Source: Sulfurimonas sp.
GTDB lineage: Bacteria; Campylobacterota; Campylobacteria; Campylobacterales; Sulfurimonadaceae
Reading direction: 5' to 3'
Assembly: GCF_028714975.1 (NCBI RefSeq)
Contig: NZ_JAQTLH010000002.1
Location: 1 to 64,000 of the forward strand
DNA: 64,000 bases
Each line of letters starts with the position of its first letter. Position 1 is the first letter of the stretch. The notes below the pieces were generated by a model. That model searched no databases, had not been told where the DNA came from, and saw only the letters and a program-made list of their open reading frames with translations. Shown here in pieces: positions 1 through 64,000 of this stretch. The translations under genes were made by a program, and so were the position numbers.

Positions 1-2
1 TC

Positions 3-212
3 TACTATGCAAAATTTGATATGGCAAAGTATAACGGTTACACATACGATAATGCAAGCGAGAGCGGTTTTGACATTATCTACAATCCAAGCATAGTTAA
101 AAACTTACAGCTTCGTCTTCGTGCAAACTATGCAAACGACTTCAATGTAAATGCAGCAGGTGCAACTACAAGTTGGGATGAATATAGATTTATCGCTAAC
201 TATAATTTTTAA
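3..212 (+). CDS. Outer-membrane porin, C-terminal fragment
   Basis: Only the last 69 residues are in the window; the gene is open at the left edge. The fragment alternates polar and hydrophobic residues as in amphipathic beta strands. It ends in ANYNF, with a terminal phenylalanine, the usual C-terminal signal of outer-membrane beta-barrel proteins. Phrases such as [13 protein letters not shown] and the final strand fit the OprD-like porins common in Sulfurimonas and Arcobacter. The exact family and substrate cannot be told from this piece. The chemoreceptor gene follows 11 bases downstream. Confidence 0.7.
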
Positions 213-223
213 GGGAAAGTTTA

Positions 224-2065
224 ATGGTAAATAATCTGAATGTACAAAAAAAGCTGGCACTTATAGCAATATCAACATTAATATCGGTGTTGGTTTTGAG
301 TGCTTTGCTTCTTTTTAATGAAAAAGAGACCATGCTTGATGAAAAAAAGGCAAAGCTGGCAAATGTGGTTGAACTTAGTTATAGTTTAGTCGATGCAGAA
401 TACAAAGCTTTTAAATCAGGTCTTATTGATGAAACAACAGCAAAGCAAAATGCTATCAATGCTATAAAAAAACTAAGATACAACGGCACCGATTATATTT
501 GGATAAATGATGATACGCTGCCTTATCCAAAAATGATAATGCACCCGACTGCTCCGGCTCTTGATGGGAAAGTCTTAGATGCCGACAAGTTTAACTGTGC
601 TACACATCTTCAATATGGAATTAATAACAACGATATAATAGCAACTGACGGTAAGAAAAATCTTTTTCAATCTTTTGTTGAAGTCACAAATAAATCTAAT
701 TCAGGTTTTGTAACATACAATTGGACAAAACCGCTTGCAAACGGAGGAGTAACTACAGAAACTTACCCTAAGCTTTCGTATGTTAAAAAATTTAGCGAGT
801 GGGGATTTGTAATAGGAAGCGGTGTCTATATAGATGATATTGAAGTACAATTTTATAAAAATGTAATGCATGCAGCTCTTTATATTTTAGTGATTATTGT
901 TCTGCTCTCACTCCTTTTTATTACTGTTATGAATGATATTGTCCACAAAATAAACGGCTTTAAAGAGGGATTGCTCTCATTTTTTGCCTATTTAAGCAGA
1001 GAATCATCACAAGCAAATCTTATAAAAATAGATTCTCGTGATGAATTTGGAGATATGGCAAAACTGATTAATCTAAATATTGAAAAGACGCAAAGAGGGG
1101 TTGAAGAAGATAGAAGATTAATAGATGAAACCATAGCTGTTTTAGGTGAATTTGAGCAAGGTGATTTATGTCAAAGACTTGAGTTAAATGTTTCAAATCC
1201 TGCTTTAATGCAATTAAAAACCGTACTTAATAATATGGCTTCCAATCTTGAAAAAAATATAAGCAATGTGCTTATAATTTTAGAAGAGTATTCTAGTTAT
1301 AACTATATGGGTAAAGTCGATGAGAATGGATTAAAAGAGCATATATTAAAACTGGCAACGGGTGTTAATACGCTTGGAGATGCCATAACACATATGCTTT
1401 TTGAGACGACTACCAACGGTCTTACTTTGGATGAGAGTTCGGATCTTTTACTCTCTCATGTTGACAAACTTCATAAAAGCTCCATAGATTCGGCACACTC
1501 CCTAGAAGAGACATCCGCTGCAATGCAAGAAGTAAGCATTTCAATTGATTCTATTTCACAAAAAACACAAGAAGTGGTTGTACAATCTTCAGAGATTAAA
1601 GCAGTCATAGGAATTATAAGTGACATAGCAGAACAGACAAATCTTTTAGCGCTCAATGCTGCCATAGAAGCTGCAAGAGCAGGCGAGCATGGAAGAGGAT
1701 TTGCCGTTGTTGCGGATGAAGTAAGGAAACTTGCAGAACGAACTCAGAAGAGTTTAGGGGAGATAAATGCAAGCGCAAATCTACTGACACAATCAATAGA
1801 CGAGATAGGCGATGCGATGTCTAAGCAAAACCATAACATTTCATATATGAGCCAAACGATTGCGGCAATAAGCGAGACTGTTCTTGGCAATACGACAATA
1901 GCCAATGAAACATATGATGTATCCTATGGCATTGATAAGATGGCAAAAGAGCTTATCGCCGATACAAGTGATAAAATATTTATCGGTAAAAATGAGTGTA
2001 GAAGCAGATTTGATTATCCAAAAACTAGTAATAATAAAAATTATATGCGGAAACAATCCGTATAA
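224..2065 (+). CDS. Methyl-accepting chemotaxis protein with single Cache sensor domain
   Basis: This is a 613-residue transmembrane chemoreceptor that should signal to CheA/CheW. A first membrane segment lies near residues 11-30. A periplasmic sCache_2-type domain follows ([20 protein letters not shown] and [10 protein letters not shown] are typical). A second membrane segment is near 213-236, then a linker/HAMP-like region and the signalling coiled coil. The highly conserved hairpin tip is present ([16 protein letters not shown] from about residue 473, then [16 protein letters not shown]). No C-terminal CheR-binding pentapeptide is seen. The start has an AGGGAAAG ribosome site. The ligand is unknown, although this Cache class often binds small organic acids. 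A strong hairpin follows the stop. Confidence 0.93.
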
Positions 2066-2080
2066 AAAGCTTGATTTATA

Positions 2081-2108
2081 TTACGCACTTTTTTATAAAA
2101 GTGCGTAA
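2081..2108. terminator. Perfect 12-bp hairpin between convergent genes
   Basis: TTACGCACTTTT and its exact reverse complement are separated by a TTAT loop. The hairpin sits between the chemoreceptor stop and the convergent stop of the ThiF-like gene, so it probably serves as a bidirectional terminator. The U-rich part is inside the stem rather than in a long tail. Confidence 0.7.
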
Positions 2109-2111
2109 ATG

Positions 2112-2783
2112 TTAAGTTGTCGGCAAAGAGAATTTTTGAGTAACCAACTCTCCCTCATTATTGAAAAAAAGATAGTAAAGTTGATTTTTTTTAACACTTA
2201 AACCTGTCAAATATCTAAGTGCCAAATTTGCTTGAAGAGAGGCAATATGCATAACAATCGGAGCAGCAATTCCTGCAGGGGTTTGCAGAATGATTTTAAA
2301 TGCATCTTTAAACGATGAGTGTTCAAAAAAACAGACCTGACCGTGAAACGCCTCTACGCTTCCATATATCCAAGGCAGATTTTTACTTTTGCAGTATTCA
2401 TCTATCTCTGCGCGGGTAGGGAGGTTATCGGTCGCATCTATAATCAAATCAACGGTTATATTTTTTTTAGCAAACTCCTCAAAATCACACTCGTGAGAGA
2501 CTGCTTTTACAAAAGGGCATCTCTGCTCAATCAGCAGTGCATTTAAAGTAGCTTTGTTTTTGCCCTCGTCTCCCACTTTAAAAGCGATTTGTCGGTGGAT
2601 ATTGTGGGTTGAAACTTCATCAAAATCAATCAGATGAATTTCGCCTATACCGCTGGCTCCAAGAGCAAAGGCAAGTGAACTGCCAAGTCCGCCTGCACCT
2701 ATTATGGCTATTTTTTTGTTTTGAAGCAGGTTTTGAGTCTCTTCTCCCCAAAGCTGTATTTGACGATGAAAGTAGTTTATCAT
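2112..2783 (-). CDS. ThiF/MoeB-family ATP-dependent adenylyltransferase (E1-like)
   Basis: This protein belongs to the family that adenylates the C-terminal glycine of ubiquitin-like sulfur carriers such as MoaD and ThiS. It has the nucleotide-binding GAGGLGS near residue 30, the acidic DFDEV, the arginine motif NIHRQ, and DATDN. At 223 residues it is shorter than MoeB or ThiF (about 245-250). The segment that normally carries two zinc-binding CxxC pairs is missing: the chain passes straight from GQVCFFEHSS to AGIAAPIVMHIASLQANLAL. Its start overlaps the end of the nitrilase-like gene by 4 bases, so the two are translationally coupled. A moeB-like gene in a similar position is known to me from Helicobacter. 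Which carrier it serves is unclear. Confidence 0.85.
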   Translation of the reverse strand: MINYFHRQIQLWGEETQNLLQNKKIAIIGAGGLGSSLAFALGASGIGEIHLIDFDEVSTHNIHRQIAFKVGDEGKNKATLNALLIEQRCPFVKAVSHECDFEEFAKKNITVDLIIDATDNLPTRAEIDEYCKSKNLPWIYGSVEAFHGQVCFFEHSSFKDAFKIILQTPAGIAAPIVMHIASLQANLALRYLTGLSVKKNQLYYLFFNNEGELVTQKFSLPTT

Positions 2784-3577
2784 TGCAAGGTTCTTTTATG
2801 TATCATCTCTTTAAAACCCCAAGATTTTCTTGCTCGTATGATATCTGAGTGGCTCATATCTACAATCATAAGTTCCTCTTTATTGCCGAGATGTTCCAAG
2901 AGTTCACCGTTTGGAGAGGCTAAGAGTGAATCTCCGTAAAAACTCCAGCTGCACTCTTTATCTGCATATTCACCGATTCTGTTTGCTCTTAAAATATAGC
3001 AGTTGTGGGTAAATGCACGGGAGAGTATAAGCGCTTTCCATCTCTCATATGAATCAAAAGTCGATACGCTCGGAACTAAAATACAATCAACGCTCTTAGC
3101 AGATATTTGAGTAAACATCTCGTCAAAATGGAGTTCAAATCCGCTCATAATAGCAAATTTAAAACCGTCTACTTTGAACATTAGAGGCGCTTCGATTGCT
3201 TTTTGTTCATTTGCAAAAAATTTCTCTTCGTTCCAGTGCGGATAATTTATAAGAAGCTGCTGTTGATAGTAAGAGCAAGAAGTAGGAGAAAATTTTGCGA
3301 TAGTTTTATAAATTTTGCCTTTTTTTACAATTACAAGAGGTGCTACAATTGTCATTTTGTAGCTATTTGCCAACTCTTTTAAAACTTTTATCTGATGATC
3401 TGCCTGCTCTTGTATCATACTCGCAGAGAGGGTTTGCAGCTCTTTAAAAAATGGATTTAGCGTATACTCTCCTAAAAGCAAAACTTTTACACCCTGTTTG
3501 TTTGCAATTCTGATATAGTTGTAGAGTTTTGTCGAACTCATTCCCTGTGAGCTGAGTTGAAGTACGGCCGCTCTCAT
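2780..3577 (-). CDS. Nitrilase-superfamily protein lacking the catalytic Lys and Cys
   Basis: The 265-residue chain shows the carbon-nitrogen hydrolase fold: an N-terminal GVKVLLLGEYTLNPFF segment with Glu37, a middle YYQQQLL segment and a late KFAIMSGFELHFDE segment. In active members the middle motif carries lysine and the last one a nucleophilic cysteine (pattern K.A..IC.E..F.E). Here the lysine position is Gln106 and the cysteine position is Gly146, both confirmed by reading the codons on the minus strand. Only the glutamate remains, so hydrolase activity by the usual mechanism is unlikely. It lies in an operon with xseB (TAATG overlap upstream) and the ThiF-like gene (ATGA overlap downstream). 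A binding or scaffold role is possible. Confidence 0.8.
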   Translation of the reverse strand: MRAAVLQLSSQGMSSTKLYNYIRIANKQGVKVLLLGEYTLNPFFKELQTLSASMIQEQADHQIKVLKELANSYKMTIVAPLVIVKKGKIYKTIAKFSPTSCSYYQQQLLINYPHWNEEKFFANEQKAIEAPLMFKVDGFKFAIMSGFELHFDEMFTQISAKSVDCILVPSVSTFDSYERWKALILSRAFTHNCYILRANRIGEYADKECSWSFYGDSLLASPNGELLEHLGNKEELMIVDMSHSDIIRARKSWGFKEMIHKRTLQ

Positions 3578-3789
3578 TATTTGCCTTTTATCTCTGTAAT
3601 TTTTATCTGTGCATCTTCTAGTATCTTTTGCGCTTTGCTAAGTTCGCTCATTCCCGTCTCATATGCTTTTACACTCTCATTTAGCGTGATTTCCGGATTC
3701 ATCAGGGTTTCTAAAACTTTTTTTGCACTTTCCAGTTTTGATTCAAAGCCTTCGGCTTTTTCAGTAAAACTCTCAGTTTTTTTAGCCAT
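3577..3789 (-). CDS. xseB: Exodeoxyribonuclease VII small subunit
   Basis: This 70-residue, largely helical protein matches XseB: FESKLESAKKVLETLMNPEITLNESVKAYETG followed by KAQKILEDAQIKI. The subunit joins XseA in a complex that degrades single-stranded DNA. xseA is not in the window. The stop codon shares a base with the start of the nitrilase-like gene (TAATG), and the start overlaps the end of metX by 8 bases, so the genes are coupled. Confidence 0.9.
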   Translation of the reverse strand: MAKKTESFTEKAEGFESKLESAKKVLETLMNPEITLNESVKAYETGMSELSKAQKILEDAQIKITEIKGK

Positions 3790-4888
3790 TTAAAATATCC
3801 TTCACATAATTCTCAAATTTATCAACTTCAACCAAAAAAGCGTCATGTCCGTAATCGCTGTCTATATCGATGTATGTATGATTTTTGTTACCGATTTTAG
3901 TAAGCGTATCGCTTATCTCTTTCATTTCAATATTTTTAAAGAGTAAATCATTGCTAAAGCTCATTAGGTGCAACTCGCTGCTTACTTTTTGCAGAGCCTC
4001 GCTTAGTGAATCAAATCCGCGTGATAAATCATAAATATTTATAGCTTTTGTAATGTAGAGATAAGAGAGCGGGTCAAACCATTTTGTAAAGTTGTAACCG
4101 TTATACTCCAAAAACAGCTCCACTTGAAACTTGCCGAATAGCTCATAAAGTCCGTCCGTATTTTTGTACTCTCTGCCAAACTTGCTCTGCATTGACTCGG
4201 GTGATAAAAAGCTTATATATCCCGCCATTCGACCTACTGCCATACCTGAGAGCCCGTTTTGTTTAATTGTTTCACTCTCATAATAGCCCTCTTTAAAATC
4301 CGGGTCTTTTAGGATTGCTTCTTGCGATATTTTATTAAAAGCGATTGCCCAAGGCTGTGTTGCATGAGTCGTTGCCATAGAGATTATTTTTGATGCAAAA
4401 TTCGGGTATGAAATGGCAAACTGAAGTGCTTGCATACCGCCCATTGAACCGCCGATAATCGCATATACATTATGTATGCCGAGTTTGTCAAAAAGAATTT
4501 TTTGAGCTTTTACCATATCTTTTACGGTAATGACGGGAAATTTGTAGCGATAAGGATTGTGATGCGGATATTGCGGGCTCATAGGACCCGTTGAACCAAA
4601 ACAGCTGCCTATTACATTTGTACAGATTACAAAATATTTGTCCGTGTCCACCGCTTTGCCTGAACCGATAAAACTATCCCACCAACCGGCTTTTTTGTCA
4701 TTTTCATATATTCCAGCGCAGTGATGAGAGCCTGTGAGTGCGTGGCAGATGACGATGACATTACTCTTCTCATCGTTAAGCTCGCCGTATGTCTCATAAG
4801 TTATATCATAAGGCTCTAAAATACGCCCGCTTTCTAAATAGAGCGGGTTTGTAAAATGCTCGGTATATGTTTTTAGGTTCAGTGACAA
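3782..4888 (-). CDS. metX: Homoserine O-acetyltransferase
   Basis: This alpha/beta-hydrolase-fold enzyme acetylates homoserine with acetyl-CoA, the first committed step of methionine synthesis. At 368 residues it has the family length. It shows the early CHALTGSHH motif, the nucleophile elbow GGSMGGMQAL and the C-terminal acid/histidine pair in IDSDYGHDAFLVE. The acyl acceptor pathway matches metY further upstream on the same strand, which uses O-acetylhomoserine. The gene overlaps xseB and heads the xseB/nitrilase-like/ThiF-like operon. A succinyl specificity cannot be excluded by sequence alone, but acetyl is usual in this phylum. Confidence 0.93.
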   Translation of the reverse strand: MSLNLKTYTEHFTNPLYLESGRILEPYDITYETYGELNDEKSNVIVICHALTGSHHCAGIYENDKKAGWWDSFIGSGKAVDTDKYFVICTNVIGSCFGSTGPMSPQYPHHNPYRYKFPVITVKDMVKAQKILFDKLGIHNVYAIIGGSMGGMQALQFAISYPNFASKIISMATTHATQPWAIAFNKISQEAILKDPDFKEGYYESETIKQNGLSGMAVGRMAGYISFLSPESMQSKFGREYKNTDGLYELFGKFQVELFLEYNGYNFTKWFDPLSYLYITKAINIYDLSRGFDSLSEALQKVSSELHLMSFSNDLLFKNIEMKEISDTLTKIGNKNHTYIDIDSDYGHDAFLVEVDKFENYVKDILNG

Positions 4889-4967
4889 CTTTTAGACTCT
4901 TTTTTAAAAATAGTATTGCAATTTTAGCGAAAATGGCTTAAGGACACCTCTAACTATTTGTTGTTTT

Positions 4968-7900
4968 TTATAACTTCCATCCGCTCATAATCTCCAATGC
5001 TTTATCATACTCCAACTCTTCTATCTCTTTCTTCCACTCTGCCAACTCGCTTGTATCTACAATTGCGGTTAAGTTTTTAAAAAGAGAATCTATTTTTTTA
5101 GATTCTAGTATATCGGATTTTGAAATTGTCTCTTTTGTATCGTAAAAGAGTTTTTTTAGTTCCTCATCATTTAGCTTCTCAAATAAAGTATCGCTCTCTT
5201 CATCCAAAACAACCTCTTTAAGTTTCTCTTGCGTATTCTCTAGCGCAACTTTTAATTTTTCTATGTCGCTCTTGGTTATCTCTTGCTTTAATTTGTATTT
5301 TGTATCTATATTTTGACAAATCTCATAGAGCAGATTTGCTCTTAGGTTACCGCTTAAGCCTTTAAGCGTATGAACAAGAGAAGGAGCGGTGTCGTTATTG
5401 TCCGATATAAGCGTTGTTATATCTTTAAATTTACTTCCGATTTCTTGCGAGAAATTTTTTAAAAGTTTATTTATTAACTCTTTTGAGCTGAAAATTTTCT
5501 CCAAATACTCCATATCAAGAATACCGTCTACCGTTTTTAGTGTTGATGGTGTATATTGGATTGTAAAATCAACTTGGCAAAATTTTGCAACCGTTTTATA
5601 AAGCTCGTTCATATCTATGGGTTTTCCTAAATGGTCATTCATACCTGCGTCCATAGCTTTTTGTTTATCCTCTATCATAGCCGCCGCCGTAAGCGCTATG
5701 ATAGGTATCTCTTTATCACTCTCTCTAATGATTTTTGTCGCTTCATAGCCGCTCATAATCGGCATCTGCAGATCCATAAGAATCAGGTTATAGTGAGAAG
5801 GATTTGCAAAGTACTTCTCAACCGCCTCTTGCCCGTTATTTGCCATATCTACCTCTATGGATACACGGTTTAACATCATTGATGCAACTTCTTGATTTAT
5901 TTGATTGTCTTCAACGAGTAGTACTTTTATGCCGTTAAAATTTGGAAGTTTTTCTCTCTCTTGTGGTATAGTTATATTAAAAGCAGCTCTATCCCAAGAT
6001 GCTACTTCAAATTCCAGTTCAAAACTAAATGTCGTTCCTACGCCCACTTGGCTCTGCGCTCTTAATACGCCACCCATTGCTTCTATAATTCTTTTAGATA
6101 TAGTAAGCCCAAGTCCAGTTCCGCCATATTTTCTTGTGGTTGATGTATCAGCTTGAGTAAATGGAGTAAATAGTTTTTTTAGCTGTTCTTCGCTGATACC
6201 TATTCCGCTATCCTTTACGATAAAGGAGATAATTGCTTTTTTTTCATTAAGCTTCTCTTTTAGCTCAATATCAAGTGATACGCCTCCGCTATGGGTGAAT
6301 TTTATCGCATTGCTTATGAGGTTGGAGAGAACTTGAGTAATTCTAAGTTTATCGCCTATAATTACGGAGGGCGCATTATCTTTTAATTCACAATGCGTAT
6401 TAAGAGATTTTTTTCTAGCACTCTCTAAAAACATAAATTTAAGCTGCTCCATAACATCTTCTATTTTAAAACTTTTGTGTTCCAATTCAAGTTTTCCCGC
6501 TTCTATCTTAGAATAATCAAGTATATCGTTTATGATTCCTAGAAGCATCTTTGAAGAGCTGTTTACCTTAAGGAGGAGATTTTTTTGTTTATCGTCAAGT
6601 TTTGTATCAAAGAGCAGTTCACTTAAACCTATAATGGCATTCATCGGAGTTCTTATCTCATGGCTCATATTTGCTAAAAATTGGCTCTTTGTCTTGTTGG
6701 CAAGTTCGGCTTTCTCTTTTGCCTCTTTGATAGCAATCTCTGCCTCTTTTAGTCCTGTTTGGTCAAACATATAGCCTCGTATAGAGGTTAGATTGTTTTT
6801 TTCATCTCTCATGAGGTGTGAAAAGTCATAAAACCATCTATAACTACCGTCTTTTAATCTTAATCTATAAGATTGCTCAAAGTTGTCTATTTTGTTTTCT
6901 ATATAATAAGTAACTTCTTTAGAGATTCTCTCTATATCCTCAGGATGAATAAGATCTGCATATAAAAATGAGTCACTTTGCATCTCACCCCTTGAATAAC
7001 CCAGAATATTTAAACAGTTTGACGATATATATTTTATAGGCCAATTTTGCGACGGATCCCACTCTACGGTCATAACAGGACCGCTTGAGAAGAGTTTTCT
7101 CTCCTCCTCAAGAGCGTTTAGTACCATTTTTTTCTCTGTAATATCCCTAAATACGACTATAGCTCCTCCGTCGTTTGTCGGGGATACCGTTAAATTGACA
7201 GCAAAAAATGAGCCGTCTTTTCTTATAAAATAGTCTTCAATCTCTTTAATTTGTCTATCTTGCATGATTAGATAGATAGGGCACTCTTTATGTGAGTAGA
7301 GTGAGTTATCCGGTTTATGATGATGAAAAAGGTCATGTTGATGTGTGCTTAAAATTTCCTCTTTTGTAAAACCGAGTAAATCAATAGCACTTTGATTTAC
7401 AAAAGTGCACATTCCGTCTTTGTCGACGCCGTAAACTCCATCACCTATAGCGTCTATCATAGTGGCTCGCTGCATAATGGATTCACGCTCTTTTTGTGCT
7501 ATTTTTGACTCTGTTTCTTGAAATTGTTTATAAGATTTTATGATATAGACAATATTTCCTAAAATGAGAAAAATAAAAATAACGCTAAAGACAAAAAGGA
7601 TAAATATAACTTCTCTTTCTAACTCATTTTCATGTTTTTCTACGGTAGAGAGCAGCTCTTTTATTTTTTGTTGCAGCAGCATATATTTTTGTAGCGAGAC
7701 TGCATCGGTCTCTTTTGCTTCGGCTGTTCTTTTTTCAAGTGAAATTGATGTGGCGATGACGGCATTTTTAAAAAAATCTATATAAATCTCTTTTAGCTCC
7801 TCTGTCGCAAAACCGTGAGTATTTAAAAGATTAAGAGTGTATAGAGCTTTTTTTGATGAGATTGCCGCCTCCGCCAAGTAGTCATCATTCCCGATATGAG

Positions 7901-8090
7901 CGCTTCTATAGAGGTTTGACGCAACCAAAACTATCTCTTTGTCAAACTGATTTACATAATTTCTATGCAGTAAAATATCTCTGTTTCCCTCATGTATAAA
8001 ATCATAAGTTATAAACATAGCGATAAAAGAGATAATTAAGACAAATAGATTTGAGATTACGATTTTTTTACTTAGAGATATTTTCATCAT
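4968..8090 (-). CDS. Hybrid sensor histidine kinase with two PAS domains, receiver and Hpt
   Basis: This 1040-residue membrane kinase has, in order: membrane segment 11-33, a helical periplasmic region, membrane segment about 160-185, PAS about 207-320 (AIGDGVYGVDKDG), a second PAS/PAC about 335-450, HisKA with phospho-His477 in SHEIRTP, HATPase (DSGIGI, GGTGLGLTISKR), a receiver with Asp773 in MDLQMP, and a C-terminal Hpt with His907 in HTLKG. It is a complete BarA-like internal phosphorelay whose final output regulator is not visible here. Its start overlaps the stop of a PstS-like binding protein by 4 bases, which suggests that the binding protein feeds the sensor. A separate 79-base gap divides it from metX. 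Confidence 0.93.
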   Translation of the reverse strand: MMKISLSKKIVISNLFVLIISFIAMFITYDFIHEGNRDILLHRNYVNQFDKEIVLVASNLYRSAHIGNDDYLAEAAISSKKALYTLNLLNTHGFATEELKEIYIDFFKNAVIATSISLEKRTAEAKETDAVSLQKYMLLQQKIKELLSTVEKHENELEREVIFILFVFSVIFIFLILGNIVYIIKSYKQFQETESKIAQKERESIMQRATMIDAIGDGVYGVDKDGMCTFVNQSAIDLLGFTKEEILSTHQHDLFHHHKPDNSLYSHKECPIYLIMQDRQIKEIEDYFIRKDGSFFAVNLTVSPTNDGGAIVVFRDITEKKMVLNALEEERKLFSSGPVMTVEWDPSQNWPIKYISSNCLNILGYSRGEMQSDSFLYADLIHPEDIERISKEVTYYIENKIDNFEQSYRLRLKDGSYRWFYDFSHLMRDEKNNLTSIRGYMFDQTGLKEAEIAIKEAKEKAELANKTKSQFLANMSHEIRTPMNAIIGLSELLFDTKLDDKQKNLLLKVNSSSKMLLGIINDILDYSKIEAGKLELEHKSFKIEDVMEQLKFMFLESARKKSLNTHCELKDNAPSVIIGDKLRITQVLSNLISNAIKFTHSGGVSLDIELKEKLNEKKAIISFIVKDSGIGISEEQLKKLFTPFTQADTSTTRKYGGTGLGLTISKRIIEAMGGVLRAQSQVGVGTTFSFELEFEVASWDRAAFNITIPQEREKLPNFNGIKVLLVEDNQINQEVASMMLNRVSIEVDMANNGQEAVEKYFANPSHYNLILMDLQMPIMSGYEATKIIRESDKEIPIIALTAAAMIEDKQKAMDAGMNDHLGKPIDMNELYKTVAKFCQVDFTIQYTPSTLKTVDGILDMEYLEKIFSSKELINKLLKNFSQEIGSKFKDITTLISDNNDTAPSLVHTLKGLSGNLRANLLYEICQNIDTKYKLKQEITKSDIEKLKVALENTQEKLKEVVLDEESDTLFEKLNDEELKKLFYDTKETISKSDILESKKIDSLFKNLTAIVDTSELAEWKKEIEELEYDKALEIMSGWKL

Positions 8091-8905
8091 CGTACTCTTA
8101 TAAAAAGATTTTCTTCAACACTGTTTTGTCCGTACTCTTCAAGCATCCAATAGACAAATTTCTCCGCTTCTTTATTTGTCTTTAAAAAAACCAAGTTTAG
8201 TTCTCTTCTTATCGGATAGCTTTGATTTTTGATATTCTCTTTGGACGGCTTGACATTTTCAAGTGCTAAAATTTTTATAGGCAGACCGTGTTCCACAATA
8301 GCATTAGCAGACCCCGCAGATATGTAGCCGATGCTATTTGGAATTCCGCCGACCCAAACCATCATGTCGTTATTTGCTCCGGCTTCCCACGCCGAGGCAT
8401 CTATCATCTTTGACTTGTCGCTGTTTTTTGGATTTTGAGGGTGAAAAAGACCGGTATATTTTTCAAAAACAGCTAGCGTTCCGCGGTCTAGCCTTTTTGA
8501 AAGCAGATGAATTTTCTCATTTTTGCCGTTAAATTTTTTCCAGTTTTTGACTTCTCCAGTGTAAATCTCTATTAAATCTTTTTTTGATATATTTTGAAGA
8601 GGATTGTCGCTGTTTACTAGAAAGGCTAAAGTGTCATAGCCGATTGTTACATGGGAGAGAAGGTTTTTTTCTTGCGGGGTTAAATCTCTGCTGACCATAC
8701 CGATTTCTATCTTACCAGATAGAAGAGAGTCAACCGCATTTTGGCTACCGCCGCCGGATATGTTTAGTTTTATACCGCTCTCTTCTTTGTATTTTTGAGC
8801 AACTTGTTCAATAATAGGCTGTATAGTAGTGGCACCGACGCAGTTTAGTACCGTCTCACCAAATAAGAGACTAAAAGGCAGTAAAAAAACTAAAAAATAT
8901 CTCAT
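8087..8905 (-). CDS. PstS-like periplasmic phosphate-binding protein
   Basis: The 272-residue protein has a signal peptide (RYFLVFLLPFSLLFG) and the phosphate-binding pattern CVGATTIQPIIEQ, GGGSQNAVDSLLSG, IGMVSRDLTPQE, with LDRGTLAVFEKY later. It resembles the PBP_like_2/PstS group that binds phosphate or similar oxyanions. No PstC, PstA or PstB genes accompany it. Instead it is translationally coupled (ATGA) to the large hybrid kinase, so it may act as the periplasmic sensor for that kinase rather than as a transporter component. The ligand is inferred from the family only. Confidence 0.85.
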   Translation of the reverse strand: MRYFLVFLLPFSLLFGETVLNCVGATTIQPIIEQVAQKYKEESGIKLNISGGGSQNAVDSLLSGKIEIGMVSRDLTPQEKNLLSHVTIGYDTLAFLVNSDNPLQNISKKDLIEIYTGEVKNWKKFNGKNEKIHLLSKRLDRGTLAVFEKYTGLFHPQNPKNSDKSKMIDASAWEAGANNDMMVWVGGIPNSIGYISAGSANAIVEHGLPIKILALENVKPSKENIKNQSYPIRRELNLVFLKTNKEAEKFVYWMLEEYGQNSVEENLFIRVR

Positions 8906-8942
8906 TTTTTATCCAATATATTTGTTTCTAACTACAAGTATT

Positions 8943-9281
8943 TTAAAATGTAATCACTTTATAATCGCTTTGAAGAGCATTTGTAAGCATCTCTCCCGTA
9001 TGAGTTAGTTCAACTCCAAGTGCGCTTAATTGCTCCGACACACCGTAATCATCGCTGCAAACAACGCAAACATTAAACTTCACACCTGTTTGCATAACTG
9101 TTTTTACTCTCTCTTGAAGCTCTTCATTTTCGGCTAAAAGCTTAGCCGATGGTCCCCAAATCATGATAGTAGCCTCATCCCAGTAACCACGAGGAAGCAT
9201 CACCGAACCGTATAAAAGTATAAGTTTTTTTGCTACCTCTTCATCGGCGCTTGACCATACTATAAGAAGTTTATTTTTCAT
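8943..9281 (-). CDS. DsrE-family small protein
   Basis: The 112-residue cytosolic protein has the DsrE/DsrF-like layout: an N-terminal KLLIVWSSADEEVA strand-helix, a central hydrophobic strand ATIMIWGPSAKLL and a cysteine-bearing NVCVVCSDDYG (Cys72 and Cys75), then GVELTHTGEML. Members take part in sulfur transfer or bind sulfur compounds. It lies one base after the metY stop, so it is almost surely co-transcribed with this sulfhydrylase. Its exact partner is unknown. Confidence 0.7.
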   Translation of the reverse strand: MKNKLLIVWSSADEEVAKKLILLYGSVMLPRGYWDEATIMIWGPSAKLLAENEELQERVKTVMQTGVKFNVCVVCSDDYGVSEQLSALGVELTHTGEMLTNALQSDYKVITF

Positions 9282-9282
9282 T

Positions 9283-10548
9283 TTATGCCTCCAACGCTTG
9301 TTTCATATCGGCTATTAAATCTCTAATACTCTCTAATCCGCATGAGATGCGAATAAGACCTGACGGTACGCCGCAAGCTTTTAGCTCTTCATCGCTTAAT
9401 TGCTGATGTGTAGTTGAAGCCGGATGAGTGATGATAGACTTGGAGTCGCCTATATTGACTACCAAAGAGTAGAGCTTTGCAGCATTTACTATTTTTGTCG
9501 CCTCTGCCAAAGTTGCAACTTCAAAGCTAAGAAGTCCGCTGCACGCACCGCCATCAAAATATTTTTGAGCATTTTTATAGTTTGCGTTGCTCTTTAATCC
9601 GGGATAGTTTACTTTTTTAACTTTTGGATGAGCTTCTAAAAACTCTGCAAGTGCGAGTGCGTTTTTGGAGTGTTCACGCATACGAAGAGAGAGAGTTTCC
9701 ATCCCTTGGATAAATAGCCATGAATTAAACGGAGATAAAACGGCACCCAAATCTCTAGCAAGTGATAGTCTTGCTCTAAGAGTGTAGGGCGGTAGGTTTG
9801 TATCGACATATATAAGTCCGTGATAAGATGCATCGGGTTTGTTGAAATGCTCATAGCGTGGATTTGCGCGAAGCTTTTCAACCAAACCTTTTCTCTCGAC
9901 TAAAATTCCTCCGATTGCAAGACCTTGACCTGTCGTGTATTTGCTTGCGCTATGAACTGTGATATCGGCTCCATGCTCAAACGGACGACACAAAATAGGA
10001 GTTGCAACAGTGTTGTCTACTACTGTAAGGATGCCGTATTTGTCGGCGATTTTAGTAATTGTCTCAATGTCTGCTACATCAATGCTTGGATTTGTAAGGG
10101 ATTCAAAAAAGATAACTTTTGTTTTATCGTCTATGAGAGCTTCAAGTGATGCCATGTCATGAACATCAAAGTATCTTGCCTCAATGCCAAATCTCTTAAG
10201 TGTGTGAGTGTTTAGAGTCAAGCTTCCGCCGTAGAGCTGTTTTGCACAAACTATATTGTCACCCGCTTCGGCAGCATTTACGATAGCAAAAAAGATAGCG
10301 CTCATTCCGCTTGAAGTTGCAAGCGCAGCCTCACCGCCCTCAAGCATTGCAAATCTTTTTTCAAAAACATCCGTAGTCGGATTATTAAGACGAGTGTAGA
10401 TATTTCCCAACTCTTTAAGCGAGAAGAGATCTGCGGCATGCTGTACATCGCGAAATTCATAAGCCGTTGTTTGATAAATAGGTACAACCATTGTCCCTTG
10501 CGAATCTTTTGTGTAGCCTGCATGAAGTGCTATCGTTTGTAAATCCAT
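9283..10548 (-). CDS. metY: O-acetylhomoserine sulfhydrylase
   Basis: This PLP enzyme of the Cys/Met metabolism family makes homocysteine from O-acetylhomoserine and sulfide. At 421 residues it has MetY rather than MetB length. Visible motifs are the N-terminal QTIALHAGYTKD, YTRLNNPTTDVFEKR, SSGMSAI, the PLP lysine in HSASKYTTGQG and the C-terminal GLIRISCGLE. It works with metX in the same region. The DsrE-like gene follows by one base. Confidence 0.93.
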   Translation of the reverse strand: MDLQTIALHAGYTKDSQGTMVVPIYQTTAYEFRDVQHAADLFSLKELGNIYTRLNNPTTDVFEKRFAMLEGGEAALATSSGMSAIFFAIVNAAEAGDNIVCAKQLYGGSLTLNTHTLKRFGIEARYFDVHDMASLEALIDDKTKVIFFESLTNPSIDVADIETITKIADKYGILTVVDNTVATPILCRPFEHGADITVHSASKYTTGQGLAIGGILVERKGLVEKLRANPRYEHFNKPDASYHGLIYVDTNLPPYTLRARLSLARDLGAVLSPFNSWLFIQGMETLSLRMREHSKNALALAEFLEAHPKVKKVNYPGLKSNANYKNAQKYFDGGACSGLLSFEVATLAEATKIVNAAKLYSLVVNIGDSKSIITHPASTTHQQLSDEELKACGVPSGLIRISCGLESIRDLIADMKQALEA

Positions 10549-10594
10549 CTTTTGTTGCCTTTTTTAGTAATATTTTATCAAAAGATAACTAAAA

Positions 10595-10981
10595 TTATTT
10601 TGTTAGACCTTTTGCCCACTCTTGCATGATTTGATGAATCTCCTCTCTTGGAGCTTCCATAAACTCTATCACAAACTTATCTTCAAATTCACAAATACCG
10701 ATGCTTCTAGGTCGAACGGCTAAAACTTTCGTATTTGGAATTGAAGGTCCAAAGCAAAAAATTATATTTCTAGCATCCAGTATCCCATCCGCAATCTCGC
10801 CGTTTAACGCTTTTGTATGTGCGTAATGGTCAAAAAGAGCTATAAACTTTGCTACGGGATGTTTCTCAATTTTATCTTTAAAGTATGCAGCTACTTCATC
10901 CATACTTGAGACTCTCATCTCATCTTTTAACAGCTCTAGGCTGTAAATCGGGTATCTATCCATAAAAATTATTTTTTTCAT
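10595..10981 (-). CDS. Conserved Campylobacterota protein of unknown function
   Basis: The 128-residue protein has no signal peptide or membrane segment. It is acidic and mixed alpha/beta, with notable FIALFDHYAHTKALNGEI and IIFCFGPSIPNTKVLAVRPRSIGI. I think this is the family now called DUF6858, but this is from memory. It lies between metY (46-base gap) and the SLAC1-like gene on the same strand. I cannot assign a function. Confidence 0.6.
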   Translation of the reverse strand: MKKIIFMDRYPIYSLELLKDEMRVSSMDEVAAYFKDKIEKHPVAKFIALFDHYAHTKALNGEIADGILDARNIIFCFGPSIPNTKVLAVRPRSIGICEFEDKFVIEFMEAPREEIHQIMQEWAKGLTK

Positions 10982-11009
10982 TTTTTTCCTTTATATAATA
11001 AAATTAACT

Positions 11010-11972
11010 CTATTCCCCAATACAAATCTCTTTTTTTCTTATATGCACTATCGTTTGATAAGTTACGATAGATACTATAATAGTTACTACCGCCACCATT
11101 ATATATGAAAAAATTAGCAAAGACATCTCTTTACTCTGGTTATACATAAGCATAGCGCTAATCGCCATTGCCGCAACAGGAAACACAAATGCCCACCAAG
11201 ATATAAAAAACTTTATTTTTATAAAATTTTTGTACATAAATGCAACTAAAATCGTAAAAAACAGGGCTAAATTAAAAAGCATAAGAGCAAAAGTGTCAAT
11301 TACTCCAAACATTTTAAAATATGCTATAAAACCGACAGCCGGAGGGGCAATCAGTATAAAAAAAGTAGGCATAAATTTAACAGCTATTTGGTTATGAAAT
11401 ATAATTCTATTTAAAATAATAGCGAATAAAATTATCCAAAAAAACATTCCGACGCTAAAAAAGTACATAAGCAGACCCAAATTTGCAAAGCCTACACCGC
11501 CGATGGGCACTAAAACATTGCCAACTATGGGTATAAACCACGCCGGATTTGAGTGGTCTAGCTGTTGATTTTGATTTATCCAAAAAGAGATAGTGTGCAT
11601 TGTTAAGTAGAAGTGCAGGGCAGTTCCAAGATACCAAAATATTGCACTTACAAATGTAAAATTTTCTTTGTAAATGATAGAGAGCATTAGCATAGATATA
11701 GATACGGCGGCAAAAAAGTTGATTCTCACGGGATGTAAAAACTCATTCTTAACCGCCGTTTTGTACTTTGAAAACTTTCTTATGTAAACGGATGAAACAA
11801 CGATAAAGACAATCGTAGTAACATACATAAGTACTTCGCCTATTATGGAGGGAAAATTAAGCCAAATAGCGGCTTTTTGATATGTAATCGTAAGCCCGCT
11901 CAAACCCATAACAACCGCATACATCATAATAGGAAAAAATTTAAGTCTGCTTTTTTCTTCCGCAATTTCCAT
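11010..11972 (-). CDS. SLAC1/TehA-type anion channel or exporter
   Basis: This 320-residue membrane protein has about ten hydrophobic helices, beginning at FFPIMMYAVVMGLSGLT, a typical opening of the TDT/SLAC1 family, with HTISFWINQNQ, NPAWFIPIVGN and LVPIGGVGFANLG in the middle. Members include plant SLAC1 anion channels, yeast malate and sulfite exporters and bacterial TehA. The substrate is not known. It follows a short gap before the hypothetical gene, probably transcribed with it. Confidence 0.85.
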   Translation of the reverse strand: MEIAEEKSRLKFFPIMMYAVVMGLSGLTITYQKAAIWLNFPSIIGEVLMYVTTIVFIVVSSVYIRKFSKYKTAVKNEFLHPVRINFFAAVSISMLMLSIIYKENFTFVSAIFWYLGTALHFYLTMHTISFWINQNQQLDHSNPAWFIPIVGNVLVPIGGVGFANLGLLMYFFSVGMFFWIILFAIILNRIIFHNQIAVKFMPTFFILIAPPAVGFIAYFKMFGVIDTFALMLFNLALFFTILVAFMYKNFIKIKFFISWWAFVFPVAAMAISAMLMYNQSKEMSLLIFSYIMVAVVTIIVSIVTYQTIVHIRKKEICIGE

Positions 11973-12118
11973 ATCAGCCTCTTATTATTAATAGTTATAA
12001 TTTTTATAAATTTTACTATTTTCTATAATAAAAGTCAATAATTTTTATAATGAAAATCAATAATATACAGATTCTATTTGTATGGTACAATTTTAAAAAT
12101 AAGATCGGAGGAGAAATT

Positions 12119-12559
12119 ATGAAACCTATTCGTTTATTTGTAGCCGCTTTGATGGCAAGCAGCATTATACATGCAGGTGATATTGACGGGAATGCGGTGT
12201 TAGGCGGTGCACTCGGTGCTGCAGCAGGTTCGGCGGTAGGTTCTGCCGTCGGCGGAAGAGAAGGTGCAATTATAGGTGCAGGCGCCGGCGGTGTCGTTGG
12301 AGCGGCTATTGCAAGCGAAAGAACGCCAAGAAGAGATGATCGTGGAAGAGTCATCGAAAGAGAAAGAATTATTGTGCGAGATAGAGGTGATGATCCTAAT
12401 GTACATTATGATCAGGGAAAACATAAGGGATATTACAAAAAGAAACATAAAAAGAAATATAAATATGAGCATGATCATGACCGCGACTATTATCGTGACT
12501 ACGACCGTAATCGTGAACGATATTATGAACATGACCGCTCTCGCGGAAGAGATTGGTAA
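12119..12559 (+). CDS. Secreted glycine-zipper protein with highly charged tail
   Basis: I start at 12119, where GGAGGAG lies 5 bases upstream and a signal peptide follows (RLFVAALMASSIIHA). The 146-residue protein has a glycine-zipper helical hairpin (VLGGALGAAAGSAVGSAVGG then AIIGAGAGGVVGAAI), as in YMGG/OmpA-associated zipper proteins of the envelope. The tail from about residue 70 is almost all charged or aromatic: Asp/Arg pairs, a GYYKKKHKKKYKY block and repeated DRDYYRDY-like units. It probably inserts into or lines a membrane. The function of the His/Asp/Arg tail is unknown. Open frames on the opposite strand here are shadows of the repetitive codons. Confidence 0.75.
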   Translation: MKPIRLFVAALMASSIIHAGDIDGNAVLGGALGAAAGSAVGSAVGGREGAIIGAGAGGVVGAAIASERTPRRDDRGRVIERERIIVRDRGDDPNVHYDQGKHKGYYKKKHKKKYKYEHDHDRDYYRDYDRNRERYYEHDRSRGRDW

Positions 12560-12587
12560 AATAATTTAACTTTGCGAACAAACTATA

Positions 12588-12668
12588 GATTGCTTCGTCG
12601 CTTAGCTCCTCGCAATGACGGTTATTGAGATTACCGCGCTTGTCATTACGAGCGAAGCGCGGTAATCT
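12588..12668. repeat. Dispersed palindromic repeat, copy 1
   Basis: The element begins GATTGCTTCGTCGC and contains CTCGCAATGACGG. Its right half is an inverted, diverged copy ending in GCGCGGTAATCT, with CGCGCTT/AAGCGCG pairing. The same core occurs at 59512 and 62131. It lies after the stop of the glycine-zipper gene and just past the stop of guaB, which is convergent, so it may also act as a terminator hairpin. Similar GTCATTGCGAG...GCAATC palindromes are scattered through many bacterial genomes. Confidence 0.85.
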
Positions 12669-12671
12669 AAT

Positions 12672-14156
<1,485 letters not shown>

Positions 14157-14248
14157 TTATAGCCTTTTTGTGGTTAAAAAGAGGTAAAGCAATTTTTAAT
14201 AGAGCTTTCTTTAAGAGATTAAGTAATAAAATCGAAATAGAAAAAGTG

Positions 14249-14254
14249 TATAAT
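14249..14254 (+). promoter_or_regulatory. Candidate -10 box for the RMD1-family gene
   Basis: A TATAAT hexamer lies 33 bases upstream of the start, preceded by an AT-rich stretch without a clear -35 box, as is usual in this phylum. Confidence 0.55.
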
Positions 14255-14287
14255 AGAGCAAAAATTGATATTAATTAGGGCTGTAAA

Positions 14288-15088
14288 ATGGAATCAAGAG
14301 TACTGTTTGTATCCATAGAAATACCGATAATCATAACTAAAAATGATTTGGAAAAAGAGTTTCCGGGGCTTATTTTAACAACAATAGAAAAGTCGCTAGT
14401 AGGAGAGATTGCAAATGATAAGTTTATATTTACCACTTCCTTTGGAGTTATCACATTTTGCAATTTCAGTCATGATGAGATAAAGTCGTTTTTACAGAGA
14501 CTTAAAATCAAAGAGGCGCCACACTATCAAACCGCACTTGTAAATCAAGACTACCCTATGATTATAGATGCTCTTTACGAAAAACCGCTTATAGATACTC
14601 ACACCATAAAGTACAATAAATTTAACAAATCCGTAGCCTCCATAATTTCTCTTGCACTCTCTCAAAGCGTCGGACTTGAGATAAGAGAAAAATCACTTGA
14701 AAATAAGATGCAAGAGAGCAAAAAACTATACGAAAAGATAGAAAATATCAAAGCAAACGATAGAAAAAATCTTATGAGTTTTGCCGGTAGTATAGCAAAA
14801 GAGAGATTTGAGATACTTAGTCAGCTCTATTTGTTAGATAAGCCTGACATCGTTTGGGATGATATAGAACTTGAGTCGCTTTACAATCAACTTGCACTTC
14901 AACTTGAACTAAAGTCAAGATTTGAAGTCATAGAGTATAAAATATCGTTTTTAAAAGAGTCTGTAGAGTTTATAACGGATAGAGTAAACCAAAAGTCGAG
15001 TGAATTTTTGGAGTGGATTATCATCTGCTTAATCGTAATAGAGATACTTTTTTCAACTTATGAGTACATTATTAAGCCGAATTTTTAA
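14288..15088 (+). CDS. RMD1 (DUF155) family membrane-anchored protein
   Basis: The 266-residue protein ends in the signature region of the RMD1/Sif2 family: a coiled segment, then DIVWDDIELESLYNQL, SRFEVIEYKISFLKE and a single C-terminal membrane helix (WIIICLIVIEILFSTYEYI). The N-terminal half contains the FSHDEIKSFL region that is also family-like. Yeast relatives sit in the mitochondrial inner membrane; the bacterial role is unknown. The stop overlaps the stop of the convergent HMA gene by 4 bases. Confidence 0.85.
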   Translation: MESRVLFVSIEIPIIITKNDLEKEFPGLILTTIEKSLVGEIANDKFIFTTSFGVITFCNFSHDEIKSFLQRLKIKEAPHYQTALVNQDYPMIIDALYEKPLIDTHTIKYNKFNKSVASIISLALSQSVGLEIREKSLENKMQESKKLYEKIENIKANDRKNLMSFAGSIAKERFEILSQLYLLDKPDIVWDDIELESLYNQLALQLELKSRFEVIEYKISFLKESVEFITDRVNQKSSEFLEWIIICLIVIEILFSTYEYIIKPNF

Positions 15089-15369
15089 TTTTCATTTATT
15101 TTTCCGATAGCGCATGAGATGAAGCTTTTGGCTTTAAGTCCGCTCTTTGTAAATGTTCCTAACTCTTCGTCTTCAACGGGATAGCCGAGAGATCTTATTT
15201 TTTTGCGAAAACTGACCTCTGCTTCTTCGTCTTTTATCTCAAGTATGATAACTCTAGGCTCTTGCATCAAATTAACAGCAACCTCGCCAAATTCATCTTT
15301 TAAAGACTCTTTGATGGTATTTGCACATCCGCCGCATTTTACATTGAGTACTTTGAAACTTTTTTGCAT
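15085..15369 (-). CDS. Heavy-metal-associated (HMA) domain protein
   Basis: This 94-residue cytosolic protein has a ferredoxin-like HMA fold with the metal-binding motif VKCGGCANTI (Cys12, Cys15) and the C-terminal half SFRKKIRSLGYPVED. Such proteins carry Cu(I) or other soft metals. An extra C-terminal tail (SFISCAIGKINEN) follows the usual 70-residue domain. It lies 25 bases before gatA on the transcript side, so it may be the last gene of the ileS-gatA operon. Confidence 0.85.
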   Translation of the reverse strand: MQKSFKVLNVKCGGCANTIKESLKDEFGEVAVNLMQEPRVIILEIKDEEAEVSFRKKIRSLGYPVEDEELGTFTKSGLKAKSFISCAIGKINEN

Positions 15370-15394
15370 AGTTGACCTTTTTTATAGTATCCGT

Positions 15395-16738
15395 CTATTT
15401 TTGATAATTGATAGCTCTCTCCAAACTAAGCGCTCCGTCAAAAAGTGTCTGCTCTTCGTACGCATTTGCTATTAACTGAAGTCCTATCGGCATACCTTCA
15501 GAGCTTTTTGAAACAGGTACAGAGATAGCAGGAAGTCCGGCAAGGTTTACGCTGATGGTGTAGAGGTCGCTTAAGTACATCTCCATCGGAGTTGATAGTT
15601 CTCCAAATTTGTTTGCGGTTGTCGGTGCAACTGGAGATAGTATCAAGTCTACATTTTCAAATATTTTTGAGTATTGGTCTTTAATGATGTGTCTAGTTTT
15701 TTGCGCTTTTACATAGTAAGCTTCATAGTATCCGCTTGAGAGTACAAAATTTCCAAGTAAAATACGGCGTTTTACTTCATCACCGAAACCTTGACTTCTT
15801 GTTTGAATGAAAGTGTCGTTTAGGTCTTTACCCGTAACTCTGTTTCCATAGCGTATGCCGTCATATCTTGCCAAGTTTGTCGTAGCTTCGGCAGTTGCCG
15901 TTATGTAGTAAGCCGAGATATCATACTTTGCGTCCATTAACTCAGCTTCTACTATCTCATGTCCGGCACTCTTTAGCGCATCTACTGCCAGTTCGTAAGC
16001 TTTTTTTACGTCTTCGCTTGCATTTTCTATATGCTTTGGAAGTACGGCAATTTTGAGTTTTCTTGAAGCGTCTAGTTTGTCGCTTACCTTGTCATCTCTG
16101 GCAGCACTTGTTGAATCTTTGTGGTCGTGTCCGCTGATAATGTCATACAAAATTGCCGCATCTTCTACGGTTTGCGTCATCGGTCCAATTTGGTCAAGTG
16201 ATGAAGCGTAAGCTCCCAAACCGTAACGGCTAACTCTACCGTAAGTCGGTTTCATTCCGACAATTCCGCAAAAAGAAGCGGGCTGACGGATACTTCCGCC
16301 CGTGTCGCTCCCAAGTGCAGCAATGGCAAGACCAGCCGCAACTGCCGCCGCACTTCCGCCTGAACTTCCACCCGGAACGCAATCTTTGTTGTGGGGATTT
16401 AGAGTTTTGCCGTAAAAGCTTGACTCAGTCGTACTTCCCATAGCAAATTCGTCCATATTTGTTCTGCCAAACGGGCTGAGTCCGCTAGCTAACATTTTTT
16501 CTATAACAGTAGCATTGTAGGGAGCTATATAGCCTTGAAGTATGTTTGAAGCAGATGTTACCGACCAATCTTTTACCTGAATATTATCTTTTATAGCGAT
16601 AGGCACACCCTCACCCATATTGTTAACATCTATATAAGCGTTTAAATCCGCGTTTGCTTCTATTTTTGCTTTTAACTCATTTTTAAAGTTTGCTAATTCA
16701 TCTTTTGATAATTTTAATGCTTCTTTTAATGTAATCAC
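15395..16738 (-). CDS. gatA: Asp-tRNA(Asn)/Glu-tRNA(Gln) amidotransferase subunit A
   Basis: GatA supplies ammonia from glutamine to convert Glu-tRNA(Gln) or Asp-tRNA(Asn). The 447-residue chain has the amidase signature: the lysine in AIKDNIQVK, the serine-rich [14 protein letters not shown] and [12 protein letters not shown]. The start codon is GTG, read directly; it shares its G with the TAG stop of the upstream 40-residue ORF. gatB and gatC are not in the window. Confidence 0.95.
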
Positions 16739-16860
16739 TAGATTTCCTTTTGTTTTTTTACTGCTTTTACTGAAACTATTCCAACGGCAATGATGATAAA
16801 TATCACAGCTACGGTAACTGCGATAAATGTAAAAGATACAGGTTCGGCAAAATTAGGCAT
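16738..16860 (-). CDS. Small single-span membrane protein between ileS and gatA
   Basis: This 40-residue ORF fills the whole space between two housekeeping genes. It starts ATG at 16860, overlapping the ileS stop by 8 bases, and its TAG overlaps the gatA GTG by one base. The product is MPNFAEPVS, then a hydrophobic helix (about residues 10-31, [20 protein letters not shown]), then a basic tail KAVKKQKEI. The pattern predicts an inner-membrane protein with the C-terminus inside. I recall a small membrane-protein gene at the same place in Campylobacter jejuni. Function unknown. Confidence 0.75.
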
Positions 16861-19612
16861 CTAATACCTTTGAACATCTCTGGCAAGTTGACTCTTCATC
16901 TGCTGATTGGTACTTCCAACATCTTGGACATTTTGCGTCAGTTGCTTTTTGGATTACAAAAATGTCTCCATCAACCTCAAATTTTCCAAGTTCTTCAACT
17001 ACATCCGCATGAGATATGCCTGAAACTACAAACCAATCTTCAGCGGCGGTTTTATCCATTTTAGCTATTTTGTCAGACTCCGTAATTATAACAAGCTCTA
17101 AAGTATTTTTTATAATTTTCTCTTTTTTAAGTCCGTCAACTATTTCAAAAAACTTCTCTCTTGCACTGTTCATATACGCAGCATCAAAAGTTGACTCAAC
17201 CGACTCTATGCTCTCATGTACAAAGTCAAAAATATCTTCTCTCTCGCCTTTGATGATTGTAGGGAGATGCTCTACAATCTCATCTGCCGTGTATGTCAAA
17301 ATCGGAGCGATTAGAGTCAGAAGCGATTTTGTCATAATAGCCATTGCGCTCTGGCTTGAGTTTCTTCTTTGGTCGTTTATCGCGTCACAGTAGAGGCTGT
17401 CTTTTGTGATGTCGATGTAGATACCGCTTAGTTCGTTTACTATAAAGTTGTTTAACATACTCATACCGTTAACGAAGTTGTAGTTGCTAAATGATTTATA
17501 AACATTGTCAAATACGGTTTTTGCTTCGCTAAGTATCCATTTGTCAAGCTCACCCATCTCATTGTAAGGAGTGATGGCTTTTAGGTCGTTTATATTTGCT
17601 AACATAATTCTAAAAGTGTTTCTTAGTTTACGGTAGTTTTCGGCACTCTGTTTTAGAATGTTTTGAGAGATTTTAAGATCTCCTTGATAGTCGCTTGACG
17701 CAACCCAAAGACGAAGAATTTCACTGCCGTACTCTTTTAAAACTGCATCAGGTGCGACGACATTGCCCTTTGACTTAGACATTTTCTCACCCTTTTCATC
17801 AACCGTGAAACCGTGAGTAAGAACCATTTTGTACGGTGCTTTGTGTTCAACTGCTGCACTTAAAAACATAGAAGACTGAAACCATCCGCGGTGCTGATCG
17901 CTTCCTTCAAGATATAAGTCTGCTTGATACTCTCCTGCATCATAATTGCGAGATTTTAAAACGCTATACCAAGTTGAACCGCTGTCAAACCACACATCAA
18001 GTATGTCCGTTACTTTTTCAAGCTCATCGGCTTTATATCCAGACCCTGGATACAAAAGCTCTTCTGTTGACATTGAGTACCACGCATCACTTCCGTGCAT
18101 CTCAAAAATCATAGCGACAAAATTTAAGACTTTCTCATCAAGCAGAACTTCGCCGGTTGCTTTTACTCTGAAAAATGCTATCGGAACCCCCCAGTCTCTT
18201 TGTCTTGAGATACACCAGTCAGGGCGGTTTTCAACCATAGAACGAAGTCTGTTTTTACCGCTCTCTGGAAAGAAGAGAGTTTTTTCAACTTCACTAAGGG
18301 CTATCTCTCTTAGTGTTTTATCTTCACCTTTTGGAGTTCCGTCAACTGAGATAAACCACTGTTTTGTCGCTCTAAATATAAGAGGAGTGTGGCTTCTCCA
18401 ACAGTGTGGATAGGAGTGTGTAAATTTACTTACTTTTAGTACGCTCTCACCCATCATCTCGATTAACTCATCGTTAGATTTAAAGATGTGGCGACCGACA
18501 AAGTTCTCACCGTTTGGAATTAGTCCTAAACCTACAACGCTCTCATCAAAGCATCCTGTTTCATCTACCGGCATAATAACTTCCAAATCATAAACAAGTC
18601 CGATACGGTAGTCATCCTCACCGTGCCCAGGAGCCGTATGTACACATCCGGTTCCGCTGTCCATAAGAACATGCTCTCCCAAAACGATGCGGGAAGTTCT
18701 GCCGTTTAGCGGGTTTAGGGCTAAAAGATTTTCAAACTCTTTAGCGTGAAAACTCTTTACGATCTCTCCGCTTAAAATATTTTGCTCTTTTAAAGAGTCC
18801 AAAAGCTCTTTTGCAACGATATATCCTGTTGTGGTAAGCACATACTCTTCATTTGGATTGATGGATATTCCCGTATTTGCAGGAATCGTCCAAGGTGTCG
18901 TTGTCCAGATAACAAGAGCCGCTCTATCCGTTATAGCGAGTTTTAATTTTGCATCATCGCTTAGTTCAAAAGCTACAAAAATAGAGTGTGACTCTTTATT
19001 TTCATACTCTACTTCTGCTTCGGCAAGAGCGGTTCTCTCAGCCCATGACCAAAATACGGGTTTGCTTCTCTCGATTAGAAGTCCCTTTTTAGCGACATTG
19101 CAAAGCGTACGGTAGATGTTTGCTTCAAAGTTAAAGTCCATAGTAACATAAGGATTTTCCCAATCGGCTACAATACCCAGCTTTTTAAACTCATCTCTTT
19201 GGATATCTACAAATTCAGCTGCATGAGCACGGCAAAGCTCTCTGATTTTTGCCGTCTCAAGCAGTTCTTTTTTCTGCTTTCCGCCGAGTTTCTTCTCAAC
19301 TTGTTGTTCAATCGGCAGACCGTGGCAGTCCCAGCCCGGAGTAAAACGGACGGATTTACCGCTAAAATAGTTATGTTTTATAATGATATCTTTTAAAATT
19401 TTATTTAAGGCATGTCCGATGTGCGTGTGACCGTTTGCGTATGGAGGACCGTCATGAAGCGTAAAACTAGGCGCGCCTTTGCGATTACTCTTCATCTTCT
19501 CATATATTTTTTTCTCATCCCAAGAAGAGTATCGCTTAGGTTCGTTGTTTATGAGATTGCCTCTCATTTCAAATTTTGTAGTAGGTAAAAGCAGCGTGTC
19601 TTTGTAATCCAT
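16853..19612 (-). CDS. ileS: Isoleucyl-tRNA synthetase
   Basis: This 919-residue class I synthetase has the HIGH-type motif in [18 protein letters not shown], the editing region ([13 protein letters not shown]), the KMSKS loop ([10 protein letters not shown]) and a C-terminal zinc site made by CPRCWKY and CQRC. Length and domain order match bacterial IleRS. It is the first gene of the ileS - small ORF - gatA cluster. Confidence 0.97.
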
Positions 19613-19704
19613 ATGTATCCCAAATTGTATAAAATTTTTGCATTATATCCCTTAAGGGTTTAAAAGCTACTTTAAGGGCACATCTAAAAATCCTTAAATA
19701 GTGT

Positions 19705-19710
19705 TATAAT
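19705..19710 (+). promoter_or_regulatory. Candidate -10 box for the CinA-like gene
   Basis: TATAAT lies 36 bases upstream of the start. No good -35 box is visible; the region is AT-rich. Confidence 0.5.
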
Positions 19711-19746
19711 AAGCAAAAATTATTTTTATTAAAGGCTATTTAGGAT

Positions 19747-20835
19747 ATGAAACTTCATCTTTTATTGATTGGCAATAAATTTATATATAACTCTCCTTTA
19801 AGAGAGTATGTAATAAGAAAAATTGAGCAAAAAACCGATTTTATAGATTCTATAACTTTCTTTAAAGAGAGTGACAATTCGTTGTTTTTATATTTAGAAA
19901 AAGAGCTTCATTTATCAAACAAGCATATTATAGTAACTACAAAACAGCACTTCTCTACCATAGGAAAACTAATCTGTACGGTTACAAGTGATAACCAAAT
20001 CTTAAAAGATGATATGCTTATACCATCAAACAGCTCAGTATTTGAGAATAGAAGTTATCTTTTAGAGTATAAAGATTCCATCACAAATGTTTTACATGTA
20101 GATGAGATGGAGATGTTCCCTGAAATATTGCTAAGTTTTGAAGACTCTAAAGCTACACTGCACCTTTTTGAAGAGGATAGAGAGAGTGCAGTTGCCATGC
20201 TTACTCCGATTGCACAAATGTATGATGTAAAACTTGATATCGTAAATCTTGTCGATGGATGGTTAAGAGTTGACATAAGAAGCAAAAAGTATGGAAACAT
20301 ATCTAAGTTTATAACATCTACAAAGCAGCTATTGCCGAAAAAAATTATAGCAGCGTCAAATGTGGTAAGTTATATTATAGACAGATTATCTACATATAAT
20401 AAAAAAATTGCTTTTGCAGAGAGCTGCACAGGTGGGCTTTTAACTTACTATTTTACAAGAAATAACGGTTCTTCAAAAATACTGGAGGGTTCGTTGGTAA
20501 CTTACTCAAATACTCTAAAAGAGAATTGGCTTGGAGTAAATGCTGCTACGATTGAGAAGTACGGTGCGGTAAGCAGTGAAGTTGTTCAAGAAATGAGCGA
20601 GGGCGCTATGAATGTCAGCAGTGCGGATTATGCCATATCTATCAGCGGAGTTGCAGGCGAGGGCGGAGGAACTGAACATAAACCGGTAGGCACTGTTTAC
20701 ATAGGGGTAAGAAGTAAGAATGAGCATAAGGAAATTCGTTTAAATCTTAACGGAGATAGAAATTATATTCAACATCAAAGTGTACTTTTTGCCGTTAAAA
20801 TGCTGCTTTTGATGGATAAAGAGATGTTTTTATAA
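19747..20835 (+). CDS. CinA-family protein with a divergent N-terminal half
   Basis: The last 160 residues form a clear CinA C-terminal domain (nicotinamide mononucleotide deamidase type): KIAFAESCTGG, SLVTYSNTLKENWLGV, YGAVSSEVVQEM, SGVAGEGGGTEHKPVGTVYIG. The first 200 residues occupy the place of the MoCF-like COG1058 domain but show only weak similarity, and none of the usual GDEL-type motifs. The deamidase would return NMN to the NAD pool as nicotinate mononucleotide. Total length 362 is somewhat below the usual 400-420. Confidence 0.8.
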   Translation: MKLHLLLIGNKFIYNSPLREYVIRKIEQKTDFIDSITFFKESDNSLFLYLEKELHLSNKHIIVTTKQHFSTIGKLICTVTSDNQILKDDMLIPSNSSVFENRSYLLEYKDSITNVLHVDEMEMFPEILLSFEDSKATLHLFEEDRESAVAMLTPIAQMYDVKLDIVNLVDGWLRVDIRSKKYGNISKFITSTKQLLPKKIIAASNVVSYIIDRLSTYNKKIAFAESCTGGLLTYYFTRNNGSSKILEGSLVTYSNTLKENWLGVNAATIEKYGAVSSEVVQEMSEGAMNVSSADYAISISGVAGEGGGTEHKPVGTVYIGVRSKNEHKEIRLNLNGDRNYIQHQSVLFAVKMLLLMDKEMFL

Positions 20836-20852
20836 ATTTGTCCTATTTTGTC

Positions 20853-20881
20853 TTGACAATTAAAACCTATTTGCCTATAAT
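20853..20881 (+). promoter_or_regulatory. Consensus sigma-70 promoter of the tRNA cluster
   Basis: TTGACA at 20853-20858 and TATAAT at 20876-20881 are separated by exactly 17 bases. This is the only complete consensus promoter I found in the window, and it sits 27 bases before the first tRNA gene, as expected for a strong stable-RNA promoter. Confidence 0.88.
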
Positions 20882-20908
20882 TTCGTCCTCTAAACAAATA
20901 GAGGGTAT

Positions 20909-20984
20909 GTCTTGTTAGCTCAGCCGGTAGAGCATCTCACTTTTAATGAGGTGGCCGATGGTTCGAATCCATCACAGGACACCA
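20909..20984 (+). tRNA. tRNA-Lys (UUU)
   Basis: Acceptor GTCTTGT pairs with ACAGGAC; D stem GCTC/GAGC; anticodon loop CTTTTAA with anticodon TTT; T stem GATGG/CCATC; encoded CCA end. Confidence 0.95.
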
Positions 20985-20997
20985 GTTTTTTATATGC

Positions 20998-21074
20998 GCG
21001 GTGGTAGTTCAGTTGGTTAGAATACCTGCCTGTCACGCAGGGGGTCGCGGGTTCGAGTCCCGTCCACCGCGCCA
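20998..21074 (+). tRNA. tRNA-Asp (GUC), copy 1
   Basis: Acceptor GCGGTGG pairs with CCACCGC; anticodon GTC in CTGTCAC; T arm GCGGGTTCGAGTCCCGT; discriminator G and encoded CCA. An identical gene is at 21510. Confidence 0.95.
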
Positions 21075-21094
21075 CTTTTAGTTGATTTAAAAAT

Positions 21095-21170
21095 GGGCGT
21101 TTAGCTCAGTTGGTAGAGCGCTACCCTTACAAGGTAGATGTCACAAGTTCGAGTCTTGTAATGCCCACCA
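21095..21170 (+). tRNA. tRNA-Val (UAC), copy 1
   Basis: Acceptor GGGCGTT pairs with AATGCCC; anticodon stem CTACC/GGTAG around CTTACAA gives anticodon TAC; encoded CCA. An identical gene is at 21306. Confidence 0.95.
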
Positions 21171-21203
21171 TTTTTTTGTCAAAACCTTTTGTTTAATGAA
21201 AGT

Positions 21204-21279
21204 GACCCTTTCGTCTAGTGGCCAAGGACACTATCACTTCATGGTAGGGACAGAGGTTCAAATCCTTTAGGGGTCGCCA
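21204..21279 (+). tRNA. tRNA-Glu (UUC) with C at position 33
   Basis: Acceptor GACCCTT pairs with AGGGGTC; D stem GTCT/GGAC; anticodon stem CTATC/GGTAG encloses ACTTCAT, giving anticodon TTC. Position 33 is C where almost all tRNAs have U. T stem AGAGG/CCTTT; discriminator G; encoded CCA. Confidence 0.9.
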
Positions 21280-21305
21280 TAAATTGGTGTTATAAATGTA
21301 AAAAT

Positions 21306-21381
21306 GGGCGTTTAGCTCAGTTGGTAGAGCGCTACCCTTACAAGGTAGATGTCACAAGTTCGAGTCTTGTAATGCCCACCA
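21306..21381 (+). tRNA. tRNA-Val (UAC), copy 2
   Basis: Base-for-base the same as the copy at 21095-21170, including the CCA end. Confidence 0.95.
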
Positions 21382-21509
21382 TTTTTGTTTTATATGCACA
21401 AAGCTTTTGACTCACATACTTAAAGTATGCTTCGCCAAAACCTTAGCACATCTAAAATCAAAAACAAGTTTTTTGATAAATATTTCAATTAACAACTTCT
21501 TTTATATGC
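21382..21509. other. Spacer between tRNA-Val and the second tRNA-Asp
   Basis: No gene is visible. It holds a short inverted repeat CATACTTAAAGTATG near 21415 that could form a small hairpin between the two tRNA genes. Confidence 0.4.
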
Positions 21510-21586
21510 GCGGTGGTAGTTCAGTTGGTTAGAATACCTGCCTGTCACGCAGGGGGTCGCGGGTTCGAGTCCCGTCCACCGCGCCA
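21510..21586 (+). tRNA. tRNA-Asp (GUC), copy 2
   Basis: Base-for-base the same as the copy at 20998-21074, preceded by the same TATATGC leader. Confidence 0.95.
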
Positions 21587-21679
21587 CTACATTTTTTAAA
21601 TCCATAAAACATCCATTTTTTAAATCTTAAAAATCTTTTTTATAATTATTGTGCATTTTCTATTATTTTCTGCCTTTCT

Positions 21680-21695
21680 CTCGCATTTATGCGAG
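21680..21695. terminator. Small perfect hairpin downstream of rodA
   Basis: CTCGCAT and ATGCGAG pair around a TT loop, 14 bases past the rodA stop on the minus strand and about 90 bases after the last tRNA. It could end either transcript, but no T run follows. Confidence 0.4.
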
Positions 21696-21708
21696 TAGCT
21701 TTAGGGGG

Positions 21709-22821
21709 TTATAAAAAGCTTTTTGTTCCTCGTCCGTCATACATATCTTTATATCTAAAAGTTATTAGGTTTTGCATAATGGCAAAAAGAATCATAAAGT
21801 TAATAAAACTGCTTCCCCCGTAACTAAACATGGGCAGCGGAACTCCAACGACGGGGGCGTATCCTATGGTCATAGAGACATTTACGCCCATATAGATAAA
21901 AATCATAAAGGATATTGAAATAGTTACGACTTTTATATAGTAATCATCGTTATAAATACTTAAGCTCATAAGGTGCAAAATAAGCATAATATATACGAAT
22001 ATGATTCCAAAAGCTCCTAAAAATCCGGTTCTCTCAACAAGAAAAGCAAAAATAAAATCACTCGTGGCGATAGGAAGAAATCTCATTTGTGTTTGTGTCG
22101 CATCCTCTTTTGATTTGCCTGTAAATCCGCCTGAACCGATTGCAATTATTGACTGTTGAACATGATAAGAGGGTTTTTCGCTAATAAAATCTTGAATTCT
22201 TGTTCTTTGATAATCGTGGAGTAAAAATTCATATGCTATCGGAGAAAAGAGTAAAACCGAACCGATAATGACTGCCCATATTTTCCAGTAAACACCGATA
22301 AAAAAAAGTACCCCGAAACCGATAAGAAGAAGAACTACCGCCGTACCTAAATCAGGCTCTTTTGCTATTAAAATAAACGGTAAGAGTATATAAAAACTGA
22401 TTTTAAGAAACTCTTTTATTCTATAACCTTGCATTGGCGGAGGGCTTTTATTTATCAGGTATGCAAGCATTAAAATAAGAGCCGGTTTTACAAATTCCGA
22501 GGGTTGAATCGTGGCGTTTATAAAAGGGATATCTATCCATCTTTGTGCGCCTAATCTGGCATGACCAAAAAATTCAACTGCAAAAAGCAGTGCTACGCTT
22601 GTCCAGTAAATAAACGGAATAAGCCAGTTCATTCTTCGAATCGGGAGTAAAAAAATGGCTAAAAAAGTTAAAGCCGCAACTCCTACATAAGCTAGCTGTT
22701 TTTGAGCCAAGGCAGGTACAGCCTCGCTTATGAGCCAATTTGATGTAAGAACGAGAGGAATGATTAAAATAATAGAAAGGAAATCAAATTGTGCTAAAAT
22801 ACGTTTATCAATTCTCCACAA
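21709..22821 (-). CDS. rodA: Rod-shape peptidoglycan polymerase RodA (SEDS family)
   Basis: This 370-residue, roughly ten-helix inner-membrane protein is a SEDS glycosyltransferase that polymerises lipid II with a class B PBP during elongation. Seen motifs are ARLGAQRWIDI with INATIQPSEFVKPALILMLA, AKEPDLGTAVVLLLIG, the HVQQSIIAIGSGGFTGK loop, FAFLVERTGFLGA and PLPMFSYGGSSF. RodA is preferred over FtsW by length and the stand-alone setting. Confidence 0.92.
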   Translation of the reverse strand: MWRIDKRILAQFDFLSIILIIPLVLTSNWLISEAVPALAQKQLAYVGVAALTFLAIFLLPIRRMNWLIPFIYWTSVALLFAVEFFGHARLGAQRWIDIPFINATIQPSEFVKPALILMLAYLINKSPPPMQGYRIKEFLKISFYILLPFILIAKEPDLGTAVVLLLIGFGVLFFIGVYWKIWAVIIGSVLLFSPIAYEFLLHDYQRTRIQDFISEKPSYHVQQSIIAIGSGGFTGKSKEDATQTQMRFLPIATSDFIFAFLVERTGFLGAFGIIFVYIMLILHLMSLSIYNDDYYIKVVTISISFMIFIYMGVNVSMTIGYAPVVGVPLPMFSYGGSSFINFMILFAIMQNLITFRYKDMYDGRGTKSFL

Positions 22822-22870
22822 ATTTGAAACTCCCTAAAAATTTAGAAATTGTATCATAAAGGTTAGAAAT

Positions 22871-23842
22871 ATGAATAAGATAGAAAGTTATATTTGTGAT
22901 GATGCCCAGCGTCTTGATACATTTTTAGCAACACAAATCGGGCAAAGCCGCTCACAGATTGCACAACTGATTAAAAAAGAGTGTGTATATGTTGATGGAA
23001 AAATAGTTTCTCGCAGCGGAGTTAAACTAAAAGAGAACCAGATAGTCAAAGTCGAATTTCCTCCTGCAGAGACAAAACCGGCACTTGATATTGAATTTAA
23101 CGTTGAGATACTTTATGAAGATGATGATGTTTTGGTCATAAATAAGCCAAGCGGACTTACGGTTCATCCTGCTCCAAGTGTAAAAGAGGCGACTCTGGTT
23201 GATTGGTTAAAGCACAAGGGAATCAGACTCTCTACTATAAGCGGTGAAGAGAGACACGGGATTGTTCATAGACTAGATAAAGGTACAAGCGGTAGTATGA
23301 TAATAGCAAAAAACAATGAAGCGCATGAGTTTTTGTCTACACAGCTTCAAGATAAAAGCATGGGAAGATACTATTTGGCAGTTGTAAACCCGCCTCTTAA
23401 AGATGATTTGACGCAGATAGAATGTCCGATTGCCAGAAGTACGCATAATAGGCTTAAAATGGCATGTTTAGAACACGGCAAATATGCTAAGACGCTCTTT
23501 AAAACATTGGCATCGTCAAATGATGAGAAAAATCAGCTTTTAGCTTGTAAACTTTTTACAGGAAGAACACATCAAATCCGTGTTCATTTGGAGAGTATAA
23601 ATCGTCATATCATCGGTGATCATATTTATGCCCAAAACCCTAAACTTGAGAATGCGGAACGAATTTTGCTACATGCGTACATGATATATTTTATTCATCC
23701 GACGAGTAAAGAGAAACTCTCGTTTGTGGCACTTCCCGATAGACAAATGATGGATTATTTAGATAAAAAATTTGATATGGAGCAGATAAATGAAGTTATT
23801 GACCCTAGTTACATTGTGCACGGCTTCGCTACTAATTCTTAG
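22871..23842 (+). CDS. rluD: RluD-type 23S rRNA pseudouridine synthase
   Basis: The 323-residue protein has an N-terminal S4 RNA-binding domain (RLDTFLATQIGQSRSQIAQLIKK) and an RluA-family catalytic domain with the aspartate motif GIVHRLDKGTSG, plus VINKPSGLTVHP and FTGRTHQIRVHL. It is expected to modify uridines of large-subunit rRNA. The end overlaps the following lipoprotein gene by 53 bases in another frame. rodA is divergent, with a 49-base shared promoter region. Confidence 0.9.
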   Translation: MNKIESYICDDAQRLDTFLATQIGQSRSQIAQLIKKECVYVDGKIVSRSGVKLKENQIVKVEFPPAETKPALDIEFNVEILYEDDDVLVINKPSGLTVHPAPSVKEATLVDWLKHKGIRLSTISGEERHGIVHRLDKGTSGSMIIAKNNEAHEFLSTQLQDKSMGRYYLAVVNPPLKDDLTQIECPIARSTHNRLKMACLEHGKYAKTLFKTLASSNDEKNQLLACKLFTGRTHQIRVHLESINRHIIGDHIYAQNPKLENAERILLHAYMIYFIHPTSKEKLSFVALPDRQMMDYLDKKFDMEQINEVIDPSYIVHGFATNS

Positions 23843-25172
23843 TGGCTGTAGTGTAAAACCGACACCGAAAAAAGATTCGACTATTGATGCATCGCTGCCT
23901 ACCGTAGTTCTTACCAGAAACGGAACTATTGCAGATATGAATTCAATAGCTCTTGAATGGGAGCCTATAGACGATAAAAGAGTAGAGGGAGTTTATATCT
24001 ATAAGGTTGAGCTAGATAAGAAAAACAGCGGTACAGACGAGTATTACGATACTGTAATCAGCCGTTTCTCTACTCACTATTTAGATACAAAAATAGAACC
24101 CGGTACAAGATACGGTTACTATTTTAAAACATATAGTGCTAGCGCTGAATCAAAAAAGAGTCAAATGACTACAATAACTTCACTTGCGCCTATGGAATCA
24201 GTATCGTGGATTCACGGTGCTCAGAATATGCCAAAAAGTGCAAAAATAATATGGCGTCCGCATATAAATGAAAAAGTAAAAGCATATGTACTTCAAAGAA
24301 GAACTTTGCAAGAGAGCGAGTGGGGCGATATTGCAACGGTTAACGGTAGACTTAACGCAGAATATATTGATAAAAATTTAAAAGATAATTTTACATATAA
24401 ATATCGTGTTCGTGCATTAACATATGACGGTATGCTCTCAAAACCGAGTCAAGAAGTTACCGTTGTAACAAAAGAGTTGCCTGTTGAAGTAACACAGATA
24501 TCGGCTTCAACAAATTTACCAAAAATGATAAAAGTTAACTGGCAGAGCGTTGAAGCCAAAGATTTTTTACTGTATAGAGTATATAGATCTCATAGTATTG
24601 ACAGCGGATATGAAATGGTTGCCGATACGACAAAAAATTCATATGTAGATACTATTGATGAAGACGGCAAAGAGTATTTTTATAGAGTAAGCGTTTTTGA
24701 TAAAGATAAATTAGAGAGTGTCAATAAAAATTATTCAGCACTCGGCAGAACATTGGTAAAACCGATTTCTCCTTCACTCAGTGAAGCAAGATTTGCTGAT
24801 GGCAGAGTAAAACTCTCTTGGACTAACTCTGATCCTAGAGCAAAAAGTTATATAGTTCAAAAAGAGTATAAAAAAGGCTTCTTTGAGACAAAAATAGAAG
24901 ATTTTGAAAATTTAACCTCTCTTGAATTTAGCGATTCAAACGTTGTTGCAGGAGGGACTTACTACTATAAGATATTTTCTGTTGATTCAAACGGTATAAA
25001 ATCAAAACCGAGTGCAGAAGCTCTTATAAAAATAGAAGAGGGTGCAGCAGTTAAAAAGACGGCGCCTGTTAAAACAGAAAGAAGATTACAGCAATCTGTT
25101 CCCGCTCCTGCTACAGAGGTAGTTGATGAACCGGCAGTAAATGTAATTGTTCCGATAAAAGATTTTAATTAA
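23790..25172 (+). CDS. Lipoprotein with four fibronectin type III-like domains
   Basis: The 460-residue protein starts with a lipoprotein signal (lipobox ILSGC near residue 20). Four repeats of about 95 residues follow, each with the fibronectin III pattern of a Trp/Leu strand, YxYKV/YRVR strand and a final SKPS-like segment (for example YRVRALTYDGMLSKPS and YYKIFSVDSNGIKSKPS). The C-terminus is low complexity, rich in Val/Pro/Ala. It probably sits at the outer membrane and binds protein or glycan. The start lies inside rluD, but the signal peptide and length make this start convincing. Confidence 0.85.
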   Translation: MKLLTLVTLCTASLLILSGCSVKPTPKKDSTIDASLPTVVLTRNGTIADMNSIALEWEPIDDKRVEGVYIYKVELDKKNSGTDEYYDTVISRFSTHYLDTKIEPGTRYGYYFKTYSASAESKKSQMTTITSLAPMESVSWIHGAQNMPKSAKIIWRPHINEKVKAYVLQRRTLQESEWGDIATVNGRLNAEYIDKNLKDNFTYKYRVRALTYDGMLSKPSQEVTVVTKELPVEVTQISASTNLPKMIKVNWQSVEAKDFLLYRVYRSHSIDSGYEMVADTTKNSYVDTIDEDGKEYFYRVSVFDKDKLESVNKNYSALGRTLVKPISPSLSEARFADGRVKLSWTNSDPRAKSYIVQKEYKKGFFETKIEDFENLTSLEFSDSNVVAGGTYYYKIFSVDSNGIKSKPSAEALIKIEEGAAVKKTAPVKTERRLQQSVPAPATEVVDEPAVNVIVPIKDFN

Positions 25173-25183
25173 AACGAGAATGA

Positions 25184-26356
25184 ATGCCACACCTACACAT
25201 AGCAGAGTTTAAAGAGATAGAGTTTCCATCACAAAATGATGGAGTCTCGTTTAATTTTATAGCGGAAAATGTAAACCAAAAGGAAGAGAAATTAATTTCC
25301 GTTACTGTTGATGAAGATGAGTTTTTTTTGTTGGTTAAAGATGAAGAGGGAAAAAAGCTGCTCAAAAGTGATAAGCTCACAAGACCTGCTTCCATCTACA
25401 ATGTTCATAAAGCGCTTTTGTCGTATGCAAAAGCGTCCGATATGACTATACTCTCATCTAATGTCGTACAAAATCAAAAAAATATTCATCTTCAAGAAGT
25501 TAAAGCACTCAAAGACATAAATTATTTTGCAACAAACTTTCCTAAAGATAGAGAAGTTAGAATTGAAGTAGGTTTCGGTTCCGGAAGACATCTGCTTCAT
25601 CAAGCATTAAACAATCCTGACATCCTTTTTATAGGTATAGAGATTCACTTTCCATCAATTGAGCAGGTTTTAAAACAGATAACTATTCAAAATCTTGATA
25701 ATTTGCTTATTTTAAACTATGATGCAAGGCTTTTTATGGAGCTTGTCCCATCAAATATAGTTGGAAAAGTTTATGTTCATTTTCCGGTTCCATGGGATAA
25801 AAAACCGCATAGAAGAGTAATATCTACTACATTTTTAGAAGAAGCTAAACGAATTTTAAAAGTCGGCGGAACGCTGGAGCTTAGAACAGATAGCGAGAAC
25901 TATTATGCTTACTCTTATGAGACATTTATAGCTTTTAATAAAACTACGCTTCACATCAACAAAAACAAAGATATTGCCGTTACAAGCAAGTATGAAGATA
26001 GATGGAAAAAAATGGAGAAAAATATTTATGATTTGACTATGATAAATGATGAAGAGTCTCCTGCGTTAAATTTAGACGGAGATTTTTCTTTTTTAGAAGT
26101 TAAACGCTCCAATGAGGAACTCTTAAAGCTTTATAAAGAGATAAAAAGATTTGATGGCGGATTTGTTAATTTTGAGAGAGCCTACACTTTAAAAGACGGG
26201 ATTATGTTTCGTATGTCTATGGGCAGTTTTGATAGACCTGAGCACCTTTATGTCATCGTAAAGAGAGATAATATATTTTATTATCCTGCCTTACCGCTAA
26301 AATCAAAAAGCAATCTTAGTGCACATCAACTCTTAAGCAGGGCTCTTTATGAATAA
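25184..26356 (+). CDS. trmB: tRNA (guanine-N7-)-methyltransferase
   Basis: TrmB makes m7G46 in tRNA using SAM. The catalytic domain lies in about residues 120-290: [15 protein letters not shown] (SAM loop), [15 protein letters not shown] and the conserved [14 protein letters not shown], then LRTDSENYY. At 390 residues it is much longer than the 210-240 residue enzyme of other bacteria: about 120 residues at the front and 90 at the back are added. I recall the same long form in Campylobacter. It overlaps ftsE by 8 bases. Confidence 0.9.
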
Positions 26357-27020
26357 GGTTATAATTGCTAAAGAGCTCTCTTTATCGTATTCAAACAATG
26401 AAACTATTATAAATAAGGCAAATTTTTCCATAAGTTCAGGCAGTTTTGTATTTATTACAGGAGCAAGCGGAAGCGGAAAATCAACACTTTTAAAATCTCT
26501 TTTTGGAGCATTAAAGCCTAAGCAGGGTTCTCTTGTAGTCGGCGGTGTGGAACTTAACGGTGTTTCGCGTTCAAAACTAAATTTATTAAGAAGACATATC
26601 GGAATCGTTTTTCAAGATTATAAACTCATAAAAGAGTGGACGATTGATAAAAACATTATGCTCCCGCTTCTTATTAACGGATATGTAAAGAGCGTTGCAA
26701 ACGCTCAAGTGGATAAACTTTTAAAACACGTAAGATTAAATCATCAGTCCGGTAAATATCCGCTTGAACTCAGCGGCGGGGAGCAGCAAAGAGTGGCAAT
26801 GGCTAGAGCCCTTTCCCATAATCCTATCTTAATTTTGGCAGACGAACCTACAGGTAATCTTGATGACTACTCATCGCAACTTATTTGGAATTTGCTTGAG
26901 GGTGCCAATAGTCAGTTAAAAACTACGGTTATAGTAGTAACGCATCATATTCCAAAAACTATAACTACGGATTATAAGCATTTTCATATTGAGTATGGGA
27001 GCATTAATGAAATCCGTTAA
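26349..27020 (+). CDS. ftsE: Cell-division ABC ATPase FtsE
   Basis: The 223-residue ATPase has Walker [12 protein letters not shown], the Q-loop IVFQDYKLI, the signature [15 protein letters not shown] and Walker [12 protein letters not shown]. With FtsX it forms an inner-membrane complex that controls periplasmic peptidoglycan hydrolysis at division. It overlaps trmB upstream and ftsX downstream. Confidence 0.9.
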
Positions 27021-27819
27021 AAATCATCTCTCTCTTGTAATTGCGCTTTTGAGCATAATATTTTCAATGCAAGTCTTTCTTATAGTTGATCGTTCAATTG
27101 AAGCGTATAAGGTAAATCTTGCGAGCAGTTATTCTATTATAGCAGTTAGTAAAAAACAGATAAATAGCACTGATATTTTAAAGATAAATAAAATAATTTC
27201 ACATGTACAAGAGTTATCGCCCGATTCTGTTATAAAAAGATTAAGCAGTGATATGAAAAATACAAATGTAGAGCTTTTAAAACTTACTTTACCGAAATTT
27301 TATAAGCTTACTCTTGCATATTATCCGACTCCGCAAGAAATTAAAGAGTTAAAAAGCAATTTATTTGAGAATAATTCAATAACAAAAGTAGAGGATTTTT
27401 CTCATACGCATGACACGACATATAAACTTCTGCTTTTATTTAAAAATGTTGTTTCGCTTTTTGCTCTTGTTGTAGTAGTGGTTACTGTTTTACTTATATT
27501 TAAAGAGCTTAGAATTTGGCAATACAAGCATAACGAGAGAATGACAATTATGGGACTTTTCGGTGCAGCCTTGTGGCTTCGTTCGGCAGTACTATTTAGA
27601 CTTGCAATCGTTGATGCGCTTGTTGCAAGTTTTTTGGCTTTTGGAACCTTTTTATACCTCTCATTGCATCCTTGGGTAAAGGAACAGTTCGACAGCATAG
27701 GAATCAATATAGTTATCTTTAATCCTGTAGATGATTTTTTAGCAATTCTTGGAGTTGCTATATCTATCTCAATTATTTTAGCAACTCTAATAGTTTTAGG
27801 ACATAAAGAAGAGGCATGA
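27007..27819 (+). CDS. ftsX: Cell-division permease-like protein FtsX
   Basis: I start at 27007, with GGGAG five bases upstream; this overlaps ftsE by 14 bases. The 270-residue protein has an N-terminal membrane helix (LVIALLSIIFSMQVFLIV), a periplasmic domain of about 120 residues and three C-terminal helices, the FtsX layout. It transmits ATP-driven motion of FtsE to the periplasmic partner encoded next, with which it overlaps by 4 bases. Confidence 0.85.
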   Translation: MKSVKNHLSLVIALLSIIFSMQVFLIVDRSIEAYKVNLASSYSIIAVSKKQINSTDILKINKIISHVQELSPDSVIKRLSSDMKNTNVELLKLTLPKFYKLTLAYYPTPQEIKELKSNLFENNSITKVEDFSHTHDTTYKLLLLFKNVVSLFALVVVVVTVLLIFKELRIWQYKHNERMTIMGLFGAALWLRSAVLFRLAIVDALVASFLAFGTFLYLSLHPWVKEQFDSIGINIVIFNPVDDFLAILGVAISISIILATLIVLGHKEEA

Positions 27820-29039
27820 GTCGTTTACTGATAATATTTATATTGGCAAATTTTATTTTAGAAGCTAAAACAAGCGTTGATACTAAAATAGAAAAAACAA
27901 GTTCTGAGATTAGTTCTATCTCTAAAAGTCATGAAGATATAAATAAAAAAATGGATGAAACGGCAAAGGCAATTATATTTCAAGAAGAAGAGATCCAAAA
28001 ACAACAAGGATATCTTAAAAAGTTAAAAGATGAACTTCAAGATAAAGAGAGTAGTTATGAAGAGAATGCTAAGGAGTTAAAAGGGCTAAAGAGTTCTCAA
28101 GATAAACTCAAATCAGATGGAAGCAAATTAGAAGAAGAGTTGGTTTTTACGATAGCTCAAAGTGTCTCTTTATCCATAATACTCGAAGCGGAGTATAGTG
28201 CTAACGAGGAGTCGCTTATCGAGTATGAAGTTCTTGAACTTATGCTCAAAGATGCCAAAAGTAAAATAAAAGGGTTAAATGAAAGTTTTCATAATAACTC
28301 TAAAAATATAGATATCCTAAATCAACAAGTAAGCTCCCTAGAAGTTGCGATAACAACTATCGATACAAAAAGAAAAGAGATTACCAAAACCCAAGAGGCA
28401 AACAAAGAGTCACTAAAAAATTTAAAAATTGCAAAAGATTCATATAAAAAAGAGCTTCAGGATATTTTAGGCAAGCAAGATTTGTTAAAGAAAACTTTGG
28501 CACAGTTAAATATTATTAAGGTAGACGAGATTAATAAAGCCAAGGAAGAGTCCGAAAGAGCACAAGCTTTTAGTGCTAAAGATAAAGTTTCAGACGACAA
28601 TTTGCCTAAAGTAAAATCTGTCGGAAGCAGTTATCAAGCCGTAAAAACAAAAGAGTATAGCGGTGAAAAAACAATAGCACCGTTTGAGTCATATAAGATT
28701 ACAAAAGCATACGGCAATTATACCGACCCGATTTACGGTATAAAAGTTTTTAATGAATCAATATCTTTAAAACCTACCGAAAAGGATGCAAAAGTAAAAA
28801 CAGTCTTTAACGGTAAAGTAATATATGCCGATAAAACTCCGGTGTTGGATAATATAGTAATTGTCGAGCATGATGACGGTTTGCATACGATTTATGCAAA
28901 TTTATCTCAAATTGCGCCTGATATAAGCAAGGGTAAAAGGGTAAAAAAAGGGTATACGATAGGTCGTGTCAATGATGAGTTAATCTTTGAAGTTACACAA
29001 AAATCTTTTCATATAAATCCTGTTAGATTGTTTCAGTAA
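27816..29039 (+). CDS. EnvC-like murein hydrolase activator with degenerate LytM domain
   Basis: The 407-residue exported protein has a signal segment (LLIIFILANFILEA), a coiled coil over about residues 20-260 and a C-terminal M23/LytM domain. The domain lacks the zinc-binding HxGxD (here FNESISLKP) and has HTIYANLSQ in place of H.Y.H. As with E. coli EnvC, it is therefore probably not a hydrolase but an activator of amidases, moved by FtsEX. The direct overlap with ftsX supports this role. Confidence 0.85.
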   Translation: MSRLLIIFILANFILEAKTSVDTKIEKTSSEISSISKSHEDINKKMDETAKAIIFQEEEIQKQQGYLKKLKDELQDKESSYEENAKELKGLKSSQDKLKSDGSKLEEELVFTIAQSVSLSIILEAEYSANEESLIEYEVLELMLKDAKSKIKGLNESFHNNSKNIDILNQQVSSLEVAITTIDTKRKEITKTQEANKESLKNLKIAKDSYKKELQDILGKQDLLKKTLAQLNIIKVDEINKAKEESERAQAFSAKDKVSDDNLPKVKSVGSSYQAVKTKEYSGEKTIAPFESYKITKAYGNYTDPIYGIKVFNESISLKPTEKDAKVKTVFNGKVIYADKTPVLDNIVIVEHDDGLHTIYANLSQIAPDISKGKRVKKGYTIGRVNDELIFEVTQKSFHINPVRLFQ

Positions 29040-29079
29040 ATTTATTTTATTTTTTGAACTGTTTTAAAATTATTTTCGT

Positions 29080-29085
29080 TATAAT
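29080..29085 (+). promoter_or_regulatory. Candidate -10 box for the small membrane protein gene
   Basis: TATAAT lies 43 bases before the start at 29128. A TTGAAC is 20 bases upstream, too far for a standard spacer. Confidence 0.45.
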
Positions 29086-29127
29086 TTATTCAAGGTTTGT
29101 CACAACTTGATTATCAAGGAAAAAACT

Positions 29128-29547
29128 ATGGATACCAAAAGAGATTTTGATAATAATAGAAATAATTTGATGTATTATAATCAGATGCTCAGGGAGAGCG
29201 AAATCAAAAAAAATTCTAAGAGAAGGCACGATATCGCTTCAACTTCTTTTAGCTCCCAAGAAGTTGAGTTTAGTAACTATCTTTTAGCACCAAACGGCTA
29301 TGAAGGCATTTTTTACACTATCTATTTTTTAACGATACCTTATGCCGTGGGTACCGTATTTCTGTTTTTCTTTATAGCCGATGCCAGTTACGGTAATTTT
29401 AAACTTTTAGATATGAGTTCATTTTTGATTGTCTGGTTAATGGGATATGAAATTGTTGCGACTTTACTGTTAATAGCCATTTTTTTATCATTTTTAAGAC
29501 ATGACGATAAATCTAAAAAAAAGCATAGACATCATAATCACCGTTAA
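29128..29547 (+). CDS. Two-span membrane protein of unknown function
   Basis: I prefer ATG 29128, with AAGGA eight bases upstream, over a TTG further up. The 139-residue product has a charged N-terminal half (NNRNNLMYYNQMLRESEIKKNSKRRHD is only partly ordered), two membrane helices (GIFYTIYFLTIPYAVGTVFLFFF; IVWLMGYEIVATLLLIAIFL) and a basic, His/Lys-rich end KKKHRHHNHR. Not recognised. It stands between the ftsEX operon and thrC with its own -10 box. Confidence 0.65.
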   Translation: MDTKRDFDNNRNNLMYYNQMLRESEIKKNSKRRHDIASTSFSSQEVEFSNYLLAPNGYEGIFYTIYFLTIPYAVGTVFLFFFIADASYGNFKLLDMSSFLIVWLMGYEIVATLLLIAIFLSFLRHDDKSKKKHRHHNHR

Positions 29548-29554
29548 TTTTTGA

Positions 29555-29560
29555 TATAAT
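29555..29560 (+). promoter_or_regulatory. Candidate -10 box for thrC
   Basis: TATAAT 27 bases upstream of the thrC start, without a clear -35 box. Confidence 0.5.
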
Positions 29561-29587
29561 TTCAAAAAATTTTTTAGGTATGTAAAA

Positions 29588-31060
29588 ATGAACTTTATTC
29601 AAACTCGCGGATGCGATAAAAACAAGCCCCAAAGCGTTACATTTTCAGAAGCTATTCTAAGTCCGATTGCCTCTTTTGGCGGTCTTTATATACCGGAGAG
29701 TTTACCGGTATTGGGTGAGGAGTTTTTAAACAAACATTTAAACTCTTCATATAAAGAGCTGGCTTCGGATATGTTAGGTCGTTTTGAGATTGATATTGAA
29801 AAAGGCGTAATAGATGAAGCGCTTGCTCTCTATGACAAGTTTGACAACCCATCAAATCCGGTACCTGTTGTAAAAGTAAAAGAGAATCTTTATGTAAGTG
29901 AACTCTATCACGGACCAACTCGCGCATTTAAAGATATGGCGCTTCAACCTTTTGGTGTTGTACTCTCTTCAATCGCACAAAAAAGAAACGAACACTATCT
30001 TATTTTAGCTGCAACAAGCGGTGATACCGGTCCGGCTGCGCTTGAGACTTTTAAAAATCGTGCGAATGTTCAAGTGGCATGTCTCTATCCCGATGGCGGA
30101 ACAAGCGATGTTCAAAGACTTCAGATGGTTACGGAAGATGCAAAAAACTTAAAAGTTATCGGTATAAACGGTGTTTTTGATGATGCTCAAAATGCGCTAA
30201 AAAGACTTTTAGCTTCAAATGAATTTAAATCAGCATTAAAAGAAAAAAATATACTGCTCTCAGCTGCAAACTCTGTAAATTTTGGACGAATTATTTTTCA
30301 GATTATCTATCATATTCATAGTTATTTAGAGCTTGTTCGTCAAGATGCGGTAGCTATGGGAGAAAAAGTTTACTTAAATGTTCCAAGTGGTAATTTCGGA
30401 AATGCTCTTGGTGCTTACTATGCTTGGAAAATGGGACTGCCGGTTGAAAAAATTATTATTTCGTCAAATGAGAATAATGTTTTAACAAAGCTTATAAAAA
30501 CTGGAAAATATGATTTAAGGGATTCTCATGTTGTGAGTACAACTTCGCCGGCAATGGATATTTTAAAATCCTCAAATGTCGAGAGAGTTCTTTATGATAT
30601 GTTCGGGTATGAGAGAACTAGAGAGCTGATGGAGAGTTTAGAGAGTAAAAACTTTTATGAACTGAGTGCAGATGAGTTGGCACAACTTCAAAATAGTTTT
30701 GATGCTGATTTTTGTAACGGTGATGAGGGCAAAAAATATATTAAAGATACATTTTACAGCCACGGTTATTTGATGGATCCGCATACTGCTACATGTATGA
30801 AATCTTATGAAACTTGTTCAGATTCAGCGATAAAAACTATCGCATATTCGACTGCTGAGTGGACAAAATTTTCTCCTGTAATTGCAAATGCGTTAACAGG
30901 CGAAGTTGATGCACAGGATATAAAAGCTTTGGTTGCTATATCTAAAGAAGCGAAACTTGAAATCCCTGCTATGATAAAAGAGCTATTTTCTAAAGAGATA
31001 GTTCAAAAAAGTGTTATAGAAAAAGAAGATATAGAAAAAGAGATATTGAAGTTTTTATAA
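29588..31060 (+). CDS. thrC: Threonine synthase
   Basis: This PLP enzyme converts phosphohomoserine to threonine. The 490-residue chain opens with MNFIQTRGCDKNKPQSVTF, carries the PLP lysine in GPTRAFKDMALQPF and the phosphate-binding AATSGDTGPAALE, and shows NSVNFGRIIFQIIYH and VPSGNFGNALGAYYA. Length and motifs match the long (E. coli-like) form. Confidence 0.96.
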   Translation: MNFIQTRGCDKNKPQSVTFSEAILSPIASFGGLYIPESLPVLGEEFLNKHLNSSYKELASDMLGRFEIDIEKGVIDEALALYDKFDNPSNPVPVVKVKENLYVSELYHGPTRAFKDMALQPFGVVLSSIAQKRNEHYLILAATSGDTGPAALETFKNRANVQVACLYPDGGTSDVQRLQMVTEDAKNLKVIGINGVFDDAQNALKRLLASNEFKSALKEKNILLSAANSVNFGRIIFQIIYHIHSYLELVRQDAVAMGEKVYLNVPSGNFGNALGAYYAWKMGLPVEKIIISSNENNVLTKLIKTGKYDLRDSHVVSTTSPAMDILKSSNVERVLYDMFGYERTRELMESLESKNFYELSADELAQLQNSFDADFCNGDEGKKYIKDTFYSHGYLMDPHTATCMKSYETCSDSAIKTIAYSTAEWTKFSPVIANALTGEVDAQDIKALVAISKEAKLEIPAMIKELFSKEIVQKSVIEKEDIEKEILKFL

Positions 31061-31080
31061 AAACTAGAGCTTATTTTTAT

Positions 31081-31725
31081 ATGCAACTTTCAATAGAGAC
31101 TCTTTGTAAAAAAAATAGAGATGGTTTTGATGAGTTTTATGCCATTTATTCCATCTCTTTTCCTCTGAGTGAGCAGAAATCAAAAGAAGAACTTTTGAAA
31201 ATGTTACATTCTCCTTGCTACACGATTTTTATCTCAAAAAACAATAATAAAACTACCGGCTTTTGTATCATTTTTCACTCTTTGCAGACTTCATTTTACC
31301 TTTTAGAGTATATGGCAGTCGATACAACCAAAAGAAGTTCAGGTATAGGTTCAAAGCTCTTTTCTTATGCCACTAGCCAAATATTTAGTAAAAACGGTAT
31401 TAAACCTTTGCTTATTGAGATAGACTCATCTGAAGAAAAAAGTGATGAACATGCAATAAGAGAAAAAAGAGAGCAATTTTATAAAAAACTAGGATGCAGA
31501 AAAATTAACCCGTTTGATTATATTTTAGCAATAAAAAATGACAAAACAGCACCGCCTATGAAACTTTTAGTGTACCATACCAAGATGCAAAATGTTTTAA
31601 AACCGCAACTTCAAGAGTGGTTGGAAGATATCTATACGCTTGTTTACGGATGCGCTAGAGATGATGAACGCATAGATAAAATGCTTTATCATCTACCGCA
31701 AACTTTAAATTTTGAAGCTTATTAA
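31081..31725 (+). CDS. GNAT-family N-acetyltransferase
   Basis: The 214-residue protein has a GNAT core: FLEYMAVDTTKRSSGIGSKLFSYA-like strand 4/helix 3 (acetyl-CoA loop KRSSGIGSKL) and IDSSEEK ... REQFYKKLGCR as the second half. About 50 extra residues follow the domain. The substrate is unknown. It starts 20 bases after thrC and is probably co-transcribed; its stop overlaps that of convergent proC by 4 bases. Confidence 0.78.
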   Translation: MQLSIETLCKKNRDGFDEFYAIYSISFPLSEQKSKEELLKMLHSPCYTIFISKNNNKTTGFCIIFHSLQTSFYLLEYMAVDTTKRSSGIGSKLFSYATSQIFSKNGIKPLLIEIDSSEEKSDEHAIREKREQFYKKLGCRKINPFDYILAIKNDKTAPPMKLLVYHTKMQNVLKPQLQEWLEDIYTLVYGCARDDERIDKMLYHLPQTLNFEAY

Positions 31726-32480
31726 AGTTCAGTCGCTCTTTTATAAGCTTTTTCGATAGCATTTATACATGAAGCTCTGACACTTCCATTCTCAAGAGCT
31801 CCATATCCCGCAGCGGTTGTTCCTCCGGGGCTCATTACGGCATCTTTTAGAAGTGCAGGGTGAATATCTTGTATAAGTTCGCCAAAGCCGCCAAAAAGAC
31901 CGCGCATAGTCGCCATTGCATCGGCTCTTTTCATTCCTTGCTTAACAGCCCCGTCAGCCAGTGCCTCGGCGATAAGCGCTAAGTAGGCAGGCCCGCTTCC
32001 GGCAAGCGCCGTTGCGATATCAAGCTCTTTTTCGCTGCTCAGCCAAAGTGTCGTGCCTATTGTTCCCAGCAGCTCCTCTGCTTCACTCTTAAACGCCTCA
32101 TCTCCGGTAAGCGTAGTCATAGATCTGCCCACACTTGCGGCCAAGTTTGGCATACATCTAACAACCGCATGCGGGTTTAGATACTGTTTTAATTTTTGCA
32201 CCGCCGTTCCCGCAAGGACAGAGTAAATAACTCCTGCTCTTCCTTTTATTTTAGCGGCAACATCTTCAACATTTGCAGGCTTAACGCACAAAATAACTGC
32301 TTTACCTTCAATATTAAATCCATCTAATAGTGCTTTTTCTACTCTAGCGCCGAGTTCGTTTTCAAATTTATTAAGCTGTTCAAAACTTCTACCTACAACT
32401 TCGATTTTATAACTATTTTTTAAACCCTTAGCTATGCTAAGCGCCATATTTCCGTTTCCGATAAAAGTGATAGTTTTCAT
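31722..32480 (-). CDS. proC: Pyrroline-5-carboxylate reductase
   Basis: The enzyme makes proline from pyrroline-5-carboxylate with NAD(P)H. The 252-residue protein has the Rossmann motif GNGNMALSIAKGL, CVKPANV, VVRCMPNLAASVG, and the signature region GSGPAYLALIAEALADGAVKQGM with DAVMSPGGTTAAGYGALE. proA lies about 900 bases away on the other strand; proB is not in the window. Confidence 0.94.
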   Translation of the reverse strand: MKTITFIGNGNMALSIAKGLKNSYKIEVVGRSFEQLNKFENELGARVEKALLDGFNIEGKAVILCVKPANVEDVAAKIKGRAGVIYSVLAGTAVQKLKQYLNPHAVVRCMPNLAASVGRSMTTLTGDEAFKSEAEELLGTIGTTLWLSSEKELDIATALAGSGPAYLALIAEALADGAVKQGMKRADAMATMRGLFGGFGELIQDIHPALLKDAVMSPGGTTAAGYGALENGSVRASCINAIEKAYKRATEL

Positions 32481-32593
32481 AAAGTACCTTAATTTTTTTT
32501 ATGATAGTATAACATTTAACTGCCAACTTTTAGTGATTTAGGCATTGACTATACCTTTTTTTTAAAAACTCTAAACTCATCTTTCATTTTTTA

Positions 32594-32599
32594 TATAAT
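32594..32599 (+). promoter_or_regulatory. Candidate -10 box for the 117-residue ORF
   Basis: TATAAT 37 bases before the start at 32637, in AT-rich sequence. Confidence 0.45.
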
Positions 32600-32636
32600 T
32601 AGATTTTTGGTAAACTATCGGTCTTAAAGGGTTAAA

Positions 32637-32990
32637 ATGAGATACATTATAGATATGATAGATGATATGCGTGAGAATATACATAACTCCGAAGACTATA
32701 CACTTTTGGCTATGCTTTTAAAAGAAGACGATTCAAAAAACTTTCAAAATGCAGGTGAAAAAGTTATTACATCTTTATACATTGACCATGACGCTAGAGA
32801 GTTACGACTAGGGTTTTTAGATGAAAATGTTACGACAAAAAATTTACTTAATTCGGTAAACTCTTTAGAAATGCAAGCTATGATGTATGAAGTAGTGCTA
32901 AAAATCTCAAATGAGCATACTCTTATGCCTATTATTGGGTTTGGTGAAAATCATGAACAAAAACAGTATATTTTTTTTGTGACGACCTGA
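32637..32990 (+). CDS. Small cytosolic protein of unknown function
   Basis: The 117-residue acidic protein has no signal peptide or membrane helix. It looks alpha/beta: MRYIIDMIDDMRENIHN and LLAMLLKED at the front, and a KVITSLYIDHDARELRLGFLDE strand pair in the middle. Not recognised. It stands alone between proC and a small lipoprotein ORF, with its own -10 box. Confidence 0.6.
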   Translation: MRYIIDMIDDMRENIHNSEDYTLLAMLLKEDDSKNFQNAGEKVITSLYIDHDARELRLGFLDENVTTKNLLNSVNSLEMQAMMYEVVLKISNEHTLMPIIGFGENHEQKQYIFFVTT

Positions 32991-33066
32991 TTTGTATCAA
33001 TTATACTTAAATATAATAGTTCTATTAAATTGTTCCAAAGCTGCCCAAAAATACACATAGCAAATT

Positions 33067-33216
33067 TTACTCTTTCTCAAGAGCTTCTAGAGCTTTTTTA
33101 GATTGAGACTTCTGCCACCCAGCCGAGTCATTATTATACGAACTCTGTTGAATATTAGAACAACCATTAACAATTAGCGTAAACAAAATAATCGTGCTGA
33201 TATATATAATTTTCAT
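33067..33216 (-). CDS. Small lipoprotein, 49 residues
   Basis: This ORF lies in the otherwise empty stretch 32991-33371. It starts ATG at 33216, with AAGG about 7 bases upstream. The product begins MKIIYISTIILFTLIVNGCS, a complete lipoprotein signal with cysteine at position 19, followed by a short polar part (NNDSAGWQKSQSKKALEALEKE) that should be helical. It is too short for most gene callers. The role is unknown; it would be a small membrane-anchored peptide. Confidence 0.65.
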   Translation of the reverse strand: MKIIYISTIILFTLIVNGCSNIQQSSYNNDSAGWQKSQSKKALEALEKE

Positions 33217-33312
33217 ATAGAACCTTACAAAAAGAGAGTTTTATGGACTATTTTACAATTAAAGTATATAAATCTCTATAAAATTTGATTGAGATAAGGT
33301 TTAAAATATATG

Positions 33313-33336
33313 ACTGCCACTTTGTGGTAGTATAAC
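33313..33336 (+). promoter_or_regulatory. Hairpin touching a -10-like box upstream of proA
   Basis: ACTGCCAC and GTGGTAGT pair around TTT (33313-33331), and a TATAAC box overlaps the right end (33331-33336), 36 bases before proA. It may be an operator or just the promoter region. The rest of 33217-33371 is AT-rich with nothing further visible. Confidence 0.35.
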
Positions 33337-33371
33337 ATCATCAAAATAAATATTAATATATAGGGTAAAAA

Positions 33372-34604
33372 ATGGAACAATTTTTAGCGGAGGCAAAGCA
33401 TTCAAGCAGGGTTATGGGTACTATAAGCGGAGCAGAGAAAAATAGAATTTTAAGAGAGATGGCTAACTCTCTAAGAGCAAACAGTATGGATTTGCTTGAA
33501 GCCAATGCTCTTGATATGTTAGATGCAGATAAAAACTCTCTAAGCTCGGCTCTAAAAGATAGATTGCTTTTAGATGAGAAACGTATTAACGCTATGGCTG
33601 TGGCGGTTGAGGAGATAGCGGCACTTAAAGAGCCTGTCGGGCGCGTACTTGATGGTTGGGTGACGGAAGACGGGCTAAAAATCGAAAAAGTATCTATTCC
33701 TATCGGCGTTATAGGTATTATTTATGAATCTCGACCGAATGTTACAAGCGATACTGCCGCACTCTGTTTTAAAAGTTCAAATGTCTGTGTTTTAAAGGGG
33801 GGAAAAGAGGCTGAAAATTCAAATAGAGCCATAGCAAAAATACTCCAAAGTGTTTTAGAAAAAAACAATCTGCCAAAATCTTTAATCTCTCTAATTCCCG
33901 ACTCTTCAAGAGAGGGAGTCGCAAAACTAATCAAGATGGATAAATATGTTGACTTGATTATTCCTCGCGGCGGAGAGGGGCTTATAAAGTATGTATGTGA
34001 CAATGCAACGGTGAGTGTCGTTAAGCACGATAAAGGGCAGTGCCATACTTACATAGATAAAGACGCGAAACTTGATGATGCGATTAAAATTGCCATAAAT
34101 GCAAAAGTGCAAAGACCGGGTGTTTGTAATGCAATGGAGACACTTTTGGTTGATAGCGCAATAGCAAAAAATGCACTCCCTCTTTTAAAAGCGGAATTTG
34201 ATAAAGCACATACGGAGTTAAAAGGATGCATAAATACTCAAGCGATAATTGATGTAACGCTTGCTACCGAGAAGGATTATGACACCGAGTATCTGGCAAA
34301 TATTTTAAATATAAGAGTAGTTGAGGGCGTAGAGGGCGCAATAGAGCATATAGTTAGATTTGGTTCGGGTCACTCAGAAGCGATTATTACCCAAAATATA
34401 ACTTCGGCAGAGATGTTCTTAAATGCGATTGATGCGGCAGCCGTTTATGTAAATGCTTCAACTCGTTTTACCGACGGCGGAGCTTTTGGTTTCGGTGCAG
34501 AGGTCGGAATAAGCACAAATAAACTTCATGCCCGCGGACCGATGGGAATAGAGGGTTTGACTACTTATAAGTTTAAAATCTACGGAAGCGGACAAATTAG
34601 ATAA
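33372..34604 (+). CDS. proA: Gamma-glutamyl phosphate reductase
   Basis: The enzyme reduces glutamyl-5-phosphate to the semialdehyde in proline synthesis. The 410-residue protein has PIGVIGIIYESRPNVT, the glycine-rich VLKGGKEAENSN, PRGGEGLIKYV and the catalytic cysteine region QRPGVCNAMETLLVD, then GFGAEVGISTNKLHARGPMG. It is complete. Confidence 0.96.
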   Translation: MEQFLAEAKHSSRVMGTISGAEKNRILREMANSLRANSMDLLEANALDMLDADKNSLSSALKDRLLLDEKRINAMAVAVEEIAALKEPVGRVLDGWVTEDGLKIEKVSIPIGVIGIIYESRPNVTSDTAALCFKSSNVCVLKGGKEAENSNRAIAKILQSVLEKNNLPKSLISLIPDSSREGVAKLIKMDKYVDLIIPRGGEGLIKYVCDNATVSVVKHDKGQCHTYIDKDAKLDDAIKIAINAKVQRPGVCNAMETLLVDSAIAKNALPLLKAEFDKAHTELKGCINTQAIIDVTLATEKDYDTEYLANILNIRVVEGVEGAIEHIVRFGSGHSEAIITQNITSAEMFLNAIDAAAVYVNASTRFTDGGAFGFGAEVGISTNKLHARGPMGIEGLTTYKFKIYGSGQIR

Positions 34605-34609
34605 AATAA

Positions 34610-34638
34610 GATGATTGTTGATACAAATCAACATCATC
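34610..34638 (+). terminator. Bulged hairpin after proA
   Basis: GATGAT-T-GTTGAT pairs with ATCAAC-ATCATC around ACAA, five bases after the proA stop. A partly T-rich tail follows. Confidence 0.6.
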
Positions 34639-34687
34639 AATCTCTATATTAAATATAATTTAGTTACATAAATTAAAAGGAGTTTAA

Positions 34688-35029
34688 ATGTCACTTATCC
34701 CTGTAGAGGCATCTAAGATAGATGTTGCCGGTGCAACCGTTGATTTTTTTAAATTAGAAAAAGATGGGCAAAGTACTTATTACTTTGACACGTCAAAATG
34801 CGGACCGCCGGAGCCAATGGTAAATGCGGTAAGCGGTTTAAAACTTATAAAGGGAACAGACGATAAACTGGTTATGATTAACCATAAAACTCCCGGTGGA
34901 TTGTTTGCTAAATTGCAAGATGATATCTCGTATGAGATACAAGAGACACAAGAAGGCTTGGTAAAAGTAATTTTTTCAAGTAATAATTCTTCGTCTGCAG
35001 ATACAAATCTTCAAAATATTAAACATTAG
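34688..35029 (+). CDS. DUF2249-domain protein
   Basis: The 113-residue protein matches the DUF2249 (SirA/TusA-like fold) pattern: CGPPEPMVNAVSGLKLIKGTDDKLVMINHKTP is spread over residues 38-69, followed by GGLFAKLQDDISYEIQE and VKVIFSS. The single cysteine precedes the PPEP element. Such proteins often accompany denitrification and nitric-oxide genes. It has a GGAG ribosome site and is 7 bases before the membrane-protein gene, so it is the first of a three-gene operon. The biochemical role is unknown. Confidence 0.72.
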   Translation: MSLIPVEASKIDVAGATVDFFKLEKDGQSTYYFDTSKCGPPEPMVNAVSGLKLIKGTDDKLVMINHKTPGGLFAKLQDDISYEIQETQEGLVKVIFSSNNSSSADTNLQNIKH

Positions 35030-35036
35030 TAATTAA

Positions 35037-36272
35037 ATGTTCTCTATTTCGCAAGATTTTGCACCACCGTTTAAACTCATCTCCCCATATTTTATCGCGG
35101 GGAGCATATTTTACTTCTTATCGGTTCTTTTTCTATTCTCTTTTTCCGTAGAAAATATCTCTGTATTAGATCAAAAGACACTAAGTTTTGTTCATCTCTT
35201 TTTACTTGGTTTTGTAATGATGACGATTTTTGGTGCGATGGCACAGTTGGTACCGGTTGTTTTAGAAGTAGGGCATTTCGGTGTTGAACTGTTTTATGCG
35301 ATTTGGCCGCTTCTTGCCGTCGGAACAATGCTGATGGTATTAGGATTTTATAGCTATCCGATGCTGCTTCCCTTTGGCGGAGTAGTTGTTTTGATTGCTA
35401 TGATGATATTTGTCATGGAGATATTTTTAACTATAAAAAAGGTTAAAAAGCTAAACCTTGTGATGAGCAGTATGCTTAGTGCAAATATATTTCTATTTTT
35501 TGGAATTATTTTTGGTCTTGTTATGGCACTCGGATATGCAGGGATGATAGATATAAATATAAATTCTTTGCTAAGAAGTCATGTCTTTTTGGTTATTGTC
35601 GGATATATAACAGTCACAATTATGGGGCTATCCGTTGTTTTGCTTCCTATGTTTGGACTCTCTCACGGTTTTTCTATGAAGCCCTTAGAGAGAGCTTTAA
35701 AGATTGTTTCTTTGGCGGTTTTACTGGTGGTACTTTCATCATTTATCGAGTTTAAACCTTTAGAGTATACCGGTTATATACTCGCTTCAGTCGGACTTTT
35801 TATATATTTTTATTTTATAAAAATCATATATAAAACAAGAGCTAGAAAAGAGATAGATATTTATGCAAAATCTCTTATTTTTTCATATTTTTCTTTGATA
35901 GCTTCACTGATTTTAGGACTTATGTATTTAGTTGTCGGTTATGAACCGCTGCTTTTAACTTCTGCTTGGATGATGTTTTTTGGCTTTTTCTCTTTTATTA
36001 TAACTGGACATATTTATAAAATCATTCCGTTTCTTGTCTGGTTTGAGAGATTCTCCCCGCTTGTCGGAAAGCAAAAAGTTCCAATGCTGGCAGATATGCT
36101 GCCAAAAAAAAGCTCATCGGCGCAGTTTCTTTTTTGTGCCGTCGGTACCGTGATTATAGCTATTGCTATATTGTTGCAAAATGATATTTTTATAAAAGCA
36201 GGTGCTTCATTTTTGCTTATGGGTGCCTTGGCTTTTGTAAGAAATGTTTTTTATATGATAAATTATAAATAA
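35037..36272 (+). CDS. Polytopic membrane protein, NnrS/heme-copper-oxidase-like
   Basis: The 411-residue protein has about eleven or twelve hydrophobic helices and little else. It opens with SPYFIAGSIFYFLSVLFL and has histidines in or near helices (LSFVHLFLLGFVMM, EVGHFGVELF, RSHVFLVIVGY, GLSHGFSM, TGHIYKIIPFLVWFERF). This resembles NnrS-type or oxidase subunit I-like proteins, which bind heme or copper. It is flanked by DUF2249 and DUF59 genes in one operon. Assignment to NnrS proper is tentative. Confidence 0.62.
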   Translation: MFSISQDFAPPFKLISPYFIAGSIFYFLSVLFLFSFSVENISVLDQKTLSFVHLFLLGFVMMTIFGAMAQLVPVVLEVGHFGVELFYAIWPLLAVGTMLMVLGFYSYPMLLPFGGVVVLIAMMIFVMEIFLTIKKVKKLNLVMSSMLSANIFLFFGIIFGLVMALGYAGMIDININSLLRSHVFLVIVGYITVTIMGLSVVLLPMFGLSHGFSMKPLERALKIVSLAVLLVVLSSFIEFKPLEYTGYILASVGLFIYFYFIKIIYKTRARKEIDIYAKSLIFSYFSLIASLILGLMYLVVGYEPLLLTSAWMMFFGFFSFIITGHIYKIIPFLVWFERFSPLVGKQKVPMLADMLPKKSSSAQFLFCAVGTVIIAIAILLQNDIFIKAGASFLLMGALAFVRNVFYMINYK

Positions 36273-36284
36273 AGGAGTTATAAA

Positions 36285-36587
36285 ATGTACACAAAAGAGG
36301 AGCTATTTTTAGCTATTTCGACTGTAATAGACCCTGAGGTTGGTTTTAATCTTGTAGAGATGGGACTTATCTATGATGCATCATGTGATGATGAAGGAAA
36401 TGCGTATGTAAAAATGACGCTTTCAACAAAAGCATGCCCTATGCATCAGCTGATTCAACAGTGGGTAAAAGAGGCTGTGAAAAAGATGGCAGGAATCAAG
36501 GAAGTAACAATTGATTTGGTATGGGAGCCGGAGTGGAATATCACCATGGCTGATGAGCATGTTAAAAAAGCACTAAACAGAGCTTAG
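36285..36587 (+). CDS. DUF59/MIP18-family Fe-S assembly factor
   Basis: The 100-residue protein has the family pattern: STVIDPEVGFNLVEMGLIYD, VKMTLSTKACPMHQLIQQWV (conserved cysteine) and KEVTIDLVWEPEWNI. SufT and PaaD relatives help insert iron-sulfur clusters. It follows the membrane-protein gene by 12 bases. Its stop overlaps that of the convergent receiver-protein gene by 4 bases. Confidence 0.88.
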   Translation: MYTKEELFLAISTVIDPEVGFNLVEMGLIYDASCDDEGNAYVKMTLSTKACPMHQLIQQWVKEAVKKMAGIKEVTIDLVWEPEWNITMADEHVKKALNRA

Positions 36588-37603
36588 CTCTTAGCTTGAT
36601 ACTCTTTTATTGCTTCACAAACTTGAGTTAGAGATCTTTTATATTTTTTCAAGTTGTTTATATACTCCATATCCGCAGGGTGGGCAATACTATCTTTTAA
36701 GTCAATAGCAATTTGGTGTAGGTTATCTGCACCGATATTTGCTGTTACTCCTGATATGTCTAGTAACATTTTATCTGCGCCGATACTATCTCCGCTATTT
36801 ATCAGATCTTTAAGTCTATCTGCAGAGTCGGAGTATTTTGATATAAAATCATTTAGTATTTCAAGGTAAAAACTTTTATCATCTCCGCATATCTCCAATC
36901 CTTTATTGCTGTTAAATTCTGCAGTGATGTGAGACTCCATAGAATTATTTTTAACTTCATCCCCGCTTGTATAGATGTAAATAATATCGTAAAGATTATC
37001 CATCTTTAGGGGTTTTTCAAGATGTCCTTCCATTCCTGCATTTAACATATTTCTAATATCATCCGATGCCGTATCTCCGCTAAGAGCAACTACCGGTATA
37101 TGGTCATACTTTGGATTTTTCCGAATAATTTTTGTAGCCTCAAAACCATCAATTATGGGCATATGGGCATCCATCAGTATTACTGAAAAATTAACATCTT
37201 TTTCTAAAATGTCTAATGCTTCTTGACCGTCATTTGCAATAGTTATATTTATACCGGAGTCTGATAGTAGAGAAGTTATTACTTTTTGATTTATTATATT
37301 ATCTTCGGCAATTAAAATTTTTACATTTTTAAATGCTGTAAAATCATCTTTTGAGATTTTACCGTGAGGAAGAAGTTTGCGTTTTTTTCTATCTATTGTT
37401 TTGGTGATACTTACTTCTTCTAAAGGTTTAATCTCCTCTTTTACTTCTAATCTTTTATATTCAACTTTTTCAACAGTTTGAGCCTTGGATTCTTGTTTAT
37501 CGCGAAACTCGATAAATTTCTTATTTTGTAATATTTTAAAAATAATATACAACACAATTAGAGTCAGAGCAACAGTTCCACCGATTAATTCTAAATAATT
37601 CAT
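36584..37603 (-). CDS. Membrane-anchored receiver protein with degenerate Hpt domain
   Basis: The 339-residue protein has an N-terminal membrane helix (GGTVALTLIVLYIIFKIL), a charged linker, a complete receiver (phospho-Asp145 in ILMDAHMPIIDG; EDNIINQKV acidic pocket; LEKPL lysine) and a C-terminal domain of Hpt shape. In that domain the phospho-histidine position, four residues before the invariant glycine (HTLKG in active members), is Leu281 in MLLDISGVTANIG. The relay step is therefore lost. No DNA-binding output follows. It may sense or buffer phosphoryl groups at the membrane. Paired kinase unknown. Confidence 0.82.
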   Translation of the reverse strand: MNYLELIGGTVALTLIVLYIIFKILQNKKFIEFRDKQESKAQTVEKVEYKRLEVKEEIKPLEEVSITKTIDRKKRKLLPHGKISKDDFTAFKNVKILIAEDNIINQKVITSLLSDSGINITIANDGQEALDILEKDVNFSVILMDAHMPIIDGFEATKIIRKNPKYDHIPVVALSGDTASDDIRNMLNAGMEGHLEKPLKMDNLYDIIYIYTSGDEVKNNSMESHITAEFNSNKGLEICGDDKSFYLEILNDFISKYSDSADRLKDLINSGDSIGADKMLLDISGVTANIGADNLHQIAIDLKDSIAHPADMEYINNLKKYKRSLTQVCEAIKEYQAKS

Positions 37604-37658
37604 TTGTGTATCCTCTCATTTTTTTCTTTATCATACACTAATAAAAATTAAATTAATG

Positions 37659-37669
37659 TATAATATAAT
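37659..37669 (+). promoter_or_regulatory. Candidate double -10 box for rsmH
   Basis: Two overlapping TATAAT hexamers (37659 and 37664) lie 21-31 bases before the rsmH start. Confidence 0.5.
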
Positions 37670-37689
37670 AAAAATATTATAGGCTTTGT

Positions 37690-38622
37690 ATGCAAGATAT
37701 TCCACATATTCCAGTTCTTTATAGGGAAGTTTTAGAAATTTTCAGTGATATAAAAAGCGGAGTTATTATCGACTGTACTATGGGATATGGCGGACACTCT
37801 TCGATGGTTCTTGAGGCAAATCCGTATATAAAACTAATTGCAATAGACCAAGATCAGAGTGCAATAGATTTTTCCACCAAAAGACTTGAACCTTATAAAG
37901 ATAGAGTAGTTATTAAAAAAGGTCGTTTTTCGTCAGTGATTAAAGATATGTTAAAAGAGTATGACATTAAAGAGATTAAAGGTATTTTAGCCGATATCGG
38001 TGTTTCATCTCTTCAGCTTGATCAAAAAGATAGAGGCTTTTCTTTCTCAAGCGATAACCTTGATATGAGAATGGATAAAGAGGCTGCTCTTAGTGCGGCA
38101 ACTGTAGTAAATGAGTATAGCACGCAGGAGTTAGAGAGAATACTTTTAGAATACGGCGAACTTAGAAACTATAAAAAAATAGCATCTTTTATCGTAAATA
38201 ACCGCCCTTTTTCTTCCGCAAAAGAGTTAAGCGAAGCTACAAAACATTTGATGCCGATTGGTAAAAAAATTCATCCTTCAACACTTCTTATGCAGGCAAT
38301 CAGGATAGAGGTAAATAATGAGCTTGGCGAGTTAGAGTCACTTTTAGATACAATAGAAGAGGCGAAGTTTCCAAATGCAAAAGTGGCTATTATCTCTTTT
38401 CATTCGTTAGAAGATAGAATCGTAAAAGATAGATTTAACAAGTGGAGAGAGAGCTGTATATGTCCGCAGGAGGCTATGAGATGTATATGCGGGGGTAATC
38501 ATTCATACGGCAGAGTTTTAACAAAAAAACCTATAACGGCAAAAGAGGATGAGTTGAAACAAAATCCAAGAAGCAGAAGTGCTAAGATGAGAGTGTTTGA
38601 AACGGATAGCGGTAATGAGTGA
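37690..38622 (+). CDS. rsmH: 16S rRNA (cytosine1402-N4)-methyltransferase
   Basis: RsmH methylates C1402 of 16S rRNA. The 310-residue enzyme begins HIPVLYREVLEIF, has the SAM motif DCTMGYGGHSSMVL, ADIGVSSLQLDQKDRGFSF, QAIRIEVNNEL and ISFHSLEDRIVK. In most bacteria it heads the division and cell wall cluster; here it is followed by only an ftsL-like gene, with an 8-base overlap. Confidence 0.95.
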   Translation: MQDIPHIPVLYREVLEIFSDIKSGVIIDCTMGYGGHSSMVLEANPYIKLIAIDQDQSAIDFSTKRLEPYKDRVVIKKGRFSSVIKDMLKEYDIKEIKGILADIGVSSLQLDQKDRGFSFSSDNLDMRMDKEAALSAATVVNEYSTQELERILLEYGELRNYKKIASFIVNNRPFSSAKELSEATKHLMPIGKKIHPSTLLMQAIRIEVNNELGELESLLDTIEEAKFPNAKVAIISFHSLEDRIVKDRFNKWRESCICPQEAMRCICGGNHSYGRVLTKKPITAKEDELKQNPRSRSAKMRVFETDSGNE

Positions 38623-38983
38623 AAAAATAGAGCTGTCGGAAAAGGTAAATATAACAATTACGAGTGAAAAAACAGAGTTGCTAAGTGAAGTTGATTTAAT
38701 AATTACGAGTGAAAAAACAGAGCTGCTTAACGAAGTAAATTTAGTTTTAAACCCAAAAGAGAGTTTAGATTTAAATTATCTTATATATATTTTGCTTAGT
38801 ATCATTTTTGTTTTGGTTGTGTTATTTCCAAAGATATATATTCAGCAGCAAATCTATTTTATGAGTAGAGATGTATCAAGATTAAAAGGGGAGTATGATA
38901 CGCTAAAAGAGGAAAACAGGCTTATAAGAAGTTCGGTTGAATCTATACGATTTAAAAACCAAGTACTTGATACGCTTTTTTAA
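38615..38983 (+). CDS. FtsL-like bitopic protein with tandem N-terminal repeats
   Basis: I start at 38615, inside the end of rsmH (ATGAGTGA overlap). The 122-residue protein has a cytosolic N-terminus made of about three 15-residue repeats (TSEKTELLSEVDLII, TSEKTELLNEVNLVL and a diverged first copy), one membrane helix (LIYILLSIIFVLVVLF) and a C-terminal coiled coil (MSRDVSRLKGEYDTLKEENRLIRSS). Topology, size and place after rsmH are those of the divisome protein FtsL, but sequence similarity cannot prove it. Confidence 0.7.
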   Translation: MSEKIELSEKVNITITSEKTELLSEVDLIITSEKTELLNEVNLVLNPKESLDLNYLIYILLSIIFVLVVLFPKIYIQQQIYFMSRDVSRLKGEYDTLKEENRLIRSSVESIRFKNQVLDTLF

Positions 38984-39025
38984 AAAGGATATTGAAATAT
39001 CAGAAAAATATAAGGTGAGCTAAAG

Positions 39026-39031
39026 TATAAT
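39026..39031 (+). promoter_or_regulatory. Candidate -10 box for tRNA-Ile2
   Basis: TATAAT lies 18 bases before the tRNA gene; no well-placed -35 box. Confidence 0.5.
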
Positions 39032-39048
39032 TCCGACCTGCAAACAGT

Positions 39049-39125
39049 GGGTTCTTAGCTCAGTTGGTTAGAGCCCCCCGCTCATAACGGGGTGGTCGAG
39101 TGTTCGAGTCACTCAGAACCCACCA
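39049..39125 (+). tRNA. tRNA with CAU anticodon, probably tRNA-Ile2
   Basis: Acceptor GGGTTCT pairs with AGAACCC; anticodon stem CCCCG/CGGGG encloses CTCATAA; variable TGGTC; discriminator A and encoded CCA. The body (TTAGCTCAG, CTCATAA, TGGTCG) resembles the lysidine-modified isoleucine tRNA more than initiator or elongator Met. The call needs TilS determinants to settle. Confidence 0.8.
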
Positions 39126-39199
39126 CTTACAAACTTCCTAAAATACGAACTTTCAAAGACTTCGCCAATTCTAATATCAAGTGCAATTTTCACCTAAAA

Positions 39200-39310
39200 T
39201 TAACTAGCTAACTTTTTACTCATTTCACTGAAAAATACTTCATATGGAGTTTTATATCCAAGCACTTTTCTAGGTCTATGGTTAAGTCTATTCTGAATCA
39301 TAAATTTAGT
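39200..39310 (-). pseudogene. IS30-family transposase, C-terminal remnant
   Basis: Read on the minus strand the frame gives KFMIQNRLNHRPRKVLGY, KTPYEVFFSEMSKKLAS and a TAA stop. The NRLNHRPRK and GYKTPYEVF run is the conserved C-terminal end of IS30-type transposases. Only about 35 codons remain; there is no catalytic core, no start and no inverted repeat. It lies 75 bases after the tRNA-Ile2 gene. Confidence 0.82.
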
Positions 39311-39311
39311 G

Positions 39312-39317
39312 TATAAT
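39312..39317 (+). promoter_or_regulatory. Candidate -10 box for the cytochrome c gene
   Basis: TATAAT 36 bases before the start at 39354, just upstream of the old transposase fragment boundary. Confidence 0.5.
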
Positions 39318-39353
39318 GCAATTTACACATATCATAAAAAAGAGGGTATTGCT

Positions 39354-39650
39354 ATGAAAAAATTAATTTTGCTAACAGCTTTTCCAATTTTAATCTTTGC
39401 ATCATCTGCACAAGATATTGTTTCAAAAGTCTGTTCTGAATGTCACGGTTCAAAAATGAATGAAAGTTGTATGGGCGTATCTAAACTTCCAAATAGTTTA
39501 TCGCAGCCGGAAATATTAGCTGCTTTAAAAGGTTATAAAGAAGGAAAAAGAAGCGAGTATAGTATGGGTAGTACAATGACTGAAAAAGTGTCAAATTTTA
39601 GCGATAGCGAACTTGAAGAATTATCAAAATATATACCGACTTTAAAATAA
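39354..39650 (+). CDS. Small periplasmic class I cytochrome c
   Basis: I start at 39354, where a signal peptide begins (KKLILLTAFPILIFASSA) after AGAGGG. The 98-residue protein has one heme site CSECH near residue 32, a following short loop with extra cysteine (NESCMG) and a late GSTM region that can supply the methionine ligand. It should carry electrons in the periplasm. The donor and acceptor are unknown. A hairpin follows the stop. Confidence 0.82.
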   Translation: MKKLILLTAFPILIFASSAQDIVSKVCSECHGSKMNESCMGVSKLPNSLSQPEILAALKGYKEGKRSEYSMGSTMTEKVSNFSDSELEELSKYIPTLK

Positions 39651-39658
39651 ACTTGAAT

Positions 39659-39679
39659 TTTAGTAAATAATTTACTAAA
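39659..39679 (+). terminator. Perfect 9-bp hairpin after the cytochrome gene
   Basis: TTTAGTAAA and TTTACTAAA pair around TAA, nine bases after the stop. All-AU except one pair, so weak. Confidence 0.5.
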
Positions 39680-39819
39680 TGTATTAAAAAACAGTTCTTA
39701 ATTCTAAAACTTAGTTGTATTTAAATTTTCCGTATATTCTAATATGTTATTATACATTTTTAATTTTTTGAACGAGTGAAAATACATAAGAATGTATAAA
39801 AAGATGTAAAGGAGAATGG

Positions 39820-40530
39820 ATGGGTAGAGCGTTTGAATATAGAAAAGCATCAAAATTAAAAAGATGGGGGGCAATGTCGACATTGTTTCCTAAATTGGGA
39901 AAAATAATTACTATGGCAGCAAAAGAGGGTGGGACGGACCCCGATATGAATGCCAAACTCCGTACGGCAATTCTTAATGCAAAAGCTGAAAATATGCCAA
40001 AAGACAATATTGAAGCGGCTATCAAAAGAGCAACTTCTAAAGATACGGCAAGTATGTTAGAGGTGAATTTTGAAGGAAAAGCTCCGCATGGAGTTCAAAT
40101 TTTTATAGAGTGTATGACTGATAACAATACAAGAACCGTCGCAAATGTAAAAAATATACTTACTAAACATGGCGGAGAGATGCTTACAAAAGGTTCGTTA
40201 GAGTTTATGTTTGACAGAAAAGCGCTTTTTGAATTTCCGTTAAAGAGTGGTATGAATTTAGAAGAACTTGAATTGGAACTTATCGATGCAGGACTAGAAG
40301 AGATAGAATCTGAAGACGGTGTTGTTATGGTAACGGCGGATTTTACAAGTTTTGGTACGATTAACAGTGCTTTAGAAAATATGGGAATCGAAATTACAAA
40401 AGCTAACTTAGAAAGAATGCCAAATTCTCCTATTTCAATTACAGAACAGCAGCAAGCAGATATAGATAAGATTTTAAATAAGCTTGAAGATGATGAGGAT
40501 GTTCAAAAAGTATTTACCAATATAGCATAA
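39820..40530 (+). CDS. YebC/PmpR-family protein
   Basis: The 236-residue protein has the conserved family opening ([23 protein letters not shown] is partly visible), the [17 protein letters not shown] and [15 protein letters not shown] regions, and [17 protein letters not shown]. Members act as transcription regulators or, as shown recently for some, relieve ribosome stalling at proline runs. Stand-alone gene, convergent with the pilus locus. Confidence 0.93.
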
Positions 40531-40564
40531 CGGCAAACATATTTTTTAAACATACTAACTGATG

Positions 40565-40585
40565 TTACGTACTTTTAGTGCGTAA
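40565..40585. terminator. Hairpin between convergent YebC gene and pilus locus
   Basis: TTACGTACT and AGTGCGTAA pair around TTT with one G-T pair, 35 bases after the YebC-family stop. Confidence 0.55.
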
Positions 40586-40613
40586 GGTCAAATACTAATA
40601 AACATAAGAAAGA

Positions 40614-40632
40614 TAGAGTAAGTTTTACTCTA
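40614..40632 (-). terminator. Perfect 8-bp hairpin at the end of the pilus locus
   Basis: TAGAGTAA and TTACTCTA pair around GTT directly after the stop of the mshG-like gene, in the right place to end the long minus-strand transcript. Confidence 0.6.
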
Positions 40633-41880
40633 CTACTTTCTTCCGTGAACTGCATTTCCCATATCCCACATAGGCAAGAAAATACCAAGAGCAAGTAAAA
40701 GAACCATAGAAGCAAGAATAAGCAACATAATAGGTTCAATCGCCTCTGCGAGCCCCTCAATAATTGCATCAAATCTCATTTTGTAGTACTCGGCAACTTT
40801 GCCTACCATGGTATCTAGTGTACCGCTATCCTCACCTGCACTAATCATTTGAATAATCATATTTTCAAATAGCCCCGTCTCTTGTAAGCCCTCATGTAAA
40901 GATGAACCTTTTTCAACAGCCATTCTTACAGAAGAGAGTCTCATTTTTAGGGGAAGACTATCTATCATCGAGATTGAAGTATCAAGTGCCTCTGCAATCG
41001 GAATTCCTGCTTTAATAAGCTCAGAAAATACAAGTGTAAAACGACTAAGTGTAGCAAACATAATAATATTTTTAATAAGATATGTTTTTAATAAAACTTG
41101 ATGCCATCCATATCTAATGTCTTTATAGTTATTTATCAGATACTTAAAGATTGAAAATGATATAACTAAAACAGCGAGTACATACAATCCGTAATTATTA
41201 AATAGATGCTCTAATTTTAATAAAATTTGTGTTGGCAATGGCAGCTCAGCATGAAGTTCTTCAAAAATTGTCTTAAATTGAGGAACAACATAAGATATTA
41301 GAACAGTAAAAGCAATAGCCATAGCTATCATAACATTTCTCGGATATGCCATTGCTTTTTTAAACTTAACAACATTTGCACGAATTTCTTCAAGCATATC
41401 GGCAAGAGAGTAGAGCGCATCATCCAAATTACCGGTTTTTTCACCGAGTTGCACCATTGCAATTGCTAAATTGCCTAATTCAAAACGGAAATTTTCCATA
41501 GATTTTGAGAGGGAGTGTCCAGAGTTAATATCTTCTGCCAGTTTGCCAAAAACTAGTTTTAAATTTTCATCAGTAGTAGATTTTGCAATTTCGTTTAGCG
41601 AATCATAAATTGAAATACCGGCATTCGTCATAACGGCTAGCTGTCTAATAGAAGCTATAAGAGCATCCGGTTTTATCTTTCTTTTTTTAACATTGCTAAG
41701 CAAATCTACTTTAAATCTCCTCCACCTTGCCTCTAGCGGTTCTTCTCCCTCCGCAATTTTAATTATTATTCCCGAATGTTTTAGTTTCATAAGCTCATTG
41801 GCTTGTTTTCTATCATCGGCATATATCCCAACTTCTTCTTTTTTACCTTTAGAAAGTATAGTTGCTATAAAGTATTTCAT
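40633..41880 (-). CDS. mshG: Pilus inner-membrane platform protein (GspF/MshG type)
   Basis: The 415-residue protein has two GspF domains, each with an AxxIRQLAVMTNAGISIYDSL-like helix pair (second: FSELIKAGIPIAEALDTS), and membrane helices near residues 180, 230 and at the C-terminus (IMLLILASMVLLLALGIFLPMW). It forms the base of type IV pilus or type II secretion machines, working with the ATPase encoded just before it. It is the last gene of the locus. The mshG symbol rests on gene order. Confidence 0.87.
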   Translation of the reverse strand: MKYFIATILSKGKKEEVGIYADDRKQANELMKLKHSGIIIKIAEGEEPLEARWRRFKVDLLSNVKKRKIKPDALIASIRQLAVMTNAGISIYDSLNEIAKSTTDENLKLVFGKLAEDINSGHSLSKSMENFRFELGNLAIAMVQLGEKTGNLDDALYSLADMLEEIRANVVKFKKAMAYPRNVMIAMAIAFTVLISYVVPQFKTIFEELHAELPLPTQILLKLEHLFNNYGLYVLAVLVISFSIFKYLINNYKDIRYGWHQVLLKTYLIKNIIMFATLSRFTLVFSELIKAGIPIAEALDTSISMIDSLPLKMRLSSVRMAVEKGSSLHEGLQETGLFENMIIQMISAGEDSGTLDTMVGKVAEYYKMRFDAIIEGLAEAIEPIMLLILASMVLLLALGIFLPMWDMGNAVHGRK

Positions 41881-43613
41881 TATTTTGCCACCCTTAAAAT
41901 TTCTTCTAAACTTGTAATGCCGGCAAGAGCTTTGCTGATACCGTTTTCAAAGATTCCTACAAATCCATCTTCAATCGCCTGAGCATGTAGAGCTTGAACC
42001 GATGCATTTTTTGCAATTAGAGATGATATTTTTTCATTTACAACTAAAACTTCACAAATCATCTCTCTGCCCATATATCCGGTCTCATTACACTCTTTGC
42101 ATCCTTTCCCAATATAAAATTTACTATCCTGAGGAACTAAATGTTTTAGCTCTTCAAGTGAAGAAATAGAAATTTTTTCCTCCGTTTTGCAATGTAAGCA
42201 AATCTTTCTAACAAGTCTTTGAGCTTGTATAGCAACTAAAGAACCGCTAATAAGATATGGAGCGACCCCCATATCTACCATACGAGTAACGGCGCTAATT
42301 GAGTCGTTTGTATGTAGCGTCGATATTACTAAGTGACCAGTTAGTGCGGCCTTTACTGCTATTTCCAGCGTTTCTGAATCACGAATTTCACCGATCATTA
42401 TTTTATCAGGATCTTGTCTTAAAATAGATCTAAGTGCAGCAGCAAAAGTTAATCCGACTTTCGGATTTACTTGTACTTGTTGAATAAGATTCATTCTATA
42501 TTCTACAGGATCTTCAACCGTAATAACCTTGTCTTCAACATTTCTAAGTTCATTTAAAGCACCGTAGAGCGTTGTTGTTTTACCGCTTCCAGTAGGACCG
42601 GTAACTAGTATGATACCGTAAGGAGTTTTAAGCGCCTTTAAAAATTTTTGATAACTCACGCTATCCATTCCAGCATCTTCAAGTTTAACAAGCGCTTTTT
42701 GTTTATCAAGCACCCTCATAACGACAGATTCGCCGTATAAGATCGGAAGCGTAGATATACGAAAATCAAACTCTTTAGAACCGACCAATGTCGAAAAACG
42801 CCCATCTTGAGGCTTTCTTTTCTCGGCGATATCAAGATTTGCAAGAAGTTTAAGCCTAGAAGCAAGCGGGGGATAAATATCTTTTTCAAAGATGAATATC
42901 TCAATAAGTTTTCCGTCAATACGAGTTCGAACAACACAATTTTTCTCTGTCGGTTCGATGTGAACATCGCTAGCACGGGCTTTAATGCAGGCATTTAAAA
43001 TAACATCAATTAAAAGCAGGATAGAAGAAGCTTCTTGTTGTTCTTCTATTGAATTGATAGAGTTTAGCTCATCTCTGATTTTTTTTACTAAACCTTTTAC
43101 GCTATCTTTTAGTTCTACTTTAAATAGATATGATTCAATCTGTTTTTTTGTTGCTACTGCTATTTTTATCGGTTTTTTTGGAAAAAGCCTTTGTACGGAC
43201 TCTTGGGCTTCAATGTTTAGCGGATCGCAAAAAGCTACGGTAATACTTAACTCATCTTCAGATATTGGCAGGGCATTATATTTTTTTAGTTGAACAAGCG
43301 ATACTTTTTCCGTAAGTCTATAGTCCATATCTATCGAATCTAAGTCAAGGAATGGAACATTTTGTTTTTGAGCTAATTTTAAGAGTACATCTTTTTCTTG
43401 GATATAGTCATAATTATTAATTATAGATAAATCATATTCACCGCTTTGTATTTTATCGACAATGAAGCGCACAAGTCTGTCCATTGTCATAAATCCGGAT
43501 ATGGTTATATCTCTTAGAATTAGATTTGTATCAAGACCTTTAGCAATTAATCTATCAACTTGACTCTTCATTATAGAGCCGTTTGCTAGTAAATCCGATG
43601 TTATCCTATCCAT
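41880..43613 (-). CDS. mshE: Pilus assembly ATPase (GspE/PilB/MshE type)
   Basis: The 577-residue hexameric ATPase has an N-terminal MshEN-like region, Walker A GPTGSGKTTTLYGAL, the aspartate box TVEDPVEYRM, Walker B MIGEIRDSETLEIA, the His box VISTLHTNDS and a zinc site of four cysteines (CLHC, CKEC). It powers pilin assembly at the platform protein. Stop and start of the neighbours touch (41880), so mshE and mshG are coupled. Confidence 0.92.
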   Translation of the reverse strand: MDRITSDLLANGSIMKSQVDRLIAKGLDTNLILRDITISGFMTMDRLVRFIVDKIQSGEYDLSIINNYDYIQEKDVLLKLAQKQNVPFLDLDSIDMDYRLTEKVSLVQLKKYNALPISEDELSITVAFCDPLNIEAQESVQRLFPKKPIKIAVATKKQIESYLFKVELKDSVKGLVKKIRDELNSINSIEEQQEASSILLLIDVILNACIKARASDVHIEPTEKNCVVRTRIDGKLIEIFIFEKDIYPPLASRLKLLANLDIAEKRKPQDGRFSTLVGSKEFDFRISTLPILYGESVVMRVLDKQKALVKLEDAGMDSVSYQKFLKALKTPYGIILVTGPTGSGKTTTLYGALNELRNVEDKVITVEDPVEYRMNLIQQVQVNPKVGLTFAAALRSILRQDPDKIMIGEIRDSETLEIAVKAALTGHLVISTLHTNDSISAVTRMVDMGVAPYLISGSLVAIQAQRLVRKICLHCKTEEKISISSLEELKHLVPQDSKFYIGKGCKECNETGYMGREMICEVLVVNEKISSLIAKNASVQALHAQAIEDGFVGIFENGISKALAGITSLEEILRVAK

Positions 43614-43621
43614 AATGTTTC

Positions 43622-44164
43622 CTACCAGTAAACATGTTTTTTAATGCTTACCGAATTATAAAATTCTTCGATAATCATTTTATCAATTTTATCATCTTTT
43701 ATAAGATAAAGTTTATATTTTAGTTTATTATCGTTTTTATCTTCAAAAATATAGAAATCTTTTCGCTCCCCTTTTTTAAGCTTAGAATAGAGATCAAAAA
43801 CTTTTGATAAAACATAATCCGTAGTCGGAAAATTTAAGGAGGATATATCATAATTATCCATTAGGGCGTGATATAGAAGTTTTTTTTGCATAAGTATAAT
43901 AGAAAAATATGAAGCATTTGAGCGTGCTTCTTGTGAAAATTTCAACGTCGTAATCGGTACGGATAAACGATCTATGTGATCAACATTTAAACAGGAGAAT
44001 GCATATAAAGATACATACTCTTCATCCTTTGAATAAGCAATAAAATTTTTAAAACCAAGTTCGCAGACATTTTCATACTCTTTTTTTTGGTAAAAATCAA
44101 GCATCTCCTGCTTTATATCTGCATATAAACTGATTGCAATTAGCGCTGCTAATAATATTTTCAT
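43622..44164 (-). CDS. Exported protein of unknown function in the pilus locus
   Basis: The 180-residue protein has a signal peptide (KILLAALIAISLYA) and a mainly helical mature part that starts DFYQKKEYENVCELGFKNF, like a single TPR-type helical hairpin. It is not recognised. It lies where MSHA loci have no gene of this kind, between the mshN-like and mshE-like genes, with a 4-base overlap upstream. It may be a lineage-specific periplasmic part. Confidence 0.6.
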   Translation of the reverse strand: MKILLAALIAISLYADIKQEMLDFYQKKEYENVCELGFKNFIAYSKDEEYVSLYAFSCLNVDHIDRLSVPITTLKFSQEARSNASYFSIILMQKKLLYHALMDNYDISSLNFPTTDYVLSKVFDLYSKLKKGERKDFYIFEDKNDNKLKYKLYLIKDDKIDKMIIEEFYNSVSIKKHVYW

Positions 44165-45111
44165 TTAAATTTTCCTAATTGAATCTCATCAAGTAACTGT
44201 TTTGCTTGCGAAGATTGTGAATGACTGATATACTTTTTAAGAGTTTCTACTGCCATATCTTTTTTGTTCATTTTTACAAGTGATTTTGAAAATATAATCC
44301 AACTCTCTTCCATATTATTATTTATTTCATTTGTTGTTAAAGCATAATTGTAAGCTTTTTCGTATTCACCTAATTGATAATATCTTTTAGCGACAAAAAG
44401 GCTCAAGGCAGGGTTGTGATTGACATTAAATCTTTTTATAACGTCTTTAATATCATCTTCATCATTATTTTTTCTTTTTATATCAATACTATTTTTATTA
44501 TCCGCTTTTGATACGGGTTCTAAACGTTCTTCTACTATTGTTGGCGGTGCAGGTACTACTACTTCTCGCTTATTTTGCGGCTGCACGGAAGTTTTTTTTA
44601 CCTCTTGCACTACAACAGGTACTACTTCTTCTTGTTTTTTCTGAGCTTCTTGAATACTTTTTTTTACCTCTTTAGGTGGAGGTGTTTGTGACTTTATATT
44701 ATTTATAAAATTCAGTGATGGAGAAAGTACAACTTTTTCTTCTGCTTTTTCTTCCGTTGGCGTAGTTTTGATATCTTCTTTAACAGCAGGTTCCTGCTTT
44801 GCTACTGTTTGTTGAGGTGTTGCAATATTCTTAGCAGCAGAATCTTGAGACGCTGCTAAAACATCATCTTTTTTAGCCATATCATTTTGAGGTGTTGGCT
44901 TTTCGATTTGTGGTACGGATTTTACAGTGCTTTCTTGTGTAATCAGTTGCTGTTGCGGCTGATGTTCAATTTTAGAATCAAAATCGTATAAAACAAAAAA
45001 AGCGATAGAAGCTGTAACAACTAGTGTACTTGCAGATATAGCAATATATGGTATTAATAACTTCTGTTTGTATTTTTTATGCCTAGTCTCTAAATCATAA
45101 ATATCAAGCAT
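44161..45111 (-). CDS. Membrane-anchored TPR protein (MshN-like)
   Basis: The 316-residue protein has one membrane helix near residues 19-42 (IPYIAISASTLVVTASIAFFVLYDF), a long Pro/Lys/Glu/Gln linker of about 150 residues and a C-terminal TPR region (FVAKRYYQLGEYEKAYNYAL; KMNKKDMAVETLKKYIS). MshN of the MSHA locus has the same layout and the same position. The linker would reach across the periplasm. It overlaps the AAA gene by 8 bases. Confidence 0.72.
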   Translation of the reverse strand: MLDIYDLETRHKKYKQKLLIPYIAISASTLVVTASIAFFVLYDFDSKIEHQPQQQLITQESTVKSVPQIEKPTPQNDMAKKDDVLAASQDSAAKNIATPQQTVAKQEPAVKEDIKTTPTEEKAEEKVVLSPSLNFINNIKSQTPPPKEVKKSIQEAQKKQEEVVPVVVQEVKKTSVQPQNKREVVVPAPPTIVEERLEPVSKADNKNSIDIKRKNNDEDDIKDVIKRFNVNHNPALSLFVAKRYYQLGEYEKAYNYALTTNEINNNMEESWIIFSKSLVKMNKKDMAVETLKKYISHSQSSQAKQLLDEIQLGKFK

Positions 45112-45919
45112 TGATTAATCCTGTGTGAATTGCGGACATCTCTATAATTGTAGTTGAAATTTCGCTTCCTTTTATTTTGATTGGATTGTTTTCTTCGTAG
45201 TGCATATATATATCAAATAGTGAATACAGCAACTTGTTTGTGTTTCTGTAGTTCCCGTTTGTCAGTTTATGAATTAGATTTACTGATTTTTGAGTAAACA
45301 TATTTGCGGTATCCAAGCAGTTTGCCTTCATCAGTTTTTTTTGAATATATATTTTTAGCTCTGAAGTTGAAGCATTGTCTAGTTTTATGCTTTCCCAAAT
45401 TCTAGTTTGAAAATGTTCTTTTGCAATCAAGTCTTCTTTTTCTGTTTTATGAAGAGCAATTACAAATTTCACCTTTCTCGTATCTGAAAGGAGTCTAATC
45501 TTTTCCATCATTGTGGTAGAGTAGAGTTGTGCTTCATCCAAAAGTATAAGTGGAGTTGCCATCTCACCAAGTTCCGTATTTTCTACTACTTTCATAAATT
45601 GCGTAAAATTCAACTCACTATCGTATTTCATATTGTATAAATCTTGAGCGAGTGTTTTGAAAAATTCACTTTCGTCCAATATGGGTGTTTTATATAAATA
45701 AGCTTTTTGGGTAGATATAAGAGTCTGGTGCAATTTTGATAAAAACATGCTCTTACCCGTACCCGGCTTACCGTACAAGAGTATCATCTTTAGCGGCTTT
45801 TCAATCGAATTTTTCAAAGATTGATAGATGCTAGATACTCTTTCAAGCTGTATGTAATCATTAGCGTTTACGGTATCTAAAAAAACATCCCTTGAGTTTT
45901 CATAGATACTCGGTTTCAA
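45104..45919 (-). CDS. ExeA/MshM-type AAA ATPase
   Basis: The 271-residue ATPase has Walker A LLYGKPGTGKSMFLSKL, Walker B TPLILLDEAQLYS and the sensor region KFVIALHKTEKED. It lacks the C-terminal peptidoglycan-binding domain of full-length GspA/ExeA, as MshM does. In related systems it helps secretin assembly or placement. It overlaps the secretin gene by 4 bases. Confidence 0.82.
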   Translation of the reverse strand: MKPSIYENSRDVFLDTVNANDYIQLERVSSIYQSLKNSIEKPLKMILLYGKPGTGKSMFLSKLHQTLISTQKAYLYKTPILDESEFFKTLAQDLYNMKYDSELNFTQFMKVVENTELGEMATPLILLDEAQLYSTTMMEKIRLLSDTRKVKFVIALHKTEKEDLIAKEHFQTRIWESIKLDNASTSELKIYIQKKLMKANCLDTANMFTQKSVNLIHKLTNGNYRNTNKLLYSLFDIYMHYEENNPIKIKGSEISTTIIEMSAIHTGLINA

Positions 45920-47505
45920 TTTTCCTCTTTTTTGCTATCTGTAGTAATCATAATCGCATCTTTAGCATTAAGCATAACTTTTTCAGAAAGACCTTGATAA
46001 CCTAAATCTGATAAAGATAGGTCTTTTTTGTCTTTTCTAATAATGTGCGGTTCTATTACAATAACAAGCTCTTGAGTAATTTTTTGTTTATTCTCATATT
46101 TAAACAGATAGTTTAAAATAGGGATATCACCTAAAATAGGAACTTTATTTTTGTTTATATTATTACTTGTGTTAATTAATCCGCCTAAAATAATACGGTT
46201 TCCGTCTTTTACGGTTACAACAGACGATAGTTGGCGACGGCGAAGGTCAGGCGGCATAGTTCTATCTGCAGCTGCAACACTAGAAACATCTGATGTCGTT
46301 TCAGACAAAGAAGGGTTTATTTTTAGCGTAATGGTATTATCACCTGAAATTTCAGGAGTAATATCTAAAAGAACACCGGCAAAAACCGACTGAAGATCTT
46401 CACTTGTACTTTGCGTTCCGCTTGTTCCGGTTGCCAAAGTTTGTGTACTTATTATTTTATAAAAGTACTCCGTACCGGCAGTAATAAGCGCCGGTTGATT
46501 GTTTAATGTCAAAACTTTTGGATTTGAGATTGAAGTTACATCTCCTTGAGTTTTAAGAAATTTTATAACTTCGTTTAATTTCCCGCTAGCGCTCAGCTTT
46601 ATAAGGTGAGAGTTTTCAGCAGCTCCGCCGCCCGCGATTGCCGTCGTAATCTTATCATCTTTAAATTCTGATACATTTTTATGAAACAGCTTATCAATAC
46701 TCATATCTATATCTTGAAGTTTATATAGCTGAGACCAATCAACACCGGTAGTTTTACCGTCACTAAGAGTTACAGAGAGCAGTTGAACATCTATTAAAAC
46801 TTGAAGTTGTACTTTGTCTTGAAGTTTTTTAAGATATTGTTCAAATCTCTCCATCTGTTTAACTGTTGCCGTAACAGTGATAATACCGGCATTTTTATTT
46901 ATTATCGGAGCTTGTGCTTTGTATACATCTTGCGGTCTGTTTAAAACTTCTTGAAATTCCAAATCTAGCTGATGCCAAAATGCTACTTCATCTTTGCTGT
47001 CTATTTTCATGCCTGATTTACCTGCGGCTCCTCCGCCAAGCTCTTGAGAAGCAGTTGTAGTCGTTGTCGTTCCTGTTGTAGAAGTTGTTTTACCGGCTCC
47101 TTCTGAGGAGAGTGTTATGTTTGTCTTGGATTCACTTTTTCTTTGCGAAAGAATATAGTCAACATTAAACATTCTAGTTTCAAGATATGAGATTTTTAAA
47201 ATGTTGTTTTCAAGAGTGTATGCAAGATTATTCTCTTTTAAGATAAGGTGAAAAACTTCATCTACAGTTAAGTTGTTTAGATTTGTTTTATTCAAATTAC
47301 TGTTTAAGAACTCTTGAGCATCCGGATCGGTAACGATAATACTAAATTGACACACATCACTAAGTTGTTCTATGAAATCTATTATTTTAGTGTTTTTCGT
47401 TGAGCTAATGCTAAATAGTTCATAAGAACAATCGGCCGCAAAAGTATTGCTTGAAAGTAGAAACGCTAAAAGCGTTGAGTACATTGTTGTTTTTATAAGT
47501 TTCAT
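45916..47505 (-). CDS. mshL: Pilus secretin (MshL/PilQ type)
   Basis: The 529-residue protein has a signal peptide (LLAFLLSSNTFA), an N-terminal STN-like domain (CQFSIIVTDPDAQEF), a Ser/Thr/Gly-rich linker, an N1-like domain (VTATVKQMERFEQYL) and a C-terminal secretin domain with QELVIVIEPHII. It forms the outer-membrane ring through which the pilus passes. No lipobox is seen, so a separate pilotin may be used. It sits between the mshK-like and mshM-like genes. Confidence 0.9.
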   Translation of the reverse strand: MKLIKTTMYSTLLAFLLSSNTFAADCSYELFSISSTKNTKIIDFIEQLSDVCQFSIIVTDPDAQEFLNSNLNKTNLNNLTVDEVFHLILKENNLAYTLENNILKISYLETRMFNVDYILSQRKSESKTNITLSSEGAGKTTSTTGTTTTTTASQELGGGAAGKSGMKIDSKDEVAFWHQLDLEFQEVLNRPQDVYKAQAPIINKNAGIITVTATVKQMERFEQYLKKLQDKVQLQVLIDVQLLSVTLSDGKTTGVDWSQLYKLQDIDMSIDKLFHKNVSEFKDDKITTAIAGGGAAENSHLIKLSASGKLNEVIKFLKTQGDVTSISNPKVLTLNNQPALITAGTEYFYKIISTQTLATGTSGTQSTSEDLQSVFAGVLLDITPEISGDNTITLKINPSLSETTSDVSSVAAADRTMPPDLRRRQLSSVVTVKDGNRIILGGLINTSNNINKNKVPILGDIPILNYLFKYENKQKITQELVIVIEPHIIRKDKKDLSLSDLGYQGLSEKVMLNAKDAIMITTDSKKEEN

Positions 47506-47514
47506 GAATCTGCC

Positions 47515-47991
47515 CTACTTATTTTTGAATTTTAGAGTTGGTGTTTTACTATATGTTGATAAGATAAGCTCTTTATCACCTTTTTTTAGAGTTACGGTAG
47601 TTTTACTAATGTCAACTATCGTGTAACTGCTAACTTTATCACTTATTTTATACCAATTGCCGTCAATCATAGCCGAAGAATTAATGATTGTATTTAAGCT
47701 TAACTCATCTTTTTTGGTACCGCTTTTATCAGACTTGGAGGTATTGGAGTCGACACAAACCGGTTTTAAAGCGGGAGCTGCAATTTGCGGTGTAGCAGCA
47801 ACCGCTCCCTCTTTTTTGTCGGCTCTACTCTTTTGCAAGAAAATAAAAGGATCCTCAATATTTAAAATCTCCACGCCTTTTCTCGGCGGTTTAATTGCTT
47901 CTATTTGTTGATCAACCCACTCCAGCTCACTAACAGCCAAGAGAGTAGTGCTTAGAAAAAGTGCAACCAGCGTTATTAATGTTGTTTTCAT
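47515..47991 (-). CDS. Exported PilP/MshK-like protein
   Basis: I start at 47991, which gives a signal peptide (KTTLITLVALFLSTTLLA) and a TGATG-type 4-base overlap with the previous gene. The 158-residue protein has a linker, then a C-terminal SH3-like beta part (MIDGNWYKISDKVSSYTIVDISKTTVTLKKGDKEL) like the homology region of PilP or GspC. It would link the inner-membrane complex to the secretin. Its place before the secretin gene matches mshK. Confidence 0.72.
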   Translation of the reverse strand: MKTTLITLVALFLSTTLLAVSELEWVDQQIEAIKPPRKGVEILNIEDPFIFLQKSRADKKEGAVAATPQIAAPALKPVCVDSNTSKSDKSGTKKDELSLNTIINSSAMIDGNWYKISDKVSSYTIVDISKTTVTLKKGDKELILSTYSKTPTLKFKNK

Positions 47992-48629
47992 CGGTAAGTA
48001 ATCCCCCAAACTGAAATGTTAATATCACTGTTTAGCGCATTTTGTGCTTTTATACTAAAGTCATGTATATCAACAACTAATTCACTCTGTTCCAGAGAGT
48101 TTATAAACTTAACGGTATCTAAATAATTACCTTTGACTTCAAGAGAAATATCTAAAACATGACCAAAAGCAGAGCTGTTATTCTCCGAATAGCTATTTGC
48201 AAAGTTAATTATATGAATATCGTGTTTTTTTGCATTTATGGATATAGAGTTAAGATATGCTCCCCATGCTTTTTCATCATAGATAAGTGAAGATATCGTT
48301 TCTATTTTGTTCTTTATATAGCTGTTTTTATTTTTTTGAACTACCAATTCAGCCTCAAAAGCCTTAATCTCTTGATCTAGTTTAGCCACTTTTGCTTCAG
48401 TGTTTACATTTAAGTAAATTTTATCTTCATTTATCTTTGCAGTAATATCGGTAACTTTTTTTCTTGCGTCGTTAAACTCGTTAAGAGACAAGTTATAAAA
48501 CGGATAAGCTGCAGCAAAGAGAACTGCAGCCACCATGACATATATCATATAAATATCTTTTTGAGATTTTTCCTTAAAAAAATTATCGATTTTATGTAAG
48601 GTATTTTCTATCATCAGTTTGAAATTCAT
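47988..48629 (-). CDS. PilO/MshJ-like inner-membrane protein
   Basis: The 213-residue protein has one membrane helix near residues 27-46 (IYMIYVMVAAVLFAAAYPF), a coiled coil (INEDKIYLNVNTEAKVAKLDQEIKAFE is its core) and a C-terminal ferredoxin-like part (LEVKGNYLDTVKFINSLEQSELVVDIHDF) as in PilO and GspM. It overlaps the mshI-like gene by 4 bases and the mshK-like gene by 4 bases. Confidence 0.75.
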   Translation of the reverse strand: MNFKLMIENTLHKIDNFFKEKSQKDIYMIYVMVAAVLFAAAYPFYNLSLNEFNDARKKVTDITAKINEDKIYLNVNTEAKVAKLDQEIKAFEAELVVQKNKNSYIKNKIETISSLIYDEKAWGAYLNSISINAKKHDIHIINFANSYSENNSSAFGHVLDISLEVKGNYLDTVKFINSLEQSELVVDIHDFSIKAQNALNSDINISVWGITYR

Positions 48630-50173
48630 AATAGATTCACTTTCAACTCACCAAGGTATAGTTTCGTTTTCTCTTCATATGATATATCATCTATAGAGAA
48701 ATGAAACTTTCCTTCATAAGTTTTTGTAAGATATTTAATCATATCTGTGATTTTTTTATCATCAGATGATGCCAATTTTAGACTCAACTCTTTCTTTGTA
48801 CCACTTTTATTTGTCTTTTCTGCATATAAAGCTGATTCCAACTTTACATTGAATTTATTTAAATCTTTTGTAAGCATATGTATAAGATCTGCTTTCATCG
48901 GATAGTTAACTTTAACATCATGAATTTTTATAAGTGTATTTTTCTTTTCAACATACTCTTGTTCTTCATGTGCTACTAATTTTGAAACTCTATCTTTGTC
49001 TGCTTCTTTGCTTTTTAAGGTAGCTTCTCTTACTATTTTAGTGTTATGAAGAGTTCCATACTCATCTTCGAGAAGCTTGTATTGCAGTGATTGAGCATAT
49101 GTAAGTGTCCAATAAGAAACCGGGTATGCAAAAGCAAGCACAAGTGAAGCAACGGCAAGTAAGATGGCACGACCGCTCTCTCTCTTCGCAAATTCAGGTG
49201 GACGGTGATAAGTCGTAAAGTTACAATCATAACCGTCTTTTTCTAAAATAGTAGCATAGACGTGCATAAGAGAATGAAGATGATCGATATGATTCTCTTT
49301 GTTTTCAAATCCGTAATCAAAATCGAAACTTCTGCTTCTGATGCTTAGCTCTACTTCCGCCATTTCATCTAGTTTAGTTGTGGTATGAAGTTGAGAATCT
49401 ATAAATATACAATCTATCTTATCTATATTTAAAGCTCTTTTTACATATGTCAAAATATCATTGATATTTGCAAATATCTCTTTGTAGAGCTTGATTATGT
49501 GTGTTTTATAGTTGCTATCGGTAGTTTTTAAATCTTCGCGCGATAGAAAATTGATAAAATCTTCATATTCGACCATCTCACCGTATATTTCACAAAATCT
49601 CTCATGCATTTGCGGGAATGAATAATTTATAGACTTAGTATATATGAAGTTTTTTTCATTATAAATAGTAATAAAAGTGTCATTTTCCTGAAAATAGATG
49701 AAACAGTGAACACCGCTTTCTACTAAAATCTCTTTTGCGTAAAGTGATTTAAAAAGTAACGGCGAAGGTATGATGTAATCAATATATTTAACTTTTTCAA
49801 TTGCATTTTTAAAAGTATCATCAACCGTTAAAGGATCAATTATAAATATATGAAAATTTCTGTTGTCTTCATCGAATTTATTGAAAGTTTCAACAAATTG
49901 CATCTGATACATTATGGCCTGATCAAGTCCAAGTTCTTCATATGCTTTATTGTAAATAGCATCATATAAATCATCTTCTGGAATATTTTTACTTATAGCA
50001 ATATAGCTATTTATAAAACTTTTTGTATTCAGATAAGAGATTACATACTGCTCTTTAGAGTAGATTGGGGATGTTGTTTCATTTAAAAAATTTGAAACCG
50101 CATTTACATATGTGTTCTTGTATGGATTGATAGAAAGCACACTGGAGAAAGAGTGTTGTTCTTTTTTACTCAT
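48626..50173 (-). CDS. PilM-PilN-like fusion protein (MshI-like)
   Basis: The first 320 or so residues form a cytosolic part with alternating strands and helices that may be a diverged PilM-type actin-like fold. One membrane helix follows (ILLAVASLVLAFAYPVSYW near 338-356), then a coiled coil and a PilN-like end (VKLESALYAEKT, KLYLGELKVNLL). A fusion of PilM and PilN functions would explain the lack of separate genes. At 515 residues it is the largest inner-membrane component. It is the first msh-type gene, 11 bases after the Pgp1-like gene. Confidence 0.7.
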   Translation of the reverse strand: MSKKEQHSFSSVLSINPYKNTYVNAVSNFLNETTSPIYSKEQYVISYLNTKSFINSYIAISKNIPEDDLYDAIYNKAYEELGLDQAIMYQMQFVETFNKFDEDNRNFHIFIIDPLTVDDTFKNAIEKVKYIDYIIPSPLLFKSLYAKEILVESGVHCFIYFQENDTFITIYNEKNFIYTKSINYSFPQMHERFCEIYGEMVEYEDFINFLSREDLKTTDSNYKTHIIKLYKEIFANINDILTYVKRALNIDKIDCIFIDSQLHTTTKLDEMAEVELSIRSRSFDFDYGFENKENHIDHLHSLMHVYATILEKDGYDCNFTTYHRPPEFAKRESGRAILLAVASLVLAFAYPVSYWTLTYAQSLQYKLLEDEYGTLHNTKIVREATLKSKEADKDRVSKLVAHEEQEYVEKKNTLIKIHDVKVNYPMKADLIHMLTKDLNKFNVKLESALYAEKTNKSGTKKELSLKLASSDDKKITDMIKYLTKTYEGKFHFSIDDISYEEKTKLYLGELKVNLL

Positions 50174-50184
50174 TTTTCATAATC

Positions 50185-51489
50185 CTATCTAAAATGAATT
50201 TTGGACATAAAACAAAATTCATCATTTTTGTAAAACTCAACCCTGTAAACTTTGTCGTGAGTATCAATTGCGTATCTTTTGTCGAAATCTTTAAGCTTTA
50301 AGCTTATACCGCTTTCGTCAATAGAATCTTTTGCTTTAAACCCAATTACATTTACACGATAACCATCTCGCTTAACAATATTAAAATCGTCATTTACAAC
50401 AATATCTGAAGTTTTATTTAAAGAAACTTTATTTCCGTCAATAATAACATCAAATTTGTTTTGACTTTCACACAACTCTACCAATTCAAAGTATTGCGGA
50501 GTAAGTGAAGTGATTTTTTGGTTACCTACGTAAACAACAAAATTTTCACCCTCTTTAACAACGCTTCCCAGCGGATTAGAGAACTTAAATATATTACCCT
50601 TTGATTTTATCGGAATAAAGCTTAAAGATTTTTTTATATCAGTTAAATCGATAGATATATTGTCATTAATGGTTAAATTACCGTAATTTTTTAGTAATGC
50701 ATCTATATTTTCTTCGGTTAAATCAAATTTTCTTGAAAAAGATATATTCATTATATTCATAAATTCTTCAATTGCCAAAAGATGATAAAATACTTTTTGA
50801 GATAAGGAGGGCAGATTTTTACTGCTCTCTATTGCAAAAGCCGGTTTATTGTTAGTAACGGCAAAATATGTAAGCGAGAGTTGCATCGCTTCATCATCAA
50901 ATTTAGTATTAGTATTTTTTACATCGAAAGTATGATGCTCTTTGATTAGTTTTTTATTTATTCCATCTTTAACATTAAGAGCAATTTTGCTTAAATCACC
51001 AAACGGTTGGCTTTTGTTTAAGTCACATTGATCAATTACACATGTTTGACCCCAAGCATTTGCATTAAAAATACTTCCTTTATCTGTTTTTCTATAAAAT
51101 CCGTTTCCGTCATGCAGATTTAAAACTAAAGATACATTTTTTTGGAGAATTATTTTTTTGACCTCTTGGATAACCTCTTTATCTTTATCCTTATCCTCAA
51201 TAATAGAGAATTTTCTATTCATATCTCCATGAATACCTCTGGCATTTTTTTGGATACTCTCTTGATTTAGGTTCGGTACTATCCAGACATTTTTTGAATT
51301 TATCTTATAATGAGTTGCCAAAATTGAAGCGGAAAAGTACCCACCCGGTTCATCTCCGTGGATACCTCCAATAACAAGAAGTGTCGTATTTGAGTCACTG
51401 TTTTGTTTTTTAATTAATTGAACATCTGCATACAAAGAGATAAAAGAGATGCTCACTATAAAAAAAATTTTTATTAAAATCCGGTTCAC
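50185..51489 (-). CDS. pgp1: Periplasmic peptidoglycan carboxypeptidase, Pgp1/Csd4 type (M99)
   Basis: The 434-residue exported enzyme (start GTG, signal ILIKIFFIVSISFISLYA) matches the M99 DL-carboxypeptidase that trims muropeptide tripeptides to dipeptides and sets helical shape in Campylobacter and Helicobacter. Zinc and active-site motifs are present: GGIHGDEPGG near residue 41 and VLNLHDGNGFYRK near 123, with FAIESSKNLPS later. The length is near that of Csd4. The gene follows the Pgp2-like gene by 12 bases. Confidence 0.88.
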   Translation of the reverse strand: MNRILIKIFFIVSISFISLYADVQLIKKQNSDSNTTLLVIGGIHGDEPGGYFSASILATHYKINSKNVWIVPNLNQESIQKNARGIHGDMNRKFSIIEDKDKDKEVIQEVKKIILQKNVSLVLNLHDGNGFYRKTDKGSIFNANAWGQTCVIDQCDLNKSQPFGDLSKIALNVKDGINKKLIKEHHTFDVKNTNTKFDDEAMQLSLTYFAVTNNKPAFAIESSKNLPSLSQKVFYHLLAIEEFMNIMNISFSRKFDLTEENIDALLKNYGNLTINDNISIDLTDIKKSLSFIPIKSKGNIFKFSNPLGSVVKEGENFVVYVGNQKITSLTPQYFELVELCESQNKFDVIIDGNKVSLNKTSDIVVNDDFNIVKRDGYRVNVIGFKAKDSIDESGISLKLKDFDKRYAIDTHDKVYRVEFYKNDEFCFMSKIHFR

Positions 51490-51501
51490 AAAAAATACTT
51501 T

Positions 51502-52470
51502 TTATTTTTCTGTAAGAATACGAATCTTGTTACTTTTATCAAGTTCTACGATAAGTGTTTTATCGCCTTCAAATTTAAAGGTATCAGATTTATAAAACTC
51601 TTTAAAGTTAATTTGATAAATATTTGAAGTGTTAGGGTAGGGGAAAATATTTATATTATTAAAAACGATACTTTTTCTCTCATTCTTTTGAAAGATTCTA
51701 GCTTTATAGCTCTTAAAATCTTTGAAGTTCATCCCGTCATCTTTTACAAATTCATTTGAATAGAAGCTGAGATATCCGTTGATATCATCATATATCCAGT
51801 TATATCTCCATGCATATAGTTGTGCCAGTATAGTTGCTAATGCCTTTTTTGATACATCCTGCTTTACTTTTGTATCATTTATAATAAGTATAGTTTTTGA
51901 AATATCAATATTTCTATCCAAGCACTCGATACTTGAGTTATTAATCGCTATGCATCCTCTTGTAAAATCATCTCTTGATTGATTGGTTGGAAGTCCGTGG
52001 ATCCATATACCATCGCCGTCTCTGCCTCTGTAAGAGTCATAAAGATTTGGATAAGATGTTACAAATGCCAAGGGACCGTAAAACGAATCTAGCTTAGTAT
52101 TTTTAGAGAGTTTTTTAGTTATTTGATAAATTCCGATTGGAGTTTTTAAATCTCCCTCTTTTATTTTATCGCCTTTGTGTTTTCCGGTAAAAGCATCGTA
52201 TGCTTTTTTATGTTTAAAGTCCTTATTTTTATCAAGCGAGTAGAGATCAAGCTTTGATTTTGACTTATCGCATGTAAGAATATTTGAATATGCTTCAATA
52301 TAACCAAAAGTCGTATCTTTATTTTTTAAGATATCGTTCCAATACTCCTCTTTTGCCAACTCTTTGTCCATCTGCTTTTCAATATCTGCAATCCCGTTAA
52401 TCCTATAGTTTGTGAGAATATTATCTGCAAAAATATTTGTTAAAATAAGTAGTAGTAGTATATATTTCAT
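51502..52470 (-). CDS. pgp2: L,D-carboxypeptidase/transpeptidase-fold enzyme, Pgp2/Csd6 type
   Basis: The 322-residue exported protein has a YkuD domain in the middle: KEGDLKTPIGIYQIT, IWIHGLPTNQSRDDFTRGCIAINN with catalytic His and Cys, followed by an NTF2-like C-terminal part (YAWRYNWIYDDINGYLSFYS). This is the layout of Csd6/Pgp2, which trims tetrapeptides to tripeptides, the step before Pgp1. The gene overlaps era by 4 bases. Confidence 0.87.
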   Translation of the reverse strand: MKYILLLLILTNIFADNILTNYRINGIADIEKQMDKELAKEEYWNDILKNKDTTFGYIEAYSNILTCDKSKSKLDLYSLDKNKDFKHKKAYDAFTGKHKGDKIKEGDLKTPIGIYQITKKLSKNTKLDSFYGPLAFVTSYPNLYDSYRGRDGDGIWIHGLPTNQSRDDFTRGCIAINNSSIECLDRNIDISKTILIINDTKVKQDVSKKALATILAQLYAWRYNWIYDDINGYLSFYSNEFVKDDGMNFKDFKSYKARIFQKNERKSIVFNNINIFPYPNTSNIYQINFKEFYKSDTFKFEGDKTLIVELDKSNKIRILTEK

Positions 52471-53345
52471 GAAGTGTAACCTATCTCTTGTAAATATGAT
52501 TTATCTTTGCTCCATCCTTTTTTTACAACAACTTGTAAATCAAGATAGACTTTTTTACTGCTTAGAGCTTCTATCTTCTCTCTGGAGTATTTCCCTATTC
52601 TTTTAATCGCTTCGCCGCCGCGACCGATGATAATACCTTTTTGGGAATCTTTTTCTACAATGATAGTTGCTATAATTTTATCTATATTTTTCTCTTCATA
52701 TATTTTATCAATAATAACATCAGATTCGTAAGGTATCTCATCACTTACATTTTGAAATATGCCTTCTCTTATAAATCCGGCATATATATCACGAACAAGT
52801 TCACTTGTTAAATCCTCGGGATCATAAAGAAACGGGGACTCTGGTAAAAGTTTTGATATCGTCTCGAGCAGATCTTTATGACCGACTTTTTTAGGTACCG
52901 CCATTGGAATAAGTGCTTCAAAGCCGTCTGAAAATTGATTGTACTGCGCTATTTTTTTAAAAAGTTTTTCTTGCGATACCTGATCTATTTTACTTAAAAC
53001 TATTATGTGTTTAATTTTTGAACCGTTTAGTTTTAAAAATTTTTCATAGTTTTCAACGCTATCCGTAACGGGAGCCAAATAAACTATCAAATCACAATCA
53101 CCCATAGCTTTAAGCGCTTCATCAAGCATAAATTGATTTAAAACTTTTTCTCTCTCATGCAATCCCGGAGTGTCGACAAAAATAATTTGAGTATTATCAT
53201 GCATCACTATTGCATTTGATCTTTTTCTTGTTGCATTGGCTTTTTGGCTTACCATTGCGATATTTTCACCTAAGAGTGAATTCATAAGTGTACTTTTTCC
53301 TGCATTTGGACGGCCTATCAATGATACGAAGCCTGCTTTAGTCAT
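52467..53345 (-). CDS. era: GTPase Era
   Basis: This GTPase helps 30S assembly. The 292-residue protein has G1 GRPNAGKSTL, G3 DTPG, G4 LSKID and a C-terminal KH domain (KGIIIGRGGEAIKRIGKYSREKIE). It follows hslU by 9 bases. The argG-rplI-hslV-hslU-era order is also known to me in Campylobacter. Confidence 0.95.
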   Translation of the reverse strand: MTKAGFVSLIGRPNAGKSTLMNSLLGENIAMVSQKANATRKRSNAIVMHDNTQIIFVDTPGLHEREKVLNQFMLDEALKAMGDCDLIVYLAPVTDSVENYEKFLKLNGSKIKHIIVLSKIDQVSQEKLFKKIAQYNQFSDGFEALIPMAVPKKVGHKDLLETISKLLPESPFLYDPEDLTSELVRDIYAGFIREGIFQNVSDEIPYESDVIIDKIYEEKNIDKIIATIIVEKDSQKGIIIGRGGEAIKRIGKYSREKIEALSSKKVYLDLQVVVKKGWSKDKSYLQEIGYTS

Positions 53346-53354
53346 ATTTTTTTC

Positions 53355-54683
53355 CTATAAGATATATCTTGAGAGGTCATTGTTCTCAACAACAACATCA
53401 AGTTTTTCATGTACTAGCTCTGCGGTGACGACAAACTCTCTGTCCTTGTACTCATCCGCATTAAAACTTACATCTTCTAAAACTTTTTCAATTACGGTAT
53501 GAAGTCTTCTGGCACCTATATCTTCCGTAATTTCATTTGCTCTATGAGTTAATTTTGCAATTGCTTTGATTGCTTCATCTTCAAATATCAGCTTCATTCC
53601 CTCTGTGCTTAAAAGGGCTTCATATTGATTTAGCAAAGAATTTTTTGTTTGAGTAAGTATTTTATATAGTGTATCTTCCGTTAAAGATTCAAGTTCAACT
53701 CTTAGCGGAAATCTGCCTTGAAGTTCGGGAATCAAATCGCTTGGTTTACATAAGTGAAATGCGCCTGCTGCAATAAAGAGAATATGGTCAGTATTTATAA
53801 CGCCGTATTTTGTACTCACGCTGCTGCCCTCAACGATAGGAAGCAAGTCGCGCTGCACTCCCTCTTTGCTTGGGTCGTTTCTACCTTGAGATTTTTCGCT
53901 TATAGCGATTTTATCAATCTCGTCGAGAAAAATTATTCCGCCGTTCTCGGCTCGTCTTAATGCTTCGGCATGGATGTTTGTAGAGTCAAGAAGTTTTGCG
54001 CCGGCTTCAGTTCTTAAGATGGATTTTGCATCCCTCACCGTTACATCTTTTTTGTTATCCTCTTTGCTCATTTGAGAAAATACTTTAGAGAAAGATTCCT
54101 GAACTTTTGCCATTTCGGGAGGAAGATTTGTGTCGTTAAACTCTACATGTATCTTTTGTACTTCAAGCTGTATGATTTTATCGTCCATCTCACCTGAGAG
54201 AACTCTATCTTCCATCGCTTTTAAAAGTCTTTGATAATCATCTTTTTTAGATTCACTTGCACTCTCAGGAAGAGGCGGGAGAAGTTTTTCAACTATTTTG
54301 TTTAAGACATAGTTTTCTATTTTTTCTCTATTTTCTTCCTCTTTTTCAGCCTTGACTATAGTAATGGAAGCAACGACTAAATCTCTAATCATAGATTCGA
54401 CATCACGACCGACAAAACCGACTTCAGTGTATTTGCTTGCTTCAACTTTGATAAAAGGAACTTTCATCATTTTTGCAAGTCTTCTTGAAATCTCTGTTTT
54501 ACCGACGCCCGTTGAGCCTATCATAAGTATGTTTTTTGGTGTTATGTCGTTTTGAAGTTCTTGACTTAACTGCATTCTTCTGTATCTTGTTCTAAGAGCA
54601 AGAGCAATGGTCTTTTTGGCATTGTGTTGTGAAATAACATATTTGTCTAAGTACTCAACAATCTCTTTTGGCGTTAAATTCAC
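53355..54683 (-). CDS. hslU: HslUV protease ATPase subunit
   Basis: The 442-residue AAA+ unfoldase has [16 protein letters not shown], Walker [31 protein letters not shown], Walker [13 protein letters not shown], and the C-terminal YIL that docks into HslV. It overlaps hslV by 4 bases. Confidence 0.96.
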
Positions 54684-55225
54684 TTACTGTCTCCATCTAA
54701 TGTAAGAGTTTTGATGTTATGGTTGGTATATATACATAAATCGGCCGCTATGTGTAAACTCTCTTTTACAAGTTCTACTTCATCCAAAGAGGCATGTTTT
54801 TTTAGAGCGCGTGCCGCTGATATAGCAAAATTCCCGCCACTTCCTATTGAAGCAATTTCTCCGTCCTCGGGTTCAACCACATCGCCGTTTCCGGTAAGTA
54901 TGAAAATATGCTCATTGTTTAAAACAATCATCATAGCTTCAAGACGGCGAAGCACTTTGTCTTTTCTCCAAGCTTTGGAAAATTCAACAACAGATTTTAA
55001 AATATCGCCTTTTTTTGCTACTAAAAAATCTTCAAACATATCAAAAAGGTTAAATGCATCTGCCGTACTTCCGGCAAAGCCGGCTAAAATTTTGCCGTTA
55101 TAAAGCGTTCGAATCTTTGTGGCATTTCCTTTTAAAACGCTATTTCCAAAAGTGACTTGCCCGTCACCGCCGATTACAGCCTTATTTTTGCCTTTGTATG
55201 CGAGTATAGTAGTAGCGTCAAACAT
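54680..55225 (-). CDS. hslV: HslUV protease peptidase subunit
   Basis: The 181-residue threonine peptidase begins [25 protein letters not shown]. The catalytic threonine is probably residue 5, so a four-residue propeptide must be removed, not methionine alone. I recall the same start in Helicobacter Hsl[15 protein letters not shown] is the conserved later motif. The start shares a base with the rplI stop (TAATG). Confidence 0.95.
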
Positions 55226-55671
55226 TATTCGCCTACAACATCCACATGTAAAACGGCATGAATTCCGTGACCTAGTTTTAGGTCTAGTTTATGTTCACCG
55301 ACGCTCTTGATAGAGAGTTTGTCCGTAATATGCTTTTTGTCAATTTCAGTGTTATATTGCTCTAGCAGTGCATGAGCAACTTCATCTTTTGTTATCGAGC
55401 CGAATAAATGACCGTTTTGACCGAGTTTTTTTCTTATCAAGATTTTAGCTTTATCGAGTTTTGTTGCCAACTCTTTTAGAGATGCTATCTCTTTAGCCAA
55501 GTTCTCTGCCGCGATTCTCTCTTCTTCTTTATGCTGTGCTAAAATCTCAGTCGTTGCATGTTTAGCGAAACCTTTTGCAATGAGGAAATTTTGACCGTAA
55601 CCATCTTTTACCTCTTTAACTTCGCCTGCTTTACCTAATGTTTTTACATCTTTAATTAATAATACTTTCAT
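55225..55671 (-). CDS. rplI: Ribosomal protein bL9
   Basis: The 148-residue protein has the bL9 opening ([29 protein letters not shown] is spread over residues 2-30), a long connecting helix and a C-terminal domain with [13 protein letters not shown]. It stabilises the L1 stalk area of the 50S subunit. Confidence 0.96.
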
Positions 55672-55681
55672 AAATATTTCC

Positions 55682-56419
55682 TTATCTTTCTATTTTTCCG
55701 CCATAGGAGACTATACCGTAAGATAAATTTCCGATTTTTGCATACCCCATATCTCGAAGGATTCTAGCACAGTGTGCACTGCGGCTTCCGACATGGCAAT
55801 AAACAATTATATTTTCATCTTTTTTAAGTTTTGCATCCTCAAGTGCTGCAAAAAAACTGCTTGTCGGAACAAGTTTATCGGCACCTTTGATGTGACCCAT
55901 CTGCCACTCCATATGCTCGCGGACATCTACAAGTTTAAAGTTGACCATACCTAGTTCTCTTGCTTCAAGAAGAGAGATCAGCTCATCGCTGTCTAGTTCT
56001 TTTTGATTTAGCAATATTTGTGCCTCATCTTTTGTTAAACCGCGAGAATGTGTATGAACTACCTCCTCGATGCCCATTTGCGCTTTTTTATTTGCTGCAT
56101 ACTCAGGAGTACAGTAAATCCCGCAATGACACACTCCCTCCTCGGGAATCTCTTTTTCGATTGCCGGTTTACATGGGCAGATTCTATCGTCAACGCTTTT
56201 TGGTTTGTTGTCTACAACTTCAACCATAAAACATGGGCAAAATCGTTTACCGTACATCATCTTGTTTCTGGCAAGACCCATCTGTACGCCTTCGTTTACC
56301 TCTGCTTGAGGATTATAAACCCAGCCAAACTGCTTATTTACTTTGTCTGTAAACTCTACTGTTTTTTGCATCTCCGCCTGAAACTCAGGCGAGTTGATAT
56401 CTATCTTGATAATGCTCAT
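55682..56419 (-). CDS. Ferredoxin-thioredoxin reductase catalytic domain fused to rhodanese
   Basis: The first 110 residues match the catalytic chain of ferredoxin:thioredoxin reductase: paired CPC motifs (Cys61/63, Cys81/83) and CHCGIYC (Cys97/99/103), which bind a 4Fe-4S cluster and a redox disulfide. Residues 130-245 form a rhodanese domain with catalytic Cys207 in VYCHVGSRSAHC. The fusion suggests that the Fe-S redox site acts on a persulfide or on a disulfide near the rhodanese. The gene is next to argG and rplI. No variable FTR subunit is visible. Confidence 0.88.
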   Translation of the reverse strand: MSIIKIDINSPEFQAEMQKTVEFTDKVNKQFGWVYNPQAEVNEGVQMGLARNKMMYGKRFCPCFMVEVVDNKPKSVDDRICPCKPAIEKEIPEEGVCHCGIYCTPEYAANKKAQMGIEEVVHTHSRGLTKDEAQILLNQKELDSDELISLLEARELGMVNFKLVDVREHMEWQMGHIKGADKLVPTSSFFAALEDAKLKKDENIIVYCHVGSRSAHCARILRDMGYAKIGNLSYGIVSYGGKIER

Positions 56420-56441
56420 GATACCTTCCTTTTAAGCGTTA

Positions 56442-57674
56442 CTATTTTCTAGCTTTTCCCGCAATGATAAATCTTAGAGCATTGAGTTTGATGAAACCTT
56501 GAGCATCTTTTTGGTTATAGACTTCATCTTTTTCAAATGTACAGTATTCAGGATTGAAGAGTGTTTTTTTAGACTCTCTTCCGACTACGCTAACATTTCC
56601 TTTGTAGAGTTTAAGTCTAACACTGCCCTCTACATGCTCTTGTGTTTTATCTATTGCCGCTTGAAGCATCTCTCTCTCAGGGCTAAACCAGTATCCTTGA
56701 TAGATGAGTTTTGCATATTTTGGCATAATCTCGTCTTTTGCATGTGCCGCTTCACGATCTAGTGTGATAGACTCAATCGCACGATGAGCTTTAATCATAA
56801 TCGTTCCGCCCGGAGTTTCATAACATCCGCGGCTTTTCATACCGACATATCTGTTTTCAACGATATCGGCTCTTCCGATGCCGTGCTTGTTGCCGTATGT
56901 GTTGAGCGTTTCAAGAATTGTTGCGGGACTCATTGCTTCACCGTTTATAGCAATCGGGTCGCCGTTTTTGTACTCTATGGTGATGTATTCTGGAGCATCG
57001 GGAGCATTTTCTGGTGAAGTTGTCCAAAGCCACATAGACTCTTCAGGCTCTGCATTTGGATTTTCTAAATGAAGCCCTTCGTAAGAGATATGAAGAAGAT
57101 TTGCATCCATAGAATATGGAGAAACTTTCGGGTTGCCGTTTTCGTCCATATGTTTTTGAGAGATTTCAATGCCATGCTCTTTTGCGTATTCTAGAAGCGA
57201 CTCTCTTGAGTTTAAATCCCACTCTCTCCAAGGAGCTATTACAGTGATATCCGGATTGAGTGCTAAATATCCGAGTTCAAATCTTACTTGATCGTTTCCT
57301 TTGCCTGTTGCTCCGTGACTTACCGCATCTGCACCGACTTTTTTTGCTATTTCTATCTGTTTTTTTGCGATAAGCGGTCTTGCTATCGAAGTTCCAAGGA
57401 GGTACTCGCCCTCATAAATAGCGTTTGCGCGAAACATAGGAAATACATAATCTCTAACAAACTCTTCTTTGATATCTAAAATAAAAATATTTTCAGGTTT
57501 AATTCCCATTGCCAAAGCTTTTACTCTTGCAGGTTCTACCTCTTCGCCTTGCCCAAGATCGGCAGTAAAAGTTACAACTTCTGCATTATAAACATCTTGT
57601 AGCCATTTTAATATAATACTTGTATCAAGTCCGCCTGAATATGCTAAAACTACTTTTTTAACTTCTCTTTTCAT
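56442..57674 (-). CDS. argG: Argininosuccinate synthase
   Basis: The enzyme joins citrulline and aspartate with ATP. I start at 57674 ([17 protein letters not shown]), where AAGAGGA lies about 9 bases upstream; a longer reading adds seven unlikely residues. The 410-residue protein has the P-loop [26 protein letters not shown] and [14 protein letters not shown]. It is the first gene of the long minus-strand run. Confidence 0.96.
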
Positions 57675-57784
57675 AATAAAAATCCTCTTAAGCAAAATAA
57701 TTGCGGCGATTCTACTATAAAATAGATTAAAAAGCGGTTAGTGAGATGATTTGACGGAGACTAAAAAGATTAAAAAATAGATTC

Positions 57785-57806
57785 AAAGGGTATTTAATTA
57801 CCCTTT
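57785..57806 (-). terminator. Hairpin at the end of flaG
   Basis: AAAGGGTA and TACCCTTT pair around TTTAAT across the flaG stop codon. This separates flaG from argG. Confidence 0.55.
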
Positions 57807-58172
57807 AGAATCAAATAGAATTCCCGTTACTTCTTGCATTTTTGGTAAGAAGTCGGCAGCTTGTTCTGCAGGAAATCTTCTTATCATTTTACTTGTCTCA
57901 GACTCTATAACTGAAACATAAAAAATATCCTGCTGATCTACGCCAAATTTTATATTTGTACTCATAGGAGCCAATGCCTTGTTTAGCTGTTCCACTAAAT
58001 CTTGAACTTGCTCTTTAGAATCTATTTTAACTGAACCGCTTGTATTCTCTTTTTGCATCTCTTTAACCAAATCAACCTGCTTTGGCTGCTGAACCTGACT
58101 TTGAGCCTGCTCCGCTTGCGCTGATCTCATTTGAGTTTGTTGTTGCTTTGCAACATTTGCTATGCCATCCAT
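57798..58172 (-). CDS. flaG: FlaG-family flagellar protein
   Basis: The 124-residue protein has a Gln/Ser-rich N-terminus and the FlaG domain at the end: EQLNKALAPMSTNIKFGVDQQ, FYVSVIESETSKMIRRFPAEQA. In Campylobacter it affects filament length. The hook-filament cap genes (fliD, fliS) that often follow it are not here; it stands alone with a terminator hairpin. Confidence 0.85.
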   Translation of the reverse strand: MDGIANVAKQQQTQMRSAQAEQAQSQVQQPKQVDLVKEMQKENTSGSVKIDSKEQVQDLVEQLNKALAPMSTNIKFGVDQQDIFYVSVIESETSKMIRRFPAEQAADFLPKMQEVTGILFDSKG

Positions 58173-58285
58173 GACTAACTCCTTTTGTAAAGAATATTAT
58201 AATTAAACACCAAATCGACATAAGAAAAAATAACTTTAATAAAAAAGTAAATTTTTTACATTATTTTTATGATAACCTTGCATTT

Positions 58286-59494
58286 ATGAATGAATATATA
58301 AATTTAATAAAATCAGAGCCTGTTTTTAGACGATTATCTGCCGTGCAGCTCATTGCGTATTTCGGTGCATGGTTTAGCAATATAGCTATCTATACGCTCC
58401 TTTTAGAGATGAAAGTTAGTGCTGAAGTGGTGGCATTTACTGCGATGCTTCATTTTCTCTCAGGCATCATCCAAGCACCTTTTTCAGGTTCTATCATAGA
58501 CAACATGAAACCGAAAAAACTTATGCTGATTTTAATCACATTTGAGATATTTGCAACACTTTTTCTTATTTTTGTAAATGATATTTCCGATTTATGGCTT
58601 TTATATACTCTTATATTTATAAAAATGGCGGCTGCTAGTTTTTACTTTACGACCGAGATGTCGCTTTTGCCAAAACTTCTTAGCGGAGAGAAACTACAAA
58701 AAGCAAATGAGCTTCACTCGATAATATGGTCATTTTCATATACTTTAGGGATGGCACTTAGCGGATTTGTTGTTTTTTGGTTTGGAATAAAGGCCGCATT
58801 TATCCTTGATGCATCTATGTTTGTTATAGGTTTTTGGCTGCTTTATAGTTTAGATATAAAAGTGGATTTTATCAAAAGCCAAGAGAGTTTATTTCAGATG
58901 ATGGGTGATACATTTAAGTATCTTAAAAAAACTCCGCATGCTATTCATTTGATGTTGATGCATGCTTTTGTGGGTCTTACGGCATTTGATGCTCTGGTTG
59001 CTTTAATGGTAGACAGATATTACGCTTCAATCATCGCAACATCGCTTGCACTTGGGCTTTTGCATGCTTCAAGGGCTGTTGGATTGGTTATCGGACCTAT
59101 AATTATCGGCAAGTTTATTAATAACAAAAGATTGGTATATATTTTTATCTCTCAGGCATTAGCTATCTGGTTATGGGCTGTTTTGATGAGAGATTTTTAT
59201 TTGTCGATATTTGCAAGTGTCATTGTGGGGCTTTTTACGACAACGCTCTGGTCATATACATATACGCTTCTTCAAAAAAATATTGATGCAAAATACTACG
59301 GCAGAATAGTGGCATATAACGATATGCTGTTTTTAAGCTCGGCTGCGTTTGTATCTTTTATGATTGGTTTTTTTGCTACCAATAATTACTCATTAGAGTT
59401 TATAACATTTTTGATAGGTTTAGGATTTGTTGTCGGCGGAGTCTATTTTCGTTGGATAATAAAAACGCAAACTATTCAAGATATAAAAAGCTGA
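58286..59494 (+). CDS. MFS transporter
   Basis: The 402-residue protein has about eleven or twelve membrane helices, beginning at RLSAVQLIAYFGAWFSNIAIYTLLLEM. The cytosolic loop between helices 2 and 3 (GSIIDNMKPKKLMLI) is the MFS motif A variant. It resembles drug or siderophore exporters of the DHA3/enterobactin-exporter-like type. The substrate is unknown. A TATGAT box lies about 20 bases upstream. Confidence 0.88.
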   Translation: MNEYINLIKSEPVFRRLSAVQLIAYFGAWFSNIAIYTLLLEMKVSAEVVAFTAMLHFLSGIIQAPFSGSIIDNMKPKKLMLILITFEIFATLFLIFVNDISDLWLLYTLIFIKMAAASFYFTTEMSLLPKLLSGEKLQKANELHSIIWSFSYTLGMALSGFVVFWFGIKAAFILDASMFVIGFWLLYSLDIKVDFIKSQESLFQMMGDTFKYLKKTPHAIHLMLMHAFVGLTAFDALVALMVDRYYASIIATSLALGLLHASRAVGLVIGPIIIGKFINNKRLVYIFISQALAIWLWAVLMRDFYLSIFASVIVGLFTTTLWSYTYTLLQKNIDAKYYGRIVAYNDMLFLSSAAFVSFMIGFFATNNYSLEFITFLIGLGFVVGGVYFRWIIKTQTIQDIKS

Positions 59495-59511
59495 GGTTGC
59501 TAGGAAAATAT

Positions 59512-59567
59512 AGATTGCTTCGTCGTAAACTCCTCGCAATGACGGTTATTGTGGTGCGGCAATTTAA
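59512..59567. repeat. Dispersed palindromic repeat, copy 2
   Basis: GATTGCTTCGTCG and CTCCTCGCAATGACGG match copy 1; the right half is shortened to a GCGGCAATTTAAT-like piece. It follows the MFS gene. Confidence 0.78.
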
Positions 59568-59573
59568 TTATTA

Positions 59574-59663
59574 ATGCAAAACCGCAAGAAGTCTTCTGCC
59601 TCGAAAGAGGCAAGCTTTAGTGCCACAGCGGCTAGCGTAGTTAAATGGGCTTTGCTCATTTAG
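59574..59663 (+). promoter_or_regulatory. Structured leader with a 29-codon ORF before the DUF808 gene
   Basis: Two clean hairpins are seen: GCCTC/GAGGC closed by a GAAA tetraloop (59598-59611), and TAAATGGGC/GCTCATTTA around TTT (59642-59662), twelve bases before the ribosome site of the next gene. A short ORF from ATG 59574 (MQNRKKSSASKEASFSA then TAASVVKWALLI) covers both and ends at TAG 59661. No clear ribosome site precedes it. The region may be a regulated leader or just a repeat element. Confidence 0.45.
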
Positions 59664-59686
59664 CGTGTAAAAATAAGGAGAGATAA

Positions 59687-60526
59687 ATGGCAGCAGGGAT
59701 TTTTTTACTTTTAGACGATATCGCGATGTTAGCGGATGATGTTGCGGTTGCGAGTAAAGTTGCTACTCAAAAAACTGCAGCTATTTTAGGAGATGATTTA
59801 GCCGTAAATGCACAGAAAGCTACGGGATTTGACCAATCACGAGAGTTGGCGGTTATTTGGGCTATAACAAAAGGTTCACTAAAAAACAAGGCTATCATCT
59901 TGCCCATAGCATTTGTTTTAACGGCAATAGCTCCTAGTTTAATTACATTAATTCTTATCTTGGGTGCTCTGTTTCTTCTTTATGAGGGAGTTGAAAAGAT
60001 AGAAGAGTATCTTTTTTATAAAAAGCATGAAGAGAAAAATGAAGAGTTGCTTCATTCAACTAAAGATACTATTTTAGAGATAGAAGAACAGAAGATAAAG
60101 TCAGCGATATTAACAGACTTTATACTCTCTATTGAGATAGTGGTTATCGCACTTTCTTCCGTTGCAACTCAACCTTTTACGGTTCAAGCTTCATCTACCG
60201 TAATCGTTTCACTAATAGCTACTTTTGGCGTTTACGGTTTTGTTGCTATGATTGTAAGGATGGATAATGTTGGTTTTTATTTGATAGAAAAAGGGCATGA
60301 AAAAAGCGGTAGTTTTCTCATAGATGCCATGCCGAAATTGATAAAAACTTTGGCATTAGTCGGAACATTTGCTATGATTTTAGTAGGCGGCGGCATACTT
60401 GCTCACAAAGTAGAGTTTTTTCATTATTACTTTATAGAGAGTGTTCCTGCAATTGTTAATGAACTGCTTATCGGTTTAGTCATGGGAGCTGTTGTATTGT
60501 TAGTTGTAAAGGTGGTTAAAAGATGA
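59687..60526 (+). CDS. DUF808 (YedI) family membrane protein
   Basis: The 279-residue protein has the family opening AGIFLLLDDIAMLADDVAV and KATGFDQSRELAVIWAITKGSLKNK, then five or six membrane helices. A strong AAGGAG precedes it. The function of the family is unknown; transport has been suggested. It overlaps the next small gene by 4 bases. Confidence 0.88.
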   Translation: MAAGIFLLLDDIAMLADDVAVASKVATQKTAAILGDDLAVNAQKATGFDQSRELAVIWAITKGSLKNKAIILPIAFVLTAIAPSLITLILILGALFLLYEGVEKIEEYLFYKKHEEKNEELLHSTKDTILEIEEQKIKSAILTDFILSIEIVVIALSSVATQPFTVQASSTVIVSLIATFGVYGFVAMIVRMDNVGFYLIEKGHEKSGSFLIDAMPKLIKTLALVGTFAMILVGGGILAHKVEFFHYYFIESVPAIVNELLIGLVMGAVVLLVVKVVKR

Positions 60527-60795
60527 TTTATAATTCGACGATAGGCGATATTGACCTAAGTAAAGTGGTTCGCCTCTATCCGGCTGCGGTTGTAGAGGTA
60601 GATGGAGATGTTGTTCAGATGAGTTTGGAGTGGGCAGATATGAATGCTCAAAGAGTAATGATAACGGCTTTTGTTTTAGTTTTTGATTTTACACAGCCCA
60701 GTGAGAAAGTGCGAGATAAAAAAGAGATCTATTTTAAGACGAAAGATGAGCTGTTTAAGGCGATGCAAGAGGTAGCACAATTTTTTCAAAACTAA
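60523..60795 (+). CDS. Small cytosolic protein of unknown function
   Basis: The 90-residue protein begins MIYNSTIGDIDLSKVVRLYPAAVVEVDG and ends FKAMQEVAQFFQN. It looks like a small alpha/beta protein. Not recognised. It is coupled to the DUF808 gene by an ATGA overlap. Its last 16 bases overlap the presumed start of the MATE gene in another frame. Confidence 0.65.
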   Translation: MIYNSTIGDIDLSKVVRLYPAAVVEVDGDVVQMSLEWADMNAQRVMITAFVLVFDFTQPSEKVRDKKEIYFKTKDELFKAMQEVAQFFQN

Positions 60796-62108
60796 TTTCA
60801 AACGATACACGCAAAGTATTTTCTATTGCAATTCCCTCTGCACTTAAACATTTAGTAGACATTCTTCAGATACTAATCGATATGTTAATGGTCGGGACGG
60901 TGAGTATCTCGGCTCTTGCCGCAGTGGGTATGAGTATGCAGTTTATGATGATAATCAATGTGCTGATGACACTCTATGTTGTGGGCGGAAATGCTCTTAT
61001 ATCGAGATTTATCGGGCAGGGGAGGAAAAAAAGAGCTTCTGCGCTTTTGTATTCGCTTGGGATTTTTGCCGCTGTTTTATCGGTTTTTGTCACAATCGGC
61101 GGCTACTTTGGAAGCGAATATATCTACACTATGATGGGTGCACAGGCTGATGTTGTAGAGCAGGGTTCACTTTATTTTAAGATAATTTCACTCGGAATCG
61201 TAGTTATATTTATAGATACGCTTCTCTATAACGCACTCTCTGCCGCAGGAGATACAAAAAATTCACTCTATATCAAACTCGTATCATCGGCAATCAACGC
61301 TTTTTTAAATTATCTCTTTATTTTTGGTCACTTTGGTTTTGATGCTATGGGTATAGAAGGTGCAGCGTATGCGACGGTCATATCTTACTGTTTTAATGTC
61401 GTGGCGTACTATATACTTCTAAAAAAACCGCACTCTAAGCTAAATATTATCCCCATAATCAGAATCAAGGATTTGGTAAGAGCTTGGCATGTAGGGTGGA
61501 GTGCGGCACTTGATAGAGGAGTCTCAAGTGTTTCATTTCTCTTTTTTGTAGCAATAATAGCCGCATACGGAACAGCCGAACTTGCCGGCTATCAAGTGGG
61601 GCTTCGCATAGAGGGCATCGCTTTTATGCCCGGTTTTGGTTTTGCGATAGCCGCAACGGCGCTTGTGGGGCAGAGTTTGGGTGCAAAAGATAAAGAGAGA
61701 GCTTACAATATGGGCGTAATAAGCGGGCGAATCGCTTATATATTTATGGGAAGCGTGGGATTTGTTCTTATCCTTTTTCCTGAGTTTTTGGTAGGTTTTT
61801 TTACCAAAGATAAAGCGACGATTGCAGTTGCTTCATACTATCTTATACTTGTTGGACTCTCTCAAATACCGCTGGCAATAATGTTTGTCTATTCTGGTGC
61901 ATTAAGAGGAGCAGGGGCTACAAAAACCACGCTTAAAGTCAATATTGTTTCATTATGGATTTTTAGAGTTATCCCATCTTACATAGCTTATAAAATGGGA
62001 TATGGGATTATCGCTATTTTTGTCATAATGAACATAGAGACGCTTATAAAAGGTCTTATCTATGTTTACATCTATAAAAAAAGAGTTTGGTTAGATACTA
62101 AGGTTTAG
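60780..62108 (+). CDS. MATE-family efflux transporter, apparent ATT start
   Basis: The 442-residue protein has twelve membrane helices, with VGTVSISALAAVG, VGGNALISRFIGQGRKK, SAAGDTKNSLY and a second half with GYQVGLRIEGIAFMPGFGFAIAATALVGQSLGA. An ATG exists at 60882, but reading upstream in frame gives SKLISNDTRKVFSIAIPSALKHLVDILQ, the missing first helix of the family. No ATG, GTG or TTG is in frame back to the stop at 60756. The best start is ATT at 60780, seven bases after AAGAGG. The protein likely exports drugs or metabolites using an ion gradient. Confidence 0.82.
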   Translation: MFSKLISNDTRKVFSIAIPSALKHLVDILQILIDMLMVGTVSISALAAVGMSMQFMMIINVLMTLYVVGGNALISRFIGQGRKKRASALLYSLGIFAAVLSVFVTIGGYFGSEYIYTMMGAQADVVEQGSLYFKIISLGIVVIFIDTLLYNALSAAGDTKNSLYIKLVSSAINAFLNYLFIFGHFGFDAMGIEGAAYATVISYCFNVVAYYILLKKPHSKLNIIPIIRIKDLVRAWHVGWSAALDRGVSSVSFLFFVAIIAAYGTAELAGYQVGLRIEGIAFMPGFGFAIAATALVGQSLGAKDKERAYNMGVISGRIAYIFMGSVGFVLILFPEFLVGFFTKDKATIAVASYYLILVGLSQIPLAIMFVYSGALRGAGATKTTLKVNIVSLWIFRVIPSYIAYKMGYGIIAIFVIMNIETLIKGLIYVYIYKKRVWLDTKV

Positions 62109-62130
62109 TTTAATTTTTTGGACACATATA

Positions 62131-62223
62131 GATTGCTTCATCGCAAGCTCTTCGCAATGACGGTTATCGCAAGCTCTTTGCAGTGACGGTCATTGCGAGC
62201 CTATGAAAGAGGCGTGGCAATCT
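62131..62223. repeat. Dispersed palindromic repeat, copy 3
   Basis: GATTGCTTCATCGC...TTCGCAATGACGG on the left and GGTCATTGCGAGC...GGCAATC on the right form an inverted repeat. The unit TCGCAAGCTCTT is repeated inside. It sits between the convergent MATE and ABC ATPase genes. Confidence 0.85.
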
Positions 62224-62236
62224 AATCTTAATTCAA

Positions 62237-62956
62237 TTATATAATCTCATTTTGCTCTTCATCCAACTTATGAAAAACAATGCCCCTATTTTCTATCTTC
62301 ATAATTTTGTCAAAATATGGAAGGATTCTATCGTCGTGCGTAACGGTGATGATGGCGACATTTTGCTCTATTGCGATTTTTTTAAGCATTTTTATAACGC
62401 TTATTGATCTCTGTGCATCAAGTGCGGCTGTCGGCTCATCCGCCAAGATAATCTCCGGATTGTTAGCTAATGCTCTTGCGATGGCAACCCTTTGGTTTTG
62501 TCCGCCTGAGAGCTGCGATGACATACTGTAGGCTTTGTCCGAAATTTCAAGATACTCTAAAAGCTCCATCGCTTTTTGTTTTGCCGCTTTTTCGCTTACT
62601 CCGTTTGTTTGCGGAAGAAGCGTTATATTTTCCATGATATTTAAAAAAGGTATAAGATAGTGAGATTGAAAGATAAAACCTATCTTTTCTCTACGGATAC
62701 GGCGAGTGTCTTTTGCCGTCCATTTGTTATCGTAAACTTTCTCTTCGCCTAACCAGATCTCTCCGCTTGTAGGCTCTTGTACACATCCTATCATCATTAA
62801 AAGAGTAGTTTTACCCGCACCGCTTGGAGCGATAAGGGCTACAAGTTCGCCTTTTTTTATCTCAAATGAGGCATTTTCAATTACTTTTACGAGACTTTCA
62901 TTTTTTCCAAAATTTTTAACCAGATTTTGAACTCTTATTGCACTCTCTTTACTCAT
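62237..62956 (-). CDS. ABC transporter ATPase (LolD/MacB type)
   Basis: The 239-residue ATPase has Walker A APSGAGKTTLL, Q-loop IGFIFQSHYLIPF, signature LSGGQNQRVAIARAL and Walker B IILADEPTAALD. It pairs with the FtsX-like permease gene one base upstream. Substrate unknown. Confidence 0.9.
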   Translation of the reverse strand: MSKESAIRVQNLVKNFGKNESLVKVIENASFEIKKGELVALIAPSGAGKTTLLMMIGCVQEPTSGEIWLGEEKVYDNKWTAKDTRRIRREKIGFIFQSHYLIPFLNIMENITLLPQTNGVSEKAAKQKAMELLEYLEISDKAYSMSSQLSGGQNQRVAIARALANNPEIILADEPTAALDAQRSISVIKMLKKIAIEQNVAIITVTHDDRILPYFDKIMKIENRGIVFHKLDEEQNEII

Positions 62957-62957
62957 C

Positions 62958-64000
62958 TCATCCTCCGATTGCCGCTGCGGGATCAGCGCTTATAACTTTT
63001 TTAACACCTACAAAAGAGGCTAAAATGGACGCGATGACAATTATGCCAAAGAGCATCCAAGCATCCGGAATCTCAAGTACGACTCGTTTTGGAAATTTGT
63101 CATAAGTTAAATGTGAAAAGATGTTTCCAAAGATAAAAGCAAAAACACCAAGAACCAGAGTTTCTTTTACAATCATTGAGACTATAAGGCTGTTTGGCAA
63201 CCCCATCAGTTTCATAATGGAGATCTCTTTCATCTTCTCCAGCGTCATAGTGTAGATGATAAGCGCGATAATTATTGTTGAAACAACAACTAAAATAACA
63301 GTAAAAAGACCTATCTGTTTAGCAGATTTCTCAACTACATTTTTTGTAAGTATCTCTTTTTGCTGCTCTTTGGTATATACGCTTTTGTGCTGCCATTTTC
63401 TAATATTGCGTGCTACTTCATCTATATCGTAACCGCTTTTTACTCTTGCAACGATAGTATTGACCATATGAGATTCAGAGTTTTTCACCCCTCTTGCTTC
63501 ATTGTTTTGTATCTCTTTGTTTGAGTACGAAAATTGCAGATCTTGTGCGTCTTTTAGGCTTATGAAGACTAGAGGATCACCGCTGTTTGACACTGTATTA
63601 TGTGTGATGCCTACAACCGTGTAAAAATTTCGCCCAAGTTTGATTTTGTCGTCTAACCCAAAGCCTGTTTTGTCTGTTACAACAATTTCATAATGGTCAC
63701 TTTTTAAATCCCGTCCGGCTATTATCCTTTTAGGATTTATCGGATTTATAGAGCCGAAAACATCGTATCCGACTGCAACAACACGAATAGGTTTCTCATA
63801 ATGAGGAAGTTGGATATTTTGAAATGTTATAGCTTCGCTTTTATCTATGCCGTTCATTACATAAATGATGTTTTTAAAATCTTCATAAACTCTTGAAGAT
63901 TCTGCAAAAGGTCCCATTGTGTTTTCTTGAACTATCCATAAATCTGCATTTATATCATCTAGTAAAACTTCAGCTTCAAGCATCAAACCGCGATAAACTC
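62958..64000 (-). CDS. FtsX-like ABC permease, partial
   Basis: The gene runs off the right edge. In frame beyond the first methionine the sequence reads VYRGLMLEAEVLLDD, the start of the periplasmic domain that follows the first membrane helix in MacB/DevC-type permeases, so the true start is outside. The visible 347 residues include the periplasmic domain (ADLWIVQENTMGPFAESS), then three membrane helices with EKMKEISIMKLMGLPNSLIVSMIVKE between. With the LolD-type ATPase it would form an exporter or mechanotransducer. Confidence 0.88.
   Translation of the reverse strand, partial: VYRGLMLEAEVLLDDINADLWIVQENTMGPFAESSRVYEDFKNIIYVMNGIDKSEAITFQNIQLPHYEKPIRVVAVGYDVFGSINPINPKRIIAGRDLKSDHYEIVVTDKTGFGLDDKIKLGRNFYTVVGITHNTVSNSGDPLVFISLKDAQDLQFSYSNKEIQNNEARGVKNSESHMVNTIVARVKSGYDIDEVARNIRKWQHKSVYTKEQQKEILTKNVVEKSAKQIGLFTVILVVVSTIIIALIIYTMTLEKMKEISIMKLMGLPNSLIVSMIVKETLVLGVFAFIFGNIFSHLTYDKFPKRVVLEIPDAWMLFGIIVIASILASFVGVKKVISADPAAAIGG

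Follow-up and report, generated by a model that had tools for sequence, protein, structure and literature searches.

Natural transformation in Campylobacter jejuni requires the cts genes as well as Cj0683, a pilin-like protein that is encoded just before priA, interacts with CtsE, and is needed to start DNA uptake (PMC10046745). A survey of type IV filaments assigns the systems that have been tied experimentally to transformation in double-membrane bacteria to the type IVa pili (T4aP), and its main text never says Campylobacter; the published model of the MSHA filament permits a major pilin that is encoded apart from the locus (PMC6668835). In the Vibrionaceae (Photobacterium loci L216 and L217 in our comparisons), the MSHA machine and pilin genes adjoin each other in the order mshIJKLMNEG-BACDOPQ. 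A search of open-licence papers found no literature linking Cts to the MSHA lineage at the level of the machine, and one paper that has mshL as an annotation; no experiments on DNA uptake or on a pilus in Sulfurimonas sp. or its genus were found in the literature.

The locus described here lies in the first 64,000 nucleotides of contig C2 of a Sulfurimonas sp. genome (2.06 Mb, 23 contigs, 99.4% complete); this stretch is referred to below as the window. Nine intact open reading frames occupy positions 40633-50173 of the minus strand, each either overlapping its neighbour or separated from it by less than 12 bp, and follow, on that strand, the order I-J-K-L-M-N-x-E-G, as stated by the original prediction, which was made from the window sequence and read the locus as a complete MSHA-type assembly locus without pilins. 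Comparison with a same-genus orthologue yielded dN/dS values of 0.02-0.14 for all nine genes, which are rough values as synonymous sites are saturated, and all nine are by this measure under purifying selection. Together with a block order that is kept in many genomes of the order, these values indicate that the locus is a product neither of chance nor of decay. Between era and gene I, at 50185-52470, the window also carries an M14-like carboxypeptidase gene and an L,D-transpeptidase-like gene, which are found in the same position in several same-genus genomes and possibly serve cell-wall remodelling around the machine, or cell shape.

The domain layout that had been proposed for the nine genes was recovered by family match for J, L, M, N, E, and G, and less fully for the other assembly genes. 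Gene I (48626..50173), which encodes a 515 aa inner-membrane assembly protein with orthologues across the order, has no significant family match, and its profile gives no more than weak indications, below threshold, of PilM (residues 165-276, E 1.3) followed by PilN (328-401, E 0.28); as these occur in the expected order, the protein is probably a PilM-PilN fusion. J (47988..48629) encodes a PilO-like protein of 213 aa (Pfam PilO, 29.7 bits; cut-off 22), for which Photobacterium MshJ was the sole hhalign match (51%, E 1.6e-4). K (47515..48009) encodes an exported PilP-like protein that has no family match alone, whereas its profile matches Photobacterium MshK (hhalign, 91.3%); its start is probably the ATG at 47991 rather than the TTG at 48009, since a clean signal peptide results. 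L (45916..47505) encodes a 529 aa outer-membrane secretin that exceeds the cut-off of the NCBIfam MshL equivalog TIGR02519 (261.9 bits vs 250.2), a model that may include the Campylobacter secretins, given that these reach 331 bits; by contrast, L fails the equivalog cut-offs for GspD (163 vs 351 bits) and PilQ (127 vs 284). M (45104..45919, TTG start) encodes an ExeA-type AAA ATPase of 271 aa (AAA_22, 46.9 bits) with a strong match to Photobacterium MshM (hhalign, 98.3%). N (44161..45111) encodes a 316 aa protein with an ANAPC3/TPR match, laid out as a single N-terminal transmembrane segment, a long linker, and a C-terminal TPR region. Comparison of the profiles with the MshI-MshN families hence matched J, K, L, and M, while hhalign detected no match of I to Photobacterium MshI or of N to Photobacterium MshN; the names of these two genes rest on position and architecture.

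The remaining three genes complete the machine. Gene x (43622..44164) encodes, between N and E, the exported 180 aa protein that had been described as an extra gene; the description as an exported protein was confirmed, and "extra" does not fit, since x is conserved within the lineage and occurs in most full loci. The protein has two invariant cysteines (C34 and C58), matched nothing in Pfam, in NCBIfam or, by profile search, in the PDB, and gave an uninformative single-sequence structure prediction (pLDDT 48.7); it most likely assists N, L, or E as an accessory factor in the periplasm. Gene E (41880..43613) encodes a predicted pilus-extension ATPase of 577 aa (T2SSE, 437 bits; MshEN, 59.6), and G (40633..41880) encodes an inner-membrane platform protein of 415 aa (T2SSF, 175 bits). 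Both fall below the cut-offs of the corresponding equivalogs, E for GspE (530 vs 630 bits) and PilB (525 vs 676) and G for GspF (264 vs 424 bits).

As had been predicted, neither a pilin nor a prepilin peptidase gene was found in the window, and a search of the genome located both outside it. Among eight N-methyl pilin matches, three are tandem genes flanked by flagellar basal-body genes on one side and by priA on the other (C5:22.6-24.1 kb); two belong to a minor-pilin cluster resembling MshQ-D-O-P (C5:74.2-79.1 kb); one is a lone MshC-like pilin (C1:349 kb); and two lie in a second T4P-like locus on C9. The genome also encodes a single prepilin peptidase (C6:107.6-108.4 kb) and two PilT-like ATPases (on C12 and C7). 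With these components in the same genome, use of pilins from elsewhere by the window machine is both possible and likely, even though the system on C9 might also draw on PilT, pilins, and peptidase. The pilin-free window could by itself suggest a degenerate MSHA locus, left without pilins and no longer able to build a fibre; with all reading frames intact and conserved at the dN/dS values given above, and with pilins, peptidase, and PilT encoded elsewhere, we consider this explanation extremely improbable.

Several of these regions have further features of their own. The second T4P-like locus (C9:11-21.5 kb; L010) encodes PilM/N/O/P-like proteins, a secretin, a TPR protein, an ATPase, a platform protein, a response regulator, and a kinase, as well as a 621-aa pilin-like protein with cysteine-rich repeats. 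A 1132-aa S-layer/RTX-like repeat protein (L012:2052-5450) is encoded approximately 9 kb upstream of the lone MshC-like pilin. The minor-pilin cluster is headed by a 972-aa MshQ-like protein with a Calx-beta domain (L011:8183-11101, C5:76.2-79.1 kb), whose length in genomes of the genus varies between about 770 and 1,650 aa and whose C-terminal part is conserved, a pattern that would fit a variable tip adhesin. We considered whether this cluster is a relic of a lost second MSHA locus and ruled this out: D, O, and P are about 35-71% identical in the same-genus genomes read, and genomes that do have a second MSHA locus carry the cluster alongside a separate, more divergent set.

The block I-J-K-L-M-N-x-E-G without adjacent pilins was found again in same-genus genomes and across the order; in many families, and in the window, it lies directly downstream of rplI-hslV-hslU-era, and this shared position points to inheritance of the block from the order's ancestor. 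An additional, classic MSHA locus with Q-D-O-P-C and adjacent pilins is present in two same-genus genomes (G011, G141), in one genome of another genus of the family (G057), and in one of another family (G027); the classic loci compared here are L053, L262, L263, and L055. Two families that are possibly Arcobacteraceae and Helicobacteraceae (f9 and f14) have divergent E and G on long branches (L083, L082), and the 6 of 150 genomes in which E was absent at E 1e-80 all belong to them, which raises the question whether the machine was lost or replaced there.

Phylogenetic placement was based on a concatenated E+G+L tree of 39 systems (support given as bootstrap/SH-aLRT) and on a separate E-only tree. 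In these trees, the window locus, Cts, the Campylobacterota MSHA loci, and Photobacterium MSHA form one clade (100/100 for E+G+L) that leaves out Photobacterium PilB-PilC-PilQ and five type II secretion systems (T2SS). The Campylobacterota likewise form one clade (100/100), within which window-type loci and Cts group together (100/98) to the exclusion of the ordinary MSHA loci, with the pilin-bearing MSHA loci as their sister (100/100), and Cts is nested among the full loci of its own family (99/99). Uneven composition, long Cts branches, and a small number of MSHA references limit these trees, in which the C9 system and Thiomicrorhabdus are only weakly placed at the deepest level. The MSHA lineage, the gene order, and the location of the pilins elsewhere thus agree with the original prediction, whereas loss of the pilins from an MSHA locus does not by itself describe what is found; the locus belongs to a distinct, order-wide lineage that includes the Campylobacter Cts operon. 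The original prediction had named two outcomes that would count against it, placement of the genes in an unrelated type II or IV system and absence of pilins from the genome; profiles and trees do not put the genes in a type II or IVa system, and the genome has both pilins and a peptidase. It had also allowed for action as a secretion system. A reading as a type II-like machine with pseudopilins from elsewhere could point to E and G, which partly resemble GspE and GspF, but with the GspD, GspE, and GspF equivalog cut-offs missed and the true T2SS loci of relatives branching separately, we regard this option as very unlikely.

With regard to Cts, genomes of one genus of the order (g28) carry the block PFOR-K-L-M-N-E-G, or the same block without M and with a short N. 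The published order ctsRDPXEF equals K-L-M-N-E-G in this genus (PMC10893306), its gene lengths are near those of the C. jejuni cts genes (PMC8308473), and its flanks resemble those in C. hepaticus (cadF, a HAD hydrolase, and PFOR), where the secretin is already annotated as "mshL" (PMC6371046); from order, lengths, and flanks, we infer that this genus is Campylobacter. Profile comparison by hhalign paired ctsR with K (98.0%), ctsP with M (99.8%), and ctsX with N (99.3%), and by profile and order the correspondence is one to one, i.e., ctsR with K, ctsD with L, ctsP with M, ctsX with N, ctsE with E, and ctsF with G. The window has all six homologues in Cts order, with x intervening between those of ctsX and ctsE; x is absent from the Campylobacter cts operons. 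Other genera of the Campylobacter family have the full nine genes (L061, L085, L086; for L061 and L085, a single gene, either N or a split G, stands out less clearly than the others) or I-J-K-L-E-G (L076-L078, L084), so that a stepwise reduction is visible. In 200 kb from each of two Campylobacter genomes, a search for I and J outside the cts operon found neither gene; era does not lie in these stretches.

A link to competence comes from the pilins beside priA. A pilin gene lies directly upstream of priA, as Cj0683 does in C. jejuni, in the genome studied here and in 16 of the 18 relatives checked. With their N-termini left out, these priA-linked pilins can still be recognised as one orthologous family from Sulfurimonas to Campylobacter, at E values of 1e-9 to 1e-6 in a set of 35, whereas the scores of the other pilins are close to chance. 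The priA-linked pilin corresponds to Cj0683, the competence pilin of C. jejuni. ComEC was found in all 26 genomes tested, and because it is nearly universal its presence is weak evidence; only its linkage to priA is informative, with comEC 3-6 kb from priA in the genome studied here (5 kb) and in eight relatives of three families.

The main rival to a role in DNA uptake is that the machine builds an MSHA-type pilus for adhesion or surface sensing only, with DNA uptake having arisen solely in Campylobacter. Placement in the MSHA lineage is in keeping with this, as is the large MshQ-like protein, which was kept in the same-genus genomes examined, with D-O-P adjoining in the eight that were read out; a weak match to it exists in one genome of the Campylobacter family that has the full locus, and none in the two Campylobacter genomes tested. 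However, pilins linked to priA and comEC and orthologous to the Campylobacter competence pilin are conserved like the machine, and in some relatives a separate, true MSHA locus would serve the adhesive role. The extension ATPase also argues against this rival. NF053729, which describes the c-di-GMP-binding N-terminal motif of MshE (cut-off 38), matched Photobacterium MshE (75.7) and the ATPases of Thiomicrorhabdus (61.9), three Campylobacterota MSHA loci (66.4, 60.5, 59.4), and the C9 system (45.3 bits), but not one of the seven ATPases of window or Cts type that were scanned, the E protein of the window among them. An E protein that lacks this motif should not have extension switched by c-di-GMP, and extension in the window/Cts lineage would accordingly differ from that of Vibrio MSHA in not being gated by this molecule; loss of the motif is not expected in a surface-attachment pilus. 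We consider a purely adhesive pilus possible, though clearly the less probable reading, and the fibre probably serves to catch DNA and not for adhesion alone. Conservation of the MshQ-like minor-pilin set makes it likely that some adhesive role persists.

We thus favour, with moderate confidence, a reading of the locus as the complete envelope-spanning machine of a retractile pilus of the MSHA lineage that would be used for DNA uptake, and perhaps also for adhesion, and would not be gated by c-di-GMP. In this proposed machine, secretin L, the periplasmic and inner-membrane alignment proteins I-J-K, ATPase M, TPR protein N, exported protein x, extension ATPase E, and platform G would act together. 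The prepilins (three beside priA-comEC, the minor Q-D-O-P set at C5:74-79 kb, and one at C1:349 kb) would be processed by the single peptidase (C6:108 kb), assembled into a fibre by E acting on G, and extruded through L. We infer that the fibre, with DNA attached, is pulled back into the periplasm by one of the two PilT ATPases, and that ComEC would import the DNA from there. That the dispersed pilins are the substrates of the window machine and that Sulfurimonas sp. takes up DNA are, jointly, a reasonably likely proposition. The MSHA-lineage pilus would have become a DNA-uptake pilus in the Campylobacterota, and Campylobacter ctsRDPXEF would be a reduced form of this machine; I, J, x, and the minor-pilin cluster would have disappeared from its operon or from the genome.

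More broadly, the standard DNA-uptake machine of the Campylobacterota, that of C. jejuni included, may be a domesticated MSHA-type pilus rather than a T2SS or T4aP, one that lost its c-di-GMP gating, has its pilins beside priA-comEC, and was stripped down within the Campylobacteraceae, and may represent a separate origin of Gram-negative competence pili; we judge this wider proposal about equally likely to be right or wrong. Should Cts belong to the MSHA lineage, an adhesion pilus would have given rise to competence pili in at least one further event, of which some traces can be seen: the c-di-GMP motif was lost, pilins came to stand beside priA-comEC, and genes were lost step by step. The full locus also supplies candidates that are absent from C. 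jejuni studies, namely the alignment proteins I and J, the minor pilins, the exported partner x, and PilT, and natural transformation is predicted in many environmental Campylobacterota.

Set against the described systems, the locus is closest in its machine genes to MSHA and Cts. It shares with Vibrionaceae MSHA the order I-J-K-L-M-N-E-G including the MshM ATPase, an MshL-family secretin, homology in MshL, MshM, MshK, and MshJ, and the lack of a prepilin peptidase inside the locus, and its E, G, and L branch with MSHA; unlike Vibrionaceae MSHA, it has the additional gene x, an ATPase without the MshE c-di-GMP motif, I and N proteins without detectable similarity to MshI and MshN, and no adjoining B-A-C-D-O-P-Q pilins, with Q-D-O-P on another contig and candidate major pilins at C5:22.6-24.1 kb and elsewhere in the genome. 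The pilin-bearing MSHA loci of the Campylobacterota belong to the sister clade (L053, L055, and L060 in the tree, 100/100) and have the same eight genes; L053, L055, L262, and L263 differ from the window in having Q-D-O-P-C and two pilins beside I-G, in lying at another chromosomal place, and in lacking x (which is present in L060), and the c-di-GMP motif, absent from the window, is kept where scanned (L053, L262, L263). T4aP differ in tree position and in their PilB and PilQ equivalogs, and T2SS in their GspD, GspE, and GspF equivalogs. Finally, the window genome and C. jejuni both have a pilin gene directly before priA, and both have comEC; beyond the C. jejuni Cts system, it has I, J, x, three priA-linked pilins, a nearby comEC, and the Q-D-O-P minor-pilin cluster, and its machine lies beside era-hslU-hslV-rplI rather than, as in Cts, beside PFOR.
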